From: Nitrospirota bacterium
GTDB lineage: Bacteria; Nitrospirota; Thermodesulfovibrionia; Thermodesulfovibrionales; UBA1546
Direction of reading: 5' to 3'
Length of the DNA: 64,000 bases
Assembly: GCA_009773185.1 (NCBI GenBank)
Contig: WPIF01000005.1
Span: 1 to 64,000 of the forward strand
A program made the translations under genes and the position numbers. Within the stretch, counting starts at the first letter, position 1, and each line of letters begins with the position of its first letter. The notes below the pieces were generated by a model that saw only the letters and a program-made list of their open reading frames with translations, ran no database searches and was not told the origin of the DNA. Shown here piece by piece: positions 1 through 64,000 of this stretch.

Positions 1-75
1 GGCATGGAAGAGAAGCTGAAAAAAATCTTCTCTCTGTATTATAAAAAACACGTTGAGTCAACGAGCCTTCGGTAA
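1..75 (+). CDS. 3' end of an unidentified gene
   Basis: An open frame enters from the left edge and stops with TAA at 73-75. The 24 visible residues are charged and helix-like (EEKLKKIF, YYKKHVES), which looks like a genuine C-terminus rather than noise. Nothing here identifies a family. It is on the same strand as the CooT-like gene and is separated from it by a hairpin element. Confidence 0.4.
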   Translation, partial: GMEEKLKKIFSLYYKKHVESTSLR

Positions 76-101
76 CATTTTATTATGAGGCAACTGGACT
101 G

Positions 102-223
102 TATTTGAGCGGTTTTATTTTGCCGATAGTCCAACAACCCCCTGAGTCCCCCTTTGTTAAGGGGGATTAAGGGGATTGTAAGGCAAAATACCTCGGAGCG
201 CAGCGAGAATGAGCGAAAATATT
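102..223 (+). repeat. Dispersed hairpin element, copy 1
   Basis: The left end (TATTTGAGCGGTTTTATTTT, then GCCGATAGTC) and the right end (GGCAAAATACCTCGG to GAGAATGAGCGAAAATATT) recur at about 47018-47118 and 61486-61582 in the same orientation. ATTTTGCC and GGCAAAAT pair across the element. A short hairpin (CTCG...CGAG) lies near the right end. Copy 1 carries an extra palindrome in its interior. I do not recognise the family; a REP/MITE-like element or a structured RNA are both possible. Confidence 0.75.
138..174. repeat. C/G-rich palindrome nested in element copy 1
   Basis: The arms CCCCCTGAGTCCCCCTTTG and TTAAGGGGGATTAAGGGG can pair almost fully. This palindrome is absent from the other two copies of the surrounding element, so it looks like a second, independent insertion in the loop. 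Similar CCCCCTTT/AAAGGGGG palindromes are common intergenic repeats in many bacterial genomes (general knowledge). Confidence 0.6.
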
Positions 224-308
224 GCCCCCTCCTTCTGCATAAAAAAAACTCCTCGCCATCTTATAGCCGCTTGCTTTATACTTAGAATAAACAACAGGGA
301 GAACTGAA

Positions 309-497
309 ATGTGTGACGTAAATGCATATATATTCAAAGACGGCAAAGAAGAACTCTATCTTGAAAATGTTGATGTAATAATGCCTGAGCACGGGAAAGT
401 ACTTCTCAAAAATCTCTTCGGGGAACAAAAGGTATTTGAGGGAGACATAAGGGAAATCTCGCTTTTAAAACACAGGATAGTCCTGGAAAAGAAATAG
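309..497 (+). CDS. CooT-like small nickel-binding protein
   Basis: This 62-residue protein starts MCDVNAYIFKDGKEEL and keeps the pattern of the CooT family: an N-terminal Met-Cys, a beta-strand with KDGKEEL, and a central LFGEQKVFEG segment. CooT binds one nickel ion and helps nickel insertion into carbon monoxide dehydrogenase in Rhodospirillum; many homologues lie outside coo clusters and have no settled role. A GGGAGAA-type ribosome site precedes the ATG. No CO dehydrogenase gene is visible here, so a general nickel or metal role is only inferred. Confidence 0.8.
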   Translation: MCDVNAYIFKDGKEELYLENVDVIMPEHGKVLLKNLFGEQKVFEGDIREISLLKHRIVLEKK

Positions 498-507
498 CGT
501 TGACATT

Positions 508-1521
508 TTACTTCAAGGCCTGCTCATAAAACCTTTCATCAACTGAAAACCTGATTGTAATCGCAATAAGATTCTCCGGCATATTCAGTTCTTTCAGCCT
601 CGTCATGTCTTTTTCCGATGTAACAATCCAGTCCGCATTATTTTTCTGTGCCTCTTTCAGAATATCATCAATGTCTTTCTGTTTGTATTTGTAATGGTCT
701 CTGTATGTTTTAATGCCCGCGATATTGCAGCCGGTTGATGAAAGAGTCTTTTGGAATGAGTCGGGATTGCCTATCCCACAGAATGCAAAGAAGTTTTTGC
801 CTTCTGCCCATTTCAACGGCATTGTCTCACCCAAATGCCCCTCAAATCTTAAAGGCCTGTGTTCAGCAGGAAATATAAGAGCCCTTCCATTATATGGCCT
901 TATTTCTTCAATAAGGCTGCTGATTGCTTCCTGCCGGGTATTGTCTGTATTTGTTATTACTATGATATTAGCTCTTTTTATTTCCTTAAGCGGCTCCCTG
1001 AGCAGCCCGACAGGCAGAAGCCTCCTCGTGTCAAAAGGGTCTTCTGCATCTATAAGCAGAATGTCTTTATCCCTGAAAAGCCTCCAGTGCTGAAAGCCGT
1101 CATCGAGGATGAACAGCATTTTAGCTGATGGCTGCGAGCTGTCAGCTGACAGCTCTTTGATTGCAAACATGCCTGCCTCATACCTGTCCGCGCCTTTCAC
1201 AATAGGGATGCCTCTTAACCTGTTAGCCATCATAAAAGGCTCATCCCCTGCATCCTTCTCATCCAGCAGCGGGCCTTCCCCTCTGCTTACAAAACATGGC
1301 CCCTTTGCCCTGCCTTTGTAGCCCCTTGTGAGTATGCAGGGGTCAAATCCCCTTTTTTTTGCTTCTCCGGCCAGCGCTATCGCAGCAGGTGTTTTCCCTG
1401 TGCCTCCGGTTGTTATATTGCCGATGCTGATTACTTTGAAGGGGAGATGCTTCTGATTCCTTAAGGAATAATATTTTTTTGCTGAATAACCGAGATAATA
1501 TAGAAATTCAAATATTCCCAT
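508..1521 (-). CDS. lpxK: Tetraacyldisaccharide 4'-kinase
   Basis: LpxK phosphorylates the 4' position of the lipid A disaccharide precursor at the inner membrane. The 337-residue product has the LpxK P-loop GNITTGGTGKTP at residues 34-45, followed by LTRGYKG, and the later DDGFQHW and DILLIDA motifs. The N-terminal membrane helix region is short but present. An in-frame run of GCTGNNN heptamers (about 1128-1160 on the plus strand) adds a Ser/Asp/Gln-rich stretch (ELSADSSQPSAKM) just before the DDGFQHW strand. The gene stands alone, so its operon is not evident. It implies a diderm cell with lipid A. Confidence 0.93.
   Translation of the reverse strand: MGIFEFLYYLGYSAKKYYSLRNQKHLPFKVISIGNITTGGTGKTPAAIALAGEAKKRGFDPCILTRGYKGRAKGPCFVSRGEGPLLDEKDAGDEPFMMANRLRGIPIVKGADRYEAGMFAIKELSADSSQPSAKMLFILDDGFQHWRLFRDKDILLIDAEDPFDTRRLLPVGLLREPLKEIKRANIIVITNTDNTRQEAISSLIEEIRPYNGRALIFPAEHRPLRFEGHLGETMPLKWAEGKNFFAFCGIGNPDSFQKTLSSTGCNIAGIKTYRDHYKYKQKDIDDILKEAQKNNADWIVTSEKDMTRLKELNMPENLIAITIRFSVDERFYEQALK
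1128..1160. repeat. Heptamer repeat inside lpxK
   Basis: The units gctgatg, gctgcga, gctgtca and gctgaca follow each other in the lpxK reading frame. The same GCTGNNN units occur at 6724-6790, 41450-41480 and 48338-48375. The reading frame stays open across the array. Confidence 0.7.
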
Positions 1522-1602
1522 TCTTTAGTCCCCTGCCAGCGCTTTTCGAAATGCCTTTATATTATATATGAAAAAAGAGAACAAGTTTTTTGATATTGAA
1601 AC

Positions 1603-1695
1603 TTATTCTGAATAAGATTCCTCTCTTTCGGAAAGCTCTCTGTAAATAAAAGATTTTGTGCATGAAGGCACTTGCCACTGCGCTGTGAATTTCAC
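1603..1695 (-). pseudogene. 3' remnant of the HEAT-like gene at 5800-6576
   Basis: Positions 1624-1673 match 5821-5870 at 45 of 50 bases, in the same orientation. Read on the minus strand it encodes VPSCTKSFIYRELSERE, nearly the same as the C-terminus of the gene at 5800-6576, and ends in its own TAA at 1603-1605. A TAG lies just upstream in frame, so only the tail remains. It marks the left border of the accessory block that ends in the intact gene. Confidence 0.7.
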
Positions 1696-1769
1696 CTATA
1701 AAACAATAGGGTTACAAAGGCGCAATTGTTTCTCAATTACTACACGTAGTCCGCAAACAATACGGCTTC

Positions 1770-2384
1770 CTATAGCTGCCGATTTATTTTGTTCAAGAAG
1801 TCTGCACATTCTTTTGCATGAGTGATCGCAATTAAGTGCCCGGCATTTGAAATGATTTCGCACTCTTCTTTTGGGCAGGGAATCACATTGTCTTTCTGTC
1901 CGTGAATGCGAAATACTGATGCTGACGGGGCGTTGACCCCTGACCATTTCGGCAAATACAGGCACATTGCCCTTATGAATTCTGAATCAGTTTCTGCGAA
2001 CATTTTAGCGATGATGTTTTCATGTTTTCCAATAAGAAGTTGAATAAATGATATAGGCGTTATAGCCGTAAGTGGTGCCAAAAGAGATAAAATGCCTTGA
2101 ACTTCTGCAGGGCTCAAGGCACTCCCAATAAGAACAACCGCTGCGAGCTTCTTTCGGCGGGCAATTTCCAATGCTATCATGCCGCCAAGAGACGAACCAC
2201 CCACGATATCGCCATCTCTTATGCTGTTTTCTTCGATAACTCTTTTTGCTATCTCCGAATATGTTTTCTCTTTGACATATTTCGGCCAGTCAATGAAGTT
2301 GATGTCGAACATCAACTCTGCACGGAGCGCATCGTACATTAAATGATTGGCACCCATTCCTGGCAGTAAGTACCATTTATTCAT
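1770..2384 (-). CDS. Alpha/beta-hydrolase fold protein
   Basis: The 204-residue protein opens with an LLPGMGA oxyanion-loop motif (residues 6-12) and has the nucleophile elbow GGSSLGG (62-68, Ser65 as candidate nucleophile). A late Asp (QKDNVIP) and His (NAGHLIAI) complete a possible triad. It lacks a signal peptide and is likely cytoplasmic. It follows two radical SAM genes by 12 bp, so it is probably their operon partner. The substrate cannot be told; small esterases or pathway-specific hydrolases are the likely class. Confidence 0.75.
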   Translation of the reverse strand: MNKWYLLPGMGANHLMYDALRAELMFDINFIDWPKYVKEKTYSEIAKRVIEENSIRDGDIVGGSSLGGMIALEIARRKKLAAVVLIGSALSPAEVQGILSLLAPLTAITPISFIQLLIGKHENIIAKMFAETDSEFIRAMCLYLPKWSGVNAPSASVFRIHGQKDNVIPCPKEECEIISNAGHLIAITHAKECADFLNKINRQL

Positions 2385-2396
2385 AATATTTATTAT

Positions 2397-3293
2397 TTAA
2401 CCCCCAACCATACGAACAACCTGCCACATGGCTGATGGTTTGAACGCAAGTATCTGAGATACTTCTACACAATTGGCATATCCACATTGCTCACAAATTG
2501 CTATGTTGTCTACGTCTCTGCAACACTTGAATATTTTATCTTTTGTGCCTAACTCAATTTGAGGAATAGGTCGTTTCCAGTCATTATTTCTTAATGCCTT
2601 ATAAGCGGCATAGGAAAGAACAATGGGGTAACCACTTTTCTTGAGTTGCCATATATTATCAAGAAGGTCTTTTCTTTCTTCTACTGAAATGCCCTCTTTT
2701 TCAACAATCTCAGGCCAATGTGTGAGAAGGTTAAAGGATATACCCCTAAATAGATGCGTGTTTGTAGCTTCTTGGACAAATCTGTTTAAATGCTGAACAT
2801 TGGCCTTGCTAAAGGTTATCGAGGCAAACACAGCTTCCGTTACAGCATTTTTTACATTTTCAAGGACCAAGTCATATGAATTATTTCTGATATGATTATG
2901 CACGTCTTTGGGGCCGTCAATTGTTACTATATAGTTGCACTCTTTTATCGTTAATGGTTTTGTGCCGTTCGTGAAAATAAAAACCTCATGAAATCCTATC
3001 TCCCTGGCAAATCTGACGAGTTCATCAAGGGTATAACCACTGTCCTCCCATACCATGGGCTCACCGCCTGTAAAGTATAATGAACGATGACCTCGTTGGT
3101 AAGCTTCAAGTATTGTTTTTTTTGCGTGGTTATACGAGAAATGATACTTCCCTGAATTCTTGCTTTCGCAGTAAAAACAGTTCAGATTGCATTTGTCGGT
3201 AATCACCATACCAAAGAGATAGGGCAACTCCTTTCTAAGAACAAAAGTCTTGAATCCATAGCCCAACCAGCTGAAAACTTTGCTTGCTGTCAA
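2397..3293 (-). CDS. Radical SAM protein with C-terminal Cys cluster
   Basis: The 298-residue protein has the radical SAM 4Fe-4S motif CNLNCFYC (Cys35, Cys39, Cys42) and the GGEP SAM-binding motif (YFTGGEPM). The C-terminus has CC and CEQCGYANC, which suggests a second, SPASM-like Fe-S site. Its start overlaps the stop of the upstream radical SAM gene (ATGA), so the two are translationally coupled. SPASM-type enzymes often modify peptides, but no precursor peptide was found nearby, so the reaction is unknown. Confidence 0.85.
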   Translation of the reverse strand: MTASKVFSWLGYGFKTFVLRKELPYLFGMVITDKCNLNCFYCESKNSGKYHFSYNHAKKTILEAYQRGHRSLYFTGGEPMVWEDSGYTLDELVRFAREIGFHEVFIFTNGTKPLTIKECNYIVTIDGPKDVHNHIRNNSYDLVLENVKNAVTEAVFASITFSKANVQHLNRFVQEATNTHLFRGISFNLLTHWPEIVEKEGISVEERKDLLDNIWQLKKSGYPIVLSYAAYKALRNNDWKRPIPQIELGTKDKIFKCCRDVDNIAICEQCGYANCVEVSQILAFKPSAMWQVVRMVGG

Positions 3294-4576
3294 AGTGTTA
3301 CCTCATGAGGCCATGGCTTATGGCGGCAACTTCCCCAAAGCCTGTTTATATAATTGAGGCTGTATTCGTTTTGTAACCGGTGAATCCAGTAGGCGCCTTT
3401 TTGTGTGACTCGATAGCCGCCGTTCTTTCTTTCCATCATACCTGCTAATTCGAATGTCTTTATAACATTTGAAAAAACTGACTCTAATGAAACATCATTC
3501 CCAAAAAGATCGCAGAAATCCTTTTGATATATTTTTAATTCATAAACACGCCAATATAACCAATAAGCCATCTCAAGGCGTTTGTCAATCGGCATAGAAA
3601 GTGTAATGGGCCGTTTGTTGGGCAGGGTTGATGCATAAGAGCGAACGTCAAATGTATTCACATAAAAATGCGAACCGGTCATTGACGCAGCACTTGGGCC
3701 AAACCCGATATAATGGTGCCTTGTTATTGAACTGAATTTCTTCTTTGCCGGTTTCAGCCAACTCCAAACCGCGCAACGGTGATAGCCTGACGCGATTGAA
3801 CGGGAATCAGTAATGTTCAGCATAGAACGAACCATGTAACTGTCTGGTCTTTTTATTTCTCTTATTTTTTGAGATTGACCCAAGTCTGAATAAGGAAAGG
3901 AAAAGAGGGGATATGTACTGATTTGATCAGCCCCTTCCTCAATGACTGCGCGGATGTCCCCTTCCCAATCTTCGAGAGTCTGACCAGGAAGAGCAAACAT
4001 CAGATCTGCGTTGACTGAATCAAATCCAGTTGCTATCGCTCTTCTAAGTGAATCTAATGCTGTTTTACCATCGTGATTTCTGCCTATATTTTTCAAAATC
4101 CTATCCGAGGTGGATTCAACACCTATGGATAACATGGTTACTCCTGCATCTTTAAGAGAGACAAGGCACTCACTGTCCATATTGGCGGGATGAAGTTCTA
4201 TGCAGATATCACAGGTCAGAGAGAAATTCTGTTTCAGATGGTCCATGATTCTCAAGAGGCCCTGCAAATTGACTGTTGGAGTGCCGCCGCCGATGTACAA
4301 TGAAACAAATTCACAGCCTTTGAGGTATGGGCTATATACTTCAATTTCTTCGTGTACCGCTCGTTCATATTGCTTAAATAGTTCCTCATCATATTCGATC
4401 CTATTGTAAGGACAAAAAGGACAAAGGTTTTTGCAAAAAGGGACATGGAGGTAAAGACCAACTCTTTTAAGGTTTATAGGGAAAGGTGGTTCGGCCGGGA
4501 GCATACGGAATCGGCGCCATTGCCCCGCAACCATTTTTTGAATTAGTGGCTTCCAGATAAATTTAGCAGGGATCAT
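3290..4576 (-). CDS. HemW/HemN-like radical SAM protein
   Basis: This 428-residue protein carries VPFCKNLCPFCPYNR with the CxxxCxxC cluster at Cys48, Cys52 and Cys55, and the GGGTPT motif (YIGGGTPT) typical of the coproporphyrinogen oxidase-like HemN/HemW group. The region NADLMFALPGQT is also typical. HemW is a heme chaperone and HemN an oxidase, but many relatives act elsewhere. The placement with a second radical SAM gene and a hydrolase argues for a specialised pathway rather than heme synthesis. Confidence 0.85.
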   Translation of the reverse strand: MIPAKFIWKPLIQKMVAGQWRRFRMLPAEPPFPINLKRVGLYLHVPFCKNLCPFCPYNRIEYDEELFKQYERAVHEEIEVYSPYLKGCEFVSLYIGGGTPTVNLQGLLRIMDHLKQNFSLTCDICIELHPANMDSECLVSLKDAGVTMLSIGVESTSDRILKNIGRNHDGKTALDSLRRAIATGFDSVNADLMFALPGQTLEDWEGDIRAVIEEGADQISTYPLFSFPYSDLGQSQKIREIKRPDSYMVRSMLNITDSRSIASGYHRCAVWSWLKPAKKKFSSITRHHYIGFGPSAASMTGSHFYVNTFDVRSYASTLPNKRPITLSMPIDKRLEMAYWLYWRVYELKIYQKDFCDLFGNDVSLESVFSNVIKTFELAGMMERKNGGYRVTQKGAYWIHRLQNEYSLNYINRLWGSCRHKPWPHEVTL

Positions 4577-4616
4577 TTTTTATATCTATTGTTTCCGTTT
4601 TACGACAGGCATCAGC

Positions 4617-4640
4617 GGCGCGGGCGTTAGCCCGCGTCAG
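4617..4640. other. GC-rich hairpin between the M28 and radical SAM genes
   Basis: GCGGGC-GTTA-GCCCGC forms a tight stem-loop just downstream of the M28 peptidase stop. There is no T-run after it on the minus strand, so it is not a convincing intrinsic terminator. It may be a processing or REP-type site. Confidence 0.4.
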
Positions 4641-4658
4641 TCTGGATGCAATTAGAAA

Positions 4659-5615
4659 TCATATCATGTTAAGAATACTCCAACATATACCTTTAATTAC
4701 TTCCTGCATTTTAACGAAATCCAGAGTGTTCATTATATCAGTCTCTTGATGGTAATTGAGGTTCCTGTAGAAGGCGGTATCTGTAATCATGACAGCGTCA
4801 TATCCGAATTTCCAATAGTTACGATGATCAGAAAAATCCACACCTGTTACAAACGATGGGGCCTTTAACGTTCTTACACCAACCGAAGTTGCACCCATGT
4901 GTTTAGCAATTTGCGCGGCAAAAGAAGATCTCCCAAAATTGCTGACAACTCCGATAAAATTTCCCTTGGATGGGTAAAATAGCCGAAGGATGGCTGATGG
5001 ATAGGATTGCGAATCGTCTTTATCGGTGAAAAACCCTATCATTTCGAGGCAAATCATACCTTTCACATTAACGTTATTCTTGTGTAAAAATTCGGCATGC
5101 ACATAACTTCCCATATGCATTGTTCCGAAGAAAGGGGGCTCTTCCAAAGCGTATGCGACGAAGTCAACCCGATATGGCAGCTCAGATTCATGCTTCTTCA
5201 CAAAGCGAGCGATTTCCAGCAGACCCGCAATTGCACTTGCGTTGTCATCAGCACCAGGTTGGTTGTCACATACATCATAGTGAGCACCAACTATCAAACG
5301 ACTGCGCTCCAGAGGGCCAACACTGGCTAAAATATTTACATAGGTCTTGCCTAAGACTACAAACTCCTGTTCTTTTGGCTTTAATCCATATTCTTCAAAC
5401 TTCTGTGAGATGTAGTTTGCCGACCTCGTCATTGAGTCCAGATGGTCATAACTCCTCGATGGATTGATCTCCGTCAGATAGCGAACTGTGTTCTCCATGC
5501 TTTCAATACGGATATCAGGGTCTGGATAAGAGACGTGTCCATTTGCACATCCGTACGTCAATAGGATAAAGATGATAACCGCTATAGCATTTTTTTGCTG
5601 AATGACGTTCTTCAT
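4659..5615 (-). CDS. M28-family peptidase lipoprotein
   Basis: The M28 family contains zinc aminopeptidases. The zinc-ligand blocks are visible: GAHYDV, GADDNASA, ALEEPPFFG, and a late DFSDHRNYW. I place the start at the ATG at 5615, because an upstream extension would overlap the neighbouring gene and is repeat-derived. With this start the protein begins with a hydrophobic helix ending in LLTYGC (Cys23), a lipobox, so it is probably a periplasm-facing lipoprotein. It is the last gene of the island bounded by direct repeats. Confidence 0.85.
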   Translation of the reverse strand: MKNVIQQKNAIAVIIFILLTYGCANGHVSYPDPDIRIESMENTVRYLTEINPSRSYDHLDSMTRSANYISQKFEEYGLKPKEQEFVVLGKTYVNILASVGPLERSRLIVGAHYDVCDNQPGADDNASAIAGLLEIARFVKKHESELPYRVDFVAYALEEPPFFGTMHMGSYVHAEFLHKNNVNVKGMICLEMIGFFTDKDDSQSYPSAILRLFYPSKGNFIGVVSNFGRSSFAAQIAKHMGATSVGVRTLKAPSFVTGVDFSDHRNYWKFGYDAVMITDTAFYRNLNYHQETDIMNTLDFVKMQEVIKGICWSILNMI

Positions 5616-5687
5616 ATTTTTAACATGATTTTTTATGTTGCTGCCACATTTTGATGGATTATATAAGGGAGACACGGTACTGTCAAG

Positions 5688-5745
5688 CACAAAAGTGCAA
5701 AAGTCAAAAGTGCAGAAGTCAGAAGTTAGCAAGCTGCAAAAGTAG
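5688..5745. repeat. AAGTGCA/AAGTCAG heptamer array
   Basis: Units such as aaaagtgc, aaaagtc, agaagtc and agaagtt repeat with a 7-8 bp period between the HEAT-like gene and the M28 gene. The AGAAGTC unit is the same one found inside aroA and the tolC-like gene. Confidence 0.6.
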
Positions 5746-5799
5746 TTTTCTGAAAACAAGACTACAGGAATAAAGTATTGCTTAATCGGCAATAAAAAA

Positions 5800-6576
5800 T
5801 CATTCAACCTCCACTTCTTCTCTTTCCAAAAGTTCTCTGTAAATAAAAGGCTTTGTGCATGAAGGCACTTCAGGAGCAGAATAAAGCTCCTCAAGGTCAG
5901 TCTTCTTCATGTCCTTAAGAAAATTTACTATGCGCGCCAATGGCGCGTGGGTATTTCTGATGAGCGCCCACCGTACCATATATCTGCAGGACCATCTTGC
6001 ATGGGCTGCTATCATGCGGATGACCTGCGGAGAGATATTTTTCATGCTGATAATTTTATAGATGTCCCCTTCAGTCATATAAGGGCTGTCAAGGCAGGCA
6101 GCCACAACCTCCTTCAGCCCTTCCTCAACAAGCTTCATAAGCACACTGCTGCTGGCCCTTTTTGCAAGCGATATCTTAATGCCCAGGGGGATTGCAGGGA
6201 TTCTCTCGCTTATATCAGCCTCAATCCTCATCCTCAGGTTTATGGGTATTACTTTGTTCCTTGTCATATCGGCAAGGTCAAATATCTTCAGGGATTTTAT
6301 AAGCGCAAGGGAGAGCCTCTGGGGGGTCTTCGGGTTTTTACACAGCGCCAGTTTAATCTTGCAGCTGCCTTTAAATCTTGCATTTATGGACAGGGCCTCG
6401 AGTATGTCAGGAGAAATATTTTTCCTGCCCGCAAGAATCAGGGCAAGGTCTTCCGTAAGGTTTTTGTTATAAATAAGCCTCGCAATAACCCTTGGAGAAG
6501 AATGATGCACAAGTGATTCCAGTTCTTCCTCGCTTGCAGTTGATGCCCGTTGAATATCCCTCTCCAGGTCTTTCAT
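5800..6576 (-). CDS. HEAT-like helical repeat protein of unknown function
   Basis: The 258-residue product has no signal peptide or membrane segment. It is built of short paired helices that recur about every 30-40 residues, with phrases such as NKNLTEDLALILAGR, NISPDILEALSIN and MTEGDIYKIISMKNISPQV. This resembles HEAT or DUF2336-type scaffolds, but I cannot name the family. A second copy of its last codons lies at 1603-1673, marking this gene as the edge of an insertion or duplication. Role unknown; protein binding is likely from the fold. Confidence 0.65.
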   Translation of the reverse strand: MKDLERDIQRASTASEEELESLVHHSSPRVIARLIYNKNLTEDLALILAGRKNISPDILEALSINARFKGSCKIKLALCKNPKTPQRLSLALIKSLKIFDLADMTRNKVIPINLRMRIEADISERIPAIPLGIKISLAKRASSSVLMKLVEEGLKEVVAACLDSPYMTEGDIYKIISMKNISPQVIRMIAAHARWSCRYMVRWALIRNTHAPLARIVNFLKDMKKTDLEELYSAPEVPSCTKPFIYRELLEREEVEVE

Positions 6577-6608
6577 GTTTTTATTTTAACCTAAGAACCC
6601 CTTCGCTT

Positions 6609-6638
6609 TTGACATAAGCATCCTTGTTCTGATATTTT
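6609..6638 (+). promoter_or_regulatory. Sigma70-type promoter for the fluoride-responsive operon
   Basis: A perfect -35 TTGACA (6609-6614) and a TATTTT -10 (6633-6638) are spaced by 18 bp. Transcription would start at about 6645, at the beginning of the riboswitch aptamer. Confidence 0.55.
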
Positions 6639-6641
6639 AAA

Positions 6642-6722
6642 GGCGGCGATGGGGTTCGCCATTAACTCCGTTAGAAGACACGGGGTAAACCGTCCTGATT
6701 ATCAGGGCTGATAACTCCTACT
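6642..6722 (+). ncRNA. Fluoride riboswitch (crcB motif)
   Basis: The conserved fluoride aptamer blocks are present in order: GGCGATGGGGTTCGCC, ATTAACTCC, a variable hairpin region including CCTGATTATCAGG, then GCTGATAACTCCTACT. These match the known motif, in which fluoride binding with Mg2+ stabilises the fold and usually prevents transcription termination. It precedes a cation/proton antiporter and an MFS gene; antiporters are an established class of fluoride-riboswitch target. The insert between ATTAACTCC and the CCTGAT hairpin is longer than in short model aptamers. Confidence 0.88.
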
Positions 6723-6805
6723 GTATTAGCTGATAGCTGTTAGCCGTTAGTTTTAACTGACTGCTGAGCGCTGACAGCTGATTGCTGATAAGTAGGGGTT
6801 TTTTT
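6713..6805 (+). terminator. Riboswitch-controlled terminator with repeat-filled loop
   Basis: The aptamer 3' strand AACTCCTACT (6713-6722) can pair along its whole length with AGTAGGGGTT (6791-6800, one G-T pair), followed directly by a T-run. This would destroy the aptamer, so the ligand-bound fold and the terminator are mutually exclusive. The 68-nt loop is almost entirely AGCTGAT/GCTGACA heptamer repeats. Confidence 0.75.
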
Positions 6806-6823
6806 ATTTCTGGAGGTTTTTAA

Positions 6824-8002
6824 GTGGCAATAAGTCTTGCGTTGATAATTCTTCTGGGGCTTTTTTCAGACCATTTGTTCAGGAGAATAAAACTTCCGGG
6901 GTTAATCGGAATGCTCCTGGTGGGGATATTCCTTGGGCCTTATGTATTCAACGTAATAGACCCGGTCATACTGACAGTCTCATCTGATTTCAGGATGATA
7001 GCGCTGATAGTCATTCTCTTAAGGGCAGGATTTGCCACAAAAAAAGACACCCTGAACAGGATTGGAAAGACAGCGGCATTAATGGGCTTTGTCCCTGCTG
7101 TATTTGAAGGCGCTGCCATCACATTTATTGCGCCATTCTTTTTTGATATAAGCCTTCTTGAATCAGCAATCCTCGGGTTCATTGTAGCTGCTGTATCTCC
7201 TGCAATCGTTGTCCCGATGATGCTCAGGTTTATTGAAAGCAATAAAGGAGCAAAAAAAGGAATCCCGACACTCCTGCTTGCCTCTTCATCACTGGATAAT
7301 GTATTTGCGATAGTAATATCTTCGGCCCTAATCGGAATGTATTCAGGCAAGGGCACAAACATCTTTATGAAACTTCTCGAGATACCTGTTTCAATAAGCC
7401 TTGGTATCGCACTTGGGGCCGCGATTGGTTTTGCATTGTACAGGGTATTTAAAAAATATCAGCCCAGGGCTACCAAAGAAGGGATGATTGTTATTGGCTC
7501 CGCAATACTTTTAACATGGGTTGAAAAAACTGCCAGGCCTTTTGTTGCCGTTTCAGCATTGTCAGGTGTCATAGCAATAGGGTTCATAATACTCGAAAAA
7601 TCAGAACCCATTGCCCATAAGATATCCCGGAAACTCGGCAAAATATGGGTCTTTGCAGAGATACTCCTTTTTGTTCTTGTAGGAGCACAGGTTAATATCC
7701 ATGTCGCATGGAACGCCGGCCTTGCGGGTCTCGTGATTATATTTATTGGCCTAATTGCCAGGAGTGCCGGAACATACATCTCTCTTATAAAAACCGGCTT
7801 TAGTATCAGAGAAAAGCTTTTCTGCATGGCCTCATATATTCCAAAGGCAACTGTTCAGGCGGCAATAGGCGCTGTGCCGCTTTCCCTTGGAGTTAAATCA
7901 GGCGATATTATTCTTGCAGTTGCGGTTCTGGCAATTCTTTTCACAGCCCCATTGGGCGCCATAGGTATGAATATCATTGGAGAAAAAGTTCTGGAAAAGT
8001 GA
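6824..8002 (+). CDS. Cation/proton antiporter, fluoride-regulated
   Basis: A 392-residue membrane protein with about 11-12 hydrophobic segments of the CPA (Na+/H+ exchanger) type. The N-terminus DHLFRRIKLPGLIGMLLVGIF (split: DHLFRRIKLPGL, IGMLLVGIFLGP) and the mid-protein SPAIVVPMML and SSLDNVFAI segments fit this family. The start is GTG, 8 bp after a TGGAGG ribosome site. The riboswitch upstream implies a role in fluoride stress, by exporting fluoride indirectly or restoring pH after HF entry; which one is not shown by the sequence. An MFS gene follows after 12 bp. Confidence 0.88.
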   Translation: MAISLALIILLGLFSDHLFRRIKLPGLIGMLLVGIFLGPYVFNVIDPVILTVSSDFRMIALIVILLRAGFATKKDTLNRIGKTAALMGFVPAVFEGAAITFIAPFFFDISLLESAILGFIVAAVSPAIVVPMMLRFIESNKGAKKGIPTLLLASSSLDNVFAIVISSALIGMYSGKGTNIFMKLLEIPVSISLGIALGAAIGFALYRVFKKYQPRATKEGMIVIGSAILLTWVEKTARPFVAVSALSGVIAIGFIILEKSEPIAHKISRKLGKIWVFAEILLFVLVGAQVNIHVAWNAGLAGLVIIFIGLIARSAGTYISLIKTGFSIREKLFCMASYIPKATVQAAIGAVPLSLGVKSGDIILAVAVLAILFTAPLGAIGMNIIGEKVLEK

Positions 8003-8014
8003 TAATCTCTATTC

Positions 8015-9247
8015 GTGACTGATAAAAAAATTGCCGGCCTGGAAAGAAACGTCTTTTTCACAGGGCTTGTAAGTTTTTTCATGGACTTCAGCTCTGAGAT
8101 GATATACCCGCTCGTGCCTATTTTCCTCAGTTCTGTTCTTGGTGTAAACAAATCCGTAATAGGATTAATAGAAGGTATCGCTGAAAGCACAGCAAGTTTA
8201 TTGAAAGTATTCTCGGGCTGGTTTTCCGACAGGATAGGCAAGAGAAAAATATTCATGCTTGCAGGATACGGGATCTCTACACTGAGCAGGCCCCTAATTG
8301 CTTTATCTGCTCTCTGGGGGCATGTGCTTGTGTTCCGTTTTATTGACAGGTTTGGCAAAGGCATAAGAGGCGCTCCAAGAGATGCGATAATTGCTGAATC
8401 AACTCCGACGAAAGACCTCGGCCGCTCATTCGGTTTTCACAGGGGGATGGACACTCTCGGCGCTGTTGCAGGCCCGGCAGTTGCATTCATCCTGCTTTCT
8501 TTTTTTACAGGCAATTACCGTCTTGTCTTCTGGCTTTCAATGATACCCGGAATGATTGCGGTGATGGTAATAGTATTTTTTATTAGAGAAAGGGGTCAGG
8601 GAGTAAAGGGTCAAAGTTCTAAAGACTCTGACACTATGACACTCGGGCGCTCTGATACTGATACCAGCTCGCCCCCTCGCGCTTTTGACTGGCGCTTCAA
8701 GGCATTTGTGGCAATCGCAACCCTGTTTGCAATAGGCAATTCAAGCGATGTTTTCCTCATACTTAAGGCAACAGATACAGGAATTAAAGAAACGCAGATA
8801 CCAATACTCTATCTGTCATTTAATTTTATATATGCACTGACCTCCATGCCCGCTGGAATTTTATCAGACAGAATAGGAAGAAAAAGGATAATGCTTGCAG
8901 GCTTCATACTCTTTGGTTTTATCTACTGGGGATTTGCAAATGCATCAGAGCAGAAACATATATGGGGGCTGTTTCTTCTTTACGGTGTTTTCATGGGGCT
9001 CACAGAAGGAATTCAGAAGGCATATCTCGGAACTATAATCCCTGAAAAATTTAAGGCAACAGGATACGGCATTTATAACACATTCACAGGTTTGGCATTA
9101 TTCCCCGCAAGCGTCGCAGGCGGCTGGCTATGGGACAAATACGGGCCTCACGCAACATTTTATTACGGAACAATTACAGCCCTCTTCTCAGCAACGCTCT
9201 TTCTGACAGTATTCGGCCTGGATAAGCTTAAACAGAAGAGAAGCTGA
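8015..9247 (+). CDS. MFS transporter
   Basis: A 410-residue, twelve-segment major facilitator protein. The MFS signature between segments 2 and 3 is visible as GWFSDRIGKRK, repeated in the second half as GILSDRIGRKR. The central cytoplasmic loop (about residues 190-230) holds a low-complexity Ser/Asp/Thr stretch encoded by repeat-like DNA (8590-8660). The GTG start is 12 bp after the antiporter stop, so both genes are probably under the fluoride riboswitch. The substrate is unknown; resistance-type MFS proteins are the closest match. Confidence 0.85.
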   Translation: MTDKKIAGLERNVFFTGLVSFFMDFSSEMIYPLVPIFLSSVLGVNKSVIGLIEGIAESTASLLKVFSGWFSDRIGKRKIFMLAGYGISTLSRPLIALSALWGHVLVFRFIDRFGKGIRGAPRDAIIAESTPTKDLGRSFGFHRGMDTLGAVAGPAVAFILLSFFTGNYRLVFWLSMIPGMIAVMVIVFFIRERGQGVKGQSSKDSDTMTLGRSDTDTSSPPRAFDWRFKAFVAIATLFAIGNSSDVFLILKATDTGIKETQIPILYLSFNFIYALTSMPAGILSDRIGRKRIMLAGFILFGFIYWGFANASEQKHIWGLFLLYGVFMGLTEGIQKAYLGTIIPEKFKATGYGIYNTFTGLALFPASVAGGWLWDKYGPHATFYYGTITALFSATLFLTVFGLDKLKQKRS

Positions 9248-9303
9248 AGCCTATCTCAAAAAAGCCTCGAATTTTATTATAATTACGCAGGAGACTGAGT
9301 TAA

Positions 9304-9570
9304 GTGGAAGAGATTAATGAATTAATACAGCGATACGGGCTTGAAGAAGACGGGGAGCATGTCATCATCCCCATAGGCGGCAACAAGCGCTGCTTTATCT
9401 TAAAGAGAAGGTACATACGCGTTGTATATTCCGAAACCCACTATGTTGATTACCCTCTGACGGAAGTGATAGAGGCAATTATAAAATATCCGGGGTTGGC
9501 CCTGAGTGAGGCGCTCTATCTGCTGCATGGTGAGATTGATACACAAAAGGATGAAGATCCAGAAAGATAG
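9304..9570 (+). CDS. Hypothetical protein, 88 aa
   Basis: A small soluble protein with a GTG start. It has the beta-rich core HVIIPIGGNKRCFILKRR followed by a helix LTEVIEAIIKYP. I do not recognise the family. It lies 56 bp after the MFS gene on the same strand and may be part of that transcription unit. Confidence 0.6.
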   Translation: MEEINELIQRYGLEEDGEHVIIPIGGNKRCFILKRRYIRVVYSETHYVDYPLTEVIEAIIKYPGLALSEALYLLHGEIDTQKDEDPER

Positions 9571-9598
9571 CCGCAGAGAGACTTTCTTGATTTTTATC

Positions 9599-10666
9599 TC
9601 AGAGCCATTTCTTTTTCCTGAAAAAGAAAAGCATTATTACTGCAACTATCAGCATCACAAGGACTATAAGCGGATATCCGAACTTCCATTCGAGTTCAGG
9701 CATGTGTTTGAAGTTCATGCCATAAACCCCGGCAAGAAAGGTAAGAGGCATGAATATAGTCGCTATTATGGTGAGCACCTTCATTACGGCATTCATCCTG
9801 TTGCTTATGCTCGAAAGATAGATGTCGAGCATGCCTGATACCATGTCCCTGAATGTCTCTATCGTATCCACTACATGGATTGTGTGGTCATAAATATCTC
9901 TAAGGTATATCCCTGTGGACAGATGGATAAGAGATGATTCTCCCTTTGCCATCGTGCTGATTACCTCTCTTAACGGCCAGACCGATTTTCTGAGGAAGAG
10001 CATCTCTCTTTTCAGGTTATGGATTTCACGTAAGACATTTCCTGTCGGATTTGTCACAAGCCTCTCTTCAAGGGATTCTATCTTTTCACCGAGCTTCTCA
10101 AGGATTATGAAGTAGTTGTCAACGATGGAATCTATCAGGGAATAAGCAAGGTAATCAGCTCCCATCTTTCTTATCTTCCCCTTCCCTGTCCTCAACCGCT
10201 CCCTGACAGGGTTAAAGACATCGCCTTCGTGCCCCTCCTGAAAGGATATAACGAAATTAGGGCCAAGGATAAGGCTTATCTGTTCTGATATTATGCTGTT
10301 TGTTCTGCTGTCGAGATTCAGCATTTTAAGAACAATATAAATGTAGTCACCGAAATCTTCTATCTTGGGGCGCTGGTCTGAGTTGAGAATGTCCTCGATT
10401 ATGAGCGGGTGGAAGCCATAGCACTCCCCGAGTTTCTCGGGTATCTCGACCTTATGAATCCCGTCAACGTTTATCCATGTTACAGTCGGTTTGTCTTTAA
10501 AGGCAAAGCATTCCTGAATCTCGGCAATAACCTTTTCCTGAAAATTACCCTCATCGTAGTCTATGACTGTAATCTTTACTTCTTCCTTTTTCTTATCGCC
10601 TATATGAATAAGGCTGCCAGGAGGAAGCCCGGCCTTTCGAGACCTTTTCTTAATAAGTTCCGGCAT
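9599..10666 (-). CDS. corA: CorA-type magnesium/cobalt transporter
   Basis: CorA is a pentameric inner-membrane Mg2+ channel. The 355-residue length, the long acidic N-terminal domain, and the signature YGMNF followed by MPEL between the two C-terminal membrane helices are all present. The tail is Lys-rich (FFFRKKKWL), as is usual. It is a single-gene unit, converging with the plus-strand gene before it. Confidence 0.95.
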   Translation of the reverse strand: MPELIKKRSRKAGLPPGSLIHIGDKKKEEVKITVIDYDEGNFQEKVIAEIQECFAFKDKPTVTWINVDGIHKVEIPEKLGECYGFHPLIIEDILNSDQRPKIEDFGDYIYIVLKMLNLDSRTNSIISEQISLILGPNFVISFQEGHEGDVFNPVRERLRTGKGKIRKMGADYLAYSLIDSIVDNYFIILEKLGEKIESLEERLVTNPTGNVLREIHNLKREMLFLRKSVWPLREVISTMAKGESSLIHLSTGIYLRDIYDHTIHVVDTIETFRDMVSGMLDIYLSSISNRMNAVMKVLTIIATIFMPLTFLAGVYGMNFKHMPELEWKFGYPLIVLVMLIVAVIMLFFFRKKKWL

Positions 10667-10767
10667 ATGGATATTCTATTACAAATTGAAAAACCGCGCT
10701 ATGTGTAAGATTTATGATTAGATAGACGCTCCACTGATGATTTTATCGGTGAATGAATTGGAAAACC

Positions 10768-12435
10768 TTAAGATATAACTTTTACCACTTCCTCCACCCT
10801 CACCTTCTTAGCCTCTTTTGTCCTTCTGTCCTTAATCTCTACAAGCCCTTCTTTCAAATTTTTCTCTCCGAGGATTATCTGGGTCGGGATTCCGATTAAA
10901 TCAGCGTCCTTGAACTTTACCCCTGCCCTTTCATCCCTGTCATCCATCAAAACCTCAATGCCCCTTTCTTTCAAGTCGTTATAAAGCTTCTCAGCAATTT
11001 CAACTGTCATTGAATCCTTCATATTCAGAGGCAGTATCTCAATATCAAAAGGCGCAATGCTCTTTGGCCAGATGATTCCGTCTTTGTCATTGTTCTGCTC
11101 TATTGCTGCTGCTGCAATACGTGCAGGCCCAATGCCGTAGCTTCCCATGATAACCGGTTTTTCACTTCCGTTTTCATCGAGAAAAACTGCCTTCAAAGGC
11201 ACAGAGTATTTTGTGCCGAGCTTGAAGATGTTCCCTATCTCAATGCACTTTTCTATCTTTAATTCTGCCCCGCACTTAGAGCACTTATCTCCATTTTTTG
11301 CAAGATGAATGTCATGCCACTCAGCAGTGAAATTTTTTCCGGGCCTTATGCCTTTTGCATGGTAGTGCTGTTTATTTGCTCCGCTGACATAAATACCTTC
11401 TTTAAGGCATGAATCCGCTATGATTCTCACTTTCTGGTTCATCGGCCCGATGAAACCTGCCTCAACCCCTAAAATCTCTTTTACCTCTGTCTTTTGTGCA
11501 GGCCTGTGAGCGCCGATTATCTTCGAAAGTTTCTTTTCATGAAGTTCCTGGTCTCCTCTCACGAGCGCAAGTACCGGTGTATTTTCTGCAATAACAAGAA
11601 TGCTTTTTATAAAATATGCCGGTTTGAGTTTTAGAAAATTGGATACTTCCTGAACTGTTCGCTTATCAGGCGTATGCACCTCCTCATACAGCCAGTCCTC
11701 AAACTTTATTTCTGATGGAACTGACAAGGCAAGTTCGACATTCGCAGAATATCCGCATTTATTGCAGAGCGCAACCTCATCCTCTCCGGCAGGGCTTGGC
11801 GCCATGAATTCATGAGAGACTGCGCCTCCCATCATTCCAGGGTCTGATTCAACCTGATAGAATTTTAAGCCGCATCTTTTAAATATCTTATGGTATGCAC
11901 CTGCATGGAGCTGATAATTTTTTTCAAGGCCTTCTTCGTTTGCATCAAAACTGTAGCTGTCCTTCATTATGAACTCACGTGTGCGCAATACACCGCTTTT
12001 AGGCCTTGCCTCATCCCTCAGTTTTGTCTGTATCTGATACCATACCTGCGGAAGGTCCCTGTATGAGCGTATCTCCCTTGACGCAAGCCAGGTCATTATC
12101 TCCTCATGCGTCATCCCAAGGCACATGTCGCGGCCTGTCCTGTCCTTAAGCCTGAACATCTCATCTCCTATGACATCCCATCTTCCGGTCTGCTGCCATA
12201 CCTCTGCAGGATGAAGAATCGGCATAGAGATTTCCTGGCTGCCTATTGCCTCCATCTCCTCTTTAAGAACAGCATTTATCTTATCAAGCACCCTCCATCC
12301 CAAAGGAAGGAATATATAGAGGCCGGCTGCAAGCTGCCTTACATACCCGGCCCGAAGCATAAAAACATGGCTTATCGCCTCTGCATCAGCAGGCGCCTCT
12401 CTCAGTGTCGGGATAAGCAATTTAGAAAATCTCAT
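10768..12435 (-). CDS. proS: Prolyl-tRNA synthetase (bacterial type)
   Basis: ProS charges tRNA-Pro. The class II core starts MRFSKLLIPTLREAPADAEA and motif 2 includes RTREFIMKDSYSF. The bacterial-type editing insertion lies about residues 230-390, and the C-terminal anticodon domain ends the protein. I choose the ATG at 12435: an upstream TTG would put the GGGAGG ribosome site inside the coding region. At about 555 residues the length is near normal. Confidence 0.95.
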   Translation of the reverse strand: MRFSKLLIPTLREAPADAEAISHVFMLRAGYVRQLAAGLYIFLPLGWRVLDKINAVLKEEMEAIGSQEISMPILHPAEVWQQTGRWDVIGDEMFRLKDRTGRDMCLGMTHEEIMTWLASREIRSYRDLPQVWYQIQTKLRDEARPKSGVLRTREFIMKDSYSFDANEEGLEKNYQLHAGAYHKIFKRCGLKFYQVESDPGMMGGAVSHEFMAPSPAGEDEVALCNKCGYSANVELALSVPSEIKFEDWLYEEVHTPDKRTVQEVSNFLKLKPAYFIKSILVIAENTPVLALVRGDQELHEKKLSKIIGAHRPAQKTEVKEILGVEAGFIGPMNQKVRIIADSCLKEGIYVSGANKQHYHAKGIRPGKNFTAEWHDIHLAKNGDKCSKCGAELKIEKCIEIGNIFKLGTKYSVPLKAVFLDENGSEKPVIMGSYGIGPARIAAAAIEQNNDKDGIIWPKSIAPFDIEILPLNMKDSMTVEIAEKLYNDLKERGIEVLMDDRDERAGVKFKDADLIGIPTQIILGEKNLKEGLVEIKDRRTKEAKKVRVEEVVKVIS

Positions 12436-12467
12436 TATTCCTCCCAAAAAGCGTCATAGTATCATTC

Positions 12468-12545
12468 GCCTCAGGCGAACCCGCCGAGGCGGGGAGCAAC
12501 TTTGATGCTTTGACCCTCTGACATTTTGATACTTTATTGATTGTT
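12468..12545. repeat. Palindrome and short repeats upstream of the pilus block
   Basis: TTCGCCTCAGGCGAA followed by CCCGCCGAGGCGGG forms two adjacent palindromes. Next come loosely heptameric units (ctttgatg, ctttgacc, ctctgaca, ttttgata). The TTCGCC/GGCGAA palindrome recurs in the tail of ispH. Confidence 0.5.
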
Positions 12546-12597
12546 AGAGTAATGCATAAAAATTGTTTAGTCAAGAAGCCTGATTTATTGCGGGTTA

Positions 12598-12625
12598 TTG
12601 ACTTCCATTATGGTTTCTATATAGT
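12598..12625 (+). promoter_or_regulatory. Candidate promoter of the pilus motor block
   Basis: TTGACT (12598-12603) and TATAGT (12620-12625) are spaced 16 bp apart and end 13 bp before the first start codon. No ribosome site is obvious ahead of the ATG at 12639, so the transcript may be nearly leaderless. Confidence 0.45.
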
Positions 12626-12638
12626 GTAAAATTTAACC

Positions 12639-13082
12639 ATGGCAGCAAAATTAGGTCAGATACTTATAGCCGCAGGGGTTATCGCTGAGGAGCAGTTGAG
12701 AGAGGCGCTGGTCCTTCAGAAAAAAAGCGGCGGGAGACTAGGTACAAACCTTGTCAAATTAGGCCATGTAACAGAGGATAAACTCGTCACTTTTCTGAGC
12801 AAGCAATATGGGGTCTCGGCAATAAACCTTGCTGATTACAAGATTGATACCGCTGTCCTGAAGCTCGTACCTGCTGAGATGGCAAAGAAGTATATGATGA
12901 TGCCGGTGGCAAGAGTTGGCGCAACCCTGACAGTTGCAATGGCAGACCCTTCCAATGTATTTGCCGTTGATGATATCAAGTTCATGACAGGATATAATGT
13001 CGAGATCGTAATAAACCGGGGCTGCTGCCGCAGAGATACTGCAGGCAAAAGATTATACTATAGGAGAAGACGGAAATATTGA
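12639..13082 (+). CDS. pilB: PilB copy 1, N-terminal MshEN part (frame broken)
   Basis: This frame encodes the MshEN domain of a type IV pilus extension ATPase (LGQILIAAGVIAEEQLREAL, then GGRLGTNLVKLGHV), a known c-di-GMP-binding module. It stays homologous to copy 2 up to VEIVI at about 13015, then turns into Arg/Cys-rich nonsense. The matching continuation (GAAAAEILQAKDYT) runs in another frame from about 13019 into the next ORF. A single-base shift or missing bases at 13015-13020 therefore split one gene. The break lies exactly at the end of a stretch identical to copy 2. Confidence 0.85.
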   Translation: MAAKLGQILIAAGVIAEEQLREALVLQKKSGGRLGTNLVKLGHVTEDKLVTFLSKQYGVSAINLADYKIDTAVLKLVPAEMAKKYMMMPVARVGATLTVAMADPSNVFAVDDIKFMTGYNVEIVINRGCCRRDTAGKRLYYRRRRKY

Positions 13083-13086
13083 AGAT

Positions 13087-14376
13087 ATGCTTGGCGCAGA
13101 TGAAGGCCCTACAGTAGACGTTGAAGAGTTTGACCAGGTTGTTGGAAGGGCCATAGGTGATGTTGAGGTTGTAGAGGAAAAAGAGGATGCTGAGGTCATA
13201 AGAGAGGTTGCTGCCCCGATAATAAAGCTGACCAATGGCATACTCTTAAATGCGATAAAGGCAGGCGCAAGCGATATTCAGATCGAGCCCTATGAGAATT
13301 CTGTAAGGGTCAGGTACAGGATTGACGGCGAATGCCGCGTGATAATGAACCTGCCTGCAAAGATAAAGGCTGCCCTTACATCAAGGATCAAGATAATGGC
13401 GCGCCTTGATATCTCGGAAAAGCGGCTCCCGCAGGATGGCAGGATTAAGCTGAAACTCGGGAAGAAAAAAGAGGTGGATTTCCGCGTCTCGACTGTTCCA
13501 TGCCTCTTTGGCGAAAGAACCAATATGAGGATACTTGATAAAGGCAACCTTCAGGTAGACCTTACAAAGCTGGGCATTGAAGAAGAGCCTTTGAAGGATT
13601 TTATGGCAGCGCTCGAAAAGCCCAACGGAATGATCCTGGTTACAGGCCCGACAGGCTGCGGAAAGACAACGACGCTTTACTCTGCATTGAATTACCTGAA
13701 CAAAATAGGCGTTAACGTATCAACTGCCGAGGACCCTGTTGAATATAACTTCCCAGGTATAAATCAGGTGGCTGTTAAAGAAGATATCGGACTTACATTT
13801 GCTGCAGCGCTTAGGTCCTTTTTAAGGCAGGACCCGGACATCATAATGGTTGGTGAGATACGTGATTTTGAAACAGCAGAGATTTCTGTTAAGGCAGCAT
13901 TAACAGGCCATCTTGTTCTTAGCACTCTGCATACAAATGATGCCCCCGGCACCATAAGCAGATTATTGAATATGGGCATTGAGCCATTTCTCGTGGCAGC
14001 ATCAACTGTCCTTATTGCCTCTCAGAGGCTTGTAAGAAAAATCTGCCCGCAGTGCAAGGAAGAGGAGAAGATCCCGGTGCCGGCCCTGATAAAATTGGGC
14101 TTTCCGGAAGAGGAGGCAGGATCTATAAAATGTTTCAGGGGGAAAGGGTGCCCTGCCTGTAACAATGCAGGATACAGGGGAAGGATAGGACTCTATGAGA
14201 TTATGCCGATGAAGGATGAGATCAAAGAGTTGACGCTTGAGGGCGCCTCTTCAGATGAGATAAAAAAGGCTGCTGTCAGGCTCGGCATGAGGACGCTGAG
14301 GATAAGCGGTTTGACTAAAATAAAAGATGGCACGACTTCTGTGGAAGAGATAGTAAGGGCCACATTTGGAGACTGA
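13087..14376 (+). CDS. pilB: PilB copy 1, ATPase part
   Basis: This is the hexameric ATPase portion that powers pilus extension. It has Walker A GPTGCGKTT, Walker B IIMVGEIRD, the HLVLSTLHTND box, and a zinc site with CPQC and CPACNNAGYRG. Walker A has Cys where copy 2 and most relatives have Ser. True coding probably starts in this frame near 13019, joined to the MshEN part before it. Whether the gene works depends on whether the frame break is real. Confidence 0.9.
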   Translation: MLGADEGPTVDVEEFDQVVGRAIGDVEVVEEKEDAEVIREVAAPIIKLTNGILLNAIKAGASDIQIEPYENSVRVRYRIDGECRVIMNLPAKIKAALTSRIKIMARLDISEKRLPQDGRIKLKLGKKKEVDFRVSTVPCLFGERTNMRILDKGNLQVDLTKLGIEEEPLKDFMAALEKPNGMILVTGPTGCGKTTTLYSALNYLNKIGVNVSTAEDPVEYNFPGINQVAVKEDIGLTFAAALRSFLRQDPDIIMVGEIRDFETAEISVKAALTGHLVLSTLHTNDAPGTISRLLNMGIEPFLVAASTVLIASQRLVRKICPQCKEEEKIPVPALIKLGFPEEEAGSIKCFRGKGCPACNNAGYRGRIGLYEIMPMKDEIKELTLEGASSDEIKKAAVRLGMRTLRISGLTKIKDGTTSVEEIVRATFGD

Positions 14377-14450
14377 AAAACAGGTTTCAGGTGTCAGATT
14401 TCAGGTATCAGTCTAAAACCTAATATCTATAACCTGAAACCTAAAATGGA
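14377..14450. repeat. Short repeats between the two pilB copies
   Basis: Units such as caggtttc, aggtgtca, gatttcag, gtatcag and their partial complements (cctgaaacct) repeat with a 7-8 bp period. They fill most of the gap, ending just before the ATGGAGGAG ribosome site of copy 2. Confidence 0.5.
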
Positions 14451-14456
14451 GGAGAT

Positions 14457-14894
14457 TTGGCAGTAAAATTAGGTCAGATACTTATAGCTTCAGGGGTTAT
14501 CACAGAGGAGCAGCTTAAAGAGGCACTGAGCCTTCAGAAGAAAAAAGGCGGGAGGCTCGGCACAAATCTTGTCAAATTAGGCCATGTAACAGAGGACAAG
14601 CTCGTCACTTTCCTGAGCAAGCAATATGGCATGTCAGCAATAAATCTTGCTGATTACAAGATTGACCCGGCTGTTTTAAAGCTCATACCTGCTGAGATGG
14701 CAAAGAAGTATATGATAATGCCGGTGGCAAGGGTTGGCGCAACCCTGACAGTTGCAATGGCAGACCCTTCCAATGTATTTGCCGTTGATGATATCAAGTT
14801 CATGACAGGATATAATGTCGAGATCGTAATAAGGGCGAGGGCCTTGTCGCTGCAAAGCCGCAGCAACAACAAACACAAGCTGCTGCCTCAATGA
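14457..14894 (+). CDS. pilB: PilB copy 2, N-terminal MshEN part (frame broken)
   Basis: A near duplicate of the copy 1 N-terminus, with a TTG start behind a good GGAGGAG site. Homology holds to VEIVI, then the frame changes at about 14832. The true continuation (GLVAAKPQQQQTQAAAS) is in another frame and leads into the ORF at 14891. The break is at the same codon as in copy 1, but the frame offset is different (about -1 here, +1 there). Confidence 0.85.
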   Translation: MAVKLGQILIASGVITEEQLKEALSLQKKKGGRLGTNLVKLGHVTEDKLVTFLSKQYGMSAINLADYKIDPAVLKLIPAEMAKKYMIMPVARVGATLTVAMADPSNVFAVDDIKFMTGYNVEIVIRARALSLQSRSNNKHKLLPQ

Positions 14895-16240
14895 AACTCG
14901 AGGCAAAAGATTACACATTCTCAGATACAGAAATGGCAGGCCAGGAAGATATGGGGGCAACTGATGAAGCCCCCACTGTAGATGTTGATGAGTTTGATAA
15001 AGTTGTCGGAGATGCGCTTGACGATATCGAACATGTCTCCGAAGAGGATGCCGGAGGAAAAGGAGAGGTCGAAGAGCCCATTGTAAAGCTTGTCAGCGGT
15101 ATTCTTATAAATGCAATAAAGATAGGCGCAAGCGATATCCATATAGAGCCGTATGAGACTTCTCTCAGGGTCAGATACAGGGTTGACGGTGTACTTGCCC
15201 TGGCCATGAACCTGCCCCTGAGAATTAAAAATTCCGTGACCTCAAGGCTGAAAATAATGTCCAGGCTTGACATCGCAGAGAGGCGGCTCCCGCAGGACGG
15301 AAGGATTAAGTTAAGGCTCGGCAAGAAAAAAGAGGTGGACTTCCGTGTCTCGATACTCCCCTGCCTTTTTGGCGAAAAAACAGTCATGAGGATACTTGAC
15401 AAGGCTTCATTGCAGGTAGACCTTACAAAGCTTGGGTTTGAAGAGAATGAACTCCAGAAATTCTTGGAGGCATTGAACAGGCCTTACGGGATGATACTTG
15501 TTACAGGCCCTACAGGAAGCGGCAAGACAACAACCCTTTATTCTGCCCTGAATTATCTCAATAAGCCTAATATAAACATAATGACTGCCGAAGACCCGAT
15601 TGAGTATAACTTTCTGGGTATAAATCAGGTGCAGATGAAAGAAGAGATAGGCCTTACATTTGCATCAGCGCTGAGGGCTTTTTTGAGGCAGAGTCCTGAC
15701 ATTATTCTGGTTGGCGAGATACGTGATTTTGAGACTGCAGAGATTGCTGTTAAGGCAGCATTAACAGGCCACCTTGTTCTCAGCACACTGCATACAAATG
15801 ACGCCCCCAGCAGTATAAGCAGAATGTTAAACATGGGCATCGAACCATTTTTGGTGTCATCATCTGTTATACTTATAATGGCACAGAGGCTTGCACGAAA
15901 GATATGCTACCAGTGCGAAAAGGAAGAGGAGAAGATCCCGGTAGCCACGCTTATAAATATGGGGTTATCGGAAGAAGAGGCAAAGACTTTTAAGTGTTAC
16001 AGGGGCAAGGGATGCTCTGTGTGTAATAAAAGCGGGTATAAGGGAAGAATAGCGCTTTACGAAATTATGCATATTAACGACGAGATACGGAAGCTCGTGC
16101 TCGAAGGCGCATCAGCAGATGAGCTGAAAAAGGCCGCTATCAGAAATGAAATGAAGACATTAAGGATGAGCGGAATGACCAAGGTAAAAGAAGCCGTTAC
16201 TACTATAGAAGAGGTGCTGAGGGTTACGGCTGGAGATTAA
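14891..16240 (+). CDS. pilB: PilB copy 2, ATPase part
   Basis: A full PilB/GspE ATPase core with Walker A GPTGSGKTT, Walker B IILVGEIRD and the zinc tetracysteine (CYQC, CSVCNKSGYKG). It is closely related to copy 1 along the whole length, so the pair arose by tandem duplication. An acidic linker (TDEAPTVDVDEFDKVV) joins the MshEN and ATPase domains in both copies. It belongs in one protein with the preceding frame. Confidence 0.92.
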   Translation: MKLEAKDYTFSDTEMAGQEDMGATDEAPTVDVDEFDKVVGDALDDIEHVSEEDAGGKGEVEEPIVKLVSGILINAIKIGASDIHIEPYETSLRVRYRVDGVLALAMNLPLRIKNSVTSRLKIMSRLDIAERRLPQDGRIKLRLGKKKEVDFRVSILPCLFGEKTVMRILDKASLQVDLTKLGFEENELQKFLEALNRPYGMILVTGPTGSGKTTTLYSALNYLNKPNINIMTAEDPIEYNFLGINQVQMKEEIGLTFASALRAFLRQSPDIILVGEIRDFETAEIAVKAALTGHLVLSTLHTNDAPSSISRMLNMGIEPFLVSSSVILIMAQRLARKICYQCEKEEEKIPVATLINMGLSEEEAKTFKCYRGKGCSVCNKSGYKGRIALYEIMHINDEIRKLVLEGASADELKKAAIRNEMKTLRMSGMTKVKEAVTTIEEVLRVTAGD

Positions 16241-16290
16241 ATAAAGTGCAAAATGAAAAATTAAAAATTTAGAATTTAAAGGGGAGAATC

Positions 16291-17379
16291 ATGGCGACAC
16301 TGTATGACTTGTTGAAGATAATGATTGAAAAGGGAGCCTCGGACCTGCACATAACAACAGGGAGCCCGCCAAGGGTCAGGGTTGACGGCAGGCTTATACC
16401 GCTGGACCATCCGCAATTGACCCCTGCTGATACAAAAACACTCTGTTACAGTGTCCTGACAGACGCCCAGAAACATAAGTTTGAGGAAAACAATGAGCTT
16501 GACCTGTCATTCGGAGTTAAAGGGTTAAGCAGGTTCAGGGGAAACGTCTTTATGCAGAGAGGCGCAGTCGCGGGAGCATTCAGGACTATCCCGTTCCAGA
16601 TAAGAACATTTCAGGAACTGGGGCTGCCTGAGATTGTTAACGACCTTGTAAAAAGGCCCCGCGGACTGATCCTTGTAACAGGGCCGACAGGAAGCGGCAA
16701 ATCAACAACACTGGCTGCAATGGTCGACAGGATAAACTCAGAGAGGCAGGACCATATCATCACGGTAGAAGACCCGATAGAATATCTTCACCCTCATAAA
16801 AAATGCCTGATTAACCAGCGGGAGGTAAATGCCGACACCGTATCTTTTAAGGCAGCCTTGCGGTATGTCCTCAGGCAGGACCCTGATGTTGTCCTGATAG
16901 GTGAGATGCGCGACCTTGAGACAATAGAGGCGGCCCTTACAGTTTCAGAGACAGGGCATCTGACGCTTGCCACACTGCATACAAATTCCGCTGTCCAGAC
17001 AATAAACCGTGTAATAGATGTGTTCCCGCCCCATCAGCAGGAGCAGATAAGGACCCAGCTCTCTTTTGTCCTTGAAGGGATACTTGCCCAGCAGCTTATC
17101 TCAAAGAAGTCCGGACATGGAAGGGTTCTCGCAGTTGAGCTGCTGGTGCCGAACCCGGCCATAAGAAACCTCATAAGAGAAGACAAGATACATCAGATAT
17201 ATTCCATGATGCAAACCGGACAAACAAAGTCCGGCCAGCAGACAATGAACCAGTCATTATTCGAACTCTATACAAAAGGGCTCCTGTCCTATGAGGATGC
17301 AATAGGCCGCTCTTCAGTGCCTGAAGAATTAATTACAATGCTTCAAAGAATATCAACACCTGCTAAAGGGAGGGGATAA
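16291..17379 (+). CDS. pilT: PilT pilus retraction ATPase
   Basis: PilT depolymerises type IV pili and drives twitching. The 362-residue protein has Walker A GPTGSGKST, Walker B VVLIGEMRD, the HLTLATLHTN box and the PilT hallmark AIRNLIRE near the C-terminus. It starts with ATG after a GGGGAGA site and is 50 bp downstream of pilB copy 2, with AT-rich repeat-like DNA between. pilC begins 2 bp after its stop. Confidence 0.96.
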   Translation: MATLYDLLKIMIEKGASDLHITTGSPPRVRVDGRLIPLDHPQLTPADTKTLCYSVLTDAQKHKFEENNELDLSFGVKGLSRFRGNVFMQRGAVAGAFRTIPFQIRTFQELGLPEIVNDLVKRPRGLILVTGPTGSGKSTTLAAMVDRINSERQDHIITVEDPIEYLHPHKKCLINQREVNADTVSFKAALRYVLRQDPDVVLIGEMRDLETIEAALTVSETGHLTLATLHTNSAVQTINRVIDVFPPHQQEQIRTQLSFVLEGILAQQLISKKSGHGRVLAVELLVPNPAIRNLIREDKIHQIYSMMQTGQTKSGQQTMNQSLFELYTKGLLSYEDAIGRSSVPEELITMLQRISTPAKGRG

Positions 17380-17381
17380 AA

Positions 17382-18590
17382 ATGGCAACAGTATTCCAAT
17401 GGTCAGGTAAAACTACAAAAGGTACGGTAGAATCAGGGGAGATCGCAGCAGCCTCAAAAGACGAGGTTATGGCACAACTCAGAAAGAAGAATATAACTCC
17501 TACTATTATCACTGAAAAAAAGGCTGCAAAAAAGTTATTCGGGGGCGGCGGCAAGGTTACGGATAAGGATATTGTTATATTCACAAGACAGTTTTCCGTA
17601 ATGATAGACGCCGGACTGCCATTGGTACAGGCCCTTGAGATCCTTTCAACTCAGGTCGAAAATAAGGCGCTTGCCAGAGTGCTGGCCCAGGTCAAGGATG
17701 ATGTTGAGGCAGGTTCAACTTATGCTGATGCCCTCAAAAAACACCCGAGGGTATTCACTGAGTTGTATGCAAACATGGTAGCGGCAGGCGAGGCAGGCGG
17801 TATACTGGATACAATCCTTAACAGGCTTGCAGCATATATAGAAAAGGCAATGGCATTAAAGAAAAAAGTTAAGGGCGCTATGACATATCCTATAATAGTT
17901 ACAGTCATAGCAGTCCTGGCAATCGCAGTTATAATGATATTTGTTGTCCCTACTTTTTCGTCCATGTTTGCCTCAATGGGCGGAACACTGCCGCTGCCGA
18001 CACAGATAATAATAAACATAAGCCATTTTATAGGCGGTTGGGGCGGCCTTATAACAGCTGGAGTGATAACAGGCCTTGTCATGTTCCTTAAGCAGTTCAG
18101 GCGCACGGAAAAAGGCCAGCTTTTAACCGACGGGCTATTTTTAAAACTGCCTATATTCGGGGTGCTTCTGAACAGGGTTGCTGTTGCCAAATTCACCAGG
18201 ACACTCGGGACGCTTACAAGCAGCGGGGTGCCGATACTGGACGGCCTTGAGATAACAGCAAAGACAGCCGGCAATAAAGTAATTGAAGCTGCAATTATGG
18301 AAGTAAGAAAAGCTGTAACAGGAGGGAAAACCCTCGCTGAACCCCTCTCAAAGGCAAAGGTATTTCCGCCGATGGTCACCCATATGATATCCGTAGGAGA
18401 AACAACAGGAGCGCTTGATGCAATGCTTTCAAAGATCGCTGATTTTTACGATGAGGAAGTTGATTCTGTTGTCGAAAATCTTACAGCCATGATGGAACCG
18501 TTGCTGATGGTATTTCTTGGCGGTACAGTTGGTTTTGTAGTAATAGCAATGTATCTGCCGATATTCAAGATGGGAGCGCTCGTAAAGTAA
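17382..18590 (+). CDS. pilC: PilC inner-membrane pilus platform protein
   Basis: PilC is the polytopic platform on which PilB and PilT act. This 402-residue protein has the two tandem T2SSF domains (TRQFSVMIDAGLPLVQALE and TRTLGTLTSSGVPILDGLE, the latter near residue 270) and three membrane segments. The start is an ATG directly behind pilT with GGGAGGGG as ribosome site, so the two are coupled. Confidence 0.96.
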   Translation: MATVFQWSGKTTKGTVESGEIAAASKDEVMAQLRKKNITPTIITEKKAAKKLFGGGGKVTDKDIVIFTRQFSVMIDAGLPLVQALEILSTQVENKALARVLAQVKDDVEAGSTYADALKKHPRVFTELYANMVAAGEAGGILDTILNRLAAYIEKAMALKKKVKGAMTYPIIVTVIAVLAIAVIMIFVVPTFSSMFASMGGTLPLPTQIIINISHFIGGWGGLITAGVITGLVMFLKQFRRTEKGQLLTDGLFLKLPIFGVLLNRVAVAKFTRTLGTLTSSGVPILDGLEITAKTAGNKVIEAAIMEVRKAVTGGKTLAEPLSKAKVFPPMVTHMISVGETTGALDAMLSKIADFYDEEVDSVVENLTAMMEPLLMVFLGGTVGFVVIAMYLPIFKMGALVK

Positions 18591-18594
18591 AGCC

Positions 18595-18665
18595 AAGGAG
18601 GTTAAGGCTAAGGTTAAGGTTAAGGCTAAGGCTAAGGAAATTCTAAACCTTTACCTCAACTTTAA
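18595..18665. repeat. Hexamer repeat (AAGGCT/AAGGTT) after pilC
   Basis: About eight units of aaggct or aaggtt follow each other, then a partly complementary segment (aacctttacctcaac, tttaacctg). The array can fold back on itself and separates pilC from the pilS-like gene. Confidence 0.65.
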
Positions 18666-18679
18666 CCTGTCTTTCCCAG

Positions 18680-20272
18680 ATGACCGATAAAGTCCTGAGT
18701 AAAAAATTAAAGTCCCTTATCACAGTAAGGGTCATCTTTGTTACGTTATTGCTGGGCTCGTTCTTTATACTGCAGGTAGGATACAGAAATTTCCCTTATC
18801 CACGCGCTACGTTAAACCTCATAATAGCGCTCTATACCCTCACAATAGTTTATTCCATCTTACTGAACAGGGTAAAGTTGTATGCGTTGTTTGCCTATGC
18901 CCAGCTTTTTATAGATGCCTCAGCCATAAACATACTCATCTATCTCACAGGCGGAATTGAGAGCTGGTTTTCATTCATTATGCCGTTAACGGTGATGTCA
19001 GCAAGCGCGGTGCTGGACAGAAGGGCAGGCTATATAATTGCGACTTTTAACAGTATCCTTTACGGTATTATAATCGACCTCCAGTATTATAAACTTCTTC
19101 CAATAGAATACGATATGACACTGACTGAAAAAGCCTTCCTTTACAATATATTTGCGCACATATCCGCCTTTTATCTGGTAGCCTTCCTGAGCGGTTACCT
19201 GTCTTCACGGCTCGAAAAGACTACGCATGCCCTTGAACAAACCGATTCCGACCTCAGGGAACTCTCACTCTTCAATGAGGAGCTTATCGAAAATATCCCG
19301 AGCGGCATATTTACAACTGATACCGAAGGCCGCATACTTACATTTAACAGGGCTGCTGAGAATATAACAGGTTTCGGGAGGAAAATCGCCCTCAGCCGGA
19401 GCATAGATGAGATATTCCCTTTTATTGCGCGTGGCGTAGATATAGAGAGAATAGAGGGTGTAATAAGCCATCAGAAAGCAGGCGACAGGGTCATAAGCCT
19501 GACAATCTCGGAACTCAGAGATATTGCCGAAAAGAATAAAGGGTTTATCGGAATATTTCAGGACATTACCCAATTTAAAGAAATGGAGACAGAAATAAAG
19601 CAGAAGGAAAAATGGGCAGCCATAGGTGAACTTTCAGCCAATATCGCCCATGAAATCAGAAATCCCATAGCGTCTCTCAAAGGGTCAGTGGAAATGCTGA
19701 GAGAAAACATCGTGGCAGAGGAGCATAAAAAAAGGTTGATGGAAATAGCCTTAAAAGAAATGGACAGGCTGAATAACATAATTTCAGATTTTCTGACTTA
19801 TTCAAGCCCGCGGCCTGCTGAATTCAATGCCTTTGACCTTAATCTCATGCTTGACGACACACTTGAATTACTTGCGCACACAGCGCCTGTACAGGATAAT
19901 ATCGCTATCAGAAAAGATTTTAATGCGCCGCCAGATGTATATGCCGACAACCAGAAACTGCGACAGGTTTTCTGGAACCTCGGGATGAACGCAATAGAGG
20001 CAATGCCTGAGGGGGGAGAGCTTTCGGTCAGCACAAGGGAAAACGATAACCTTATTGAGATAATTTTTCGCGATACCGGTGCCGGCATATCACAGGAGAA
20101 TATCGGGAAGGTATTCTATCCTTTTTTTACTACAAAGGATGGAGGCACCGGGCTTGGCCTGGCCATAGCATACAGGATTATAGAAGAGCATAATGGTAAG
20201 ATAAATATCACCAGCAATAATAGCGGCACAACTTTTAAGGTTATAATACCCTATGTCAATGGAAAAACTTAA
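18680..20272 (+). CDS. pilS: PilS-like sensor histidine kinase
   Basis: A 530-residue kinase with about six N-terminal membrane segments (residues 15-180), a PAS domain (ENIPSGIFTTDTEGRIL), an H-box (NIAHEIRNPIASL) and a C-terminal ATPase domain (N-box around GMNAIEAMPEGG, DTGAGI, GGTGLGLAI). PilS senses PilA in the membrane and phosphorylates PilR to control pilin transcription. Its stop overlaps the downstream regulator by 20 bp, so the pair is co-translated. pilA itself is not in the window. Confidence 0.88.
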   Translation: MTDKVLSKKLKSLITVRVIFVTLLLGSFFILQVGYRNFPYPRATLNLIIALYTLTIVYSILLNRVKLYALFAYAQLFIDASAINILIYLTGGIESWFSFIMPLTVMSASAVLDRRAGYIIATFNSILYGIIIDLQYYKLLPIEYDMTLTEKAFLYNIFAHISAFYLVAFLSGYLSSRLEKTTHALEQTDSDLRELSLFNEELIENIPSGIFTTDTEGRILTFNRAAENITGFGRKIALSRSIDEIFPFIARGVDIERIEGVISHQKAGDRVISLTISELRDIAEKNKGFIGIFQDITQFKEMETEIKQKEKWAAIGELSANIAHEIRNPIASLKGSVEMLRENIVAEEHKKRLMEIALKEMDRLNNIISDFLTYSSPRPAEFNAFDLNLMLDDTLELLAHTAPVQDNIAIRKDFNAPPDVYADNQKLRQVFWNLGMNAIEAMPEGGELSVSTRENDNLIEIIFRDTGAGISQENIGKVFYPFFTTKDGGTGLGLAIAYRIIEEHNGKINITSNNSGTTFKVIIPYVNGKT

Positions 20273-21629
20273 TAAGGGCCAGATTCTGATTGTAGAGGAT
20301 GAAAAGAGCATGAGGGAAGTTCTGAAAATTCTTCTCGCAGGCGAGGGCTATGACGTCACTGCCGCTGCTGACAGCGTTGACGGCATGAACCTGCTTAACA
20401 GGGATATCTTTGATATGGTGATTACAGATATTAAAATGCCGAAAATAAACGGTTTTGAGATACTTAAAAAAGTACGGGAGATATCCCCTGATACTTTAGT
20501 AATTATGATAACGGCATTCGGAACAACAGAGTCTGCAATAGAGGCAATGCAGCTGGGCGCTTATGATTATATTCATAAGCCGTTCAAGATAGATGAAATA
20601 CGGGTAGTTGTTAAAAAGGCACTCGAAAAACGCAAGCTCCGCGAAGAAGTTTCGATACTCCGCGAGAAGATAAAGACAACTTATGAGCTCGGACATATCT
20701 TCTGGAAAAGCCAGAAGATGCAGGAGCTGCTGAATGTCATGCCCAGAATAGCTCAGAGCAATTCCAATGTCCTTGTAACAGGAGAAAGCGGCACCGGCAA
20801 GGAATTGGTCGCAACCGGGATTCACAACCTCAGCCTCAGAAAAGAAAAAAATCTGGTTGCCATAAACTGCGCTGCCTTCCCTGAGGGCCTGCTGGAAAGT
20901 GAACTCTTCGGGCATATGAGAGGTGCATTCACAGGAGCTGCCTATAACAAGCAGGGGCTTTTTGAGATCGCTGATGGCGGAAGTATTTTCCTTGACGAGA
21001 TATGTGAGATGTCAATTAATCTTCAGGCCAAGCTGCTGAGGATTCTTGAAAACAGCACTTTCAGGCGTGTTGGCGGCACAACAGATATCAAAGTTGATGT
21101 AAGAATAATCTCTGCGACAAATAAAGACCTTAAGGATGAAGTTGCATCAGGCAGATTCAGGGAAGACCTATACTACAGGCTAAATGTGGTGCCTCTGCAT
21201 ATCCCTCCTTTAAGGGAGAGGAAAGAGGATATCCCCCTGCTCGTAGACCACTTCCTTGTAAAGTTCTCTCCCCTATTAAAGAGGCTGGTAGCCCCCGAGG
21301 TAATGAAGCTTTTTATGGAATATCCGTGGAAGGGCAATGTAAGAGAGCTTGAGAATGTCATAGAAAGAATATTGTTATTGACAGACAGGGAGGAAATTGC
21401 TGCCGAAGATGTACCGCAGGAAATTTATAAGCATTCAGAGGATATGAAATATATCCCTGATCTGACAAAAGAGGGAGCAGATTTAGACTGTATTATCGGG
21501 AACATCGAAAAAAATTATCTGCAGAATGCACTTAAAATGGCAAATGGAAATAAGACAGAGGCGGCAAAACTGTTAAATCTTTCCTTCCGCTCATTCAGGC
21601 ACAGACTTTACAAATATGGTATAAAATAA
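20253..21629 (+). CDS. pilR: PilR-like sigma54-dependent response regulator
   Basis: An NtrC-class activator of 458 residues: receiver domain (ILIVEDE acidic start, phospho-Asp in MVITDIKMP), AAA+ domain with Walker A GESGTGKE and the sigma54-contact loop ESELFGHMRGAFTGA, and a C-terminal Fis-type helix-turn-helix (GNKTEAAKLLNLSFRSFR). It begins inside the 3' end of the kinase gene. Its targets are expected at sigma54 promoters, such as pilin genes outside this window. Confidence 0.9.
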   Translation: MSMEKLNKGQILIVEDEKSMREVLKILLAGEGYDVTAAADSVDGMNLLNRDIFDMVITDIKMPKINGFEILKKVREISPDTLVIMITAFGTTESAIEAMQLGAYDYIHKPFKIDEIRVVVKKALEKRKLREEVSILREKIKTTYELGHIFWKSQKMQELLNVMPRIAQSNSNVLVTGESGTGKELVATGIHNLSLRKEKNLVAINCAAFPEGLLESELFGHMRGAFTGAAYNKQGLFEIADGGSIFLDEICEMSINLQAKLLRILENSTFRRVGGTTDIKVDVRIISATNKDLKDEVASGRFREDLYYRLNVVPLHIPPLRERKEDIPLLVDHFLVKFSPLLKRLVAPEVMKLFMEYPWKGNVRELENVIERILLLTDREEIAAEDVPQEIYKHSEDMKYIPDLTKEGADLDCIIGNIEKNYLQNALKMANGNKTEAAKLLNLSFRSFRHRLYKYGIK

Positions 21630-21633
21630 GGCT

Positions 21634-22599
21634 ATGAAACTTGGTGAGGTCCTGGTCAAAGAAGGTCTTATTACAAAAGAACACCTGAGGCTCGCCCTTG
21701 AGAGGCAGGTTATCTTTGGAGGAAGGATAGGAACAAATATTGTTGAACTGGGAATCCTTACAGAAGATGAATTTACAAGATTTCTCAGCCGTTATCTCAA
21801 GATTCCTGTGGTGGAGTCTTCACAGTTAGCCGGACTGGACGAGGAGACCCTTGCGTCAATCAGCAAAGAGATGGCAGAGAAATATAAGGTCATCCCGTTC
21901 AAAAAAGAGAAGAACAGACTTCATGTAGTAATGCTCGACCCCAAAAATATGAATGCAGTGGATGAATTCAGGTTTGTCAGCGGCTATGACATAATACCCT
22001 ATGCCGCTTCTGAACTCAGGATACTCTATGCGCTTGAAAAATACTACGGGGTTAAAAGAGACCTCAGATATATAAGTATCTTCGACCGCTTCGAAGAAGA
22101 GGAAAAACCTGTTGCTGCCACAGATACCGGGGACCTCAAAAAGATAAAAGAGGCATTTGCAGATGTAAGAGAAAAAGAAGAAATCGCAGGCCTGCTCATA
22201 AGCGAGGCTCAGAAAGCCGCAAAGAGAGTGGCCCTTTTCATAGTAAAAGGCAGTAATGTCTCAGGGTGGAAATCAAAGGGCATAAGTGTTGAAGGGGTTG
22301 AGATTAATACAACTCTCCCATCAATATTCAATGAGGTGCTTGCCAGAAAGGCTTACTACCGGGGGCCGGTTCTCAAGATACCTGGCAATGAAGACCTTAT
22401 AAAAATACTTTCAGGGACTCCTCAGGACAGTCTGACAATGCCCATTAATATAAGAGAGCGGGCCATAGCATTGCTTTATGCCGATAACGGAAACAACTCG
22501 GTACTTGACGCAAATTTAAACTATCTTAATACACTTGTTGCAATAGCCTCTATTTCATTTGAGCTGTTAATCCTTAGAAAAAAAATAATGGACATGTGA
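21634..22599 (+). CDS. Stand-alone MshEN protein without ATPase domain
   Basis: The first about 145 residues form an MshEN domain (LGEVLVKEGLITKEHLRLALERQ split over residues 3-25; GGRIGTNIVELGILTEDEF after it), the fold that binds c-di-GMP in MshE and PilB. No ATPase follows. The C-terminal 170 residues resemble a GAF-type sensor fold (IAGLLISEAQKAAKRVALFIV, RERAIALLYADN), which is my inference. It starts 4 bp after pilR and closes the pilus block. It may be a c-di-GMP effector that acts on the motor or on PilR. Confidence 0.75.
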   Translation: MKLGEVLVKEGLITKEHLRLALERQVIFGGRIGTNIVELGILTEDEFTRFLSRYLKIPVVESSQLAGLDEETLASISKEMAEKYKVIPFKKEKNRLHVVMLDPKNMNAVDEFRFVSGYDIIPYAASELRILYALEKYYGVKRDLRYISIFDRFEEEEKPVAATDTGDLKKIKEAFADVREKEEIAGLLISEAQKAAKRVALFIVKGSNVSGWKSKGISVEGVEINTTLPSIFNEVLARKAYYRGPVLKIPGNEDLIKILSGTPQDSLTMPINIRERAIALLYADNGNNSVLDANLNYLNTLVAIASISFELLILRKKIMDM

Positions 22600-22605
22600 A
22601 CTGCT

Positions 22606-22672
22606 CCATTACATTTTCCCTCTTCCATCTCACTGAAATTTCCACAATTTGGTCATGAAACTTTATTGACAA
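22606..22672 (+). repeat. Promoter-proximal direct repeat, left copy
   Basis: CCATTACATTTT, then CTGAAATTTCC-CAATTT, then TTGACAA occur here and at 28651-28707 in the same order and orientation. The two copies flank the surface-protein module. Confidence 0.6.
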
Positions 22673-22695
22673 TATTTCATTGTTTCGTTTATCAT
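22666..22695 (+). promoter_or_regulatory. Promoter of the surface module
   Basis: TTGACA (22666-22671) and TATCAT (22690-22695) are spaced 18 bp apart. Transcription would start at about 22702, leaving a leader of about 140 nt before the start codon. Confidence 0.55.
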
Positions 22696-22701
22696 TTTGT
22701 T

Positions 22702-22786
22702 GATTTGGGTAAATACTGCAAGTCGTCAAAGGGGGGACTTTGGTATTTAGTTCTCGCAAAGGAATAAGATTTAAAATATAAGACAG
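22702..22786 (+). promoter_or_regulatory. Structured leader RNA, possible riboswitch or attenuator
   Basis: AAATAC and GTATTT, plus inner AAGTC and GACTT, build a hairpin at 22711-22748. After it come an unpaired AGTTCTCGCAAAGG segment and an A-rich stretch leading into a strong terminator. I could not match this to a known riboswitch class; the c-di-GMP GEMM consensus does not fit. Confidence 0.4.
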
Positions 22787-22823
22787 AAGGCCGCAGCTAT
22801 TAATAGTTGCGGCCTTTTTATTT
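22787..22823 (+). terminator. Intrinsic terminator just before the surface-protein gene
   Basis: AAGGCCGCAGCTAT and ATAGTTGCGGCCTT form a long GC-rich stem, followed by TTTTATTTT. It lies between the promoter at 22666 and the start codon at 22843, so it would end transcription ahead of the gene unless it is prevented from forming. Confidence 0.8.
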
Positions 22824-22842
22824 TCATTCAAAGGGAGGTTTC

Positions 22843-25254
22843 ATGAAAAAGAATAATTATTCGAGATGTTTACTTCTTGTTTTAATATCCCTTGCTTTAA
22901 TAACCTTTTCCTTCAAAGACTCAGTCTATTCAAAAAGCGACACCTCAGGCACTCCAGTCGAATCAAACCCCCGCGGTATAGCAATTAATCCAGCCACAGA
23001 CATTGCAGTTGTTGCAAATGAGAAGGCTGATTCTGTATCAATTCTTAGTCTCGAAACGCAAGGAGTCCTTTCAACTATATCTGTTGGCAAAGCACCGAGG
23101 GGAGTTGCAATTGACAAAGAGCTTAATCTTGCAATAATAGGAAACAGCAAAGACAATACGATATCAATAATAGACCTGAGCTTGTATTCGTCATTCCGGC
23201 TTGACCGGAATCTTTCGGAAGGATTGCCGACAAGCGGCAATGACATAAGAGTGCGTGCAACCATCGCTGTTGGTAAAGAACCGGAAGGAATTGCAGTAAA
23301 CCAGCTCAATCACACAGCCATTGTAGCCAATCATAAAGACAACACAGTCTCAGTTATTGACCTTACGACTAATTCGGTTATAAGAACAATCCCTATAGGA
23401 CAGGAACCAAAGGATGTAGCAATTGCTCCAGAGCTTAACCTTGCATTGGTTGTAAATGAAAAGGACTACAATGTCTCAGTCATAGACCTAAATACATATC
23501 AGGTAACGGGCACAGTTCCTGTTGGACAGAAGCCACAGGCAATAGACATAAACCCCGAAACACACCTTGCAGCAGTGGTTAATGAAAAAGACAACTCAAT
23601 CACAGTCATAAACCTCCTTAACTGGCAGACAACCGTAATTACAGTCGGAAAGCATCCAATAGCTGTAGCAATAAACCAATTAGACAACCGTGCCCTTGTC
23701 ATCTGCGATGAAGACAGAACCCTGCTTCTCATAGACCTCAACACAAACATAATCACCAAGACCTATCCTTTAAACAAGCTCCCAAAAGGCATAGCAGTCA
23801 ACAACCTCACAAACATAGCAGCAATAACAGATGACAAGACAGACAGCCTGACTTTGATACAATTACCGAATCCTGTTCCTGAGATAATCTCAATAAATCC
23901 TGATACGCTCCTTCGCGGAAGCAATGAAACCATGATTACTGTCGGAGGCTCAGGATTTACAAGGTCTTCCTCTGTTTCTCTTCTAACCCCTAATCCCTAT
24001 ACCCTGACCCCTGTTTTTACAGACAACCATAACCTGCAAATGACAATTCCCAAAGACCTGCTGACAAATGCAGGGACATTTCAGATAACAGTAACAAATC
24101 CAACACCCGAAGGCGGAATATCAAGCCCTGTAAACTTACAGATAAATAATCCAATCCCATCCATATCCATGCTCGATCCGATAGAGACAAAGGCAGGAAC
24201 ACAATCACTTACGCTCACAATCTACGGCGCAGGGTTCTTCGATGATACGGAAATATACTTTGGAAGTACAAAGAAACCGATAACTTACATAAGCCCCACA
24301 AAACTCCAGCTTAACCTCACACACGAAGACCTGAAAATAGCAGGGCAATATGAAATCACGGCTAAAAACCTTCCACCGGGTGGAGGAACTTCAAACAAGG
24401 CTGTATTCACAATAAAACCATCCCTTGAGATAACAATAACCTCGCCAACAGATGGAGAGACAATAAACAAAGCAAAGACAATAGTAAAAGGAACCTTTAA
24501 ATCAGAGACAAGAGATATTGGAATTACAATCAATGGCATATTGGCTGAAATAACTGGCAACGACTGGATAGCCAACAACATATCTCTTACAATCGGAGCA
24601 AATACAATCACGGCAACAATCAAAGATAGCGAAGGCAATGTTGAAACTGCATCAATCACAATTAACACAACAGATACAACCCAGCCTGTAACCCTCTCAG
24701 CCAACATCACATCCGGTATTTCGCCATTAAATGTATTCTTCTCTACCTCTACCTCAACCTTTTCTCCTGTTTTGTACAAGATGGACTTTGAAGGAGATGG
24801 GATTGCCGATTACACAGGCGCAACCTTTGAAAATATAACCCACACATACACCCAAGAAGGAATCTTTTATCCAACAGTTACAGTCACGGATGAACAGGGC
24901 AACGCTTATTCAGACACGATTGCGATAACAGTTCTCTCAAAAACTGAGTTGGATACTTTGCTTAAAGGGAAGTGGGAGGGGATGAAGGGAAAATTGCTGA
25001 ATAACGATATCGAGGGAACTCTAACATATTTTGGGCAAAACATATCTACGCAAGAGAAATATAGAAAGGTGTTTGAAAAATTAAGCAATCGTTTGGTAGA
25101 GATTATCAATAACATGCCAAACATTACACTCTTAGAACAACAAGGTAACATTGCTCAATATTTAATTATTCGGATAGAGCAAGGCAAAGAGTTTGGCTAT
25201 TACATTTATTTTGTCCGTGAAACAGACAGAATATGGAGGATAAGCACATGGTAA
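22843..25254 (+). CDS. Secreted beta-propeller, TIG and PKD surface protein
   Basis: I start at the ATG at 22843, 7 bp after GGGAGG, which gives a clean signal peptide (CLLLVLISLALITF). Residues about 40-345 are seven or eight YVTN-type propeller blades (VANEKADSVSIL, VGKAPRGVAI and variants). Two TIG/IPT Ig-like domains follow (about 350-545), then a further Ig-like domain (LEITITSPTDGETI), a PKD domain (MDFEGDGIADY) and a C-terminal NTF2-like domain. These parts point to adhesion or binding on the cell surface. A palindromic repeat is inserted in frame between blades. Confidence 0.8.
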   Translation: MKKNNYSRCLLLVLISLALITFSFKDSVYSKSDTSGTPVESNPRGIAINPATDIAVVANEKADSVSILSLETQGVLSTISVGKAPRGVAIDKELNLAIIGNSKDNTISIIDLSLYSSFRLDRNLSEGLPTSGNDIRVRATIAVGKEPEGIAVNQLNHTAIVANHKDNTVSVIDLTTNSVIRTIPIGQEPKDVAIAPELNLALVVNEKDYNVSVIDLNTYQVTGTVPVGQKPQAIDINPETHLAAVVNEKDNSITVINLLNWQTTVITVGKHPIAVAINQLDNRALVICDEDRTLLLIDLNTNIITKTYPLNKLPKGIAVNNLTNIAAITDDKTDSLTLIQLPNPVPEIISINPDTLLRGSNETMITVGGSGFTRSSSVSLLTPNPYTLTPVFTDNHNLQMTIPKDLLTNAGTFQITVTNPTPEGGISSPVNLQINNPIPSISMLDPIETKAGTQSLTLTIYGAGFFDDTEIYFGSTKKPITYISPTKLQLNLTHEDLKIAGQYEITAKNLPPGGGTSNKAVFTIKPSLEITITSPTDGETINKAKTIVKGTFKSETRDIGITINGILAEITGNDWIANNISLTIGANTITATIKDSEGNVETASITINTTDTTQPVTLSANITSGISPLNVFFSTSTSTFSPVLYKMDFEGDGIADYTGATFENITHTYTQEGIFYPTVTVTDEQGNAYSDTIAITVLSKTELDTLLKGKWEGMKGKLLNNDIEGTLTYFGQNISTQEKYRKVFEKLSNRLVEIINNMPNITLLEQQGNIAQYLIIRIEQGKEFGYYIYFVRETDRIWRISTW
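23190..23244. repeat. In-frame palindromic element in the propeller gene
   Basis: Two 23-bp arms, GTCATTCCGGCTTGACCGG(AATC) and (GATT)GCCGACAAGCGGCAATGAC, are inverted copies matching at 19 of 23 positions, with a 9-bp loop. It encodes an extra loop (RLDRNLSEGLPTSGNDIR) between two blades. The GTCATTCC-GGAATGAC palindrome is a known kind of dispersed intergenic repeat in environmental genomes. Confidence 0.75.
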
Positions 25255-26093
25255 CTATCAATATAAAAACAAACAAGTTAACCATATTAATCATATTTAT
25301 TTTATTTTGCATGACAATACTTCCTTTAAGGGATGCATTTGGTTTTATTCTTGACCCATCAAAACTGCCTGATGAATATTCATTTACAGAAATTAAGGGA
25401 ACAGTTATTGATGCAGAAACCAAAAAGCCGATTGAAGGCGTAGTGGTTGTAGCGCTTTGGAAAATAAATTGGCTGGGTAGGCCGGGGGTTTATTATGAAG
25501 GAGGCACTGCCAAGGTTATTCATGCAGAAGAAGCTGTTACAGATAAGAACGGCAAATATACAATACCAGCGTGGGGGCCGATTAAAAGACCCAAAGAGTG
25601 GGCTTTCAATGGGGCTGACCCTTCAATAGAATTTTTCAAGCCTGGGTATAGTGGAGAAAGATTAAGCAATTATTTTTGGCTCTCAAGCTGGGTTTCGAGG
25701 GGCATCAAAGAAAACTATACATACTCCAAGATTCGAAAATCCTACTGGGATGGAAAAGTTATAGACCTTGAACCGTTTATAATCGGCAAGAAGATTCCGA
25801 TAAAAGACCGCTATTATACTAAGGAAAGAATAAAAAGATACGTTATCGCTACGCAACACATGTGGGAATCTGAACTTGATTTTATCAGAGGTATTTTTTA
25901 TCAAATAGAAGATGCCGATAAAAAAGAAATTAACGAGATTCCAATAGAGCTTGCTCCTTACATAGAAACCCGTAAGGTGAAGAATCTGTTAAAGGTTTTT
26001 GCAGAAGAAAGGGAAAAGACAAGCAAACCTTTACTCTATGATATACCTCAGAGGTTTGAGGATTATTTAAGGGAGATAAAAAATGAGAAATAG
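25248..26093 (+). CDS. Exported protein with carboxypeptidase-regulatory-like domain
   Basis: The ATG at 25248 follows GGAGG by 7 bp and overlaps the previous stop, so the genes are coupled. An N-terminal hydrophobic helix (LTILIIFILFCMTIL) suggests a signal peptide or anchor. Residues about 45-120 (VIDAETKKPIEGVVVVALW, later TDKNGKYTIPAW) form a carboxypeptidase-regulatory-like beta-sandwich, common in surface proteins. The rest has no family I recognise. The next gene overlaps its stop. Confidence 0.7.
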   Translation: MVTINIKTNKLTILIIFILFCMTILPLRDAFGFILDPSKLPDEYSFTEIKGTVIDAETKKPIEGVVVVALWKINWLGRPGVYYEGGTAKVIHAEEAVTDKNGKYTIPAWGPIKRPKEWAFNGADPSIEFFKPGYSGERLSNYFWLSSWVSRGIKENYTYSKIRKSYWDGKVIDLEPFIIGKKIPIKDRYYTKERIKRYVIATQHMWESELDFIRGIFYQIEDADKKEINEIPIELAPYIETRKVKNLLKVFAEEREKTSKPLLYDIPQRFEDYLREIKNEK

Positions 26094-28389
26094 ATATTTG
26101 AAAATATTCAATGCCTTTTTACTTCTTTGTTATTTTATTATTATTCCGAATAATCTTTTTGGTTATGACAATGAAAAAGATGGAGTTCATGAGAGAATCT
26201 CACGAAATGCATGGAAAAAAGCAATACAACAAAGAGATTTTCTTCAAGACTTGGGATTAACAGAAACAGGACTTCTTACAGGTAAAAAGCCAGTGGACTG
26301 GATTGCAGAAGGGAGCAGGGTTGAAGATAATTTACCAAGGCCAAGGCATCATTTCTATGACCCTGTAAGTAAAAAAGGCTTGCATGACACTTGCGGCTTA
26401 CCTTTTATTGGAGGATATCCTTCCCCTAACTGGGCTTTGGGGATTGAAGGCGGCAATGAGTGGGATATTAAGGATGCAAGAAAATATGAATACATAGCCT
26501 TAGCAGGCAAAGATTCCGGCGGAAACATTGTCCAGGATGCTCAAGACGACAATGGAAGAAAAAAATACTTCGGCATGATGTTTAGAGCCTTGGGACAAGT
26601 TATTCACGTGCTTGAAGATTCTGCCCAGCCAGAACACGTAAGAAATGATGCACATGTTTTTCCATGGGATGTAAGTCTCTATGAGAATTATACTTTTGAA
26701 AATGTAAAGGAACTTGATTATACGGGTTATATTTTAGTTAAGCTTCCTTCTTTTTACAGCTATTTTGATACAGGCGATGGAAAAGGTCTTTCAGAATTTA
26801 CGAACAGAAACTTTGTATCTCGAAGCACCAATTTTGATGATAGGGGGTGGTGCAGGCAAAAAGCCGGTATCTATGCTGAACCAACACCAGACTATGCTCA
26901 TGATGAAGACGAAACTGTTCCGCTTCCTGAAGGTGGAACAAAAACATTTGCTGTGCACTATATAGGCAATAAGGTTAATGACAGACTGACAGGTGAGGAG
27001 ATAAGAAACGATTACCTTTCTGCTCTCTCATGGTGGAATTTTGAAACTGAGAGTGAATATAGTGAGAAAGTATATTCCCTAAATGATAAGTGTTACGATT
27101 CGATGGCAAACTTTACAATCCCCCGCGCGGTCGGCTACTCGGCAGGGCTGCTTAATTATTTCTTCAGAGGCGAGATGGATATGGAAAAAGACAAGGACAA
27201 TCCAGACCAATACAACATCAAAAACCTTTCCGGTGAAAGCATGTCCGGCACAGTCAGAGTCTTATACGACGACAAATCAGGCAACAGGAAAGAGGTGTGG
27301 AGCGGCGATTGGGGAACCGGTAGTTCACCCATAAAACCTAAATGTAAAAAATCCGGCGTAACCTTTACAGCGCCGACTGACGCAGAAGAACCCGGCAAAT
27401 ACATCCTTGTGCTTGACAAAGGGAAAATAGGAGAAGAAGAAGGAGCAGTGGCTGGAAAGGTTATTAATACCAACACAATGCCAACCGGCAGCGCTGCGCC
27501 TGCGATAACCGGTTCCAACACCGCAGACGATGGAAACTGCTATGCTGCGGGCAGTGGAACAGGCCCATATCAATGGAGCATCTCAAAAGGAACAATTGAT
27601 GAAAACGGCTGCATAACAATAACAGGCCAATGCGGAACAGCAACAATAACAGTAACAGACGCATGTGGAAATACAGGGACAAGAGACCTGCAACTGCCTG
27701 ACACACTTGAGATAACCGGGCCTGATGCCGGTTGCTATGCCGTAACAGGAACAGGGCCGTACATCTGGGATATTACAAAGGGTTTGATTGATGCCAAAGG
27801 CTGCACAAACCTCAAAGGCCAGTGCGGGCAAGCAACAATAAACGTAACAGACGCAAATGGCTGCACAGGCACAAAAGAACTGAACATACCGGCAGAGGAA
27901 CTCACAATCACCGGTTCGGACACAACAACAAGAAACAGCACAAAACAATACACGGCAACCGGCTGCGGACAGGTAGAGTGGAGTATATCGCCGCTAAACA
28001 AAGGAGCAACAATAACCCAAATTGGCCTTCTCACAACCACCGGCACAGCCTGCGGGTCTTTTACAATAACGGCAAATTGTCCAACCTGCGGAACTTCTGC
28101 AACAAAGGATGTGAGGGTAACGGATGCGGGGATGTGGCTTGATAGAGGGCCTTACCCAGTTACCTGTAAAATTAAGGGAGGTACGTATTGGAGTGGGTGT
28201 ATTGGTGAACTGCAATATAAAGGTAAATACAGGTATGAAGTTAGTTCTGAATGTGTAAACTCAGCCATGATTATATCAGGCGATTGCACATCTTTTGCGT
28301 CTGCTTGTAATTGTCCTCCTCCAGATTATCCTAAAATCTCCATTTTAGTAAGCTGGGCAGACTATTACTGGGAATGGGTATGTCCATGA
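26083..28389 (+). CDS. Exported zinc phospholipase C/S1-P1 nuclease-like protein
   Basis: A 768-residue protein with a signal peptide (FLLLCYFIIIPNNLFG). The N-terminal about 380 residues contain an early His-rich start (VHERISRNAW) and the metal motif QVIHVLEDSAQPEHVRND, resembling the HxxxD...PxH zinc site of phospholipase C and P1-nuclease folds. This fold assignment is inferred. The C-terminus has two Cys-rich repeats (GPYQWSISKGTIDENGC, GPYIWDITKGLIDAKGC) and an Ig-like piece. It overlaps the upstream gene, giving a three-gene secreted cassette; target lipids or nucleic acids are unknown. Confidence 0.7.
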   Translation: MRNRYLKIFNAFLLLCYFIIIPNNLFGYDNEKDGVHERISRNAWKKAIQQRDFLQDLGLTETGLLTGKKPVDWIAEGSRVEDNLPRPRHHFYDPVSKKGLHDTCGLPFIGGYPSPNWALGIEGGNEWDIKDARKYEYIALAGKDSGGNIVQDAQDDNGRKKYFGMMFRALGQVIHVLEDSAQPEHVRNDAHVFPWDVSLYENYTFENVKELDYTGYILVKLPSFYSYFDTGDGKGLSEFTNRNFVSRSTNFDDRGWCRQKAGIYAEPTPDYAHDEDETVPLPEGGTKTFAVHYIGNKVNDRLTGEEIRNDYLSALSWWNFETESEYSEKVYSLNDKCYDSMANFTIPRAVGYSAGLLNYFFRGEMDMEKDKDNPDQYNIKNLSGESMSGTVRVLYDDKSGNRKEVWSGDWGTGSSPIKPKCKKSGVTFTAPTDAEEPGKYILVLDKGKIGEEEGAVAGKVINTNTMPTGSAAPAITGSNTADDGNCYAAGSGTGPYQWSISKGTIDENGCITITGQCGTATITVTDACGNTGTRDLQLPDTLEITGPDAGCYAVTGTGPYIWDITKGLIDAKGCTNLKGQCGQATINVTDANGCTGTKELNIPAEELTITGSDTTTRNSTKQYTATGCGQVEWSISPLNKGATITQIGLLTTTGTACGSFTITANCPTCGTSATKDVRVTDAGMWLDRGPYPVTCKIKGGTYWSGCIGELQYKGKYRYEVSSECVNSAMIISGDCTSFASACNCPPPDYPKISILVSWADYYWEWVCP

Positions 28390-28481
28390 AAACTAAACAA
28401 ATAAAACAGATAATCACTTTCCTCTCAGCCTATCCAAAAGACGTTGTAGAACTTGGAATTGAGGCTTGGAGGACAGAATGA
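28386..28481 (+). CDS. Possible 31-residue ORF coupled to the phospholipase-like gene
   Basis: Its ATG overlaps the previous TGA (ATGA). It encodes MKTKQIKQIITFLSAYPKDV and a short acidic tail. It may be a real microprotein or a leftover of an eroded gene; nothing in the sequence decides this. Confidence 0.3.
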   Translation: MKTKQIKQIITFLSAYPKDVVELGIEAWRTE

Positions 28482-28548
28482 GAGCTAGAACTCTAAAATT
28501 TAAAAATATGTTAATCTTAAACTTTGAATTTCAGAGAGGGGGTAGTTT

Positions 28549-28704
28549 ATGGCGGAAAAACCCAGGATTTTAATTGTTGACGATGAGGCTGTTGAACATG
28601 GGTCGCCGCAGGAAACAAAAAGCAAGAAGGCCGACGATTTCCTTATACCCCCATTACATTTTTGTCCTTACATGCCCCTGAAATTTCCCCAATTTTGCCC
28701 TTGA
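28549..28704 (+). pseudogene. Truncated response regulator start
   Basis: After a GAGGGGG ribosome site the frame begins MAEKPRILIVDDEAV, the standard first strand and acidic pair of a receiver domain. It then leaves homology and ends after 51 codons. This is the 5' stump of a lost regulator. It sits between the surface module and the HU promoter and marks a rearrangement. Apart from this and the small ORF before it, 28390-28800 holds only the duplicated promoter region. Confidence 0.6.
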
Positions 28705-28707
28705 CAA
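28651..28707 (+). repeat. Promoter-proximal direct repeat, right copy
   Basis: This copy of the 22606-22672 block lies directly upstream of the HU gene. It shares CCATTACATTTT, CTGAAATTTCC, CAATTTT and TTGACAA in the same order. Confidence 0.6.
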
Positions 28708-28729
28708 AAAACATTCTTCTTGATAGTGT
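28701..28729 (+). promoter_or_regulatory. Promoter of the HU gene
   Basis: TTGACA (28701-28706) is followed 17 bp later by TAGTGT, a weak -10. The start codon lies about 70 bp downstream behind a GGGGGG-rich ribosome site. Confidence 0.4.
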
Positions 28730-28801
28730 TATTGCAGTTAATTTTGTATGCAGGTTAAAAGTCTTAAACTCTTAACTCAAACAATGAAGGGGGGGAAATA
28801 A

Positions 28802-29074
28802 ATGACGAAGGCGGAGCTTATCGACAAGATAGCTTCAGGTGCAGGGCTCAGCAAAACTGACGCATCAAAGGCGCTTGATTCAACTCTAAATGCAATTAAG
28901 GCATCATTAAAAAAAGGGCAGAAGGTTACGCTTGTGGGATTCGGTACATTCTCGGTCTCAAAGCGCAAGGCAAGGAAGGGACGCAACCCGAGGACAGGTC
29001 AGGCGATAAATATTCCGGCAGGGAAGGTGCCTAAGTTTACATCCGGCAAGGCATTCAAAGACGCTATTAAATAA
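28802..29074 (+). CDS. hup: HU/IHF-family DNA-binding protein
   Basis: HU bends and compacts DNA as a dimer. The 90-residue protein has the family pattern: [29 protein letters not shown], and the closing [15 protein letters not shown]. The length is exactly typical. It is monocistronic, with its own promoter and an intrinsic terminator. HU and IHF are close relatives; the arm sequence fits HU better. Confidence 0.95.
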
Positions 29075-29099
29075 CGCAGTCATAGATACCTGAATTAGA

Positions 29100-29131
29100 G
29101 GGGGCAGTTTCAAGACTGCTCCTTTTATTTT
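29100..29131 (+). terminator. Intrinsic terminator of the HU gene
   Basis: GGGGCAGT and ACTGCTCC pair around TTCAAG and are followed by TTTTATTTTTT. It overlaps the 3' end of the convergent minus-strand gene. Confidence 0.85.
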
Positions 29132-29430
29132 TTGAATAAATCATCAAATCTTTTTTTTGTGTTGTCTGTTTCTTTCGACGACGCTGCTTCTCCTGTTTCT
29201 TTTCGCCTTGGCGAATCTTCGGTAAACACAAAGTAGTCGCAGAAATTTGCCTTATCCCTTGTCCTCTGAAATTCTGCCTTTGGTTCAAGACATTTATTAT
29301 GGGATGTCATGGAGTAAAATCTGCAGTTCAGGCATATATGCAGATCTCCTCCACATTCAGGGCATGCGGACTTTCGTGAGAAGTATTTATCAACCTCTAT
29401 ATTTTTTTTGCATAATGCACAGGCCTTCAC
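29125..29430 (-). CDS. Zn-ribbon protein of unknown function
   Basis: A 101-residue soluble protein with CALCKKN near the N-terminus, then CPECGGDLHICLNCRFY, so two Cys pairs probably hold zinc. A conserved-looking segment, NKCLEPKAE then DKANFCDYFVF, follows. The C-terminal third is charged and disordered. Its start overlaps the stop of the upstream nucleotidyltransferase gene (ATGA), which suggests co-expression with tRNA or RNA metabolism. The function is unknown. Confidence 0.75.
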   Translation of the reverse strand: MKACALCKKNIEVDKYFSRKSACPECGGDLHICLNCRFYSMTSHNKCLEPKAEFQRTRDKANFCDYFVFTEDSPRRKETGEAASSKETDNTKKRFDDLFKK

Positions 29431-32042
29431 TGGCCCACCACCTTTAATTTCCCCCTGATGAACCTCTCTTCATCTTCCCTGCCTTTCACCAGCCCTCTGA
29501 GCTTCTCGTCAAGAAGTTCCTCAAGGAGTATTGAATAAACAGGCCCGGGCTGAACCCCCATTTTTTTCAGGTCATCCCCTTTCAAAACCGGCCTTATCTT
29601 TCTCAGCTCTATAAGATATTGCGATATTGATTTCTGTTTTTGTTTATCCCTGCTGACAGCCATGGAAAATAAAAGCACTTCAAGGCTAATGCCGCTGAGG
29701 AGATGATATAAATCAACAGGATTATTCAATGGCAGCCTTCTCAGCACATCCTTTGACTGAGCTATGCCTTTTATTATCAGCTCGCTTACTTTAGGAGCAG
29801 CAGACAACCTTTCAATGGCATCCTTAATTTCTGCCTCATTGAGGCCTGATAGCAGAGCCATCAGATAGAGCGCCCCTCTGTCAGGACTTTCTTCAAGAAA
29901 AAGAAGGTTAAACCATGCGCGGGTTTCGAACATTGACTGGAGCGTTGATTCAAGCTCGCTGCTGAATGCAAGGTTCGGATGTATCACCTTCAACAGGCCT
30001 AGTTCTGAAAGCCTCCTGAGCGTCTTTACCGGTTCTGTCTCATTAAATGCAAGCAGAAGCTCTTCATACAGCCTTGTCCCTGAGAGCCTGTTAAACAGAT
30101 TCATCTTGATGGTTGATTTAATCAGATTCTCTGTATGCTTGCTCAGCTTGAAACCAAACCTCTCGGAGAATCTCACCGCCCTGAACGCCCTTGTCGGGTC
30201 CTCAATAAAACTAAGGTTGTGTATAACCCTTAAGGTCTTTTCCCTTAAATCGCGCTGCCCTCCGAAAAAATCCATCAATAATCCGAAATCTTTAATGTTG
30301 AGTTTCACGGCAAGCGTATTTATTGTGAAATCCCTTCGATAAAGGTCTTTTTTTATAGACGACGTCTCTACCGTAGGAAGGGCTGCCGGGGATTCATAAT
30401 ACTCTGTCCTTGCACTTGCTACATCAAGTTTAAGTTTATCTGCAATAATCTTTGCCGTGCCAAATCTGTCATGGGTCCTTACCTTTGCATGCAGCCTCTC
30501 GCCCAATACTTTAGCAAATGAAATACCGTCGCCCTCCACAACAATATCTATGTCAAGATTTTGCTCTCCCCTCAGCAAATCCCTGACCGAGCCGCCAACA
30601 AGGTATGCATTAATCCCGGCCTGGTCTGCCACCTCTCCTGAAAGTTTCAGCAGGTCATATATCAGGGGGGGGAACTTTTCTCTCAGCAGCAGGGCAATAT
30701 TTCTTCCAATGGATGGCTTTTCTTTTGCCTCGGATTTTTCGAGCCTGCTGCGCCTTAAAAATTCCTCGTACAAGGTCCTGAGAAGGTCTGTCCTTGTTAT
30801 CGCGCCTGTAATCTTTTCTTTTTCTATTACAGGCATAAACCTCTGATTCTGCTCTATCATCATAATCTCTATCTCTCTTATAGCTGTATCAGGGCTGACC
30901 GTTGCTGCATCAGTTGTACAGAAATCTATCGCCTTGCTTTTGCCAAGGCCGTGGAAGAGGGCCTTTTCAATTATTTCCCTTGATATCAGGCCAAAATATT
31001 TCCCGTTTTTTATAATGGGCAGGACATTCACCCCGTACTTGGTCATTATTGTCTCTATCTCCTTTATTGTGCTGTCCCAGTCTGTACTGACCACAGGACT
31101 TGTCATGATATCAGCCGCGACCTTATCAGGTTTCACGTTTTCCGATATAATCCTCGCAAGCCTTTCATCAAGCATCTCAAGAGACGCCTCCTTAATAGTT
31201 GCAGCGGCCGCTGTGGGATGTCCTCCTCCGCCAAATTCTTTCATCACATCCGCAACATTGAGTTCAGGCACACGGCTTCTTGCAACCATAAGTATCTTGC
31301 CTTCCATGCTCAGAAGCACAAACAGGGCATCAATGTCTTCCATATCCATTATCCTGTGGGCAAGATGGGCTGCATCGCCAAGGTAGCTTTCACGGGAAGC
31401 CTTTGCTGTTTTTATCCTTACCCCCCTGATAATCATCTCCCTTGATGACTGCACAAGTTCGTTAAGAAGATCCAGCTCCTCACGGCTCAGCTCCAGCCTG
31501 AGAAAACTGGAGACAATATTAAGGTTTGCTCCGCGTTTGATAAGATATGCAACTGCAAGAAGGTCCCGCTCTGTTGTAGACGGAAAAAGCAGCGAGCCTG
31601 TTTCCTCATAAATGCCAAGACACAGAATAGTCGCCTCCATCGGTGAAGGGTGGAGCTTTCTGGTTTTTAATATCTCTGAAAATATAGTGGCTGTTGCCCC
31701 AACTTCTTCGATGACTTCCATGCTGCCATGTATATCTTCCTTTGCAAGAGGATGGTGGTCATAAATATGTATATCCATGCCTGGTTTGGATATTATCTCT
31801 GCAAACTGCCCTATCCTGTCCGGAGTTTTCGTATCAACGATGATCAGACGTTTGATATCTGCGGGATCAATGTCCCTGATGCGCTTAATCTCAACCGGTT
31901 TGAATGCCTCTATGAAGTCTCTGAGCTTTTTTTCCTGGGAGCCCGCGAATACTATATCTGCTTCCGGATAGAGTTTCTTTGCAGCGACCATCGAGGCAAG
32001 GGAATCAAAATCAGCATTTATATGGGAAGTGATTATCTCCAC
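29427..32042 (-). CDS. DHH-CBS-tRNA nucleotidyltransferase fusion
   Basis: The 871-residue protein joins a DHH phosphoesterase (SHINADFDSLA, and DHH at residues 95-97, with GGGGHP as the DHHA1 motif), two CBS domains (about 310-430), and a class II nucleotidyltransferase with LVGGSVRDLL and DIDIVVEGDG plus the RNA-binding C-terminus. This architecture is known from A-adding or CCA-adding enzymes of Nitrospirota, Deinococcus and delta-type bacteria. It finishes or repairs tRNA 3' ends. The DHH part may act as a nuclease or nanoRNase-like domain. Confidence 0.9.
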   Translation of the reverse strand: MEIITSHINADFDSLASMVAAKKLYPEADIVFAGSQEKKLRDFIEAFKPVEIKRIRDIDPADIKRLIIVDTKTPDRIGQFAEIISKPGMDIHIYDHHPLAKEDIHGSMEVIEEVGATATIFSEILKTRKLHPSPMEATILCLGIYEETGSLLFPSTTERDLLAVAYLIKRGANLNIVSSFLRLELSREELDLLNELVQSSREMIIRGVRIKTAKASRESYLGDAAHLAHRIMDMEDIDALFVLLSMEGKILMVARSRVPELNVADVMKEFGGGGHPTAAAATIKEASLEMLDERLARIISENVKPDKVAADIMTSPVVSTDWDSTIKEIETIMTKYGVNVLPIIKNGKYFGLISREIIEKALFHGLGKSKAIDFCTTDAATVSPDTAIREIEIMMIEQNQRFMPVIEKEKITGAITRTDLLRTLYEEFLRRSRLEKSEAKEKPSIGRNIALLLREKFPPLIYDLLKLSGEVADQAGINAYLVGGSVRDLLRGEQNLDIDIVVEGDGISFAKVLGERLHAKVRTHDRFGTAKIIADKLKLDVASARTEYYESPAALPTVETSSIKKDLYRRDFTINTLAVKLNIKDFGLLMDFFGGQRDLREKTLRVIHNLSFIEDPTRAFRAVRFSERFGFKLSKHTENLIKSTIKMNLFNRLSGTRLYEELLLAFNETEPVKTLRRLSELGLLKVIHPNLAFSSELESTLQSMFETRAWFNLLFLEESPDRGALYLMALLSGLNEAEIKDAIERLSAAPKVSELIIKGIAQSKDVLRRLPLNNPVDLYHLLSGISLEVLLFSMAVSRDKQKQKSISQYLIELRKIRPVLKGDDLKKMGVQPGPVYSILLEELLDEKLRGLVKGREDEERFIRGKLKVVGQ

Positions 32043-32048
32043 AATGCG

Positions 32049-33458
32049 CTATGCGCTTCTTTGGTCCCATGCCCTGATCTGGTCTCTGCCGCTGTTTTTC
32101 GCAGTAAATAAGGCATTGTCAGCAAAGGTTATCAGGTCATCCTGTGTTTTTATTTTCTTATGCGGGTAAGAAGCTACTCCTATGCTCGCCGTGATTCCTT
32201 TCTTGTTTTTCAGCGACTTGAACCTGTGTTCCTTTATAACATATCTCAGCCTTTCAGCCTCTGCTATGGCCCCTTTGTCAGAGGTCTGGGCCAGAAGCAT
32301 TATAAATTCTTCTCCCCCATACCTTGCAAATACATCGCTCTTTCTTGTATGTTTTTTTACGAATTGCGCAAACTCTCTTAAGACCATATCTCCGACCCTA
32401 TGCCCATAGGTATCATTTACCTTTTTGAAGTAATCAATGTCAAACATGATGCAGGAAAGAGGAGCCTTATATCTCTGTGCCCTGCTGAATTCTCCTTCAA
32501 GCCTGTGATAGAAATACCTGATATTGTATACGCCTGTAAGATAATCAGTTATAGCGAATTTCTCCAGTTTTGTCTTTTCGGTTTCAAGTTTTTCATAAAT
32601 AAACGCATTATACAGGGCATTAGTTGCAGCATTGGCAATGGCATTACAAAGCCTTATCTCCCTTTCCGTAAAGGTATGGCCTGCCCTTGAAGTCCTCAGG
32701 AATAATGTGCCGATAACCTCGTTCCTGAAAATGATAGGGATAACCACGATAGAACGAATCCCCAGAGGTGCAAGGACAGGCCTGACTTTTCTAAGCAAGG
32801 GGTCTTTCAATGCGTCCTTTACAAACACAGTGCTTCTGCTGCTGAGGGCCTTTCTTATCTCAGGATATTTTTTCAGTTCTAATTTTATATTTGTTGTCTT
32901 GGGGTCTTCAAAGGAGGAAATTACGTAGGCATTCCTCTTTTCTTCACAGGGTATGCTGATCATGGAACATCTTGTCACGTCAATGAGTTCTGCTATCTTT
33001 TTTACGACAAAATATAATACCTCCTTAGGGTCAAGCGTTGAAGAGACAAGATAGGTCAAATCAACTATTGTCTCTAACTCCTTTTTATCCCTGCAGATAT
33101 TTTCTATCCAGCCTCTTTTCTCTATGGCAATCTTAAGCTTATGCTCAAAATCTTCTTCATGAAAGGGGCTGATAAGGTAGATATCAATATCCCGCTCCAT
33201 AATAGAGCGGATACCCCTGGTTATATCCCCTGCTACCATTGCTATTACAGGGCATCCCGTATCTGCAAAGTTAATTTTTCCGGTCTTGACTGAACTTCCA
33301 ACAATGAGGGCAGCGGCTTTTTTCTTGTTGAGCTCTTCCAGCAGTGACTTCTCGTCTTTTATAAAGATTGCAGAGTAATCATTCCGCTTCTTAAAAAAGT
33401 TTCTTAGAAATCCGAGGCTTCCCTCGTTTTTCTCGTATATGACTATCTCTTTTCCCAT
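32049..33458 (-). CDS. Diguanylate cyclase with GAF domain
   Basis: GGDEF proteins make c-di-GMP. The active-site motif is GGEEF, with an RKSD inhibitory I-site five residues before it, so product inhibition is expected. A GAF domain (about residues 140-300) precedes it. The N-terminal 120 residues resemble a receiver fold but lack the usual phospho-Asp region, so it is probably not phosphorylated. I prefer the ATG at 33458 over the upstream TTG. The c-di-GMP made here could serve the MshEN proteins of the pilus block. Confidence 0.9.
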   Translation of the reverse strand: MGKEIVIYEKNEGSLGFLRNFFKKRNDYSAIFIKDEKSLLEELNKKKAAALIVGSSVKTGKINFADTGCPVIAMVAGDITRGIRSIMERDIDIYLISPFHEEDFEHKLKIAIEKRGWIENICRDKKELETIVDLTYLVSSTLDPKEVLYFVVKKIAELIDVTRCSMISIPCEEKRNAYVISSFEDPKTTNIKLELKKYPEIRKALSSRSTVFVKDALKDPLLRKVRPVLAPLGIRSIVVIPIIFRNEVIGTLFLRTSRAGHTFTEREIRLCNAIANAATNALYNAFIYEKLETEKTKLEKFAITDYLTGVYNIRYFYHRLEGEFSRAQRYKAPLSCIMFDIDYFKKVNDTYGHRVGDMVLREFAQFVKKHTRKSDVFARYGGEEFIMLLAQTSDKGAIAEAERLRYVIKEHRFKSLKNKKGITASIGVASYPHKKIKTQDDLITFADNALFTAKNSGRDQIRAWDQRSA

Positions 33459-33568
33459 GGTTTCTTTATGAGTATGGCAATATTCTACCAAATTCTGCCG
33501 GAAATTTTCACTAAGGACAAAATTAACCCTAAAAACGGGGCGCGGATGGCTGAAACATCTTTTGGAAG

Positions 33569-34420
33569 TTAAGGCGCCAGCATATACTTTATCTTTACAG
33601 CCGGCAACACATCAGATAATTCTTTTGGGAATTTGCCTCTCAGTATATCAATTATTGAAAAACTCTCTTTTTTGCTTACCACTTCAGGTTCTCCCTTTAT
33701 CCCTGCAAGTTTCGCAGCAACATTTATAGCATCCTCAAGGCTGCCAAGTTCATCAACAAGCCCTATTTCAAGCGCCTGCCTGCCTGTGAATATCCTGCCG
33801 TCAGCGAGTTCTTTTATATCATCAAGAGGCATGTTCTTCCTTCCTTCTGAGACAGCCTTTATAAATTGTTCATGCACATCGTCAAGCACGCCCTGCAGTA
33901 TTACCCTTTCCTCTGTACCCATCTTTCTGAAGGCCGATGCAAGGTCCTTGTGCCTGCCGCTCTTTATCACTTCTGTCTTCACCCCGATTTTATCCATCAG
34001 TCCTTCTATATTAGGAATCTCCATTATCACGCCGATAGAGCCTGTCAATGTCCCTGGATTTGCGATTATCCTGTTGGCAGGGGCCGAGATATAATAGCCG
34101 CCGGAGGCCGCAACAGAACCCATTGATACAATGACCTTCTTTTTTAAGGTTGCCTTCTTAACCTCTTCGTATATCTCCTGTGAGGGGGCAACAGCGCCCC
34201 CCGGGCTGTCTACACGGAGCACTATAGCCTTTACTGAAGGGTCTTTGATATAGCCCTTTATTTCATCAACAGAATTTTTGGAATCCATTATCGGGCCCTC
34301 GATGCGCACAACTGCCACTTTTTCTCCAATATGGACATTTTTCTGGAAGAGGGTAAACAGCACACTGGCTATTATCAGCAGTATCAGAAATCCTGAAATG
34401 AAGAGACAGGCCTTTTTCAC
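33569..34420 (-). CDS. sppA: Signal peptide peptidase SppA, short form
   Basis: A 283-residue SppA of the single-domain type. It has one N-terminal membrane helix, VDSPGGAV, the nucleophile region SMGSVAASGGYYIS, and the catalytic Lys area TEVIKSGRHKD. It clears cleaved signal peptides from the inner membrane. Its start overlaps the stop of the S1 gene (ATGA), making it the last gene of the long aromatic/lipid/translation operon. Confidence 0.93.
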   Translation of the reverse strand: MKKACLFISGFLILLIIASVLFTLFQKNVHIGEKVAVVRIEGPIMDSKNSVDEIKGYIKDPSVKAIVLRVDSPGGAVAPSQEIYEEVKKATLKKKVIVSMGSVAASGGYYISAPANRIIANPGTLTGSIGVIMEIPNIEGLMDKIGVKTEVIKSGRHKDLASAFRKMGTEERVILQGVLDDVHEQFIKAVSEGRKNMPLDDIKELADGRIFTGRQALEIGLVDELGSLEDAINVAAKLAGIKGEPEVVSKKESFSIIDILRGKFPKELSDVLPAVKIKYMLAP

Positions 34421-35988
34421 TCTGCCTCCGCCTTAAGGTTTTTCATGCTGAGGCCGATCTTCCTCTCTTCAAGGTCAATCTTTATTATCCTTGCCAGCAG
34501 CATATCACCCTCTTTCAGGGGTTCTTCTGTCTTTACAACCTCGGAGGAATAAATCAACCCTTCAACCTCGCCTTCTATTTCTACAAACACCCCGAAATCC
34601 GTCAATCTCAAAACCCTGTTTTTTACTTCATCCCCGAGTTTAAATCTCGTTGGTATTTCGTTCAGCCATGGATCATCGGCCAACTGTTTCATCCCCAATG
34701 CTATCCTTTCCTTGTCAGTCTCCACAGTGAGAACAACAGCATCGACCTTTTGCCCTTTCTTAATGACCTCTGAGGGATGTTTGATGTGTTTTGTCCATGA
34801 AAGATCGGAGATGTGTATTAACCCGTCCACGCCTTCGGGAAGGCCGACAAATACGCCGAAATCTGTAATACTCCTCACCTTGCCCGTGATTTTTTGGCCG
34901 GCTTTATATTTCTCTGCAACAAGCTCCCACGGACTTGGTTTAAGCTGTTTTATGCTCAATGAAAGGCGGCGTTCATTTTTATCAACCTTTAAAATAACTG
35001 CCTCAACCGTCTCTCCTATCGAAAGGTATTTTGACGGGTGCTTCGGTTTTGGCAGCCAGTCGAGTTCAGATATATGAACAAGCCCTTCGAGCCCTTCTTC
35101 AAGCTCTACAAAAGCCCCGTACTCTGTTATGCTGACAACTTTTCCCTTTATCTTTTTAGCGACAGGATACCTCTCATCTATAGTGCTCCATGGGTCAGTC
35201 TTCTTCTGTTTATAACCCAATGTTACCCTCTTCTGTTCTTCATCATATTTGAGTACAATGACATCGAGTTCATCACCTATTGCAAAAAATTCTGAAGGAT
35301 GGGTTATGCGTCCCCAGGATATATCTGATATATGAAGCAGGCCGTCAACACCTCCAAGGTCCACAAAGACACCGTAGTCCGTAATGTTTTTTACAAAGCC
35401 GTTGAATACAGCCCCTTCCCTCAGTTTTTCAAGTGTTTCTACCTTTTTCTTTTGCCTCTCTTCTTCAAGAATAGCCCTGTGCGAAACTATGACATTTGAC
35501 CTTTTATTATTTAACTTAAGCACCTTAAACATCATTTTTTTGTTGAGAAGGCCGTCAAAGTCCTTAACCATTTTTATATCTATCTGGGACCCGGGAAGAA
35601 AAGCTGTAACACCAAGTATATCTACTGAAAGCCCGCCCTTTGTTTTTCCTGAAATTATCCCCTCGACAGGGACACCTGTTTCCAATGCAGATTCGATGAT
35701 ATCCCATGCCTTTAGTTTTGTTGCTGCCTTTTTAGAGAGCGTGATTATCCCGTTAATGTGCCTGGTGCTTTCAACATATACCTCAATTGTATTGCCTTCC
35801 TGCAGCTCGGAAATCTCTTCCTGAGAAAATTCTTCTATCGGAACAAATCCGTCAGATTTATAACCGATATCAATAATGACTCCATCCTGTTTTACAGCTA
35901 TAATCCTGCCCTTTAATACTGAACCCTCTTCTATGCTGTGAAAGGTTTCGGCATAGAGTCTTTCCATCTCATTGTTTTTAAGTTCCAT
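34417..35988 (-). CDS. rpsA: Ribosomal protein S1
   Basis: S1 helps mRNA bind the 30S subunit. Six S1 repeats are visible, for example GSVLKGRIIAVKQDGVIIDI, GAVFNGFVKNITDYGVFVDL and GQKITGKVRSITDFGVFVGL. The length is close to the six-domain standard. An ATG at 35988 overlaps the ispH stop (TGATG), and I prefer it over the GTG one codon earlier. The ispH-rpsA neighbourhood is common in this type of operon. Confidence 0.94.
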   Translation of the reverse strand: MELKNNEMERLYAETFHSIEEGSVLKGRIIAVKQDGVIIDIGYKSDGFVPIEEFSQEEISELQEGNTIEVYVESTRHINGIITLSKKAATKLKAWDIIESALETGVPVEGIISGKTKGGLSVDILGVTAFLPGSQIDIKMVKDFDGLLNKKMMFKVLKLNNKRSNVIVSHRAILEEERQKKKVETLEKLREGAVFNGFVKNITDYGVFVDLGGVDGLLHISDISWGRITHPSEFFAIGDELDVIVLKYDEEQKRVTLGYKQKKTDPWSTIDERYPVAKKIKGKVVSITEYGAFVELEEGLEGLVHISELDWLPKPKHPSKYLSIGETVEAVILKVDKNERRLSLSIKQLKPSPWELVAEKYKAGQKITGKVRSITDFGVFVGLPEGVDGLIHISDLSWTKHIKHPSEVIKKGQKVDAVVLTVETDKERIALGMKQLADDPWLNEIPTRFKLGDEVKNRVLRLTDFGVFVEIEGEVEGLIYSSEVVKTEEPLKEGDMLLARIIKIDLEERKIGLSMKNLKAEAE

Positions 35989-36941
35989 CACCCTTTTATC
36001 CTCCTATGTCCTTTTCGCCTCTTCGCCCCGGCGAATCCGCCCGGTTGCGAGTCGGGTATCCGGCCTGGGTGCGGAAGCGAATCAGGTTCCCCGGCGTCCC
36101 GCTTCCTGGAGCGGCCCGAGGCAGAAACTCTTTTTACTACATCCTTAATTATCCAATCAGGGGTTGATGCCCCTGCTGTTATGCCAACCCTTTTTACACC
36201 TCTAAACCATTCAGGGACTATTTCATCAGCTGTCTCTATATGATGAGTAGGGACGGCCAGTGCCTGGCATAGCCGTGCAAGCTGCGTTGTGTTTGCACTG
36301 TTTTTGCCGCCGACAACAAGTATGGTGTCCACCCCTTTTGCCATCTCCTCTGTCTCTTTTAACCTGAGAGCAGTAGAGTTGCATATTGTATTATATACCT
36401 TTACGTCTTTTGCCTGCTCTATGACCTTCCCGAATAATTTCTTTAACGCCTCTATCGGCTGTGTAGTCTGAACCACTATCCCCACGTTGCGCTTTATCTT
36501 CGGCAACGGGCCTGTGCCGTCAACAACCACAGCATTTTTCCCTGCATAGCTCATTAAACCCTGGACTTCCGGATGTTCCCTGTCACCAAGTATTATTACC
36601 TGATACCCCTCTTCCTTAAGAAGTTTAGCATAATGCTGCGCCTTTTTTACAAACGGGCAGGTTGCATCAATTATCTTATATCCGGCAGCAGATATCTTAT
36701 CCATAAGCTGCAAAGGTATCCCGTGCGTCCTGATTATAATGGCCTTTATCCCTGCCGTATTTATATCCTCAATCGGCGCAATGCCTTTTCCCCTGAGGTC
36801 TTCTATCAGCTGCGGATTATGTATTATCGGGCCGAGAGTAAATATGCCCTTCTGTTTTTTCAGGGCCATCTCAAAGGCCATGTCCACAGCCCTTTTTACT
36901 CCGAAACAAAATCCTGCTGTCCTGGCAATTATTACCTTCAT
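35988..36941 (-). CDS. ispH: 4-hydroxy-3-methylbut-2-enyl diphosphate reductase
   Basis: IspH makes IPP and DMAPP in the MEP isoprenoid pathway and holds a 4Fe-4S cluster. The three cluster cysteines are seen in AGFCFGVKRAV, DATCPFVKKA and YNTICNST. The enzyme core ends near VVKRVSAS at about residue 285. The last roughly 30 residues (RDAGEPDSLPHPGRIPD and on) are encoded by unusually GC-rich, palindromic DNA (36010-36120) and do not belong to the family. A repeat insertion at the 3' end is the likely cause. Confidence 0.94.
   Translation of the reverse strand: MKVIIARTAGFCFGVKRAVDMAFEMALKKQKGIFTLGPIIHNPQLIEDLRGKGIAPIEDINTAGIKAIIIRTHGIPLQLMDKISAAGYKIIDATCPFVKKAQHYAKLLKEEGYQVIILGDREHPEVQGLMSYAGKNAVVVDGTGPLPKIKRNVGIVVQTTQPIEALKKLFGKVIEQAKDVKVYNTICNSTALRLKETEEMAKGVDTILVVGGKNSANTTQLARLCQALAVPTHHIETADEIVPEWFRGVKRVGITAGASTPDWIIKDVVKRVSASGRSRKRDAGEPDSLPHPGRIPDSQPGGFAGAKRRKGHRRIKG
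36010..36120. repeat. GC-rich palindromic element forming the ispH tail
   Basis: The segment is far richer in GC than the flanks and contains TTCGCC...GGCGAA palindromes (also at 12468 and, in part, 29200). It supplies the extra C-terminal residues and ends just before the ispH stop. Confidence 0.55.
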
Positions 36942-36946
36942 AATTT

Positions 36947-37561
36947 TTATTTTTTTACCTTTAACTTTAAACTTTTTATGGCCTCCATTATATCACTGCC
37001 TATCCTCTCCTGAAAATCCTTGCCGGTCTCTGTTCCCTTTATTTCAATCAGCTCTCCAAAATATACCTTGATCCTTGACAACCTTATGCGCCTCGCACCT
37101 GCGGGAAGCGCCTTGTCGGTGCCTTCGATAAATGCAGGAACAATTGCTGCCTTTGACATTGCCGCTATCATGCCGGTCCCCCTTTTTGCATCGAGCAGGC
37201 TTCCGTCTCTGCTGCGGCCCCCTTCAGGGAACATCACTATAATTTCACCATTTTTCAGGCGTTTAACAGCCTCCTTTATTGTAGAAGGCTGCGGGTTATC
37301 CCTGTCAACGGGAAATGAAAATGTTCTTACAAAGGCGCCGATGAGCGGTATCTTGAAAAGCCCGCTTTTTGCCATAAAAGTTGACTGCCTTTTTCTTATT
37401 GCCACTCCTATTACCAGCGGGTCTAAATGACTGACATGGTTTGACACGACAATAACGCCGCCTTTCTCAGGGACCTTTTCGGCATCTATGATCTTAAGCC
37501 TGAAAAAGATCTTAAGAAGTATGAAGAACAGAGTTGTAGTAAACCGGTAAGCTACAGTCAA
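36947..37561 (-). CDS. plsC: 1-acyl-sn-glycerol-3-phosphate acyltransferase
   Basis: PlsC makes phosphatidic acid at the inner membrane. The catalytic NHVSHLDPL (HX4D) and the substrate-binding FPEGGRSRDG are present, and the 204-residue length is typical. The TTG start overlaps the cmk stop. It sits in the cmk-plsC-ispH order seen in several bacterial lineages. Confidence 0.93.
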   Translation of the reverse strand: MTVAYRFTTTLFFILLKIFFRLKIIDAEKVPEKGGVIVVSNHVSHLDPLVIGVAIRKRQSTFMAKSGLFKIPLIGAFVRTFSFPVDRDNPQPSTIKEAVKRLKNGEIIVMFPEGGRSRDGSLLDAKRGTGMIAAMSKAAIVPAFIEGTDKALPAGARRIRLSRIKVYFGELIEIKGTETGKDFQERIGSDIMEAIKSLKLKVKK

Positions 37562-38214
37562 TGGCCGGTCCTTACGGCTTTCAGAATATTTTCCAAAACC
37601 TCGCCTGCGGTCATAACGGATGAATCTATATGAACAGCGTCATCAGCCTTCCTGAGAGGGGCAATATCCCTGCTGGAGTCTCTGATGTCTCTTTCAGCAA
37701 CATCCTTTTCTGCTTCATGTTCAGTTATGTCTGCTCCTTTTTCCTTTAATTGAAGGTAGCGTCTTTTTGCCCGCTCATCGAGGGATGCATCCAGATAAAA
37801 CTTTTTCCATGCATCAGGAAAAACAACTGTTGTCATATCCCTGCCTTCGGCTACGATATTATTGTTCAGGGCTGCGTTTCTCTGGATATCAAGAAGAAAA
37901 TCCCTTACAACCTTCCTTGCAGAAAAAACAGAAGAGTAATGTCCCATCTCGGTTGTCCGTATTTCTTCAGACACATCTTTCCTGTCAAGAAAGACTTTCC
38001 CATCGGCAAAATCAACCTGTGCATAAGCCAGCACAGCTTTTAATTTGTCGTCACTATCTTCAGGTTCCACTCCTTTTTCCCTTAATGCAAGGGCCACTGC
38101 CCTGTAAAGGGCGCCTGTGTCAAGGTAGCTGAAGCCAAGCTGCCTGGCAAGTTCTTTTGCAATGGTGCTCTTTCCCGCGCCTGAAGGCCCGTCTATGGCA
38201 ATTACCTTACCCAG
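37558..38214 (-). CDS. cmk: Cytidylate kinase, probable CTG start
   Basis: Cmk phosphorylates CMP and dCMP. The P-loop IAIDGPSGAGKS, the FSYLDTGALYRA motif and the late EGRDMTTVVFPDA identify it. The first ATG/GTG/TTG in frame (38097) lies after the P-loop and would remove it. Upstream, only CTG at 38214 fits: it is 5 nt after GGGGAG and gives a normal 218-residue protein. It overlaps the aroA 3' end by 8 bp. An upstream in-frame TGA excludes a longer form. A sequence error is the alternative. Confidence 0.88.
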   Translation of the reverse strand: MGKVIAIDGPSGAGKSTIAKELARQLGFSYLDTGALYRAVALALREKGVEPEDSDDKLKAVLAYAQVDFADGKVFLDRKDVSEEIRTTEMGHYSSVFSARKVVRDFLLDIQRNAALNNNIVAEGRDMTTVVFPDAWKKFYLDASLDERAKRRYLQLKEKGADITEHEAEKDVAERDIRDSSRDIAPLRKADDAVHIDSSVMTAGEVLENILKAVRTGH

Positions 38215-39544
38215 ATATTCTCCCCAGCATCTTATAAAATCCCGGGAAAGATATATTCACCGCTGAAATACCGTTTATCTTTGTGGTTCCGGATGCAACC
38301 AGGGCTGCGATAGAAAATGCCATTGCTATCCTGTGGTCGCCATAACTTTCTATTACTGCCCCTTTAAGCCTGGCATTGCCTTTGATGCTCAATCCGTCCT
38401 TGAATTCTTCAACCTCTGCCCCCATTTTTCTTAATCCCTCGGCCATTGCCTTAATCCTGTCTGATTCTTTCACCCTGAGTTCTTCAGCGCCTCTGATAGT
38501 TGTTATGCCGTTAGCCTTTGCTGCTGCAATGCATAATATCGGGAATTCATCTATTAAAGCCGGTATGTTCTCTTGCGTTATATTTACTGCTCTTAACACT
38601 GATGCTCCTTTACAATGTATATCTGCAACAGGCTCTCCCGAGACATCTCTGACATTCAGCAGTCTTATTTCACCGCCCATTGATCTTAATACATCAAGAA
38701 GCCCTGTTCTCGTCGGGTTAATGCCGACATTTTTTATCATCACATCAGAGCTCTCGACCAAAAGCGCGGCAATAATAAAAAATGCCGCTGATGAAAAATC
38801 ACCCGGCACAGTTATATCTAAAGGATTTAATTCTTTGCCACTTGGACCCCCGAGCCCTTTAACCCTTACTTTCAGGCCATCTGTATCAATATCCGCACCC
38901 ATTGATTTAAGCATACGCTCTGTATGGTCGCGGGATTTTTGCGGCTCTGTTATAGTGGTTGTCCCATCAGCATAAAGCCCTGCAAGCATAAGACATGATT
39001 TTACTTGAGCTGATGCAACAGGCATTGTGTAATCTATTGCCTTAAGTTTCCTGCCTTTAATGGCAATCGGAAGATATTTGTCGCTATCTCTCGCTGAAAT
39101 TTCTGCGCCCATTTCTTTAAGAGGATTTATGACCCTTGCCATAGGCCTTTGTTTTAAAGAATTGTCTCCGGTCAGAACTGAAAAGAACGGATTCCCTGCA
39201 AGTATGCCGCTAAGAAGCCTTACTGTTGTTCCTGAATTCCCGCAGTCTATGACATCAAACGGCTCTTTGAGACCATAGAATCCTTTCCCTTTAATTATTA
39301 GTTTCAGATTTTTACTTCTGACTTCTGACTTCTGGCTTCTGGCTTCTGTTATTTCCACCCCAAGTTTTCTGAATGCATTCATTGTGCTCAGAGGATCTTC
39401 TGCTGTAAGAAAATTCTTCACAATGCTTTTGCCCTTTGCAATAGCAGCTAACATTATTGCCCTGTGTGATATTGATTTGTCAGGAGGCGGGACTATCCTG
39501 CCTTTTAATTTTTTGGCTCTTTTGAGTTCAATCCTATCTGACAT
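38207..39544 (-). CDS. aroA: EPSP synthase
   Basis: AroA makes 5-enolpyruvylshikimate 3-phosphate in the shikimate pathway. KSISHRAIMLAAIA at the N-terminus, DCGNSGTTVRLL, and the late GDHRIAMAFSIAA are family hallmarks. The 445-residue length is slightly above usual because AGAAGYC heptamers (39308-39352) insert residues EARSQKSEVRSKN in a surface loop near residue 65-80. Start and stop overlap tyrA and cmk. Confidence 0.96.
   Translation of the reverse strand: MSDRIELKRAKKLKGRIVPPPDKSISHRAIMLAAIAKGKSIVKNFLTAEDPLSTMNAFRKLGVEITEARSQKSEVRSKNLKLIIKGKGFYGLKEPFDVIDCGNSGTTVRLLSGILAGNPFFSVLTGDNSLKQRPMARVINPLKEMGAEISARDSDKYLPIAIKGRKLKAIDYTMPVASAQVKSCLMLAGLYADGTTTITEPQKSRDHTERMLKSMGADIDTDGLKVRVKGLGGPSGKELNPLDITVPGDFSSAAFFIIAALLVESSDVMIKNVGINPTRTGLLDVLRSMGGEIRLLNVRDVSGEPVADIHCKGASVLRAVNITQENIPALIDEFPILCIAAAKANGITTIRGAEELRVKESDRIKAMAEGLRKMGAEVEEFKDGLSIKGNARLKGAVIESYGDHRIAMAFSIAALVASGTTKINGISAVNISFPGFYKMLGRISG
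39308..39352. repeat. Heptamer repeat inside aroA
   Basis: On the coding strand AGAAGCC occurs twice, AGAAGTC twice and AGAAGTA once, back to back. Translation stays open and gives a charged loop. The same units appear at 5688-5745 and 49553-49645. Confidence 0.85.
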
Positions 39545-40391
39545 CGTCCCTCAAGGTCCTGGCTTTTTTGAATTCTTTTTCCAATGCAGGGGAATTGGAT
39601 TTTTGTATATGCCTGCCGAGAGCGTCAAGATTCTTTTTGAAGACTTTTATAGATTTTAGAATATTTCTCTTGTTCATCAGGCTTATGTCTCTCCAGATTT
39701 CCGGAGAGCTTGAGGCTATTCTCGTTGAGTCTTTAAAACCCTGCCCTGCAAATTTTATGTAGGAACTGTCCATGTCGGAAACTGCATTAACAAGGGCATA
39801 TGCAATAATGTGGGGGAGATGGCTTACTGCCGCATATACCCTGTCATGTTCATCGGCATTTAAATTAACTGTTCTCGCGCCCAAGCTTTTCCAAAGAGCA
39901 GTTATTTTCCCCAGAGCTTCCATGCCCGTCTTTTTTGTGGGTGTAACTATGCATTGTGCTCCTGAAAAAAGTTCTGCATTTGCCGCACCTATCCCGTTTT
40001 TATTGCTTCCTGCTATCGGATGACTACCCACAAAATTTACTCCGCGAGGCATTAATGATTCCATATCCCTGACGAGTCTGCCTTTCACGCTTCCCACATC
40101 CGTAACAAGCGCGCCTTTTTTCAGAGAGCCTTTTATCTTTCCGGCTGTCGCAAGAAATTTTCCTACAGGAACGGAAAAGACAATCAGGTCTGAATCAGAA
40201 CATGCCTTTTTTGCATCAAGATTATAGGAGTCTATTATCTTGAGCCTTTTTGCTTTTTTGAGATTGTTTTCTTTTCTCCCGTAGCCGACTATCTCCCTGC
40301 ATAGTTTTTTCTTCCTGAGCGCAAGTGCAAAGGAAGCGCCGAGCAGGCCCACCCCGAGAATTGTGACTTTATCAAAATATATCTTCGCCAT
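39534..40391 (-). CDS. tyrA: Prephenate dehydrogenase
   Basis: TyrA converts prephenate to 4-hydroxyphenylpyruvate for tyrosine. The NAD-binding ILGVGLLGASFALAL is at the N-terminus, and GSHPIAGSNKNGI with the later AAVSHLPHIIAYAL are typical. I choose the ATG at 40391 because it places the Rossmann strand near the start; a TTG at 40424 would overlap aroF. At about 285 residues it is a stand-alone enzyme without a mutase domain. Confidence 0.93.
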   Translation of the reverse strand: MAKIYFDKVTILGVGLLGASFALALRKKKLCREIVGYGRKENNLKKAKRLKIIDSYNLDAKKACSDSDLIVFSVPVGKFLATAGKIKGSLKKGALVTDVGSVKGRLVRDMESLMPRGVNFVGSHPIAGSNKNGIGAANAELFSGAQCIVTPTKKTGMEALGKITALWKSLGARTVNLNADEHDRVYAAVSHLPHIIAYALVNAVSDMDSSYIKFAGQGFKDSTRIASSSPEIWRDISLMNKRNILKSIKVFKKNLDALGRHIQKSNSPALEKEFKKARTLRDDVR

Positions 40392-40407
40392 CAATTTTTC
40401 GCTTGTT

Positions 40408-41433
40408 TTATATCTCTCTTCCAACAGCCTTTGCTATAGGCTTTAGTTCAGCCATGAGTTTCTTGAATGCATCCGGCTTTAAGGACTGCTCTCCATCTGA
40501 CATCGCGTTTTCAGGATCTGTATGGACTTCGATGAGAAGGCCGTCAGCTCCTGCCGCTATAGCAGCCTTTGCCATAGGCGCAACAAGGTCCCATTTGCCG
40601 ACACCGTGGCTTGGGTCTACAACAACCGGCAGATGTGTCCTCTGCTGGAGAACAGGCACAGAACTCAGGTCAAGTGTATTCCTGGTTGCAGTCTCAAAGG
40701 TCCTTATGCCCCTTTCACAGAGGATAACCTGCTGGTTGCCTTTTGACATTATATACTCTGCTGCCATAAGCCATTCCTTAATTGTGGCTGAAAGGCCTCT
40801 CTTAAGCAGCACTGGTTTATGGCACATCCCTACCTCAAGCAGCAGCCTGAAGTTCTGCATATTTCTTGCCCCTATCTGAATAATGTCTGTATATTTCAGG
40901 ATAGTATCTAAATCCCTCGGGTCCATAATCTCTGTGACAACAGGCAATCCCGTCTTTTTACTTGCCTCTGCAAGGTACTGAAGCCCTTCTTCGCCAAGGC
41001 CCTGGAATGCATATGGCGATGTCCTGGGCTTGTAAGCTCCGCCTCTTATAAATGATGCTCCTGCTGCCTTGACCTTTTGAGCCACGCTCATCATCATCGC
41101 CCTGTTTTCAACAGCGCACGGCCCTGCAACAACAGGTATTTTTTTGCCTCCTATTATTCTTCCCTTAACTTTTATTATTGTGTCCTGTGATTTAAAGTCC
41201 CTGCTTGCAAGTTTATATGGCTTGAGGATTCTCATTACCTCCTCAACCCCCTTCATCACCCGTACTGTATTCTCCTCGTCCTCTGTTATCTTTGACGTAT
41301 CGCCTATTACGCCTATAACAATCCTTTCAGTCCCTCTTGATATTGTTCCCTTTAACCCCCGGCTTTCGAGCTTTTTCAGTATGCGGTTGATATCATTTTC
41401 AGTGGCTTTGCGGTTTAAAACTATTATGTCCAT
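40408..41433 (-). CDS. aroF: DAHP synthase, type I-beta
   Basis: This enzyme performs the first step of the shikimate pathway. It has a small ferredoxin-like N-terminal regulatory domain (about residues 1-75), then [29 protein letters not shown] and [10 protein letters not shown]. That pattern is the AroAI-beta/KDO8P-synthase-like class, usually feedback-regulated through the N-terminal domain. A GGAGG-type site precedes the ATG. Confidence 0.95.
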
Positions 41434-41448
41434 CTATTCCTCCAATAG

Positions 41449-41480
41449 TAGCTTACGGCTGACAGCTATCAGCTAACAGC
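41449..41480. repeat. Heptamer repeat forming the end of hisC
   Basis: Units gctgaca, gctatca, gctaaca fill the space between aroF and hisC and run into the last hisC codons. The hisC stop codon lies inside the repeat (GCTGATAGC on the coding strand). Confidence 0.7.
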
Positions 41481-42560
41481 TTTTTTTAGTGCTTTAATAA
41501 ACTTCTTATTCTCCTCGGGCAGGCCAATAGTCACTCTTATTTCTTTTGGCCCCATAGGCCTGACTATAACGCCCTGTTTTAAAAGCGCCTCATATACTGC
41601 CCTTGAATCCCTATCCATGATGATATATATAAAATTAGCCTCTGTAGGCACATATTTTATTCCAAGCGACAACAGTTCCTTATAGAAATATTTTTTGCCG
41701 CTGCTGTTTATCTTTAGCGACTGCCTGATATGCGCCTTGTCTTTCAAAGCCTCGATTGCAGCTTTTTGTGCAATCGAGTTTGTATTAAACGGCGCGCGTA
41801 TTTTGTTCATCTCAGTAACTATGTCCTTTTGTGCAATACCATATCCGATTCTCAGGCCTGCAAGGCCATACAGCTTTGAGAAAGTTCTCAGGATTAACAT
41901 GTCCTTTTTGTTTCTGAAGTGTTTCAGGCTGTCGGCATATTCCTTATCCGTGGCATATTCATAATATGCCTCATCAACAACCACGAGTATGCCATCCCGT
42001 ATCTTGCCCATAAGGCTGTCCAGTTCAAGCCTGGTATTCATGGTGCCTGTAGGGTTATTCGGGTTAGCTATAAACAGCATCTTTGTCTTTGGCGTCACTG
42101 CCTGCAGCATTGCATCAAGGTCATGTTTATAATCTTTCAGCGGCACCTGAATTGCATTGCCTCCGGCTGCCTGCACAGACATCGAATAAACAACAAAAGA
42201 CGGATGAGCCATAACAGCATCATCGCCGGGGCTTAAAAATGTTCTTACTGCTATGTCCAAGAGTTCATTTGAACCATTGCCGAGTATAATCTCTTCGGGA
42301 CTTACAGAAAGTTTTTCTGCCAATACTGCCTTAAGATAATATCCATTCCCGTCAGGATAACGGTTTAACCCGTTTAAACAGTTTGAGCGGTTTGAACTGT
42401 TTTTTATTGCCTTAATTGCAAGAGGAGAAGGCCCGGCCGGATTTTCATTCGATGCAAGCTTTACCGAACCCTTTATCCCAAGTTCCCTTTCGAGTTCCTC
42501 TATCGGTTTACCCGGGATATACGGCTTGATTGCCCTTATGTGCTCCGGGGCTTTTACCAC
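41469..42560 (-). CDS. hisC: Histidinol-phosphate/aromatic aminotransferase
   Basis: A class I PLP aminotransferase of 363 residues, with NPNNPTGT, DEAYYEY and the PLP-lysine region RTFSKLYGLAGLRIGYG. Its place between pheA and aroF suggests that it transaminates prephenate or phenylpyruvate as well as, or instead of, histidinol phosphate. A 9-bp repeat (GTTTAACCC-type units at 42365-42405) inserts an Asn/Ser-rich loop (NSSNRSNCLNGLN) before RYPDG. Confidence 0.92.
   Translation of the reverse strand: MVKAPEHIRAIKPYIPGKPIEELERELGIKGSVKLASNENPAGPSPLAIKAIKNSSNRSNCLNGLNRYPDGNGYYLKAVLAEKLSVSPEEIILGNGSNELLDIAVRTFLSPGDDAVMAHPSFVVYSMSVQAAGGNAIQVPLKDYKHDLDAMLQAVTPKTKMLFIANPNNPTGTMNTRLELDSLMGKIRDGILVVVDEAYYEYATDKEYADSLKHFRNKKDMLILRTFSKLYGLAGLRIGYGIAQKDIVTEMNKIRAPFNTNSIAQKAAIEALKDKAHIRQSLKINSSGKKYFYKELLSLGIKYVPTEANFIYIIMDRDSRAVYEALLKQGVIVRPMGPKEIRVTIGLPEENKKFIKALKKAVS
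42365..42405. repeat. Nonamer repeat inside hisC
   Basis: GTTTAACCC, GTTTAAACA, GTTTGAGCG, GTTTGAACT and GTTTTTT are consecutive 9-bp units. The period keeps the reading frame and gives a three-residue periodicity in the protein. Confidence 0.7.
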
Positions 42561-43630
42561 TACTGGCCACCATGAGGATAAGAACCGAGGATCTTAAGAT
42601 ACAGACAGTCATCTTTTATGCCCTCAATAGCCTTTCTGACTTTTTTATCCTCGATATGCCCTTCCATATCAACAAAGAAAATATATTCCCACGCCTTTCT
42701 TCTTGAAGGCCGTGATTCAATCTTGGTGAGATTTATCTTTGCCTTCTTAATAGGGACCAGGATATCGTAAAGCGCGCCGGGCCGGTCTTTAATGGAGAAC
42801 ATTATTGATGTCTTGTCACTGCCTGTCTTTGGAGCTATGGTTTTTGATATTATAAGAAATCTCGTATAGTTGTGTTTATTGTCCTCTATACTCTTTTCCA
42901 CAAAGTTCAGGTTATAAATCTTTGCGGCAAGCTCGCTTGCAATTGCAGCTGATGAAGGCTCTTTCGAAGCCAGTTCTGCGGCCTTGGCAGTGCTTGTCGA
43001 CTCAGATATCTGAATATTGGGAAGATTTCTCTCGAGCCAGCCCCTGCACTGGGCTGTCGGCTGAGGGTGTGAATATATTTTTTTAATATCTTTTATATTG
43101 CCGGATAAAGAGAGAAGATTATGAGATATCTCAAGCATAACCTCAGCTGTTATATTTAAATCATAATCAATAAACATGTCGAGGGTATAACTGATAACCC
43201 CCTCTGTCGAGTTCTCTATGGGCACGACCCCATATTCAGCCTTGCCGGATTCAACAGCCTCAAACACGGTTTTTATGTTTTCCATGGGCATAAATGTCGC
43301 TGAAGAGCCGAAGTGCCTGAGCGCAGCAAGGTGTGTGAATGTTGCAACAGGGCCGAAATATGCGACTTTCAATGGTTCTTCGAGAGACAGCGAGGCAGAA
43401 AGTATCTCCCTGTATAAAGCCTTCAGTGCATCATTCGGGAAAGGCCCTTTATTAAGGGAAGTAAGCCTTTCCAGGATTTGTCTCTCGCGTTCAGGAGAGT
43501 AGAATTTAGATTTTTTGTCGCGTTTTATATCGGCAATTTCAAGAACGATCCTTGCCCTCTTGTTGAGGAGATTAAGGATCTCTTCATCAATGGCGTCAAT
43601 ATTATTTCTAAGCTTTTCGATATCTCCCAT
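42560..43630 (-). CDS. pheA: Bifunctional chorismate mutase/prephenate dehydratase
   Basis: The protein makes phenylpyruvate for phenylalanine. It has an AroQ-type mutase (about residues 1-85), a dehydratase domain (VAYFGPVATFTHLAA, PIENSTEGVISYTLDM) and an ACT domain (IMFSIKDRPGALYDI and ESRPSRR) for feedback by phenylalanine. It is the first gene of the minus-strand operon running to sppA. The 180 bp upstream contain a TTGACA (about 43790-43795 on the minus strand) but no clear -10. Confidence 0.96.
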   Translation of the reverse strand: MGDIEKLRNNIDAIDEEILNLLNKRARIVLEIADIKRDKKSKFYSPERERQILERLTSLNKGPFPNDALKALYREILSASLSLEEPLKVAYFGPVATFTHLAALRHFGSSATFMPMENIKTVFEAVESGKAEYGVVPIENSTEGVISYTLDMFIDYDLNITAEVMLEISHNLLSLSGNIKDIKKIYSHPQPTAQCRGWLERNLPNIQISESTSTAKAAELASKEPSSAAIASELAAKIYNLNFVEKSIEDNKHNYTRFLIISKTIAPKTGSDKTSIMFSIKDRPGALYDILVPIKKAKINLTKIESRPSRRKAWEYIFFVDMEGHIEDKKVRKAIEGIKDDCLYLKILGSYPHGGQ

Positions 43631-43812
43631 AAATCTCCTCTCTTCTGCGAGCCATCGGCTGCTGAAAAATCGCTCTGAATAAGAGTAATTCTAATAGTTT
43701 CCCCCTTGTTTTTGCAAGGTTTTGTTAAAACTTCTCTTACCTTTTATGGTATGAAATAATGGAGATAGAAAGGATATGGATTATTGTCAACGATTTTGCA
43801 TGTGAAAAACCG

Positions 43813-46800
43813 TCATTGCTTCTTAAACTTCCTCCCCTTCCAAAGCAGGTATATAGCAGGATAAATTGTGAGTTCAAGAATCTCTGATGTAACAACTCCT
43901 CCTATCATCGGAGCTGCAATCCTCTTCATTACATCAGCTCCTGTCCCCTGGCTGAACATGATGGGGATAAGCCCGGCAAGTATAACGCCTACTGTCATGA
44001 GCTTGGGCCTTATTCTTTTAACAGCGCCGTGCATTATCGCATCCTTCAGGTCTTCGATATTATTCATCCTGCCTTCTTTTTTCCACTGCGCATATGCAAG
44101 GTCAAGATACAGCAGCATGACAACCCCTGTCTCCGCGTCAAGTCCAGCAAGCGCAATAATGCCTACCCATACTGCAATGCTCATGTTGTAATTCAGGATA
44201 TACAGGAGCCAGAAAGAGCCGACCAATGAGAATGGGACGGCAAGGAGGATTATTATCGTCTTTGTCGTAGACTTTGTATTCATGAATATGAGGACAAAAA
44301 TTATAAGGAGCGTTAAAGGTATTACAAACTTCAACCTCTCCTGCGTCTTTATAAGATATTCATATTCACCGCTCCATTCGAGCCTGTAGCCGGCAGGGAG
44401 CTTGACGTTCGATGCAACTTTCTTTTTTACCTCTTCAACATAACTGCCGACATCACGGCCGGTGAAAAATACAGAGACATAAGCTGTAAGAAGCCCTTCT
44501 TCACTCTTGATTGATGTAGGCCCTCTTACAATCTTTATGTCGGCAAGTTCACCCAGAGGTATCTGTGCAACGGAAAAAGATCCCATAGTTGCCGACTTTG
44601 AAATGTCTATTGGAATTAAAACCCTTTTAAGTTTTTCTATGTCATTTCTTAGTTCTCTTGCATACCTTATATTCACGGGATATCTTTCGCGTCCCTCAAC
44701 TGTTATGGTCAGGTTCATGCCTCCGATTATGCTCTGGACAACCTCCTGAACATCATCTATTGTAAGGCCGTATCTGGCAAGTTCAGTACGCTTGGGGATA
44801 ATATCAAGAAAATACCCTGTTGTAACCCTGTCTGCAACAGCGCTCGTTGTCCCTTTTATCGGTTTAATCACATTCTCAATATCAAATCCAATCTTCTCAA
44901 TTATTTCAAGGTCAGGGCCAAGCACCTTCACGCCAAGCGGAGACCTTATGCCTGTTGCCAGCATATCAATGCGCGCCTTGATAGGCATTGTGATCCCTCC
45001 CTGAAGGCCGGGAATCTCCAGCATCGCATCGTTGAGTTCATCGCGTATTGATTCGGGTGTCATTCCTTTTCGCCATTCTTTTTCAGGCTTAAGGTTAACC
45101 ACTGTCTCAAACATCTCTAACGGCGCAGGGTCTGTTGCTGTCTCTGCACGGCCTGCCTTTCCGAATACCTGCAAAACCTCAGGGACTTTTTTTAGCAATT
45201 TGTCCTGTATCTGAAGAAGCATTGAAACCTCTGTAATGGATGCGCCGGGCACTGTCACCGGCATATAAAAATATGTGCCTTCATGGAGCGCAGGCATAAA
45301 CTCCTTGCCAAGCTTTATGAGGGGATAGATTGTGATTGCCACAATAACAAGCGCAGCTATGATGACAGTACGGGGATATTTAAGCGAGAATCCAACCCTA
45401 GGTTTATAAAGTCTTGCGAGAAAGCGTATTATCGGGTTTTCACTTTCAGGCCGTATCTTCCCTCTTATAAGAAGTGTCATCAATACAGGCGTAAGTGTTA
45501 TCGCAAGGAATGACGCAAACAGCATTGCAAATGTCTTTGTAAATGCAAGTGGTTTAAAAAGCCTTCCTGCCTGCGCCTGAAGCGTAAATACAGGAAGGAA
45601 TCCGACAGTGATTACGAGCAGCGAGAAAAATAAGGATGGCCCGACTTCCTTTGCCGCCTCGATAATTATGTCGGTTCTGTTTATCTGTGCTTTCTGCTCT
45701 ATGCTCTCTGCTTTATGTTCTGCCTCCTCCAGTTTCTTATGGGCATTTTCCACCATGATGATGGACGCATCCACCATCGCGCCTATAGCAATGGCAATAC
45801 CGCTCAGGCTCATGATATTTGAGGTTACGCCAAGGTAATACATGCATATAAATGAGATTATTATTGCTATGGGAAGCGTAAGAATAACAACTAAAGCGCT
45901 TGGCAGATGAAAGAGAAAGATAATGCATACAGCGCTCACTGCAACAGCAAGTTTTATTATCTCTTCCTTTAATGTATCTATCGCCCGGTGAATCAGGTCT
46001 GTTCGGTCATACGTGGTAATAATCTTTACGCCCTTTGGCAATGAGGGCTGTATATCCTTTGCTATCTTTGCCTTAACCCTCTCTATTACATTGAGGACAT
46101 TTTCTCCGAAGCGTACAATCACAATTCCTCCCGCAACCTCGCCTCTGCCATCGAGTTCAACAAGCCCTCTTCTTATGTCAGGACCGAGTTGAATATTGGC
46201 TATATCGCGGAGAAAGACAGGCGTGCCGGAGCCATTTGTGCCTACTGATATATTCTTCAGGTCATCGAGGGTCTTTATGTATCCCCTTCCCCTGACCATA
46301 TACTCAACACCTGAAAATTCAAGCACCCTCCCCTCAACATCTTTATTGCTTTTTCTGACTGCTTCTATCACATTCATTAGAGACATGTTATATGCAGCAA
46401 GACGGTTAGGGTCTATTGTTATCTGATATTGCTTTACGAATCCTCCGACACTTGCTACCTGTGAAACTCCCGGAACGCTTTCGAGCGCAAGCTTTATATT
46501 CCAGTCCTGCATAGACCTCAACTGAGAAAGGTCGTGGCTACGAGTTTCATCCACAACCGCATAGCTGAAACCCCAGCCGACACTTGTTGCGTCAGGCCCC
46601 AGAACAGGATTTACATCCGCAGGGATCTTCCCTTTGACTGACTGAAGGTATTCAAGTATCCTGGACCTTGCCCAGTATATATTTGTCCCTTCCTCGAATA
46701 TTACATATATGAATGAGCTTCCGAGATAGGAAAAACCGCGCACCGCCTGAACCTTTGGGGCAGCGAGAAGTGTTGATGTAATCGGGTATGTAATCTGATT

Positions 46801-46986
46801 TTCTACAAGGTCAGGGCTTCTGCCCGGCCATTCTGTATAAATTATTACCTGTGTATCGCTTAAATCAGGTATTGCATCAAGCGGCGTGTTTTTCAGCGCC
46901 CAGTATCCCCATATCGAAAGAAACCCGACAAGCAGAAATATTATGAACTTGTTTCTCGCGCTGTATTCTATAATTCTGGCAATCAT
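43813..46986 (-). CDS. cusA: CusA-type copper/silver RND efflux pump
   Basis: A 1057-residue heavy-metal RND transporter with twelve membrane segments. YTEWPGRSPDLVENQITYPI near residue 55 and the Cu/Ag-type RIDMLATGIRSPLG are present, with Met residues in the periplasmic cleft. It pumps Cu(I) or Ag(I) from the periplasm through CusB and TolC. It is the last gene of the cus operon. A TCTGCTT-type heptamer run at 45683-45728 inserts a charged segment (EEAEHKAESIEQKAQ) in the cytoplasmic loop after the ENAHKKL helix. Confidence 0.94.
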   Translation of the reverse strand: MIARIIEYSARNKFIIFLLVGFLSIWGYWALKNTPLDAIPDLSDTQVIIYTEWPGRSPDLVENQITYPITSTLLAAPKVQAVRGFSYLGSSFIYVIFEEGTNIYWARSRILEYLQSVKGKIPADVNPVLGPDATSVGWGFSYAVVDETRSHDLSQLRSMQDWNIKLALESVPGVSQVASVGGFVKQYQITIDPNRLAAYNMSLMNVIEAVRKSNKDVEGRVLEFSGVEYMVRGRGYIKTLDDLKNISVGTNGSGTPVFLRDIANIQLGPDIRRGLVELDGRGEVAGGIVIVRFGENVLNVIERVKAKIAKDIQPSLPKGVKIITTYDRTDLIHRAIDTLKEEIIKLAVAVSAVCIIFLFHLPSALVVILTLPIAIIISFICMYYLGVTSNIMSLSGIAIAIGAMVDASIIMVENAHKKLEEAEHKAESIEQKAQINRTDIIIEAAKEVGPSLFFSLLVITVGFLPVFTLQAQAGRLFKPLAFTKTFAMLFASFLAITLTPVLMTLLIRGKIRPESENPIIRFLARLYKPRVGFSLKYPRTVIIAALVIVAITIYPLIKLGKEFMPALHEGTYFYMPVTVPGASITEVSMLLQIQDKLLKKVPEVLQVFGKAGRAETATDPAPLEMFETVVNLKPEKEWRKGMTPESIRDELNDAMLEIPGLQGGITMPIKARIDMLATGIRSPLGVKVLGPDLEIIEKIGFDIENVIKPIKGTTSAVADRVTTGYFLDIIPKRTELARYGLTIDDVQEVVQSIIGGMNLTITVEGRERYPVNIRYARELRNDIEKLKRVLIPIDISKSATMGSFSVAQIPLGELADIKIVRGPTSIKSEEGLLTAYVSVFFTGRDVGSYVEEVKKKVASNVKLPAGYRLEWSGEYEYLIKTQERLKFVIPLTLLIIFVLIFMNTKSTTKTIIILLAVPFSLVGSFWLLYILNYNMSIAVWVGIIALAGLDAETGVVMLLYLDLAYAQWKKEGRMNNIEDLKDAIMHGAVKRIRPKLMTVGVILAGLIPIMFSQGTGADVMKRIAAPMIGGVVTSEILELTIYPAIYLLWKGRKFKKQ
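45683..45728. repeat. Heptamer repeat inside cusA
   Basis: Units tctgtgc, tttctgc, tctatgc, tctctgc, tttatgt and tctgcct are contiguous and in an open frame. A related array lies in cusB. Confidence 0.65.
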
Positions 46987-47003
46987 GATAAATCCGCAAC
47001 TTT

Positions 47004-47130
47004 AAGGCAGGATATGGTATTTGAGCGGTTTATTTTGCCGATAGTCATACAGGTTGGATTTAAAAATAAAGAGGCAAAATCCTCGGAGGGCTTTAGCCCG
47101 AGAATGAGCGAAAATATTATATCATGCCTT
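47004..47130 (+). repeat. Dispersed hairpin element, copy 2
   Basis: The core (47018-47118) matches copies 1 and 3. The flanks AAGGCAGGATAT and ATATCATGCCTT are complementary apart from one position, so the entire segment can fold into one long hairpin. The inner small hairpin reads CTCGGAGGGCTTTAGCCCGAG, with a different but paired stem from copies 1 and 3. It lies between cusB and cusA. Confidence 0.8.
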
Positions 47131-47142
47131 TCTGGCATTTCC

Positions 47143-48324
47143 TTAGTGTTTATGTCCGCCGATTGGCGTTACACCCTTAAGCTGCGATTCTGAGTCTATG
47201 AGAAATGTGGCTGACGAAACAACTTTTTCTCCGGCCTTCAACCCCATTGTCACCTCACTGAATCCTTCGGCCCTTAAACCAAGCATGACCTCTCTCGGCT
47301 CAAAATATCCCTCTCCTTTATCAACATAGACAATCTGCCTTGTGCCGGTATCAATTACCGCATCATCCGGAATTGCAAGCCTCTTCCCCATATCTATCTT
47401 TATCTCAACATTCGTGAACATCTGCGGCTTGAGTTGTCCGCTGGGATTTGAGATGGTAAACCTGACCTTTGCTGTCCTTGTCTCGCCTGAAATAGCCGGA
47501 TATATATAATCAACAGTTGATGAAAATTCCTTCCCCTGTAAATAACTCAGGCTTATCTTTGCTGTCTGGCCTGTTTTTATCAGAGAAAGCTCATACTCAT
47601 ATATGTCAGAAACCACCCAGACTGTGGATAAATCAGCAACGTCAAAGAGTTTTTCTCCCGGCATCACGCGCATTCCCTGTATTGCCATTTTTTGAACAAT
47701 ATAGCCGCTTACAGGACTATATATTATAAGTGTCCTTACCGGCTTACCTGTTTCTTCTATCTTCTTAATCTGGGCATCGGATATATCCCAGAGCCTCAGC
47801 CTCTGTTTTGCGGCCTCGACCATTGCATCGGCATCCTTTGAAATCATCGGGCTGTATTTATTCCCTCTGCTTTCTGTGCTCTGCTTTGCCCACTTTAGCA
47901 CATTTAAGAATTCCTGCTGTGTTGCAACAAGCTCGGGACTGTATATCTCTGCCAATGGCTCTCCCTTTTTTACATATCTCCCGGTATAATCAACGTACAG
48001 CTTCTCTATCCATCCCTCGATTTTTGTATTAACAGTTCCAAGCCTTCTTTCATCGTATTCAATTCTTCCGACTGTCCTGATAATTTTCCGGAGAGGTTTT
48101 ACAGATACCTCAGTAATCTTTACGCCTATTAATTGCTGCTTCTCCAGGGATATCTCAACTGTCGGAGTTTCCTGAGTTTCGGTAACTTCTGCCTCAGAGA
48201 CGGTTTCCGTCTTAATAGGCTCGGCGGATTTAGATTTGAATAAGGTGCCAGTCTTATAGAAATAGAATATACTGCCTGCAATTAAAATTAATCCGATAAT
48301 GAGTATTAAATTTCTTTTCTTCAT
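47143..48324 (-). CDS. cusB: CusB-type periplasmic adaptor
   Basis: A 393-residue membrane-fusion protein with an N-terminal signal anchor (LILIIGLILIAGSIFYF), the CusB-like VGRIEYDERRLG and IEKLYVDYTGRYVKKGEPL segments, a helical hairpin, and C-terminal beta-barrel. It links CusA to the outer-membrane channel and hands metal to it. The C-terminus is His-containing (GGHKH). A TCTGCTT heptamer run (47862-47892) lies in the hairpin region (AKQSTESRGNKYSP). Its start overlaps the stop of the tolC-like gene. Confidence 0.93.
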   Translation of the reverse strand: MKKRNLILIIGLILIAGSIFYFYKTGTLFKSKSAEPIKTETVSEAEVTETQETPTVEISLEKQQLIGVKITEVSVKPLRKIIRTVGRIEYDERRLGTVNTKIEGWIEKLYVDYTGRYVKKGEPLAEIYSPELVATQQEFLNVLKWAKQSTESRGNKYSPMISKDADAMVEAAKQRLRLWDISDAQIKKIEETGKPVRTLIIYSPVSGYIVQKMAIQGMRVMPGEKLFDVADLSTVWVVSDIYEYELSLIKTGQTAKISLSYLQGKEFSSTVDYIYPAISGETRTAKVRFTISNPSGQLKPQMFTNVEIKIDMGKRLAIPDDAVIDTGTRQIVYVDKGEGYFEPREVMLGLRAEGFSEVTMGLKAGEKVVSSATFLIDSESQLKGVTPIGGHKH

Positions 48325-49658
48325 TTTTTATCTTCCCCCTGACCGCTGATAGCTGACAGCTGGCCGCTGGCCCCTGTTAATGCCTCAAACCTTGCTATCG
48401 CCTTTTCCCTTTCAACAAACTGTCCCCAATACAAGGCGTCATAATCAATAAGGGACTTAAGCCTTGATATAACGGTTATCGCCTCAATCTTTCCTGTTGT
48501 ATAACCTGACAGGGCTGCCTCAAAATCCTGATAAGTCTTCGGAATGAGGCTCTCTCTGTATAATTCCATCAACCTCTCTGATGTCCTGACCATCGAATAA
48601 TTTTCCCTTATGCCTGAGGCAAGCATAAATTTTGTCGCATCAAGTTCATGCTGTGCCTCTGACAATGCAGACTCTGCTTCAAGAACAGCCATCTTCTGCT
48701 TTGTCCTGTAAAACAGCGGGATGTTTATTGTTGTTGTAAGGCTCCACATGTCCTCAAACTCTCCCCTCCTTTTAAAGACACTGCCGGCAAGGGTGAAATC
48801 AGGATAGTATTCTTTTTCAGCCATCCTGACCTTTGCCTCTGCCCCTGCTATCATCTTCTCCTTTGATTTTATCTGCGGAGAATTTTCATAGGCCATCTTA
48901 ATAATATCCTCCATGCTCTTTTTGTATGAGGTATAAACAGGCTCAACAGGCCTTCCCAAAGCTAAATTAACATCCCTTCCTACAGCTGTGTTGAGCATTG
49001 CCTCTATGGACTGCTGTTTCTGCCTGAGCATCTCTTCTTTTTCAAGGAGCATGTATTTCTCTGTCTGCGCCATCAAGACCTCCTGCTGCTGTCCCATCCC
49101 TGATGAATACCTTGCGATAGATGCATCTTCTATCCTGGAAAAGAGCAAACCCCTATCTTTTATTAGGTCCATATTCTTATGAATCAGGAAGAGGTCATAG
49201 TAAAGCTCCTTGACCCTTACAATGATTGATATCCTTGCATAATCAGCTAATGCCTTAATGCTTTCAGTATCTTTGGAGGCCATCTCTCCCTTCAATGAGC
49301 GCTTGCCCGGAAATGGAAACATCTGGGATGCGGAAAACATCCACTGCGCTCCCTGCATATCTCCGTAGGTATATCTGTTCCAGCCCTCATTCTGATAACC
49401 AAACATGAACATCGGGTCCGGAAAGCTCTGTACTTGGGGTATTTTATATTTTGAGGTAGATACCTTTAATTCAGACAGGATAAGGTCATGGTTATTCTTC
49501 AACGCCTCATCAATAAGGTCCTGAAGCTTCAGGTCTTCGGCGTATACATCAGAAGATAGAAGCCAGAATCCAGAAGTCAGAAGCCAGAATATTAAAACTT
49601 TTACCTTCTGAATTCTGTATCCTGAATTCTGTATCCTATTCTTAGTGTGCATCCACAT
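48321..49658 (-). CDS. TolC/CusC-family outer-membrane channel
   Basis: The 445-residue product has the two TolC repeats of long helices and beta-strands (LQDLIDEALKNNHDLILSE at the mature start, NSPQIKSKEKMIAGAEA in the second half). It completes the copper efflux tripartite pump. The signal peptide region is built from AGAATTC/AGAAGTC-type repeats (49553-49645), and the C-terminus (GASGQLSAISGQGEDKK) from GCTGNNN heptamers. It starts at the ATG at 49658, or two codons later, overlapping the YtkA-like gene. Confidence 0.92.
   Translation of the reverse strand: MWMHTKNRIQNSGYRIQKVKVLIFWLLTSGFWLLSSDVYAEDLKLQDLIDEALKNNHDLILSELKVSTSKYKIPQVQSFPDPMFMFGYQNEGWNRYTYGDMQGAQWMFSASQMFPFPGKRSLKGEMASKDTESIKALADYARISIIVRVKELYYDLFLIHKNMDLIKDRGLLFSRIEDASIARYSSGMGQQQEVLMAQTEKYMLLEKEEMLRQKQQSIEAMLNTAVGRDVNLALGRPVEPVYTSYKKSMEDIIKMAYENSPQIKSKEKMIAGAEAKVRMAEKEYYPDFTLAGSVFKRRGEFEDMWSLTTTINIPLFYRTKQKMAVLEAESALSEAQHELDATKFMLASGIRENYSMVRTSERLMELYRESLIPKTYQDFEAALSGYTTGKIEAITVISRLKSLIDYDALYWGQFVEREKAIARFEALTGASGQLSAISGQGEDKK
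48338..48378. repeat. Heptamer repeat forming the C-terminus of the tolC-like gene
   Basis: gctgata, gctgaca, gctggcc and gctggcc follow each other near the stop codon and encode a Gly/Ser/Gln tail. The units are those seen in lpxK and after the fluoride riboswitch. Confidence 0.75.
49553..49645. repeat. Repeat array forming the signal peptide of the tolC-like gene
   Basis: On the plus strand, agaagcc, agaatcc, agaagtc, agaagcc is followed by ctgaattctgtatcctgaat and a second ctgtatcct. Together they encode NRIQNSGYRIQKV and the hydrophobic LIFWLLTSGFWLLSS stretch that serves as signal peptide. Confidence 0.85.
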
Positions 49659-50031
49659 TAAACTTCACCGTTGTTATCTTACCACCACGGCTTATCTTTA
49701 TCGCGATATTCCATGCCCCTGACATCGAGAGGTTCATCTTTGCCCTGTATTCATTGCCTTTAAGCTCTGCATCTGTCTTGTAGTTCATCGCAGGCATTCC
49801 CGGCATTGCAGGCATGACGTAATCAATCTTCACCTTTGCATCCGTGACATATTTTCCTGATGCATCTTTAATCTCTATCTCGATATTGTTGTCTCCGACA
49901 ACAGGCGGGTTCTTGTCTATCTTTACTGTTACGTCATAGTCCCCTGCTTTTTTCTTTACTTCATAATCCTTTGCATATGCCACCCCTGCTATCAGCAATA
50001 GTGTCATACCTATTACAGCCAATCTTTTCAT
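49642..50031 (-). CDS. YtkA-like exported protein
   Basis: A beta-sandwich protein with a signal peptide (LAVIGMTLLLIAGVAYA). I start at the ATG at 50031, 8 bp after GGAGGG, rather than 13 codons earlier. The mature part has the YtkA/FixH-like pattern: DYDVTVKIDKNPPVVGDN, Met/Pro-rich PAMPGMPAMNY, and a GAWNIAIKI strand. The Met-rich loop may bind Cu(I). It is the first of four overlapping efflux genes, and probably a periplasmic copper carrier; this is inferred. Confidence 0.8.
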   Translation of the reverse strand: MKRLAVIGMTLLLIAGVAYAKDYEVKKKAGDYDVTVKIDKNPPVVGDNNIEIEIKDASGKYVTDAKVKIDYVMPAMPGMPAMNYKTDAELKGNEYRAKMNLSMSGAWNIAIKISRGGKITTVKFNVDAH

Positions 50032-50063
50032 CTTTTTTCCCTCCTTTATTATGGTTTTAACTC

Positions 50064-50098
50064 TTTTCACAATAAAGCTTACTATTTAATTGTGAAAA
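50064..50098. promoter_or_regulatory. Inverted repeat upstream of the YtkA-like gene
   Basis: TTTTCACAAT and ATTGTGAAAA are perfect inverted 10-mers with a 15-bp AT-rich spacer, 33 bp upstream of the start at 50031. It may be an operator for a dimeric regulator, or a hairpin that sets mRNA levels between the ATPase and pump genes. Confidence 0.5.
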
Positions 50099-50164
50099 AA
50101 ATATGAAGTTTCAACGCATACAAAAAATATTTACCTTATTGCCGGTGATATGGTTTTTGGGGCA

Positions 50165-52465
50165 TTACAGCTTTGCACTCCTTAACCTGAGCGCGTTCCC
50201 AACAACCGAGACAGAACTAAAGCTCATGGCAGCGGCAGCGAATATGGGACTTAACAAGATACCAAAAAATGGATAAAGAATGCCCGCAGCCACAGGAACA
50301 CCAAGCGAATTGTAGACGAATGCCCAGAAGATGTTCTGTTTGATATTGCGCATCGTTGCCCTGCTTAAGCGTCTCGCTCTCACTATTCCCCTCAGGTCGC
50401 CTTTTACCAATGTAACGCCAGCGCTTTCCATCGCCACATCTGCACCTGTCCCCATGGCAACGCCAATATGCGCCTGTGCAAGAGCAGGTGCATCATTTAT
50501 GCCGTCTCCAGCCATGGCAATAATCCGGCCTTCATTTTGCAATCGTTTGACAATCTCTGATTTCTGGTCAGGCAGCACCTCCGCAATTACATCGTCAAGG
50601 TTGAGCTTCTTTGATACGGCTTCTGCTGTAGTGCGATTGTCACCTGTGAGCATTACAATCCTGATACCCTCCTTATGAAGGGCTTGAATCGCCTCTGGCG
50701 TGGTTTCCTTTATAGGATCTGCCACGCCTAACAGTCCCGCCACCTTTCCATCCATTGAAACAAACATTACTGTCTGACCTTCTCTGCGCATCGCCTCAGC
50801 CTTTTCAGAAAATTCACTTGGGTCAATGCCAAGGTCATCGAGAAGTTTGCGGTTGCCAAGTGCAATCTTATGCCCTTCAAGCTTACCTATAACTCCTTTT
50901 CCTGTCACAGAATCGAACCCCTCAACGTCTATAAGGTTTATGCCCCTTCCCTCTGCGCCTTTTACGATTGCCGCTGCGAGCGGGTGTTCGCTTCCCCGTT
51001 CAAGGCTTGCAGCATAATAGAGTATTGTTTTTTCATCAAACCCGCTGGCCGGTATTACATCTATCAGTTTAGGCTTGCCGACAGTAAGGGTTCCGGTCTT
51101 ATCAACCACGATGGTGCCAACTTTTTTCATTATTTCAATTGTCTCGGCATTCTTAAAAAGAACGCCTCCAGTCGCGCCCTTTCCCATTGCAACCATTATA
51201 GACATCGGTGTTGCAAGACCAAGGGCGCAGGGGCACGCAATGATTAAAACTGCAACCGCATTTATAACCGCATATGCCATTCTGGGTTCGGGGCCTATCC
51301 AAGCCCATAAAATAAAGGTGAGGATTGCGATTACTATAACAATCTGGACAAAATAGGCAGCAACAATGTCGGCAAGTTTCTGAATAGGTGCACGGCTGCG
51401 CTGCGCCTCTGCAACCATATGGATAATCTGTGACAGAAGAGTATCAGCTCCAACCTTTTCAGCCTTCATTATGAGCGAGCCGGTCCCGTTGATAGTTGCG
51501 CCAATGACGCGGTCTCCTTCCTGCTTCTGAACTGGAATCGGCTCGCCCGTAACCATTGATTCATCAACAGAACTCGTCCCGTCAACTACAGCGCCGTCTA
51601 CAGGTATCTTCTCTCCTGGACGCACACGAAGGATGTCTCCCTTATTTACATGCTCAAGAGGTATGTCTTCTTCCGCGTTGTTTCTGATGCGGCGGGCTGT
51701 TTTGGGTGCAAGCCCGAGCAATGCCTTAATTGCCGCACCTGTTTTACTGCGTGCCTTTAGTTCAAGAACCTGACCTAACAGAACGAGCGTTACTATAACT
51801 GCCGCGGCCTCAAAATAGACTGCGACTTCAGCGCCCTCTTTTCTGAAGGAAGCAGGGAATATACCCGGCAGAAGCGCTGCTACTATGCTGTATATATATG
51901 CCACCCCAACACCGAGACCTATTAATGTGAACATATTGAGGTTGCGGGTTATAACGGACTGCCAGCCGCGCACAAAGAAGGGCCAGGAACCCCAGAGCAC
52001 GACAGGCGTGGCAAGAATCAGCTCTATCCACTTCATGATTTCAGGAGAGAGTAAACGGTCGATGATGGAGAGACCGGGGATATAATGACGCATGGCGATC
52101 AGAACCAGAGGCACTGTCAGCACAGCGCTAACCTTGAACCGCCGCATCATGTCGACAAGTTCAGGATTCTCCTCCTCTCCCGAAGCAGTCTTCAGTTCCA
52201 GCGCCATCCCGCATTTCGGGCATAAACCGGCACTAGGTTGCCTTACCTCCGGGTGCATAGGACAGGTATAAATGGCTTCATCCTTTGAAAGTTCCTTACC
52301 TAAAACTGAAGATTGTTTTTCATCGAGAAAAGATGCGGGGTTCCCTGTAAATTTATTTTTGCATGATGAGGAGCAGAAAAAGTAAGTTGTCCCTTTATAT
52401 GCCGCCTTCCCGGCAGCATCCTTATCTTCAATTTCCATCTTGCATACAGGGTCTGTAACCTTCAT
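50165..52465 (-). CDS. copA: Copper-exporting P1B-type ATPase with YHS domain
   Basis: A 766-residue Cu+ pump. The N-terminus is a YHS/TRASH domain (DPVCKMEI, Cys8, Cys31, Cys35) followed by a heavy-metal binding domain ([19 protein letters not shown]), not the classical CxxC HMA domain. The core has CPC at 411-413, phosphorylation Asp455 in DKTGTLT, TGES-like TGEP and [13 protein letters not shown]. It moves Cu(I) from cytoplasm to periplasm, where the CusBA system takes over. Confidence 0.95.
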
Positions 52466-52501
52466 GTTATCTCCCTCTCAAAAATGCCTGAATACTTCTG
52501 A

Positions 52502-53053
52502 TTAGTGCTTATGCGGCTCGGTTTTTTCTGAAGGCCCTCCAGCGATACATTCGTACGCGTGTTTCATCTGATCCATCATCTCCATCTGGGATGCCTCGGT
52601 TGCGGTTTTAGGGTCTTTTATATGTATTTCGTGAAGGTCTATAGCCTTTTTAAGCCACTGCTCAGCACACTTAAGTTTGGCCTGAGAATCACCAGCTCCC
52701 GTCATCATGCCCATGTTTATTGACATCATCTTATGCATCTTCTCTTTCATTTGCGCCATGTCCTTCATCATCTGCTTTTTATCAGAAGGCTTAGCGCCCA
52801 TCATCATCTTTTCCTGCATATTCATCATATTCATCATCATCTGCATCATATCCTGCATCATCGTTCCGCCGCCTATAGATTTCATCATCTGCTGGCATTT
52901 CTCCATCATCGGCATCATCTGTTTCATCATCGCTTCATCCATCATGCCCTGCTGCTTCATCTCCCCTTTCTGTTCACCCATCATTCCCATCTGCGCATAT
53001 GCGGAAGCGCTAAATACAAACAAAACTGTCAAAACAATTACCAGCTTTTTCAT
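52502..53053 (-). CDS. Met-rich exported metal-binding protein
   Basis: The ATG at 53053 follows GGAGGATGAA and gives a signal peptide ending SASAYA. The mature protein is packed with Met pairs (MMGEQ, MMKQMMPMMEKCQQMM, MMQDMMQMMMNMMNM), typical of periplasmic Cu(I)/Ag(I) buffers. The C-terminus is more regular (CAEQWLKKAIDLHEIH) and ends in HKH. It is the kind of sponge expected before an RND pump. No named family is certain. Confidence 0.8.
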   Translation of the reverse strand: MKKLVIVLTVLFVFSASAYAQMGMMGEQKGEMKQQGMMDEAMMKQMMPMMEKCQQMMKSIGGGTMMQDMMQMMMNMMNMQEKMMMGAKPSDKKQMMKDMAQMKEKMHKMMSINMGMMTGAGDSQAKLKCAEQWLKKAIDLHEIHIKDPKTATEASQMEMMDQMKHAYECIAGGPSEKTEPHKH

Positions 53054-53064
53054 TTCATCCTCCT

Positions 53065-53127
53065 TTAACAGGATTTGTGACATTTACATGTCAACCCTTT
53101 CTTTTTTGTTACCTTTTTAATCGTCAT
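53065..53127 (-). CDS. Cys-rich 20-residue microprotein
   Basis: The ATG at 53127 is preceded by GGAGGGGGTGAGCT, a strong ribosome site. It encodes MTIKKVTKKKGLTCKCHKSC, with a CxCxxxC-type end that could bind one metal ion. It overlaps the preceding 34-residue ORF. The ORF is too short for statistical support; the ribosome site and location in the copper operon are the case for it. It could instead be the frameshifted tail of the upstream HMA-like ORF. Confidence 0.4.
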   Translation of the reverse strand: MTIKKVTKKKGLTCKCHKSC

Positions 53128-53221
53128 AGCTCACCCCCTCCATATGTCCGATAAACCTTCTTAAAGCCAGTGAGCACTCCTCACAAAAAGTCTTCCCAAC
53201 ATTAAAAGAAATTTTTTCCAT
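53117..53221 (-). CDS. Short HMA-like ORF (34 aa), possibly truncated
   Basis: The start overlaps the methyltransferase-like stop (TAATG) and follows GGGAGGG. It encodes FNVGKTFCEECSLALRRFIG and ends HMEGVSYDD. CEEC, the following helix and EGV match the first half of a heavy-metal-associated (copper chaperone) domain, but the second half is missing. The next ORF (MTIKKVT) resembles the lost strand in another frame, so a frameshift is plausible. Confidence 0.5.
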   Translation of the reverse strand: MEKISFNVGKTFCEECSLALRRFIGHMEGVSYDD

Positions 53222-53859
53222 TAAGCCCTCCCTCCCGGTTTCGGTATAAACATCGGTATTTTCTCCATGTATACCCTGTATTCCTCCCCGAATAATATAA
53301 TCATCTCACCTTCTTCCCTCTTTGACAAGCGGTAGTAAACAAAAAAAAGTACAGGAAACATCAGGGCTGTTATTATCGTAGGCCACTGAATCAGCATCCC
53401 TATCATCACAAGAAAAAGCCCTGAATACTGCGGATGTCTGACGTATGCATAGGGGCCTTCTGTTACAAGCCCTCCTTTAGCGCCGTGAATCAGTTTCCAT
53501 CCCTTCCACATAATCATAAACCCTATCAGGACAAGTCCGTTGCTGACGAGATGGATAATCGTCATCATGGCTGGACCGCCGCCTAAGAAGGTCAGCCATA
53601 AATGGCCGCTCGCATGAGAAAACGGGTTCAATACTGGATATTTGCTTCCCAGCATCCCGGTGAGAATATAAATCGTAAGAGAAAAACCATACATCTCAGT
53701 AAACAGGGCAACAAAAAACGCGAGCGTTGCTCCCATAGAGCGCCACTCTCTTTTTTTGAGAGGTGTAAGGAAGCTCAGGATGAAAAATGCAAAAAGAGCG
53801 ATATTGATTACTACCAAAGACCAGAGACCATATGCATAAGAAATTCCTTCACCGTGCAT
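53221..53859 (-). CDS. Isoprenylcysteine-methyltransferase-like membrane protein
   Basis: A polytopic protein with four or five membrane segments and the C-terminal signature GPYAYVRHPQYSGLF plus a late REEGEMIILFGEEY, as in the ICMT/PEMT family of S-adenosylmethionine-dependent methyltransferases. I start at the ATG at 53859 (AAAGGA site); the longer frame from 53895 would overlap the upstream small gene by 47 bp. Relatives are often found in copper or lead resistance loci, with unknown substrates. Confidence 0.8.
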   Translation of the reverse strand: MHGEGISYAYGLWSLVVINIALFAFFILSFLTPLKKREWRSMGATLAFFVALFTEMYGFSLTIYILTGMLGSKYPVLNPFSHASGHLWLTFLGGGPAMMTIIHLVSNGLVLIGFMIMWKGWKLIHGAKGGLVTEGPYAYVRHPQYSGLFLVMIGMLIQWPTIITALMFPVLFFVYYRLSKREEGEMIILFGEEYRVYMEKIPMFIPKPGGRA

Positions 53860-53998
53860 GATGTCCTTTGTGCTCTCCCTCCTTTTCTTCGCCATGACCG
53901 CCGCATCTTCCTACGTGCATACCGTGCCCGAAAAGGTGCATGGCTATAAAAATTATGAAAAAGAGGAAAAATATCCAGTTCTCTCTTACCCAGTCCAT
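53849..53998 (-). CDS. His-rich small membrane protein (DUF2933-like)
   Basis: A 49-residue ORF: one membrane helix (WIFFLFFIIFIAMHLF) followed by a His/Gly-rich tail (GHGMHVGRCGGHGEE, ending GHHAR). This matches my recollection of the DUF2933 family, found in copper and silver loci. The tail could bind metal. It overlaps the start of the methyltransferase-like gene and follows the flavoprotein gene by 4 bp, so it belongs to the operon. Confidence 0.7.
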   Translation of the reverse strand: MDWVRENWIFFLFFIIFIAMHLFGHGMHVGRCGGHGEEKEGEHKGHHAR

Positions 53999-54002
53999 AG
54001 TT

Positions 54003-55070
54003 TTACCTCCTAAGCGCTGCACTATTCAAAATATACTGTCTTGCTGCAAGTGCTGCCTTCGCGCCTTCACCTGAGGCTATCACGATTCTTTTTCCAAAGG
54101 CGTTTGTCACATCGCCTGCCGCAAATATGCCCGAATAGCTTGTTGAACAATCCGGATTGATAACTATCTCACTGCGATCATTAAGTTTCACGAGGTGGGC
54201 AACAAGGGAAGAGTTCGGCTGGAGGCCGATTGCGATAAAAACGCCTTTGACCGGAAGCTTTATTGTTTTTTCTTCGGCTTTTTTCCTGACAGCAATACCC
54301 GACAGTGCGCTTTCGCCGGAAAATTCTACTATCTTAACGCCCTCATATTTAGTGAGGTTCTCAAACCGGCTGACCCTTTCAATAATCACCGGATCCGCTG
54401 TAAGCTTAAAATCGGAGATGAGATAAATTTTCTTTGCAACTGAACACAGGTTTTCAACAACCTGTAACGCTGAGTTCCCGCCTCCAACTACAGCCACGTC
54501 CTCTCCCTGAACAAAAGAGATATCCTGGATATTTCCATAAAATATCCCTCTTCTTTGAAACATCTCCTCTCCTTCCACATTCAGTTTTTTCCTCGTCATG
54601 CCAGTCGCTATTATCAATGACTTCGTGAAATACTTGGTAAGCTTGGAGGTTGTGATATTAAGACCATTTTCAACAGGTCCGACTTTTTCCACTTCACTCA
54701 TAAGATGGTCTATATAATGGGAGTGAATTAACTGATACTGGAATTTTTCTATAAGCTCTGGGCCTTTTATAAAATCAAAGCCCATATAGTTTTCTATCTT
54801 CGTGCTGTCTATTGCCTGGCCGCCCAGGTCCTTTGTTACAAGCAATGCATCCATCTTTAGAGTAGCAGCATATACAGCGGCTGTCAGCCCTGCCGGGCCG
54901 CCTCCGATAATTATAAGGTCATATACGCTTTTCTGAACCTTACATATCCTTTCCTTCAGAAATTTTTCCTTACATCCTTCAGAGCAGAAATAATAGAGAA
55001 GACCGTCACATTCTGCAGTAATGGCGTCATCTTCCCTTACATCCATGTTACATACAGGGTCTTTTTTCAT
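54003..55070 (-). CDS. YHS-domain flavoprotein, thioredoxin-reductase-like without CxxC
   Basis: Residues 1-45 are a YHS/TRASH metal-binding domain (KKDPVCNMDV; Cys7, Cys29, Cys33). The rest is a thioredoxin-reductase-like flavoprotein: FAD motif IIIGGGPAGLTAA, NADPH motif VAVVGGGNSALQV and ATGMTRKKLNV, closing with IFAAGDVTN. The CxxC redox pair normally just before the NADPH motif is absent (FYGNIQDISF instead). It cannot be a classical thioredoxin reductase. Fusion to YHS and its place in the copper operon suggest a metal-linked oxidoreductase. Confidence 0.85.
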   Translation of the reverse strand: MKKDPVCNMDVREDDAITAECDGLLYYFCSEGCKEKFLKERICKVQKSVYDLIIIGGGPAGLTAAVYAATLKMDALLVTKDLGGQAIDSTKIENYMGFDFIKGPELIEKFQYQLIHSHYIDHLMSEVEKVGPVENGLNITTSKLTKYFTKSLIIATGMTRKKLNVEGEEMFQRRGIFYGNIQDISFVQGEDVAVVGGGNSALQVVENLCSVAKKIYLISDFKLTADPVIIERVSRFENLTKYEGVKIVEFSGESALSGIAVRKKAEEKTIKLPVKGVFIAIGLQPNSSLVAHLVKLNDRSEIVINPDCSTSYSGIFAAGDVTNAFGKRIVIASGEGAKAALAARQYILNSAALRR

Positions 55071-55085
55071 TTTATTTCCCCGCTG

Positions 55086-55210
55086 TCATCTTTTATATTC
55101 TCTTTCAACGGTCTCTTTTATCCTCTTTACAGAATAACCCTTTTTGTAAAGCTCGGAAGACAGAAGGGCCTCCCCAAGACAAATATCTCACATTGCGGCA
55201 TGATTATCAA
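55086..55210 (-). pseudogene. Short ORF with frame break upstream of the YHS flavoprotein
   Basis: A TTG six bases after AGGAGG starts MIIMPQCEI. The protein-like continuation CLGEALLSSELYKKGYSVKR (then IKETVEREYKR) is in another frame, joined near 55176-55182 (ATATTTGTC). Together they would give a 40-residue protein with a CxxC. In the downstream frame the same site reads TGA-x-x-TGT. I do not know the family. It is either a decayed gene, a sequence error, or a recoding site. Confidence 0.45.
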
Positions 55211-55313
55211 CACTCACCTCCTGTTTTTTTCTTTTGCATGGCTATAAGCTATCAGAAGATTGTAGAGATTTCTTGAAGGTTTTAAAAAAATTGAGGAGGA
55301 AACAGGTTCAAGA

Positions 55314-55343
55314 GGGGAAGCGGCTGTTAACAGCCGCTTCCCC
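55314..55343. terminator. Perfect 30-bp palindrome after the FKBP gene
   Basis: GGGGAAGCGGCTGTT and AACAGCCGCTTCCCC are exact inverted copies with no loop spacer. It lies 10 bp after the FKBP stop. The run of T is weak on the minus strand, so it may act as an mRNA end or as a boundary between FKBP and the copper genes. Confidence 0.7.
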
Positions 55344-55352
55344 GTTATTCTG

Positions 55353-56048
55353 TTATTTTTCAGTAACTGATATCAACTCGATCTCAAATATAAGAACTGC
55401 ATTTGGGCCGATGGCGTTTCCTGCTCCGCGTTCGCCATAAGCAAGGGCTGCAGGGATAAACAGCTGCCATTTTGCCCCTTCTTTCATCAATTTGAGGGCT
55501 TCAGTCCACCCGGCAATCACGCTGCCGACCTGAAAATCTGCCGCCTGCCCGCGCTTATAAGAACTATCAAATTCAGTCCCGTCAACCAGGGTGCCGCGGT
55601 AGTTTACTGTTACAGTATCTGTTGCCTTTGGAGTCTTGCCCTCGCCTTCTTTTATAACCTTATACTGCAAGCCGCTTGGCAGGGCCACCACCCCTTCTTT
55701 TTTCTTGTTCCCGGCAAGGAAAGCCTCGCCTTCTTTTTTGTTTTTTTCTCCAAGCCCTTTTGAACGTTCAAGCTGCTTTGCAATCATCTCCTGCTGAAAA
55801 GCCGTCATTGTTTCACGGATTTCCTGCTCGGTCATCAAGGGTTTCCTGCCTGCAAAGGCATCCTTCAGCCCCTTTGCAAAGGCATCGGGGTTAATATCAA
55901 CGGATTGCCTTTTCAGGTTGTTGCCGATATCAAGCCCGATACTGTAACTCACCTTATCCTTTTGAGTTTTAAACTCAACCTTTTCAGCAGCAATAGCAAG
56001 GCCTGCAATAAGCACCGCACACAAAACTGTCATAAACCGTAATTTCAT
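55353..56048 (-). CDS. fkpA: FKBP-type peptidyl-prolyl isomerase, periplasmic
   Basis: The 231-residue protein has a signal peptide (FMTVLCAVLIAGLAIAA), an N-terminal dimerisation region with KVSYSIGLDIGNNLKRQ, and a C-terminal FKBP domain (VNYRGTLVDGTEFDSSYKRG, QLFIPAALAYGERG, LIFEIELISV). FkpA-type enzymes help fold envelope proteins. It lies 18 bp downstream of a histidine kinase gene and is probably in the same transcript. Confidence 0.93.
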   Translation of the reverse strand: MKLRFMTVLCAVLIAGLAIAAEKVEFKTQKDKVSYSIGLDIGNNLKRQSVDINPDAFAKGLKDAFAGRKPLMTEQEIRETMTAFQQEMIAKQLERSKGLGEKNKKEGEAFLAGNKKKEGVVALPSGLQYKVIKEGEGKTPKATDTVTVNYRGTLVDGTEFDSSYKRGQAADFQVGSVIAGWTEALKLMKEGAKWQLFIPAALAYGERGAGNAIGPNAVLIFEIELISVTEK

Positions 56049-56066
56049 ATACTCTCCTTTGCTGTG

Positions 56067-57434
56067 TTAATTTATTTTTGTGCCTGACTGAATCCCGAAG
56101 TATATTCTAAAAAATGTCCCTTCATTTACCTTGCTCCTGACCTCAATCCTTCCTCCCATGATATCAACAAGCTCCTTTACTATCGCAAGGCCAAGCCCTA
56201 ATCCTTCAGTTCCGGATTCTCCCCTGTAAAACCTGTTGAATATCAGCGGCAGTTCCTTTTCAGGTATGCCCTTGCCGGTATCTTTTATCTCTATGAAAAA
56301 AGTCCTGTCGTCTATGCCATAGTCAATCCTGACCCCGCCTTTTTCCGTGAATTTAAGCGAATTTGATAATATGTTTCGTATAACCCTTTCAAGTTTTTCA
56401 ACATCCGTACTGATGGTTAAGCCGCTACTGTTTACTACCGTTATATCAAGCCCCTTTTCCCTGAATGCCGGAAACATATCATTGCCAATTTCAGATAAAA
56501 ATTCATTGAGATTGATTTCTGCCTCTTGTCCCTTTGTAAAAAAGCTCGCCTCTGCAGCTGTGATATCTTCAATGCCTTTTACAAGTTTTATCAGCCTGTC
56601 AATTTCACTTCTTATATTTTCAAGCCCTTTCCCTTTATCTATTATTCCGTCGCCTATTGCCTCTGCATGGGTTTTAAGTATTGTCAAAGGTGTTCTCAGT
56701 TCATGTGCTATATTCGAAAGGAGATGTTTCCTGAGTTCTTCTTCCCGCTGAAGGGATTCTGCCATTTTATTAAACGTCCCGGACAACTCCCCCACCTCGT
56801 CATGGGAATTAATATCCGTTCTTGGAGTGAAGTCTCCCTTTGAAATCTTTTCTGCCGCTTTTTTCAGGTTCATTATCGGCTTTGAAAGGTACTGGCTCAG
56901 GAGAAGCGCTATAAGCAACGAACCTCCGCCGGCAATCAGAAAAGAGACCAGGATAAAACTTTTTGTCCTTTGCTTGAATATTTCCTCTTTCTCTTTCAAT
57001 TTCTGCTTCTGGAAAGGCATTGATAGGAGTGTTCCTGCCTGCTTGCCTTTTACGTAAAGCGGATGTTCCGTGAATTCCCCTTTTGTTTCGTGCGTATGTA
57101 TATGGAAGTGCTCTGCCATCCGCAATTTCATGGGTTCGGGAAGAGATCCCTGTACCTCGTGTGATGAAATAACCTCCTTCCCTGTATTATCAAGAACTTT
57201 CACGTTAAGCCCGAGCATCATGGCCCAGTGAATGGATTCAGAGAGCAGTCCATTGTCCCACTTCCCGTCAGAGTAACTTCCCTCAACAGATGCAAGGACC
57301 CAGTAGAACTGATCGTCCTTAACACCGCTGACATAATTATCAAAGTCTTTCATTATCAGCCACTGGAAGATAAAATTAGAAAGAAGAGCGGTGAGTATTA
57401 CTGCTATGAAGGCAAGGAAGATTTTAGTTTTCAT
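56067..57434 (-). CDS. HAMP-domain sensor histidine kinase
   Basis: Two membrane helices (about 5-25 and 160-182) flank a periplasmic sensor region of about 130 residues with a His-containing segment (EHFHIHTHET) that could bind metal. HAMP follows (LSKPIMNLKKAAEKI), then H-box NIAHELRTPLTIL and ATPase motifs (DTGKGIPE, TEGLGLGLAIV). It probably pairs with the OmpR-type regulator at 60745, as in CusS/CusR, but this is inferred. Its start overlaps the caspase gene stop. Confidence 0.88.
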   Translation of the reverse strand: MKTKIFLAFIAVILTALLSNFIFQWLIMKDFDNYVSGVKDDQFYWVLASVEGSYSDGKWDNGLLSESIHWAMMLGLNVKVLDNTGKEVISSHEVQGSLPEPMKLRMAEHFHIHTHETKGEFTEHPLYVKGKQAGTLLSMPFQKQKLKEKEEIFKQRTKSFILVSFLIAGGGSLLIALLLSQYLSKPIMNLKKAAEKISKGDFTPRTDINSHDEVGELSGTFNKMAESLQREEELRKHLLSNIAHELRTPLTILKTHAEAIGDGIIDKGKGLENIRSEIDRLIKLVKGIEDITAAEASFFTKGQEAEINLNEFLSEIGNDMFPAFREKGLDITVVNSSGLTISTDVEKLERVIRNILSNSLKFTEKGGVRIDYGIDDRTFFIEIKDTGKGIPEKELPLIFNRFYRGESGTEGLGLGLAIVKELVDIMGGRIEVRSKVNEGTFFRIYFGIQSGTKIN

Positions 57435-59950
57435 TTCAGATTATAAACAGCATTATCTTTTCCAAAGTTTATTATCAGCGGTGTCTGCTGGTGGCCTACC
57501 TTCTTTGATATCTCCGTTGTTGTCTGTTTTGAGTATTCTCCGAGTTCTACAAGGCTTATCTTGTTGTCTTTGTTCTTGTCTGCATTTCGGTTATTGTTTA
57601 ATCCGTCAAGAAGCGTATATGTGAATAGCCCATTGCCCTGGTATCCGTCCATTGCAGCCTCTTTTGAGTTTGCTGAGGCATATATGTGAAGCCCCATCTT
57701 TTTAGCAAGCACGGACATTCTTGCATCGTAAAGTCCGCTAACGATATAGTCAACTCCTCCTGCATGGCATGTGTCAAAGATGAATAACTGTGAGAGGGAT
57801 TTAATCTTCTTGGATATTTCAACTATTTCATTTGAGCTTATCATTGTACTTTCATTTACTTTTCCGTCATATTCATGTGTGAGCATGTAGTATTGGTTCT
57901 GAAGCAGTACGCCGTGTCCTGCAACAAAAAGTATAAAGCTGTCTGTTGGTTTGATTATCTTTGAAAGCTCGTTTATCTTGTTTGTTATTTCTTGTTTCGT
58001 TGCTTTATTATCTGTAAGTAGTTCGTAGTGGATATTTTCTGGTTTGTATAGTGTTGATGCCTGTTTAAGTATCTTTTCTTCTATGTCTTTTGAGTCTTTT
58101 ACTGCATATTTGAGGTTTATTGTATTGTCTTTGTATTGGTCTATGCCTATTGAAAGGATGTAAAGATGAGGTTCTTCCTGTTTTATTGTTGAGCTGAACT
58201 TTGCTGTCTGCATGTAACCCTGGACTGTGTTGTCTTTGTTAAAGGCGGTTACGCTTATCTCATTTTCTCCTGATATTGCATCTATTTCCTTGCAGTCATT
58301 AAATGCATCTCCCTTTGATTTGGTTGTTACAGGGCTTATCTCTGCCTTTTCTTTTATCTTTACGCTTCTCATGTCTTCGTAGATTGTTTTGCTGTTTAAT
58401 GAGGCTAACTGCATCTTTTCTGATGTCTTTGAGGCTTCTTTGTAGTAGCCGTCTGATTCTATGAGTTTGCCGTTATGGAACAGCCTCACTTCTCCTATTC
58501 CTCCTCCTGTGCTTTTGACGTTATAGCAAATTTTTGCCTTTGGAGATGTTGGTGATGATGTGATAGGGCTTATCTCAACAACAGGCGGCGGATTTTTAAT
58601 AGCATCTTTCATGGTGATTGTTATAAAATCCTTTATGTCATCGCCCCTCAGTTTTGCAGCAACTATGTCAGGGCGGTAGAAGACGTCATAGAAACTTTCG
58701 ACGCTGTAAGAAGTCTCGCCTACTTTAACACTGAGATATTGAGCGCCCTTTTCGGAGGAGTTGTAGTAACCGTCAGAGGTAATAACAATCCATTCGCCTT
58801 CTTCATAAGCTGTCAACATCGCGATCTCTTCCAGCGTGGAGGCATCGATGATCCGCATCGCTGCATCCCCGGCCACAAAAAGACGCTTGCCGTCAGGAGA
58901 AAGGATTATTCCCAGTCCGAACTGGCTCCACTCCGGCGTCTCAAAAGTATATTCGCGGAGTTTTTTACCCGTTGCCATATTGCGGAGGCTTACACTTTTC
59001 TGCCTTAGTATACGGCCGCTGAGCATTTCTCCGAAACTGTAATTGCCATACTGGAGATGAGTGCCTACAATCGTGTGTTGCCGATCAGGCAAGACCGCGG
59101 CTGAAAAAACACCGAATCTTTCCGCCGCAACCTTCACTGTTCGTGTGGTCTCGCTGCTTTCAATATCCCAGATCTTCATGTCGCCGTCTGTTCCCCATGA
59201 AATAACACGGCGTGGATCAGGCATGAACAGCGCCGCTGTTACATCGTATTCACTCCGGCCAAGGAAATCTTTTTTTGAATGTCTAAATGTTTTGATATTT
59301 CCCCCGGTCGCGAGATCCCAGAGCCTTACCGTTCCATCGCTTCCTCCTGAAAGGGCATATTTCCCATCTGGCGAAAAAGCAACTGAGTTGACCGTCCCCA
59401 GGGCTGCGACACCTTCATGGCCTTTTAAATCCATGATCTTCTTTCCTGAAGCAACGTCCCATAGCGTGAGGCTGCCGCCGCCTGCGCCTGCCAGCAGAGA
59501 TTTTCCATCCGGCGAGAATACCGTTGAATGATAGCCGATTAAAATAGAAGTTCCTCCGAACTTCCTGATTATCTTTCCTGTTTCCGAATTGATAAGGATC
59601 ATATCACCCCCGCCGGCAATAATATATTTCCCATCTGGCGAAAACCCGAGAGATGATGTTATTCCGGCAAAAGTCGTCTCCACTCGCCATATCTGCTCCC
59701 CTGTGGCCACATTCCAGAGCCTGATAGGCGAACTAGGGTTGTAGGTGGTACCGGTAACTGCATATTGGCCATCACGCGAGAGGCCTATTGTGGTAAAGAT
59801 GTATGCCTTTTGTTTCAGTTCCATTGAAATTCCTGCCGATCCGGCCGATTGCTGTAAATTGATATTTGGAGTAGTTGCACATGCTGCAAGAAAAAGGATT
59901 GAAAACATAATCAGGAATCCCGGCAGGGTTATTTGTTTGAACAATTTCAT
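57431..59950 (-). CDS. WD40-caspase (C14) lipoprotein
   Basis: An 839-residue protein with lipobox FLAAC at the end of its signal peptide, so lipid-anchored. Residues about 45-400 are WD40-type blades (FSPDGKYALSGGSDGTVRLW and relatives). The C-terminal about 240 residues are a caspase-fold peptidase: catalytic His in FVAGHGVL and Cys in FDTCHAGG, with QGNGLFTYTLLDGL after it. Bacterial caspase-like proteins are often in signalling or defence. The WD40 half is richer in GC than the caspase half, which suggests a fusion of two sources. Confidence 0.88.
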   Translation of the reverse strand: MKLFKQITLPGFLIMFSILFLAACATTPNINLQQSAGSAGISMELKQKAYIFTTIGLSRDGQYAVTGTTYNPSSPIRLWNVATGEQIWRVETTFAGITSSLGFSPDGKYIIAGGGDMILINSETGKIIRKFGGTSILIGYHSTVFSPDGKSLLAGAGGGSLTLWDVASGKKIMDLKGHEGVAALGTVNSVAFSPDGKYALSGGSDGTVRLWDLATGGNIKTFRHSKKDFLGRSEYDVTAALFMPDPRRVISWGTDGDMKIWDIESSETTRTVKVAAERFGVFSAAVLPDRQHTIVGTHLQYGNYSFGEMLSGRILRQKSVSLRNMATGKKLREYTFETPEWSQFGLGIILSPDGKRLFVAGDAAMRIIDASTLEEIAMLTAYEEGEWIVITSDGYYNSSEKGAQYLSVKVGETSYSVESFYDVFYRPDIVAAKLRGDDIKDFITITMKDAIKNPPPVVEISPITSSPTSPKAKICYNVKSTGGGIGEVRLFHNGKLIESDGYYKEASKTSEKMQLASLNSKTIYEDMRSVKIKEKAEISPVTTKSKGDAFNDCKEIDAISGENEISVTAFNKDNTVQGYMQTAKFSSTIKQEEPHLYILSIGIDQYKDNTINLKYAVKDSKDIEEKILKQASTLYKPENIHYELLTDNKATKQEITNKINELSKIIKPTDSFILFVAGHGVLLQNQYYMLTHEYDGKVNESTMISSNEIVEISKKIKSLSQLFIFDTCHAGGVDYIVSGLYDARMSVLAKKMGLHIYASANSKEAAMDGYQGNGLFTYTLLDGLNNNRNADKNKDNKISLVELGEYSKQTTTEISKKVGHQQTPLIINFGKDNAVYNLK

Positions 59951-59979
59951 TCCGGCCTCATTAGCTTTCAGATGTTATT

Positions 59980-60474
59980 TTACACACCATTTTTACCTTC
60001 CTCTACTATTGACATGAGAAATAATAGGTCTTCTTTATCCCTCGGCCTTATCCCCTGTTTTGTTTGTATCATTGTGGATATGTCCGCAATGGGAATGCGA
60101 ATGCCTTTGAACTCGAAATATTCAATTCCTGCCTTTCCATATGTCATTTCACAGGCGCTTTTTAGCAGGTCTATAACAACCTCATCCGCCACTCTTACGA
60201 CCGTATATTTTTCAACATCGTCGAGAGCGACTTCTTTGACGGCATTGTCAGGTAAAAATGAAAGGGCTTTTTTGATTTTTGATATGTTATCTTCTGAGGG
60301 GTCAACAAGCAGGTCTATGTCTTCAGTAGCCCGAGGGAAGCCATAGTAGTTGACTGCAAATCCACCAATGAGGATATATCTTGCGCCTGCATCATTCAGT
60401 TTTTTGCAAACACTGACCAGATCGTCTATTGTCGGCGGTCTGGGATCTTTCCCCTCAGCATTTTGTGATGCCAC
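59980..60474 (-). CDS. Nucleotidyltransferase-fold protein
   Basis: The 164-residue product has the nucleotidyltransferase motif LIGGFAVNYYGFPRATEDID followed by LLVD, as in AbiEii-like and DUF6036-type proteins. Such proteins often form the toxin half of a toxin-antitoxin pair, or a minimal NTase pair. It overlaps a 65-residue upstream ORF by 49 bp. The metal-binding Asp pair (DID) is intact, so it may be active. Confidence 0.8.
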   Translation of the reverse strand: MASQNAEGKDPRPPTIDDLVSVCKKLNDAGARYILIGGFAVNYYGFPRATEDIDLLVDPSEDNISKIKKALSFLPDNAVKEVALDDVEKYTVVRVADEVVIDLLKSACEMTYGKAGIEYFEFKGIRIPIADISTMIQTKQGIRPRDKEDLLFLMSIVEEGKNGV

Positions 60475-60623
60475 TTTTCTGCCTCCTCAAAGGTTTTAAA
60501 CCTGAAAACACCCCTTGGTATAAAACTCTTGTCTTTTCTGAATTCCACCAGCAACTTCAAAAAACCATTAAGAGCATCATCAAATCCCTTTTTATGCCTT
60601 GCTGTTCTGCCTACAGTTTTCAT
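60426..60623 (-). CDS. Small partner of the nucleotidyltransferase
   Basis: A 65-residue basic protein (HKKGFDDALNGFLKLLVEF, later FKTFEEAEKWHHKML). It has no signal peptide. The FKTFEEAEKWHHKML segment is typical of small proteins beside NTase genes. The tight overlap suggests a two-component toxin-antitoxin-like module; which part neutralises which is unknown. It has its own ribosome site (AAAGGA) and an 8-codon ORF in front. Confidence 0.65.
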   Translation of the reverse strand: MKTVGRTARHKKGFDDALNGFLKLLVEFRKDKSFIPRGVFRFKTFEEAEKWHHKMLRGKIPDRRQ

Positions 60624-60646
60624 TTCATATCCTTTAAAAGAGGCAT
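60620..60646 (-). CDS. Eight-residue leader ORF before the NTase pair
   Basis: AGGAGG stands 7 bp ahead of an ATG that encodes MPLLKDMK and stops at ATGA over the start of the 65-residue ORF. A TATAAT box (GGGTATAATATAAC on the minus strand) lies about 30 bp upstream. It may couple translation of the pair to ribosome density. Confidence 0.4.
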   Translation of the reverse strand: MPLLKDMK

Positions 60647-60744
60647 TTATGCGCCTCCTAAAAAGCGCTTGTTATATTATACCCGTTAAAGGATACAAAA
60701 TCTTAAAGTCAGAAAATTTAAATTTCCCAAGTTTAATATCTCCA

Positions 60745-61455
60745 TCAATCCGGCGCCCCGATAAATTTATATCCCGCCCCATAAACCGTCTTTATGAACA
60801 TGGGTTTTTGTGTATCATCTTCTATTTTATGCCTTAAGTTTTTTATATGTGCATCAATGACCCTGTCATAACCTTCAAAATCATACCCCTGAACTATATT
60901 CACGAGCTGCTCTCTGCTGAAGACTATATTGGGCCTTTCTGCAAGCCCAAGCAATATCCTGAATTCACTGGCTGTGAGCGGTACCGCCTTATCTCTTTTT
61001 TTAACTTCCATTGCGCTGGTATCAATCTTTAATGCACCTTTATTAAATGAAAGGCTCTTCCTCTCTCCTTTTTTTGTCCGCCTGAGATTCGCCTTCACCC
61101 TTGCGATAAGCTCACGGGGACTGAATGGTTTTACAACATAGTCATCGGCTCCCATTCCAAGGCCCTTTACGCGCTCCTCTTCCGAGCTTTTTGCAGTAAG
61201 CATTATTATCGGAATATCAGAGGTCTTTCTTATTGTGCTGCATATTTCTTCGCCATCAATGTCAGGAAGTTTGAGGTCGAGTATTATGAGGTCAAATTTA
61301 TCTTTTATTAATTTAAGGGCTTCCCTGCCTGTCTCTGCAACTCTGACATTAAAACCGTCCCTTTCGAGATATGACTTTACAATATCCGAAATCTTCTTCT
61401 CGTCTTCGATGATAAGGATTTTTTCTGCCTCGGCAGATCTTCGTTCGCTACTCAT
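60745..61455 (-). CDS. OmpR-family response regulator
   Basis: The receiver domain has the acidic start LIIEDEKK, phospho-Asp in IILDLKLPD, and KPFSPRE. The DNA-binding winged helix has SEFRILLGLAERP and HIKNLRHKIEDD near the C-terminus, so it binds DNA as a dimer. I start at MSSERRSAEAEK because the upstream part is repeat DNA. The kinase that usually sits directly after such a gene is displaced to 56067. Copper response is a guess from the neighbourhood. Confidence 0.9.
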   Translation of the reverse strand: MSSERRSAEAEKILIIEDEKKISDIVKSYLERDGFNVRVAETGREALKLIKDKFDLIILDLKLPDIDGEEICSTIRKTSDIPIIMLTAKSSEEERVKGLGMGADDYVVKPFSPRELIARVKANLRRTKKGERKSLSFNKGALKIDTSAMEVKKRDKAVPLTASEFRILLGLAERPNIVFSREQLVNIVQGYDFEGYDRVIDAHIKNLRHKIEDDTQKPMFIKTVYGAGYKFIGAPD

Positions 61456-61471
61456 AACTCTCCAAAACAGC

Positions 61472-61594
61472 AGGCAAGGCATTGTGTTTGAGCGGTTTTA
61501 TCTTGCCGATATTCAGACAGGGGGCAAATAAATATAAAGAGGTAAAATACCTCGGAGCGAAGCGAGAATGAGCGAAAATACTGTGCCTTGCCTG
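61472..61594 (+). repeat. Dispersed hairpin element, copy 3
   Basis: The core (61486-61582) matches copies 1 and 2. The flanks CAGGCAAGGCA and TGCCTTGCCTG are exact complements but differ from the flanks of copy 2. The inner hairpin is CTCGGAGCGAAGCGAG. It lies between the regulator gene and the Zn-finger gene. Confidence 0.8.
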
Positions 61595-61706
61595 GTTCTT
61601 ATTTATTTTCATATATTGGTTTCATTATATGCACTACGGCAGTTTTGGGCAAGGGGAAAGGAAGGAACTTAAGCAGATTATTGCTTAAATATTTTAAAGA
61701 ACGCAA

Positions 61707-61904
61707 TCAGGCTAAAAGAATATCCTGCTTATCAGCCTCTTTATCCTCAAAAAGCGGGAACCACCCTTCCTTTGTAAGGACAAATGTCATTTCCTTTTTG
61801 CAGGCTGTGCATTTTCTGAGTTCAGCGGCCTTGATGCCGAGTTTTATTGTTCCAGGCGTCGGACTGTGATGGGAAATTGTTTCATAAGTATGCTTGTGTT
61901 TCAT
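61707..61904 (-). CDS. Small Cys-pair protein of unknown function
   Basis: The ATG follows AGGAGGGCAAAGAC, a good ribosome site. The 65-residue product has one CTAC pair (ELRKCTACKKEMTFVLTKEG), possibly half a zinc ribbon, and acidic C-terminus. It stands alone between the two-component genes. I do not recognise the family. Confidence 0.65.
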   Translation of the reverse strand: MKHKHTYETISHHSPTPGTIKLGIKAAELRKCTACKKEMTFVLTKEGWFPLFEDKEADKQDILLA

Positions 61905-61999
61905 GTCTTTGCCCTCCTGTCCTCAATCGTACAATATTTCAGGATTTCAGGCAAGGTGTGGAATTGCCTTTATATGCGGTGCGGGATTTAGTCAAGCCT

Positions 62000-63385
62000 C
62001 TACTTAATCTTATACTCTTTTATCTTCGCCCTCAGCGTATTCCTGTTAATGCCGAGGGTCTTTGCTGTTTTTAACTGATTGCCTTTTGTCTCTTTAAGGA
62101 CAATGCTTATGAGGGCCTTTTCCACCTCTGACATCACGGCAGAATGGAGATTGGCGGTTTCGAGTTTTGTCATATCCTTGAGATATTTTCTTAATTTGTC
62201 CTCGAGAAATTCTTTTATGGAATATGTATTCCCCTCCTCAACGTGAAGGTCGCGTTTTTCTATCGCTGCCCCGTCAGAAAGGATGCATGCGCTCTTTATC
62301 GCATTTTCAAGTTCCCTTACATTTCCCGGCCAGTCATATTTTGTGATGAAATCCTTTGCCTCTTTTGAGAGCTCTTTCTGCCCTGTCTCAAACTTTTTCT
62401 GGGCTTCTTTGAGGAAATGCTTTGCAAGCGGCAGGATATCTTCTCTGCGGTCTCTCAGGGGAGGCATCTTTATCTGGACAACGTTGAACCTGTAATAGAG
62501 GTCTTCCCTGAATGTGCCTTTTGCAACCGCCTCTTTAAGGCTTTTATTTGTTGCGCCTATTATTCTTGCGTCTGCCTTTGCCGCCTTATTGCTTCCGAGG
62601 GGCGTGAATTCATTATCCTGCATAAACCTGAGAAGCTTGGCCTGAAGGTTAAGGTCAAGCTCGGATATCTCATCAAGGAATAATGTGCCTCTGCCTGCTG
62701 ATTCAATCTTGCCTATGCGTTTCTCTTTTGCTCCTGTGAATGCGCCTTTTTCCCAGCCGAAAAGCTCTGCCTCAAGAAGGTCTTTGGGGATGGATGCACA
62801 GTTGATTGCAACAAAGGGCTCTGAACTCCGCTTGCCATTAAAGTGTATTGCCTTTGCAACTATCTCTTTTCCTGTCCCGCTTTCTCCTGTTATAAGAACC
62901 GTAATATCCTTTGACGCAACCCTACCGATTTCTTTGAAAGCCTTCAGCATCTTTTCGCTTCTCCCGACTATCTGGGGCGCTTCTCCCTCTGCTTCTTTAA
63001 ACTTCCTCAGTTCCTCTCTCAGCGCCATGTCCTTGAACGCCTTTTCAACAACTATCTTGAGTTCTTCGATGTCAAAAGGTTTTTCAATATAGTCGTATGC
63101 GCCTTCTTTCATGGCATCTATGGTGCTCTCCATCTTGCCGTGTGCTGTTACCATTATTGCTGTTGCATCCGGATTGGATGATTTTATTTCCCGCAGGCCA
63201 TCAAGCCCGTTTCCGTCAGGCAGTATGAGGTCAAGCAGTATTAACTGGGAGGCGTCTTTTACAGCCTTCAGGCCTGAAGACAGCTTGGTATGTGAAACAA
63301 CCTTGTATCCTGCCGGCTCAAGGGCTTTCTGGACAACCCACGCTATGCTTTCATCGTCATCAATTATTAAAACTTCTTTATTCAT
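62000..63385 (-). CDS. NtrC-family sigma54 response regulator
   Basis: A 461-residue activator: receiver (VLIIDDDESIAW; phospho-Asp in ILLDLILPDG), AAA+ with GESGTGKEIVAK and the sigma54 loop EAELFGWEKGAFTGA, and a Fis-type helix-turn-helix (GNQLKTAKTLGINRNTLRA). The helix-turn-helix resembles NtrC itself. The kinase gene directly upstream is cut by the window edge. The system may control nitrogen or another stress; nothing here decides. Confidence 0.92.
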   Translation of the reverse strand: MNKEVLIIDDDESIAWVVQKALEPAGYKVVSHTKLSSGLKAVKDASQLILLDLILPDGNGLDGLREIKSSNPDATAIMVTAHGKMESTIDAMKEGAYDYIEKPFDIEELKIVVEKAFKDMALREELRKFKEAEGEAPQIVGRSEKMLKAFKEIGRVASKDITVLITGESGTGKEIVAKAIHFNGKRSSEPFVAINCASIPKDLLEAELFGWEKGAFTGAKEKRIGKIESAGRGTLFLDEISELDLNLQAKLLRFMQDNEFTPLGSNKAAKADARIIGATNKSLKEAVAKGTFREDLYYRFNVVQIKMPPLRDRREDILPLAKHFLKEAQKKFETGQKELSKEAKDFITKYDWPGNVRELENAIKSACILSDGAAIEKRDLHVEEGNTYSIKEFLEDKLRKYLKDMTKLETANLHSAVMSEVEKALISIVLKETKGNQLKTAKTLGINRNTLRAKIKEYKIK

Positions 63386-63443
63386 AGTTTGCTATCTTTC
63401 AGGCAATGCATTATGTTCTTGCTCAAACAACATCACCTATATA

Positions 63444-64000
63444 TCATTTCCCCTCAAATGGTATATAGATATTAAAAGTTGTCCCTTTATTAAATTGGCT
63501 TTCGACCTTGATAAAGCCTTTGTGGTCGAGAATGATCTTTTTTGACAAAGCAAGTCCTATACCAGTCCCATGCTTCTTTTTTGTATAAAACGGCAGAAAT
63601 ATTTTTGGGATGTCTTCAGAAGGAATTCCCTCGCCCGTGTCTTTGATGGATACAACAGCCCAGCGTTTAAGTTTACCTTTTTGTTTAACATATTCCCTGG
63701 AAACCCTTGTCACTACTGTAAGACTTCCGCCTTTTTTCAAGGCCTCTATGGCATTTTTTATCATATTCAAAAATACCTGAAGAAGCTTTCCTTCGTCGCC
63801 TGTAACTCTCGGAATGCTGGGGTCGTACATCTTATGTAAAATAATCCCTTTGTTTTTCATCGGAATATCAAGAATAGAGAACGCTTTTTCCAGAACTTCA
63901 TGGATATTTACTGAATGGAATAACGGCTTCTTGCTTATAGTTAAATAGTTTTGAAGTATTGAATTTAATCTGTCCGTCTCCTTAATTATCAGGTTTGTGT
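63444..64000 (-). CDS. NtrB-like histidine kinase, 3' part
   Basis: The frame continues past the right edge. Visible are the end of the dimerisation helix (ETDRLNSILQNYLTISKKP), the N-box (LNMIKNAIEALKKGG), DTGEGIPSEDIPK and GTGIGLALSKKII. It is 58 bp upstream of the NtrC-type gene, so it is almost certainly its kinase. The sensor region is outside the window. Confidence 0.9.
   Translation of the reverse strand, partial: TNLIIKETDRLNSILQNYLTISKKPLFHSVNIHEVLEKAFSILDIPMKNKGIILHKMYDPSIPRVTGDEGKLLQVFLNMIKNAIEALKKGGSLTVVTRVSREYVKQKGKLKRWAVVSIKDTGEGIPSEDIPKIFLPFYTKKKHGTGIGLALSKKIILDHKGFIKVESQFNKGTTFNIYIPFEGK

Follow-up and report, generated by a model that had tools for sequence, protein, structure and literature searches.

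Transcription-terminating fluoride riboswitches of the RF01734 class, typified by that of B. cereus crcB, have the aptamer hairpins, a pseudoknot and a terminator formed over the 3′ strand of the pseudoknot, and an antiporter is common among the genes that they control (PMC2864571, PMC8752731, PMC11139923). A terminator overlapping the pseudoknot strand is the known layout of crcB RNAs and the mechanism is established (PMC2864571, PMC8752731). The window analysed here, a 64-kb stretch that is contig 34 of a 2.79-Mb genome (G000 in the comparisons) with Nitrospirota MAGs of the Thermodesulfovibrionia as its closest relatives, includes a locus that can, with high probability, be considered a transcriptional fluoride ON switch controlling an antiporter-MFS unit, with a tolerated array of heptads in the terminator hairpin (Table 1). 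It differs from the B. cereus crcB type in having a terminator of 86 nt instead of about 30, the loop of which is a repeat array, an additional hairpin between the aptamer hairpins, and an MFS gene in the unit. The kind of riboswitch is already known; the repeat-filled expression platform is a new and recurrent form of it.

Comparison with the Rfam fluoride (crcB) model, the check that the original prediction had called for, gave a match of 49.1 bits (E = 1.4e-10) over positions 1 to 64 of the 64-position RF01734 model, above the gathering score of 34 bits, and the proposal that the aptamer fits the fluoride motif is therefore confirmed. It is the sole riboswitch that Rfam reports in the window, and the fluoride riboswitch is present as a single copy in the whole G000 genome. 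The P1 hairpin and the second hairpin were recovered by folding and the loop pseudoknot by complementarity; the latter includes one G-U pair, which we counted against the switch model. As it is the case for the described members of the class, the expression platform competes with the pseudoknot, since the 5′ arm of the terminator is made of the pseudoknot strand. The putative promoter matches the consensus at 10 of 12 positions, while shuffled regions included a mean of 0.5 such sites, and the transcription start is predicted just 5′ of the aptamer.

The aptamer has the full length of the Rfam model plus a 24-nt insertion relative to it, within which lies an extra hairpin that was absent from the original prediction. 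An alignment read by eye located a hairpin at the same place in eight distinct sequences, with compensatory changes from A-U to G-C and from U-G or U-A to C-G: at the first pair most sequences have A-U and G134 has G-C, and U-G, U-A and C-G all occur at the third. The name P2, considered for this hairpin, was dropped because the numbering of the stems varies among papers; in one of them P2 is the second hairpin and P3 the pseudoknot (PMC8004769). The sequence AACTCC is present twice, in the pseudoknot and at nucleotides 6664-6669 in the 5′ strand of the extra hairpin, which repeats it in G000, G009 and G011. This second copy might compete with the aptamer as a decoy if the extra hairpin were open.

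Table 1. Features computed for the fluoride riboswitch and the genes behind it (coordinates of the window)
Feature	Position	Strand	Basis or details
Promoter, sigma-70-type (predicted)	6609..6638	+	TTGACA 6609-6614, 18-nt spacer, TATTTT 6633-6638, TG precedes TATTTT
Fluoride riboswitch aptamer, RF01734	6636..6727	+	Rfam, fold, identity with congener G001
Aptamer P1	6645-6648/6657-6660	+	fold
Aptamer second hairpin	6692-6698/6702-6708	+	fold
Pseudoknot	GGGGTT 6651-6656 with AACTCC 6713-6718	+	complementarity read from sequence
Extra hairpin ACTCCGT/ACGGGGT	6665..6686	+	fold; between the two aptamer hairpins, within the 24-nt insertion
Terminator 5′ arm AACTCCTACT	6713..6722	+	fold; overlaps pseudoknot 3′ strand AACTCC
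Heptad array, GCTGAYW type, terminator loop, 68 nt	6723..6790	+	heptad pattern; fold
Terminator 3′ arm AGTAGGGGTT	6791-6800	+	fold
T-tract, seven Ts	6799-6805	+	sequence
Ribosome-binding site GGAGG of antiporter	6812..6816	+	sequence; GTG start at 6824
Na+/H+ antiporter, cation:proton antiporter superfamily, 392 aa	6824..8002	+	PF00999 1.4e-43, 149.7 bits
MFS transporter, 410 aa	8015..9247	+	PF07690 5.2e-52, 177 bits

The pairing of the aptamer 3′ strand with a segment ahead of a T-run, proposed from the letters of the sequence, was recovered by folding, and the two arms pair also when the full leader is folded. For the whole 116-nt stretch the folding energy is −48.7 kcal/mol (z-score −6.1), and none of 200 shuffled sequences was as good. 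The loop alone folds at −29.2 kcal/mol; as it is paired with itself the hairpin is continuous, and the array can be considered an extension of it. That this large loop consists of heptamer repeats of the genome also held, as a pattern of two heptad units finds 135 matches in the genome and 2 in the reversed control. Within a 421-kb sample of G000, which is the part of the genome where the context of the repeats was read, there are 22 heptad clusters, mostly short arrays, and by eye the riboswitch cluster is alone in lying within a hairpin with a T-tract, the other 21 apparently not doing so. The claim that an array has grown inside the expression platform without breaking it stood in part: the array is inside the platform and leaves its working parts unbroken, with no substitutions in them between G000 and its congener G001, but insertion is as possible an origin of the array as growth. 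Two general searches for terminators were set aside: one reported mostly coding hairpins in a G000 sample, and a stricter one, for which reversed sequence was equally rich in hits (24 versus 28), yields no background rate of long terminators for G000. Dispersed heptameric tandem repeats of the STRR-like type are found in cyanobacteria. The G000 heptads share with them the seven-base period, the scatter over the genome and the short arrays, and differ in sequence, in phylum and in that one array lies inside a riboswitch terminator.

The congener G001 has the same design with a terminator of 94 nt. Between both genomes the aptamer and 5′ arm are identical at 81 of 81 positions, with a 2-column gap at the edge of the loop, and the 3′ arm and leader at 32 of 32, while the loop, with 6 gap columns, shows 77% identity. 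Identity is 97% for the promoter and upstream leader and 96.3% for the antiporter gene, which has 44 substitutions. This pattern is what would be expected if selection holds the aptamer and the arms and leaves the loop free.

Fluoride riboswitches are present in 76 of 149 relatives, and terminators were predicted for 102 non-redundant switches after fetching about 80 loci. A terminator overlapping the pseudoknot strand was found in 77 of the 102 switches of the order. The comparison of loop lengths that the original prediction had suggested separates them into two classes, 62 terminators of 22-40 nt and 15 of 54-93 nt, with none between. The other 25 switches include leaders in which the pseudoknot strand, by eye, apparently pairs with the ribosome-binding site. 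In one genus (L044, L049, L060, L064 and L101, from G035, G062, G093, G100 and G120) there is no hairpin with a T-tract and the pseudoknot strand has a possible pairing partner in GGTAGAGTTA, so that its leader seems to act by ribosome-binding-site control or another non-terminator mode.

The long terminators keep the same arms around differing fillings. These are GCTGA-type heptads in G000 and G001, a GCTAA-type array in G115, a GC-rich palindrome CACCCCCTCTAATCTCCCCCTTGCTAAGGGGGAGGCGAG.GGGGGT or a diverged form of it in nine switches (two each in G012 and G134, and one each in G018, G007, G108, G146 and G121), and unclassified sequence in G138, G094 and G045. As a genome repeat the G115 loop gave a weak signal (10 versus 2 control matches), and the same test did not show the loops of G094 and G138 to be repeats. 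The switch orthologous to that of the window, standing before the same type of antiporter, has a terminator of 30-33 nt in the family members G004, G009, G011 and G014, a palindrome in G007 and heptads in G000 and G001; therefore, within one family, this switch gained length on at least two occasions.

These lengths and fillings bear on the possibility that lengthened terminators were selected as timers, a longer loop delaying the hairpin and raising the sensitivity to fluoride, with repeats as the raw material. The gap between the two length classes and the appearance of differing fillings at the orthologous switch speak for it, but the sequence of the repeats drifts fast and a 30-nt hairpin suffices for most relatives, and we regard selection for timing as a tentative alternative of less than even probability. 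Under the preferred reading, the array would be tolerated since its own folding keeps the two arms adjacent.

The palindrome is about 50 nt long and has 2 to 36 pattern sites per genome in five genomes, in which it resembles REP-like and MITE GC-rich palindromes. It differs from them in that, in these five genomes, no copy outside the fluoride terminators lies in a hairpin with a T-tract: among 64 sites read, some of them twice in overlapping loci, arms and T-tract flank only the five in fluoride terminators. The riboswitch copies have the core CTCCCCC, intact or with single changes, while most dispersed copies have CCCCCCC. Given this difference in the core, descent of the riboswitch palindromes from the dispersed element is likely rather than certain. 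The same difference would fit a single old variety of platform, spread by recombination between genes and genomes instead of by repeated insertions of a dispersed repeat. Against such a spread, the two switches of G134 carry the palindrome in opposite orientations, two unrelated fillings occupy the orthologous locus in one family (G007 versus G000 and G001), and the palindrome carriers stand in different gene contexts; we consider it possible but rather doubtful.

The first gene of the unit encodes a putative Na+/H+ antiporter with a Na_H_Exchanger domain, whose nearest solved structure is NHA2/SLC9B2 (1e-38), aligned over most of its length. The Asp-Asp ion-binding pair of CPA2/NHA2-type proteins is absent, as the second Asp is replaced by Asn (LDN here versus FDD in NHA2). 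Asp-Asn is found in 8 of the 15 proteins of the cluster, namely the antiporter of the window and those of G001, G004, G007, G009, G011, G014 and G018, and Asp-Asp in the other seven; the substitution could mean an altered ion coupling. NCBIfam matches to potassium/proton antiporters were far below the cut-off and were rejected. Since Na+/H+ antiporters rank second in frequency among the genes that follow fluoride riboswitches (PMC11139923), the antiporter of the window is standard cargo of a fluoride regulon.

The MFS gene follows on the same strand after a 12-nt gap, and no terminator-like site was found between both genes. Its product has the MFS_1 domain and, in an AlphaFold model with a pLDDT of 84, the MFS fold; the best Foldseek match of the model is NorA, with 17% identity, a generic match that names no substrate. 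The fold is thus like that of the NorA/YajR-like DHA1 exporters, from which the protein differs in reaching the cut-off of no named MFS subfamily in NCBIfam (25 families listed) and in its fluoride-linked neighbourhood. At a distance of 57 nt behind the MFS gene there is an 88-aa reading frame (9304-9570, + strand) without a Pfam or NCBIfam match and without a counterpart behind the other fluoride units examined.

In 23 of the 74 genomes of the set, an orthologue of the MFS gene shares its strand with a fluoride riboswitch that lies no more than 5.2 kb upstream of it. A scan of public genomes yielded 80 loci with MFS relatives from Nitrospirota, Deltaproteobacteria-type and other lineages. These were searched with a motif-plus-pseudoknot scan that recovers 102 of 104 riboswitches and finds 0 matches in 1.13 Mb of reversed sequence. 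There were 36 riboswitches in 30 loci, every one on the strand of the MFS gene; the one in L183 is probably a false match, and without it 35 remain in 29 of the 80 loci. In L181, L188, L197 and L201 the switch, confirmed by Rfam in all four, lies 64-376 nt ahead of the MFS region, and in L188 a CPA2 match is located inside this gap. In about 13 loci without a riboswitch the MFS gene adjoins crcB and a DUF190 gene. The remaining 51 of the 80 nearest relatives have no riboswitch within the locus DNA examined, which we counted against the linkage. On a tree of 63 MFS proteins, 17 changes of linkage are required, and well-supported branches force at least 10 of them; the linkage therefore recurs and was not inherited once. 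Recurrent linkage to a fluoride riboswitch or to crcB was thus found in independent lineages of several phyla, and it gives substance to the early suggestion that the MFS transporter may be a new fluoride-linked function: judged from its gene neighbourhoods, the clade makes a good candidate for a new family of fluoride-linked genes. No paper linking an MFS clade to fluoride riboswitches was found in the openly licensed literature.

In G001 (L093, G001:C191:4100-10800) the antiporter and MFS genes are separated by about 7-9 kb of unrelated genes, named by eye as NifX-like, sigma factor and efflux protein, and the interval includes fragments matching the end of the antiporter and the MFS gene; the contamination of this assembly is estimated at 9%. 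As a consequence of this separation, co-transcription of the pair is not fixed within the genus. This arrangement, together with the commonness of MFS genes, a function that is not readable from the sequence, and the 51 relatives without a switch, would suit an MFS gene that is a passenger, standing behind the antiporter by chance and with no role in fluoride stress. Chance would hardly produce the constant strand of the riboswitches in 29 loci with a clean reversed control, the four closely preceding switches, the crcB-DUF190 neighbours and at least 10 well-supported changes of linkage, and we judge the passenger explanation unlikely.

Other genes recur at the fluoride loci of the order. In the 5.2 kb downstream of the riboswitches (L032-L111) the gene identified most often encodes a dynamin-like GTPase (PF00350), at 43 of 102, and in 23 it comes first; AAA ATPase, HEAT-repeat and HAD-like genes are also seen repeatedly. 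No paper was found in the openly licensed literature on a role of a dynamin-like GTPase under fluoride or on a dynamin with a fluoride riboswitch. In L035, L091 and L102 the riboswitches precede hydrogenase or formate-hydrogenlyase-type operons with NADH-dehydrogenase-like subunits, which are a described cargo of this riboswitch class.

It is very improbable that the long hairpin is a non-working terminator leaving the antiporter free of fluoride control, as the unusual 68-nt loop and the failure of consensus scans, limited to 8-nt loops, to see the hairpin are outweighed by the paired, continuous loop and by arms and a T-tract unchanged in G001 despite the 44 antiporter substitutions. For a working switch we infer the following course. 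The RNA would start just before the aptamer, and with Mg2+ and fluoride the aptamer would hold AACTCC in the pseudoknot, so that the terminator could not close and the polymerase would enter the antiporter-MFS unit. Without fluoride, AACTCCTACT would pair with AGTAGGGGTT and transcription would end at the T-tract. The apical part of the hairpin would have been replaced by the self-complementary heptad array, which would change fast between a constant aptamer and constant arms. As a likely side effect, about 50 more nucleotides would be made before the arms pair, giving a longer time for fluoride to bind. The antiporter would counter acid loading, and the MFS protein may share in fluoride stress through the export of some substrate.

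We propose, tentatively and with less than even confidence, that the MFS exporter clade could belong to the fluoride-induced resistance of Nitrospirota and Deltaproteobacteria-like lineages, so far without having been recognised as a part of it, and that fluoride terminators could be a preferred site for self-complementary repeats that lengthen the decision time. One would expect a compact regulatory RNA to be ruined by repeats, and the presence of the same switch in a short, a palindrome-filled or a heptad-filled form in sister lineages reveals which part can change. These natural variants open the role of loop length in the terminator to direct testing. As to fluoride tolerance, a concrete candidate for a new transporter is the recurrent MFS gene, which belongs to a conserved gene set that includes the dynamin-like GTPase.
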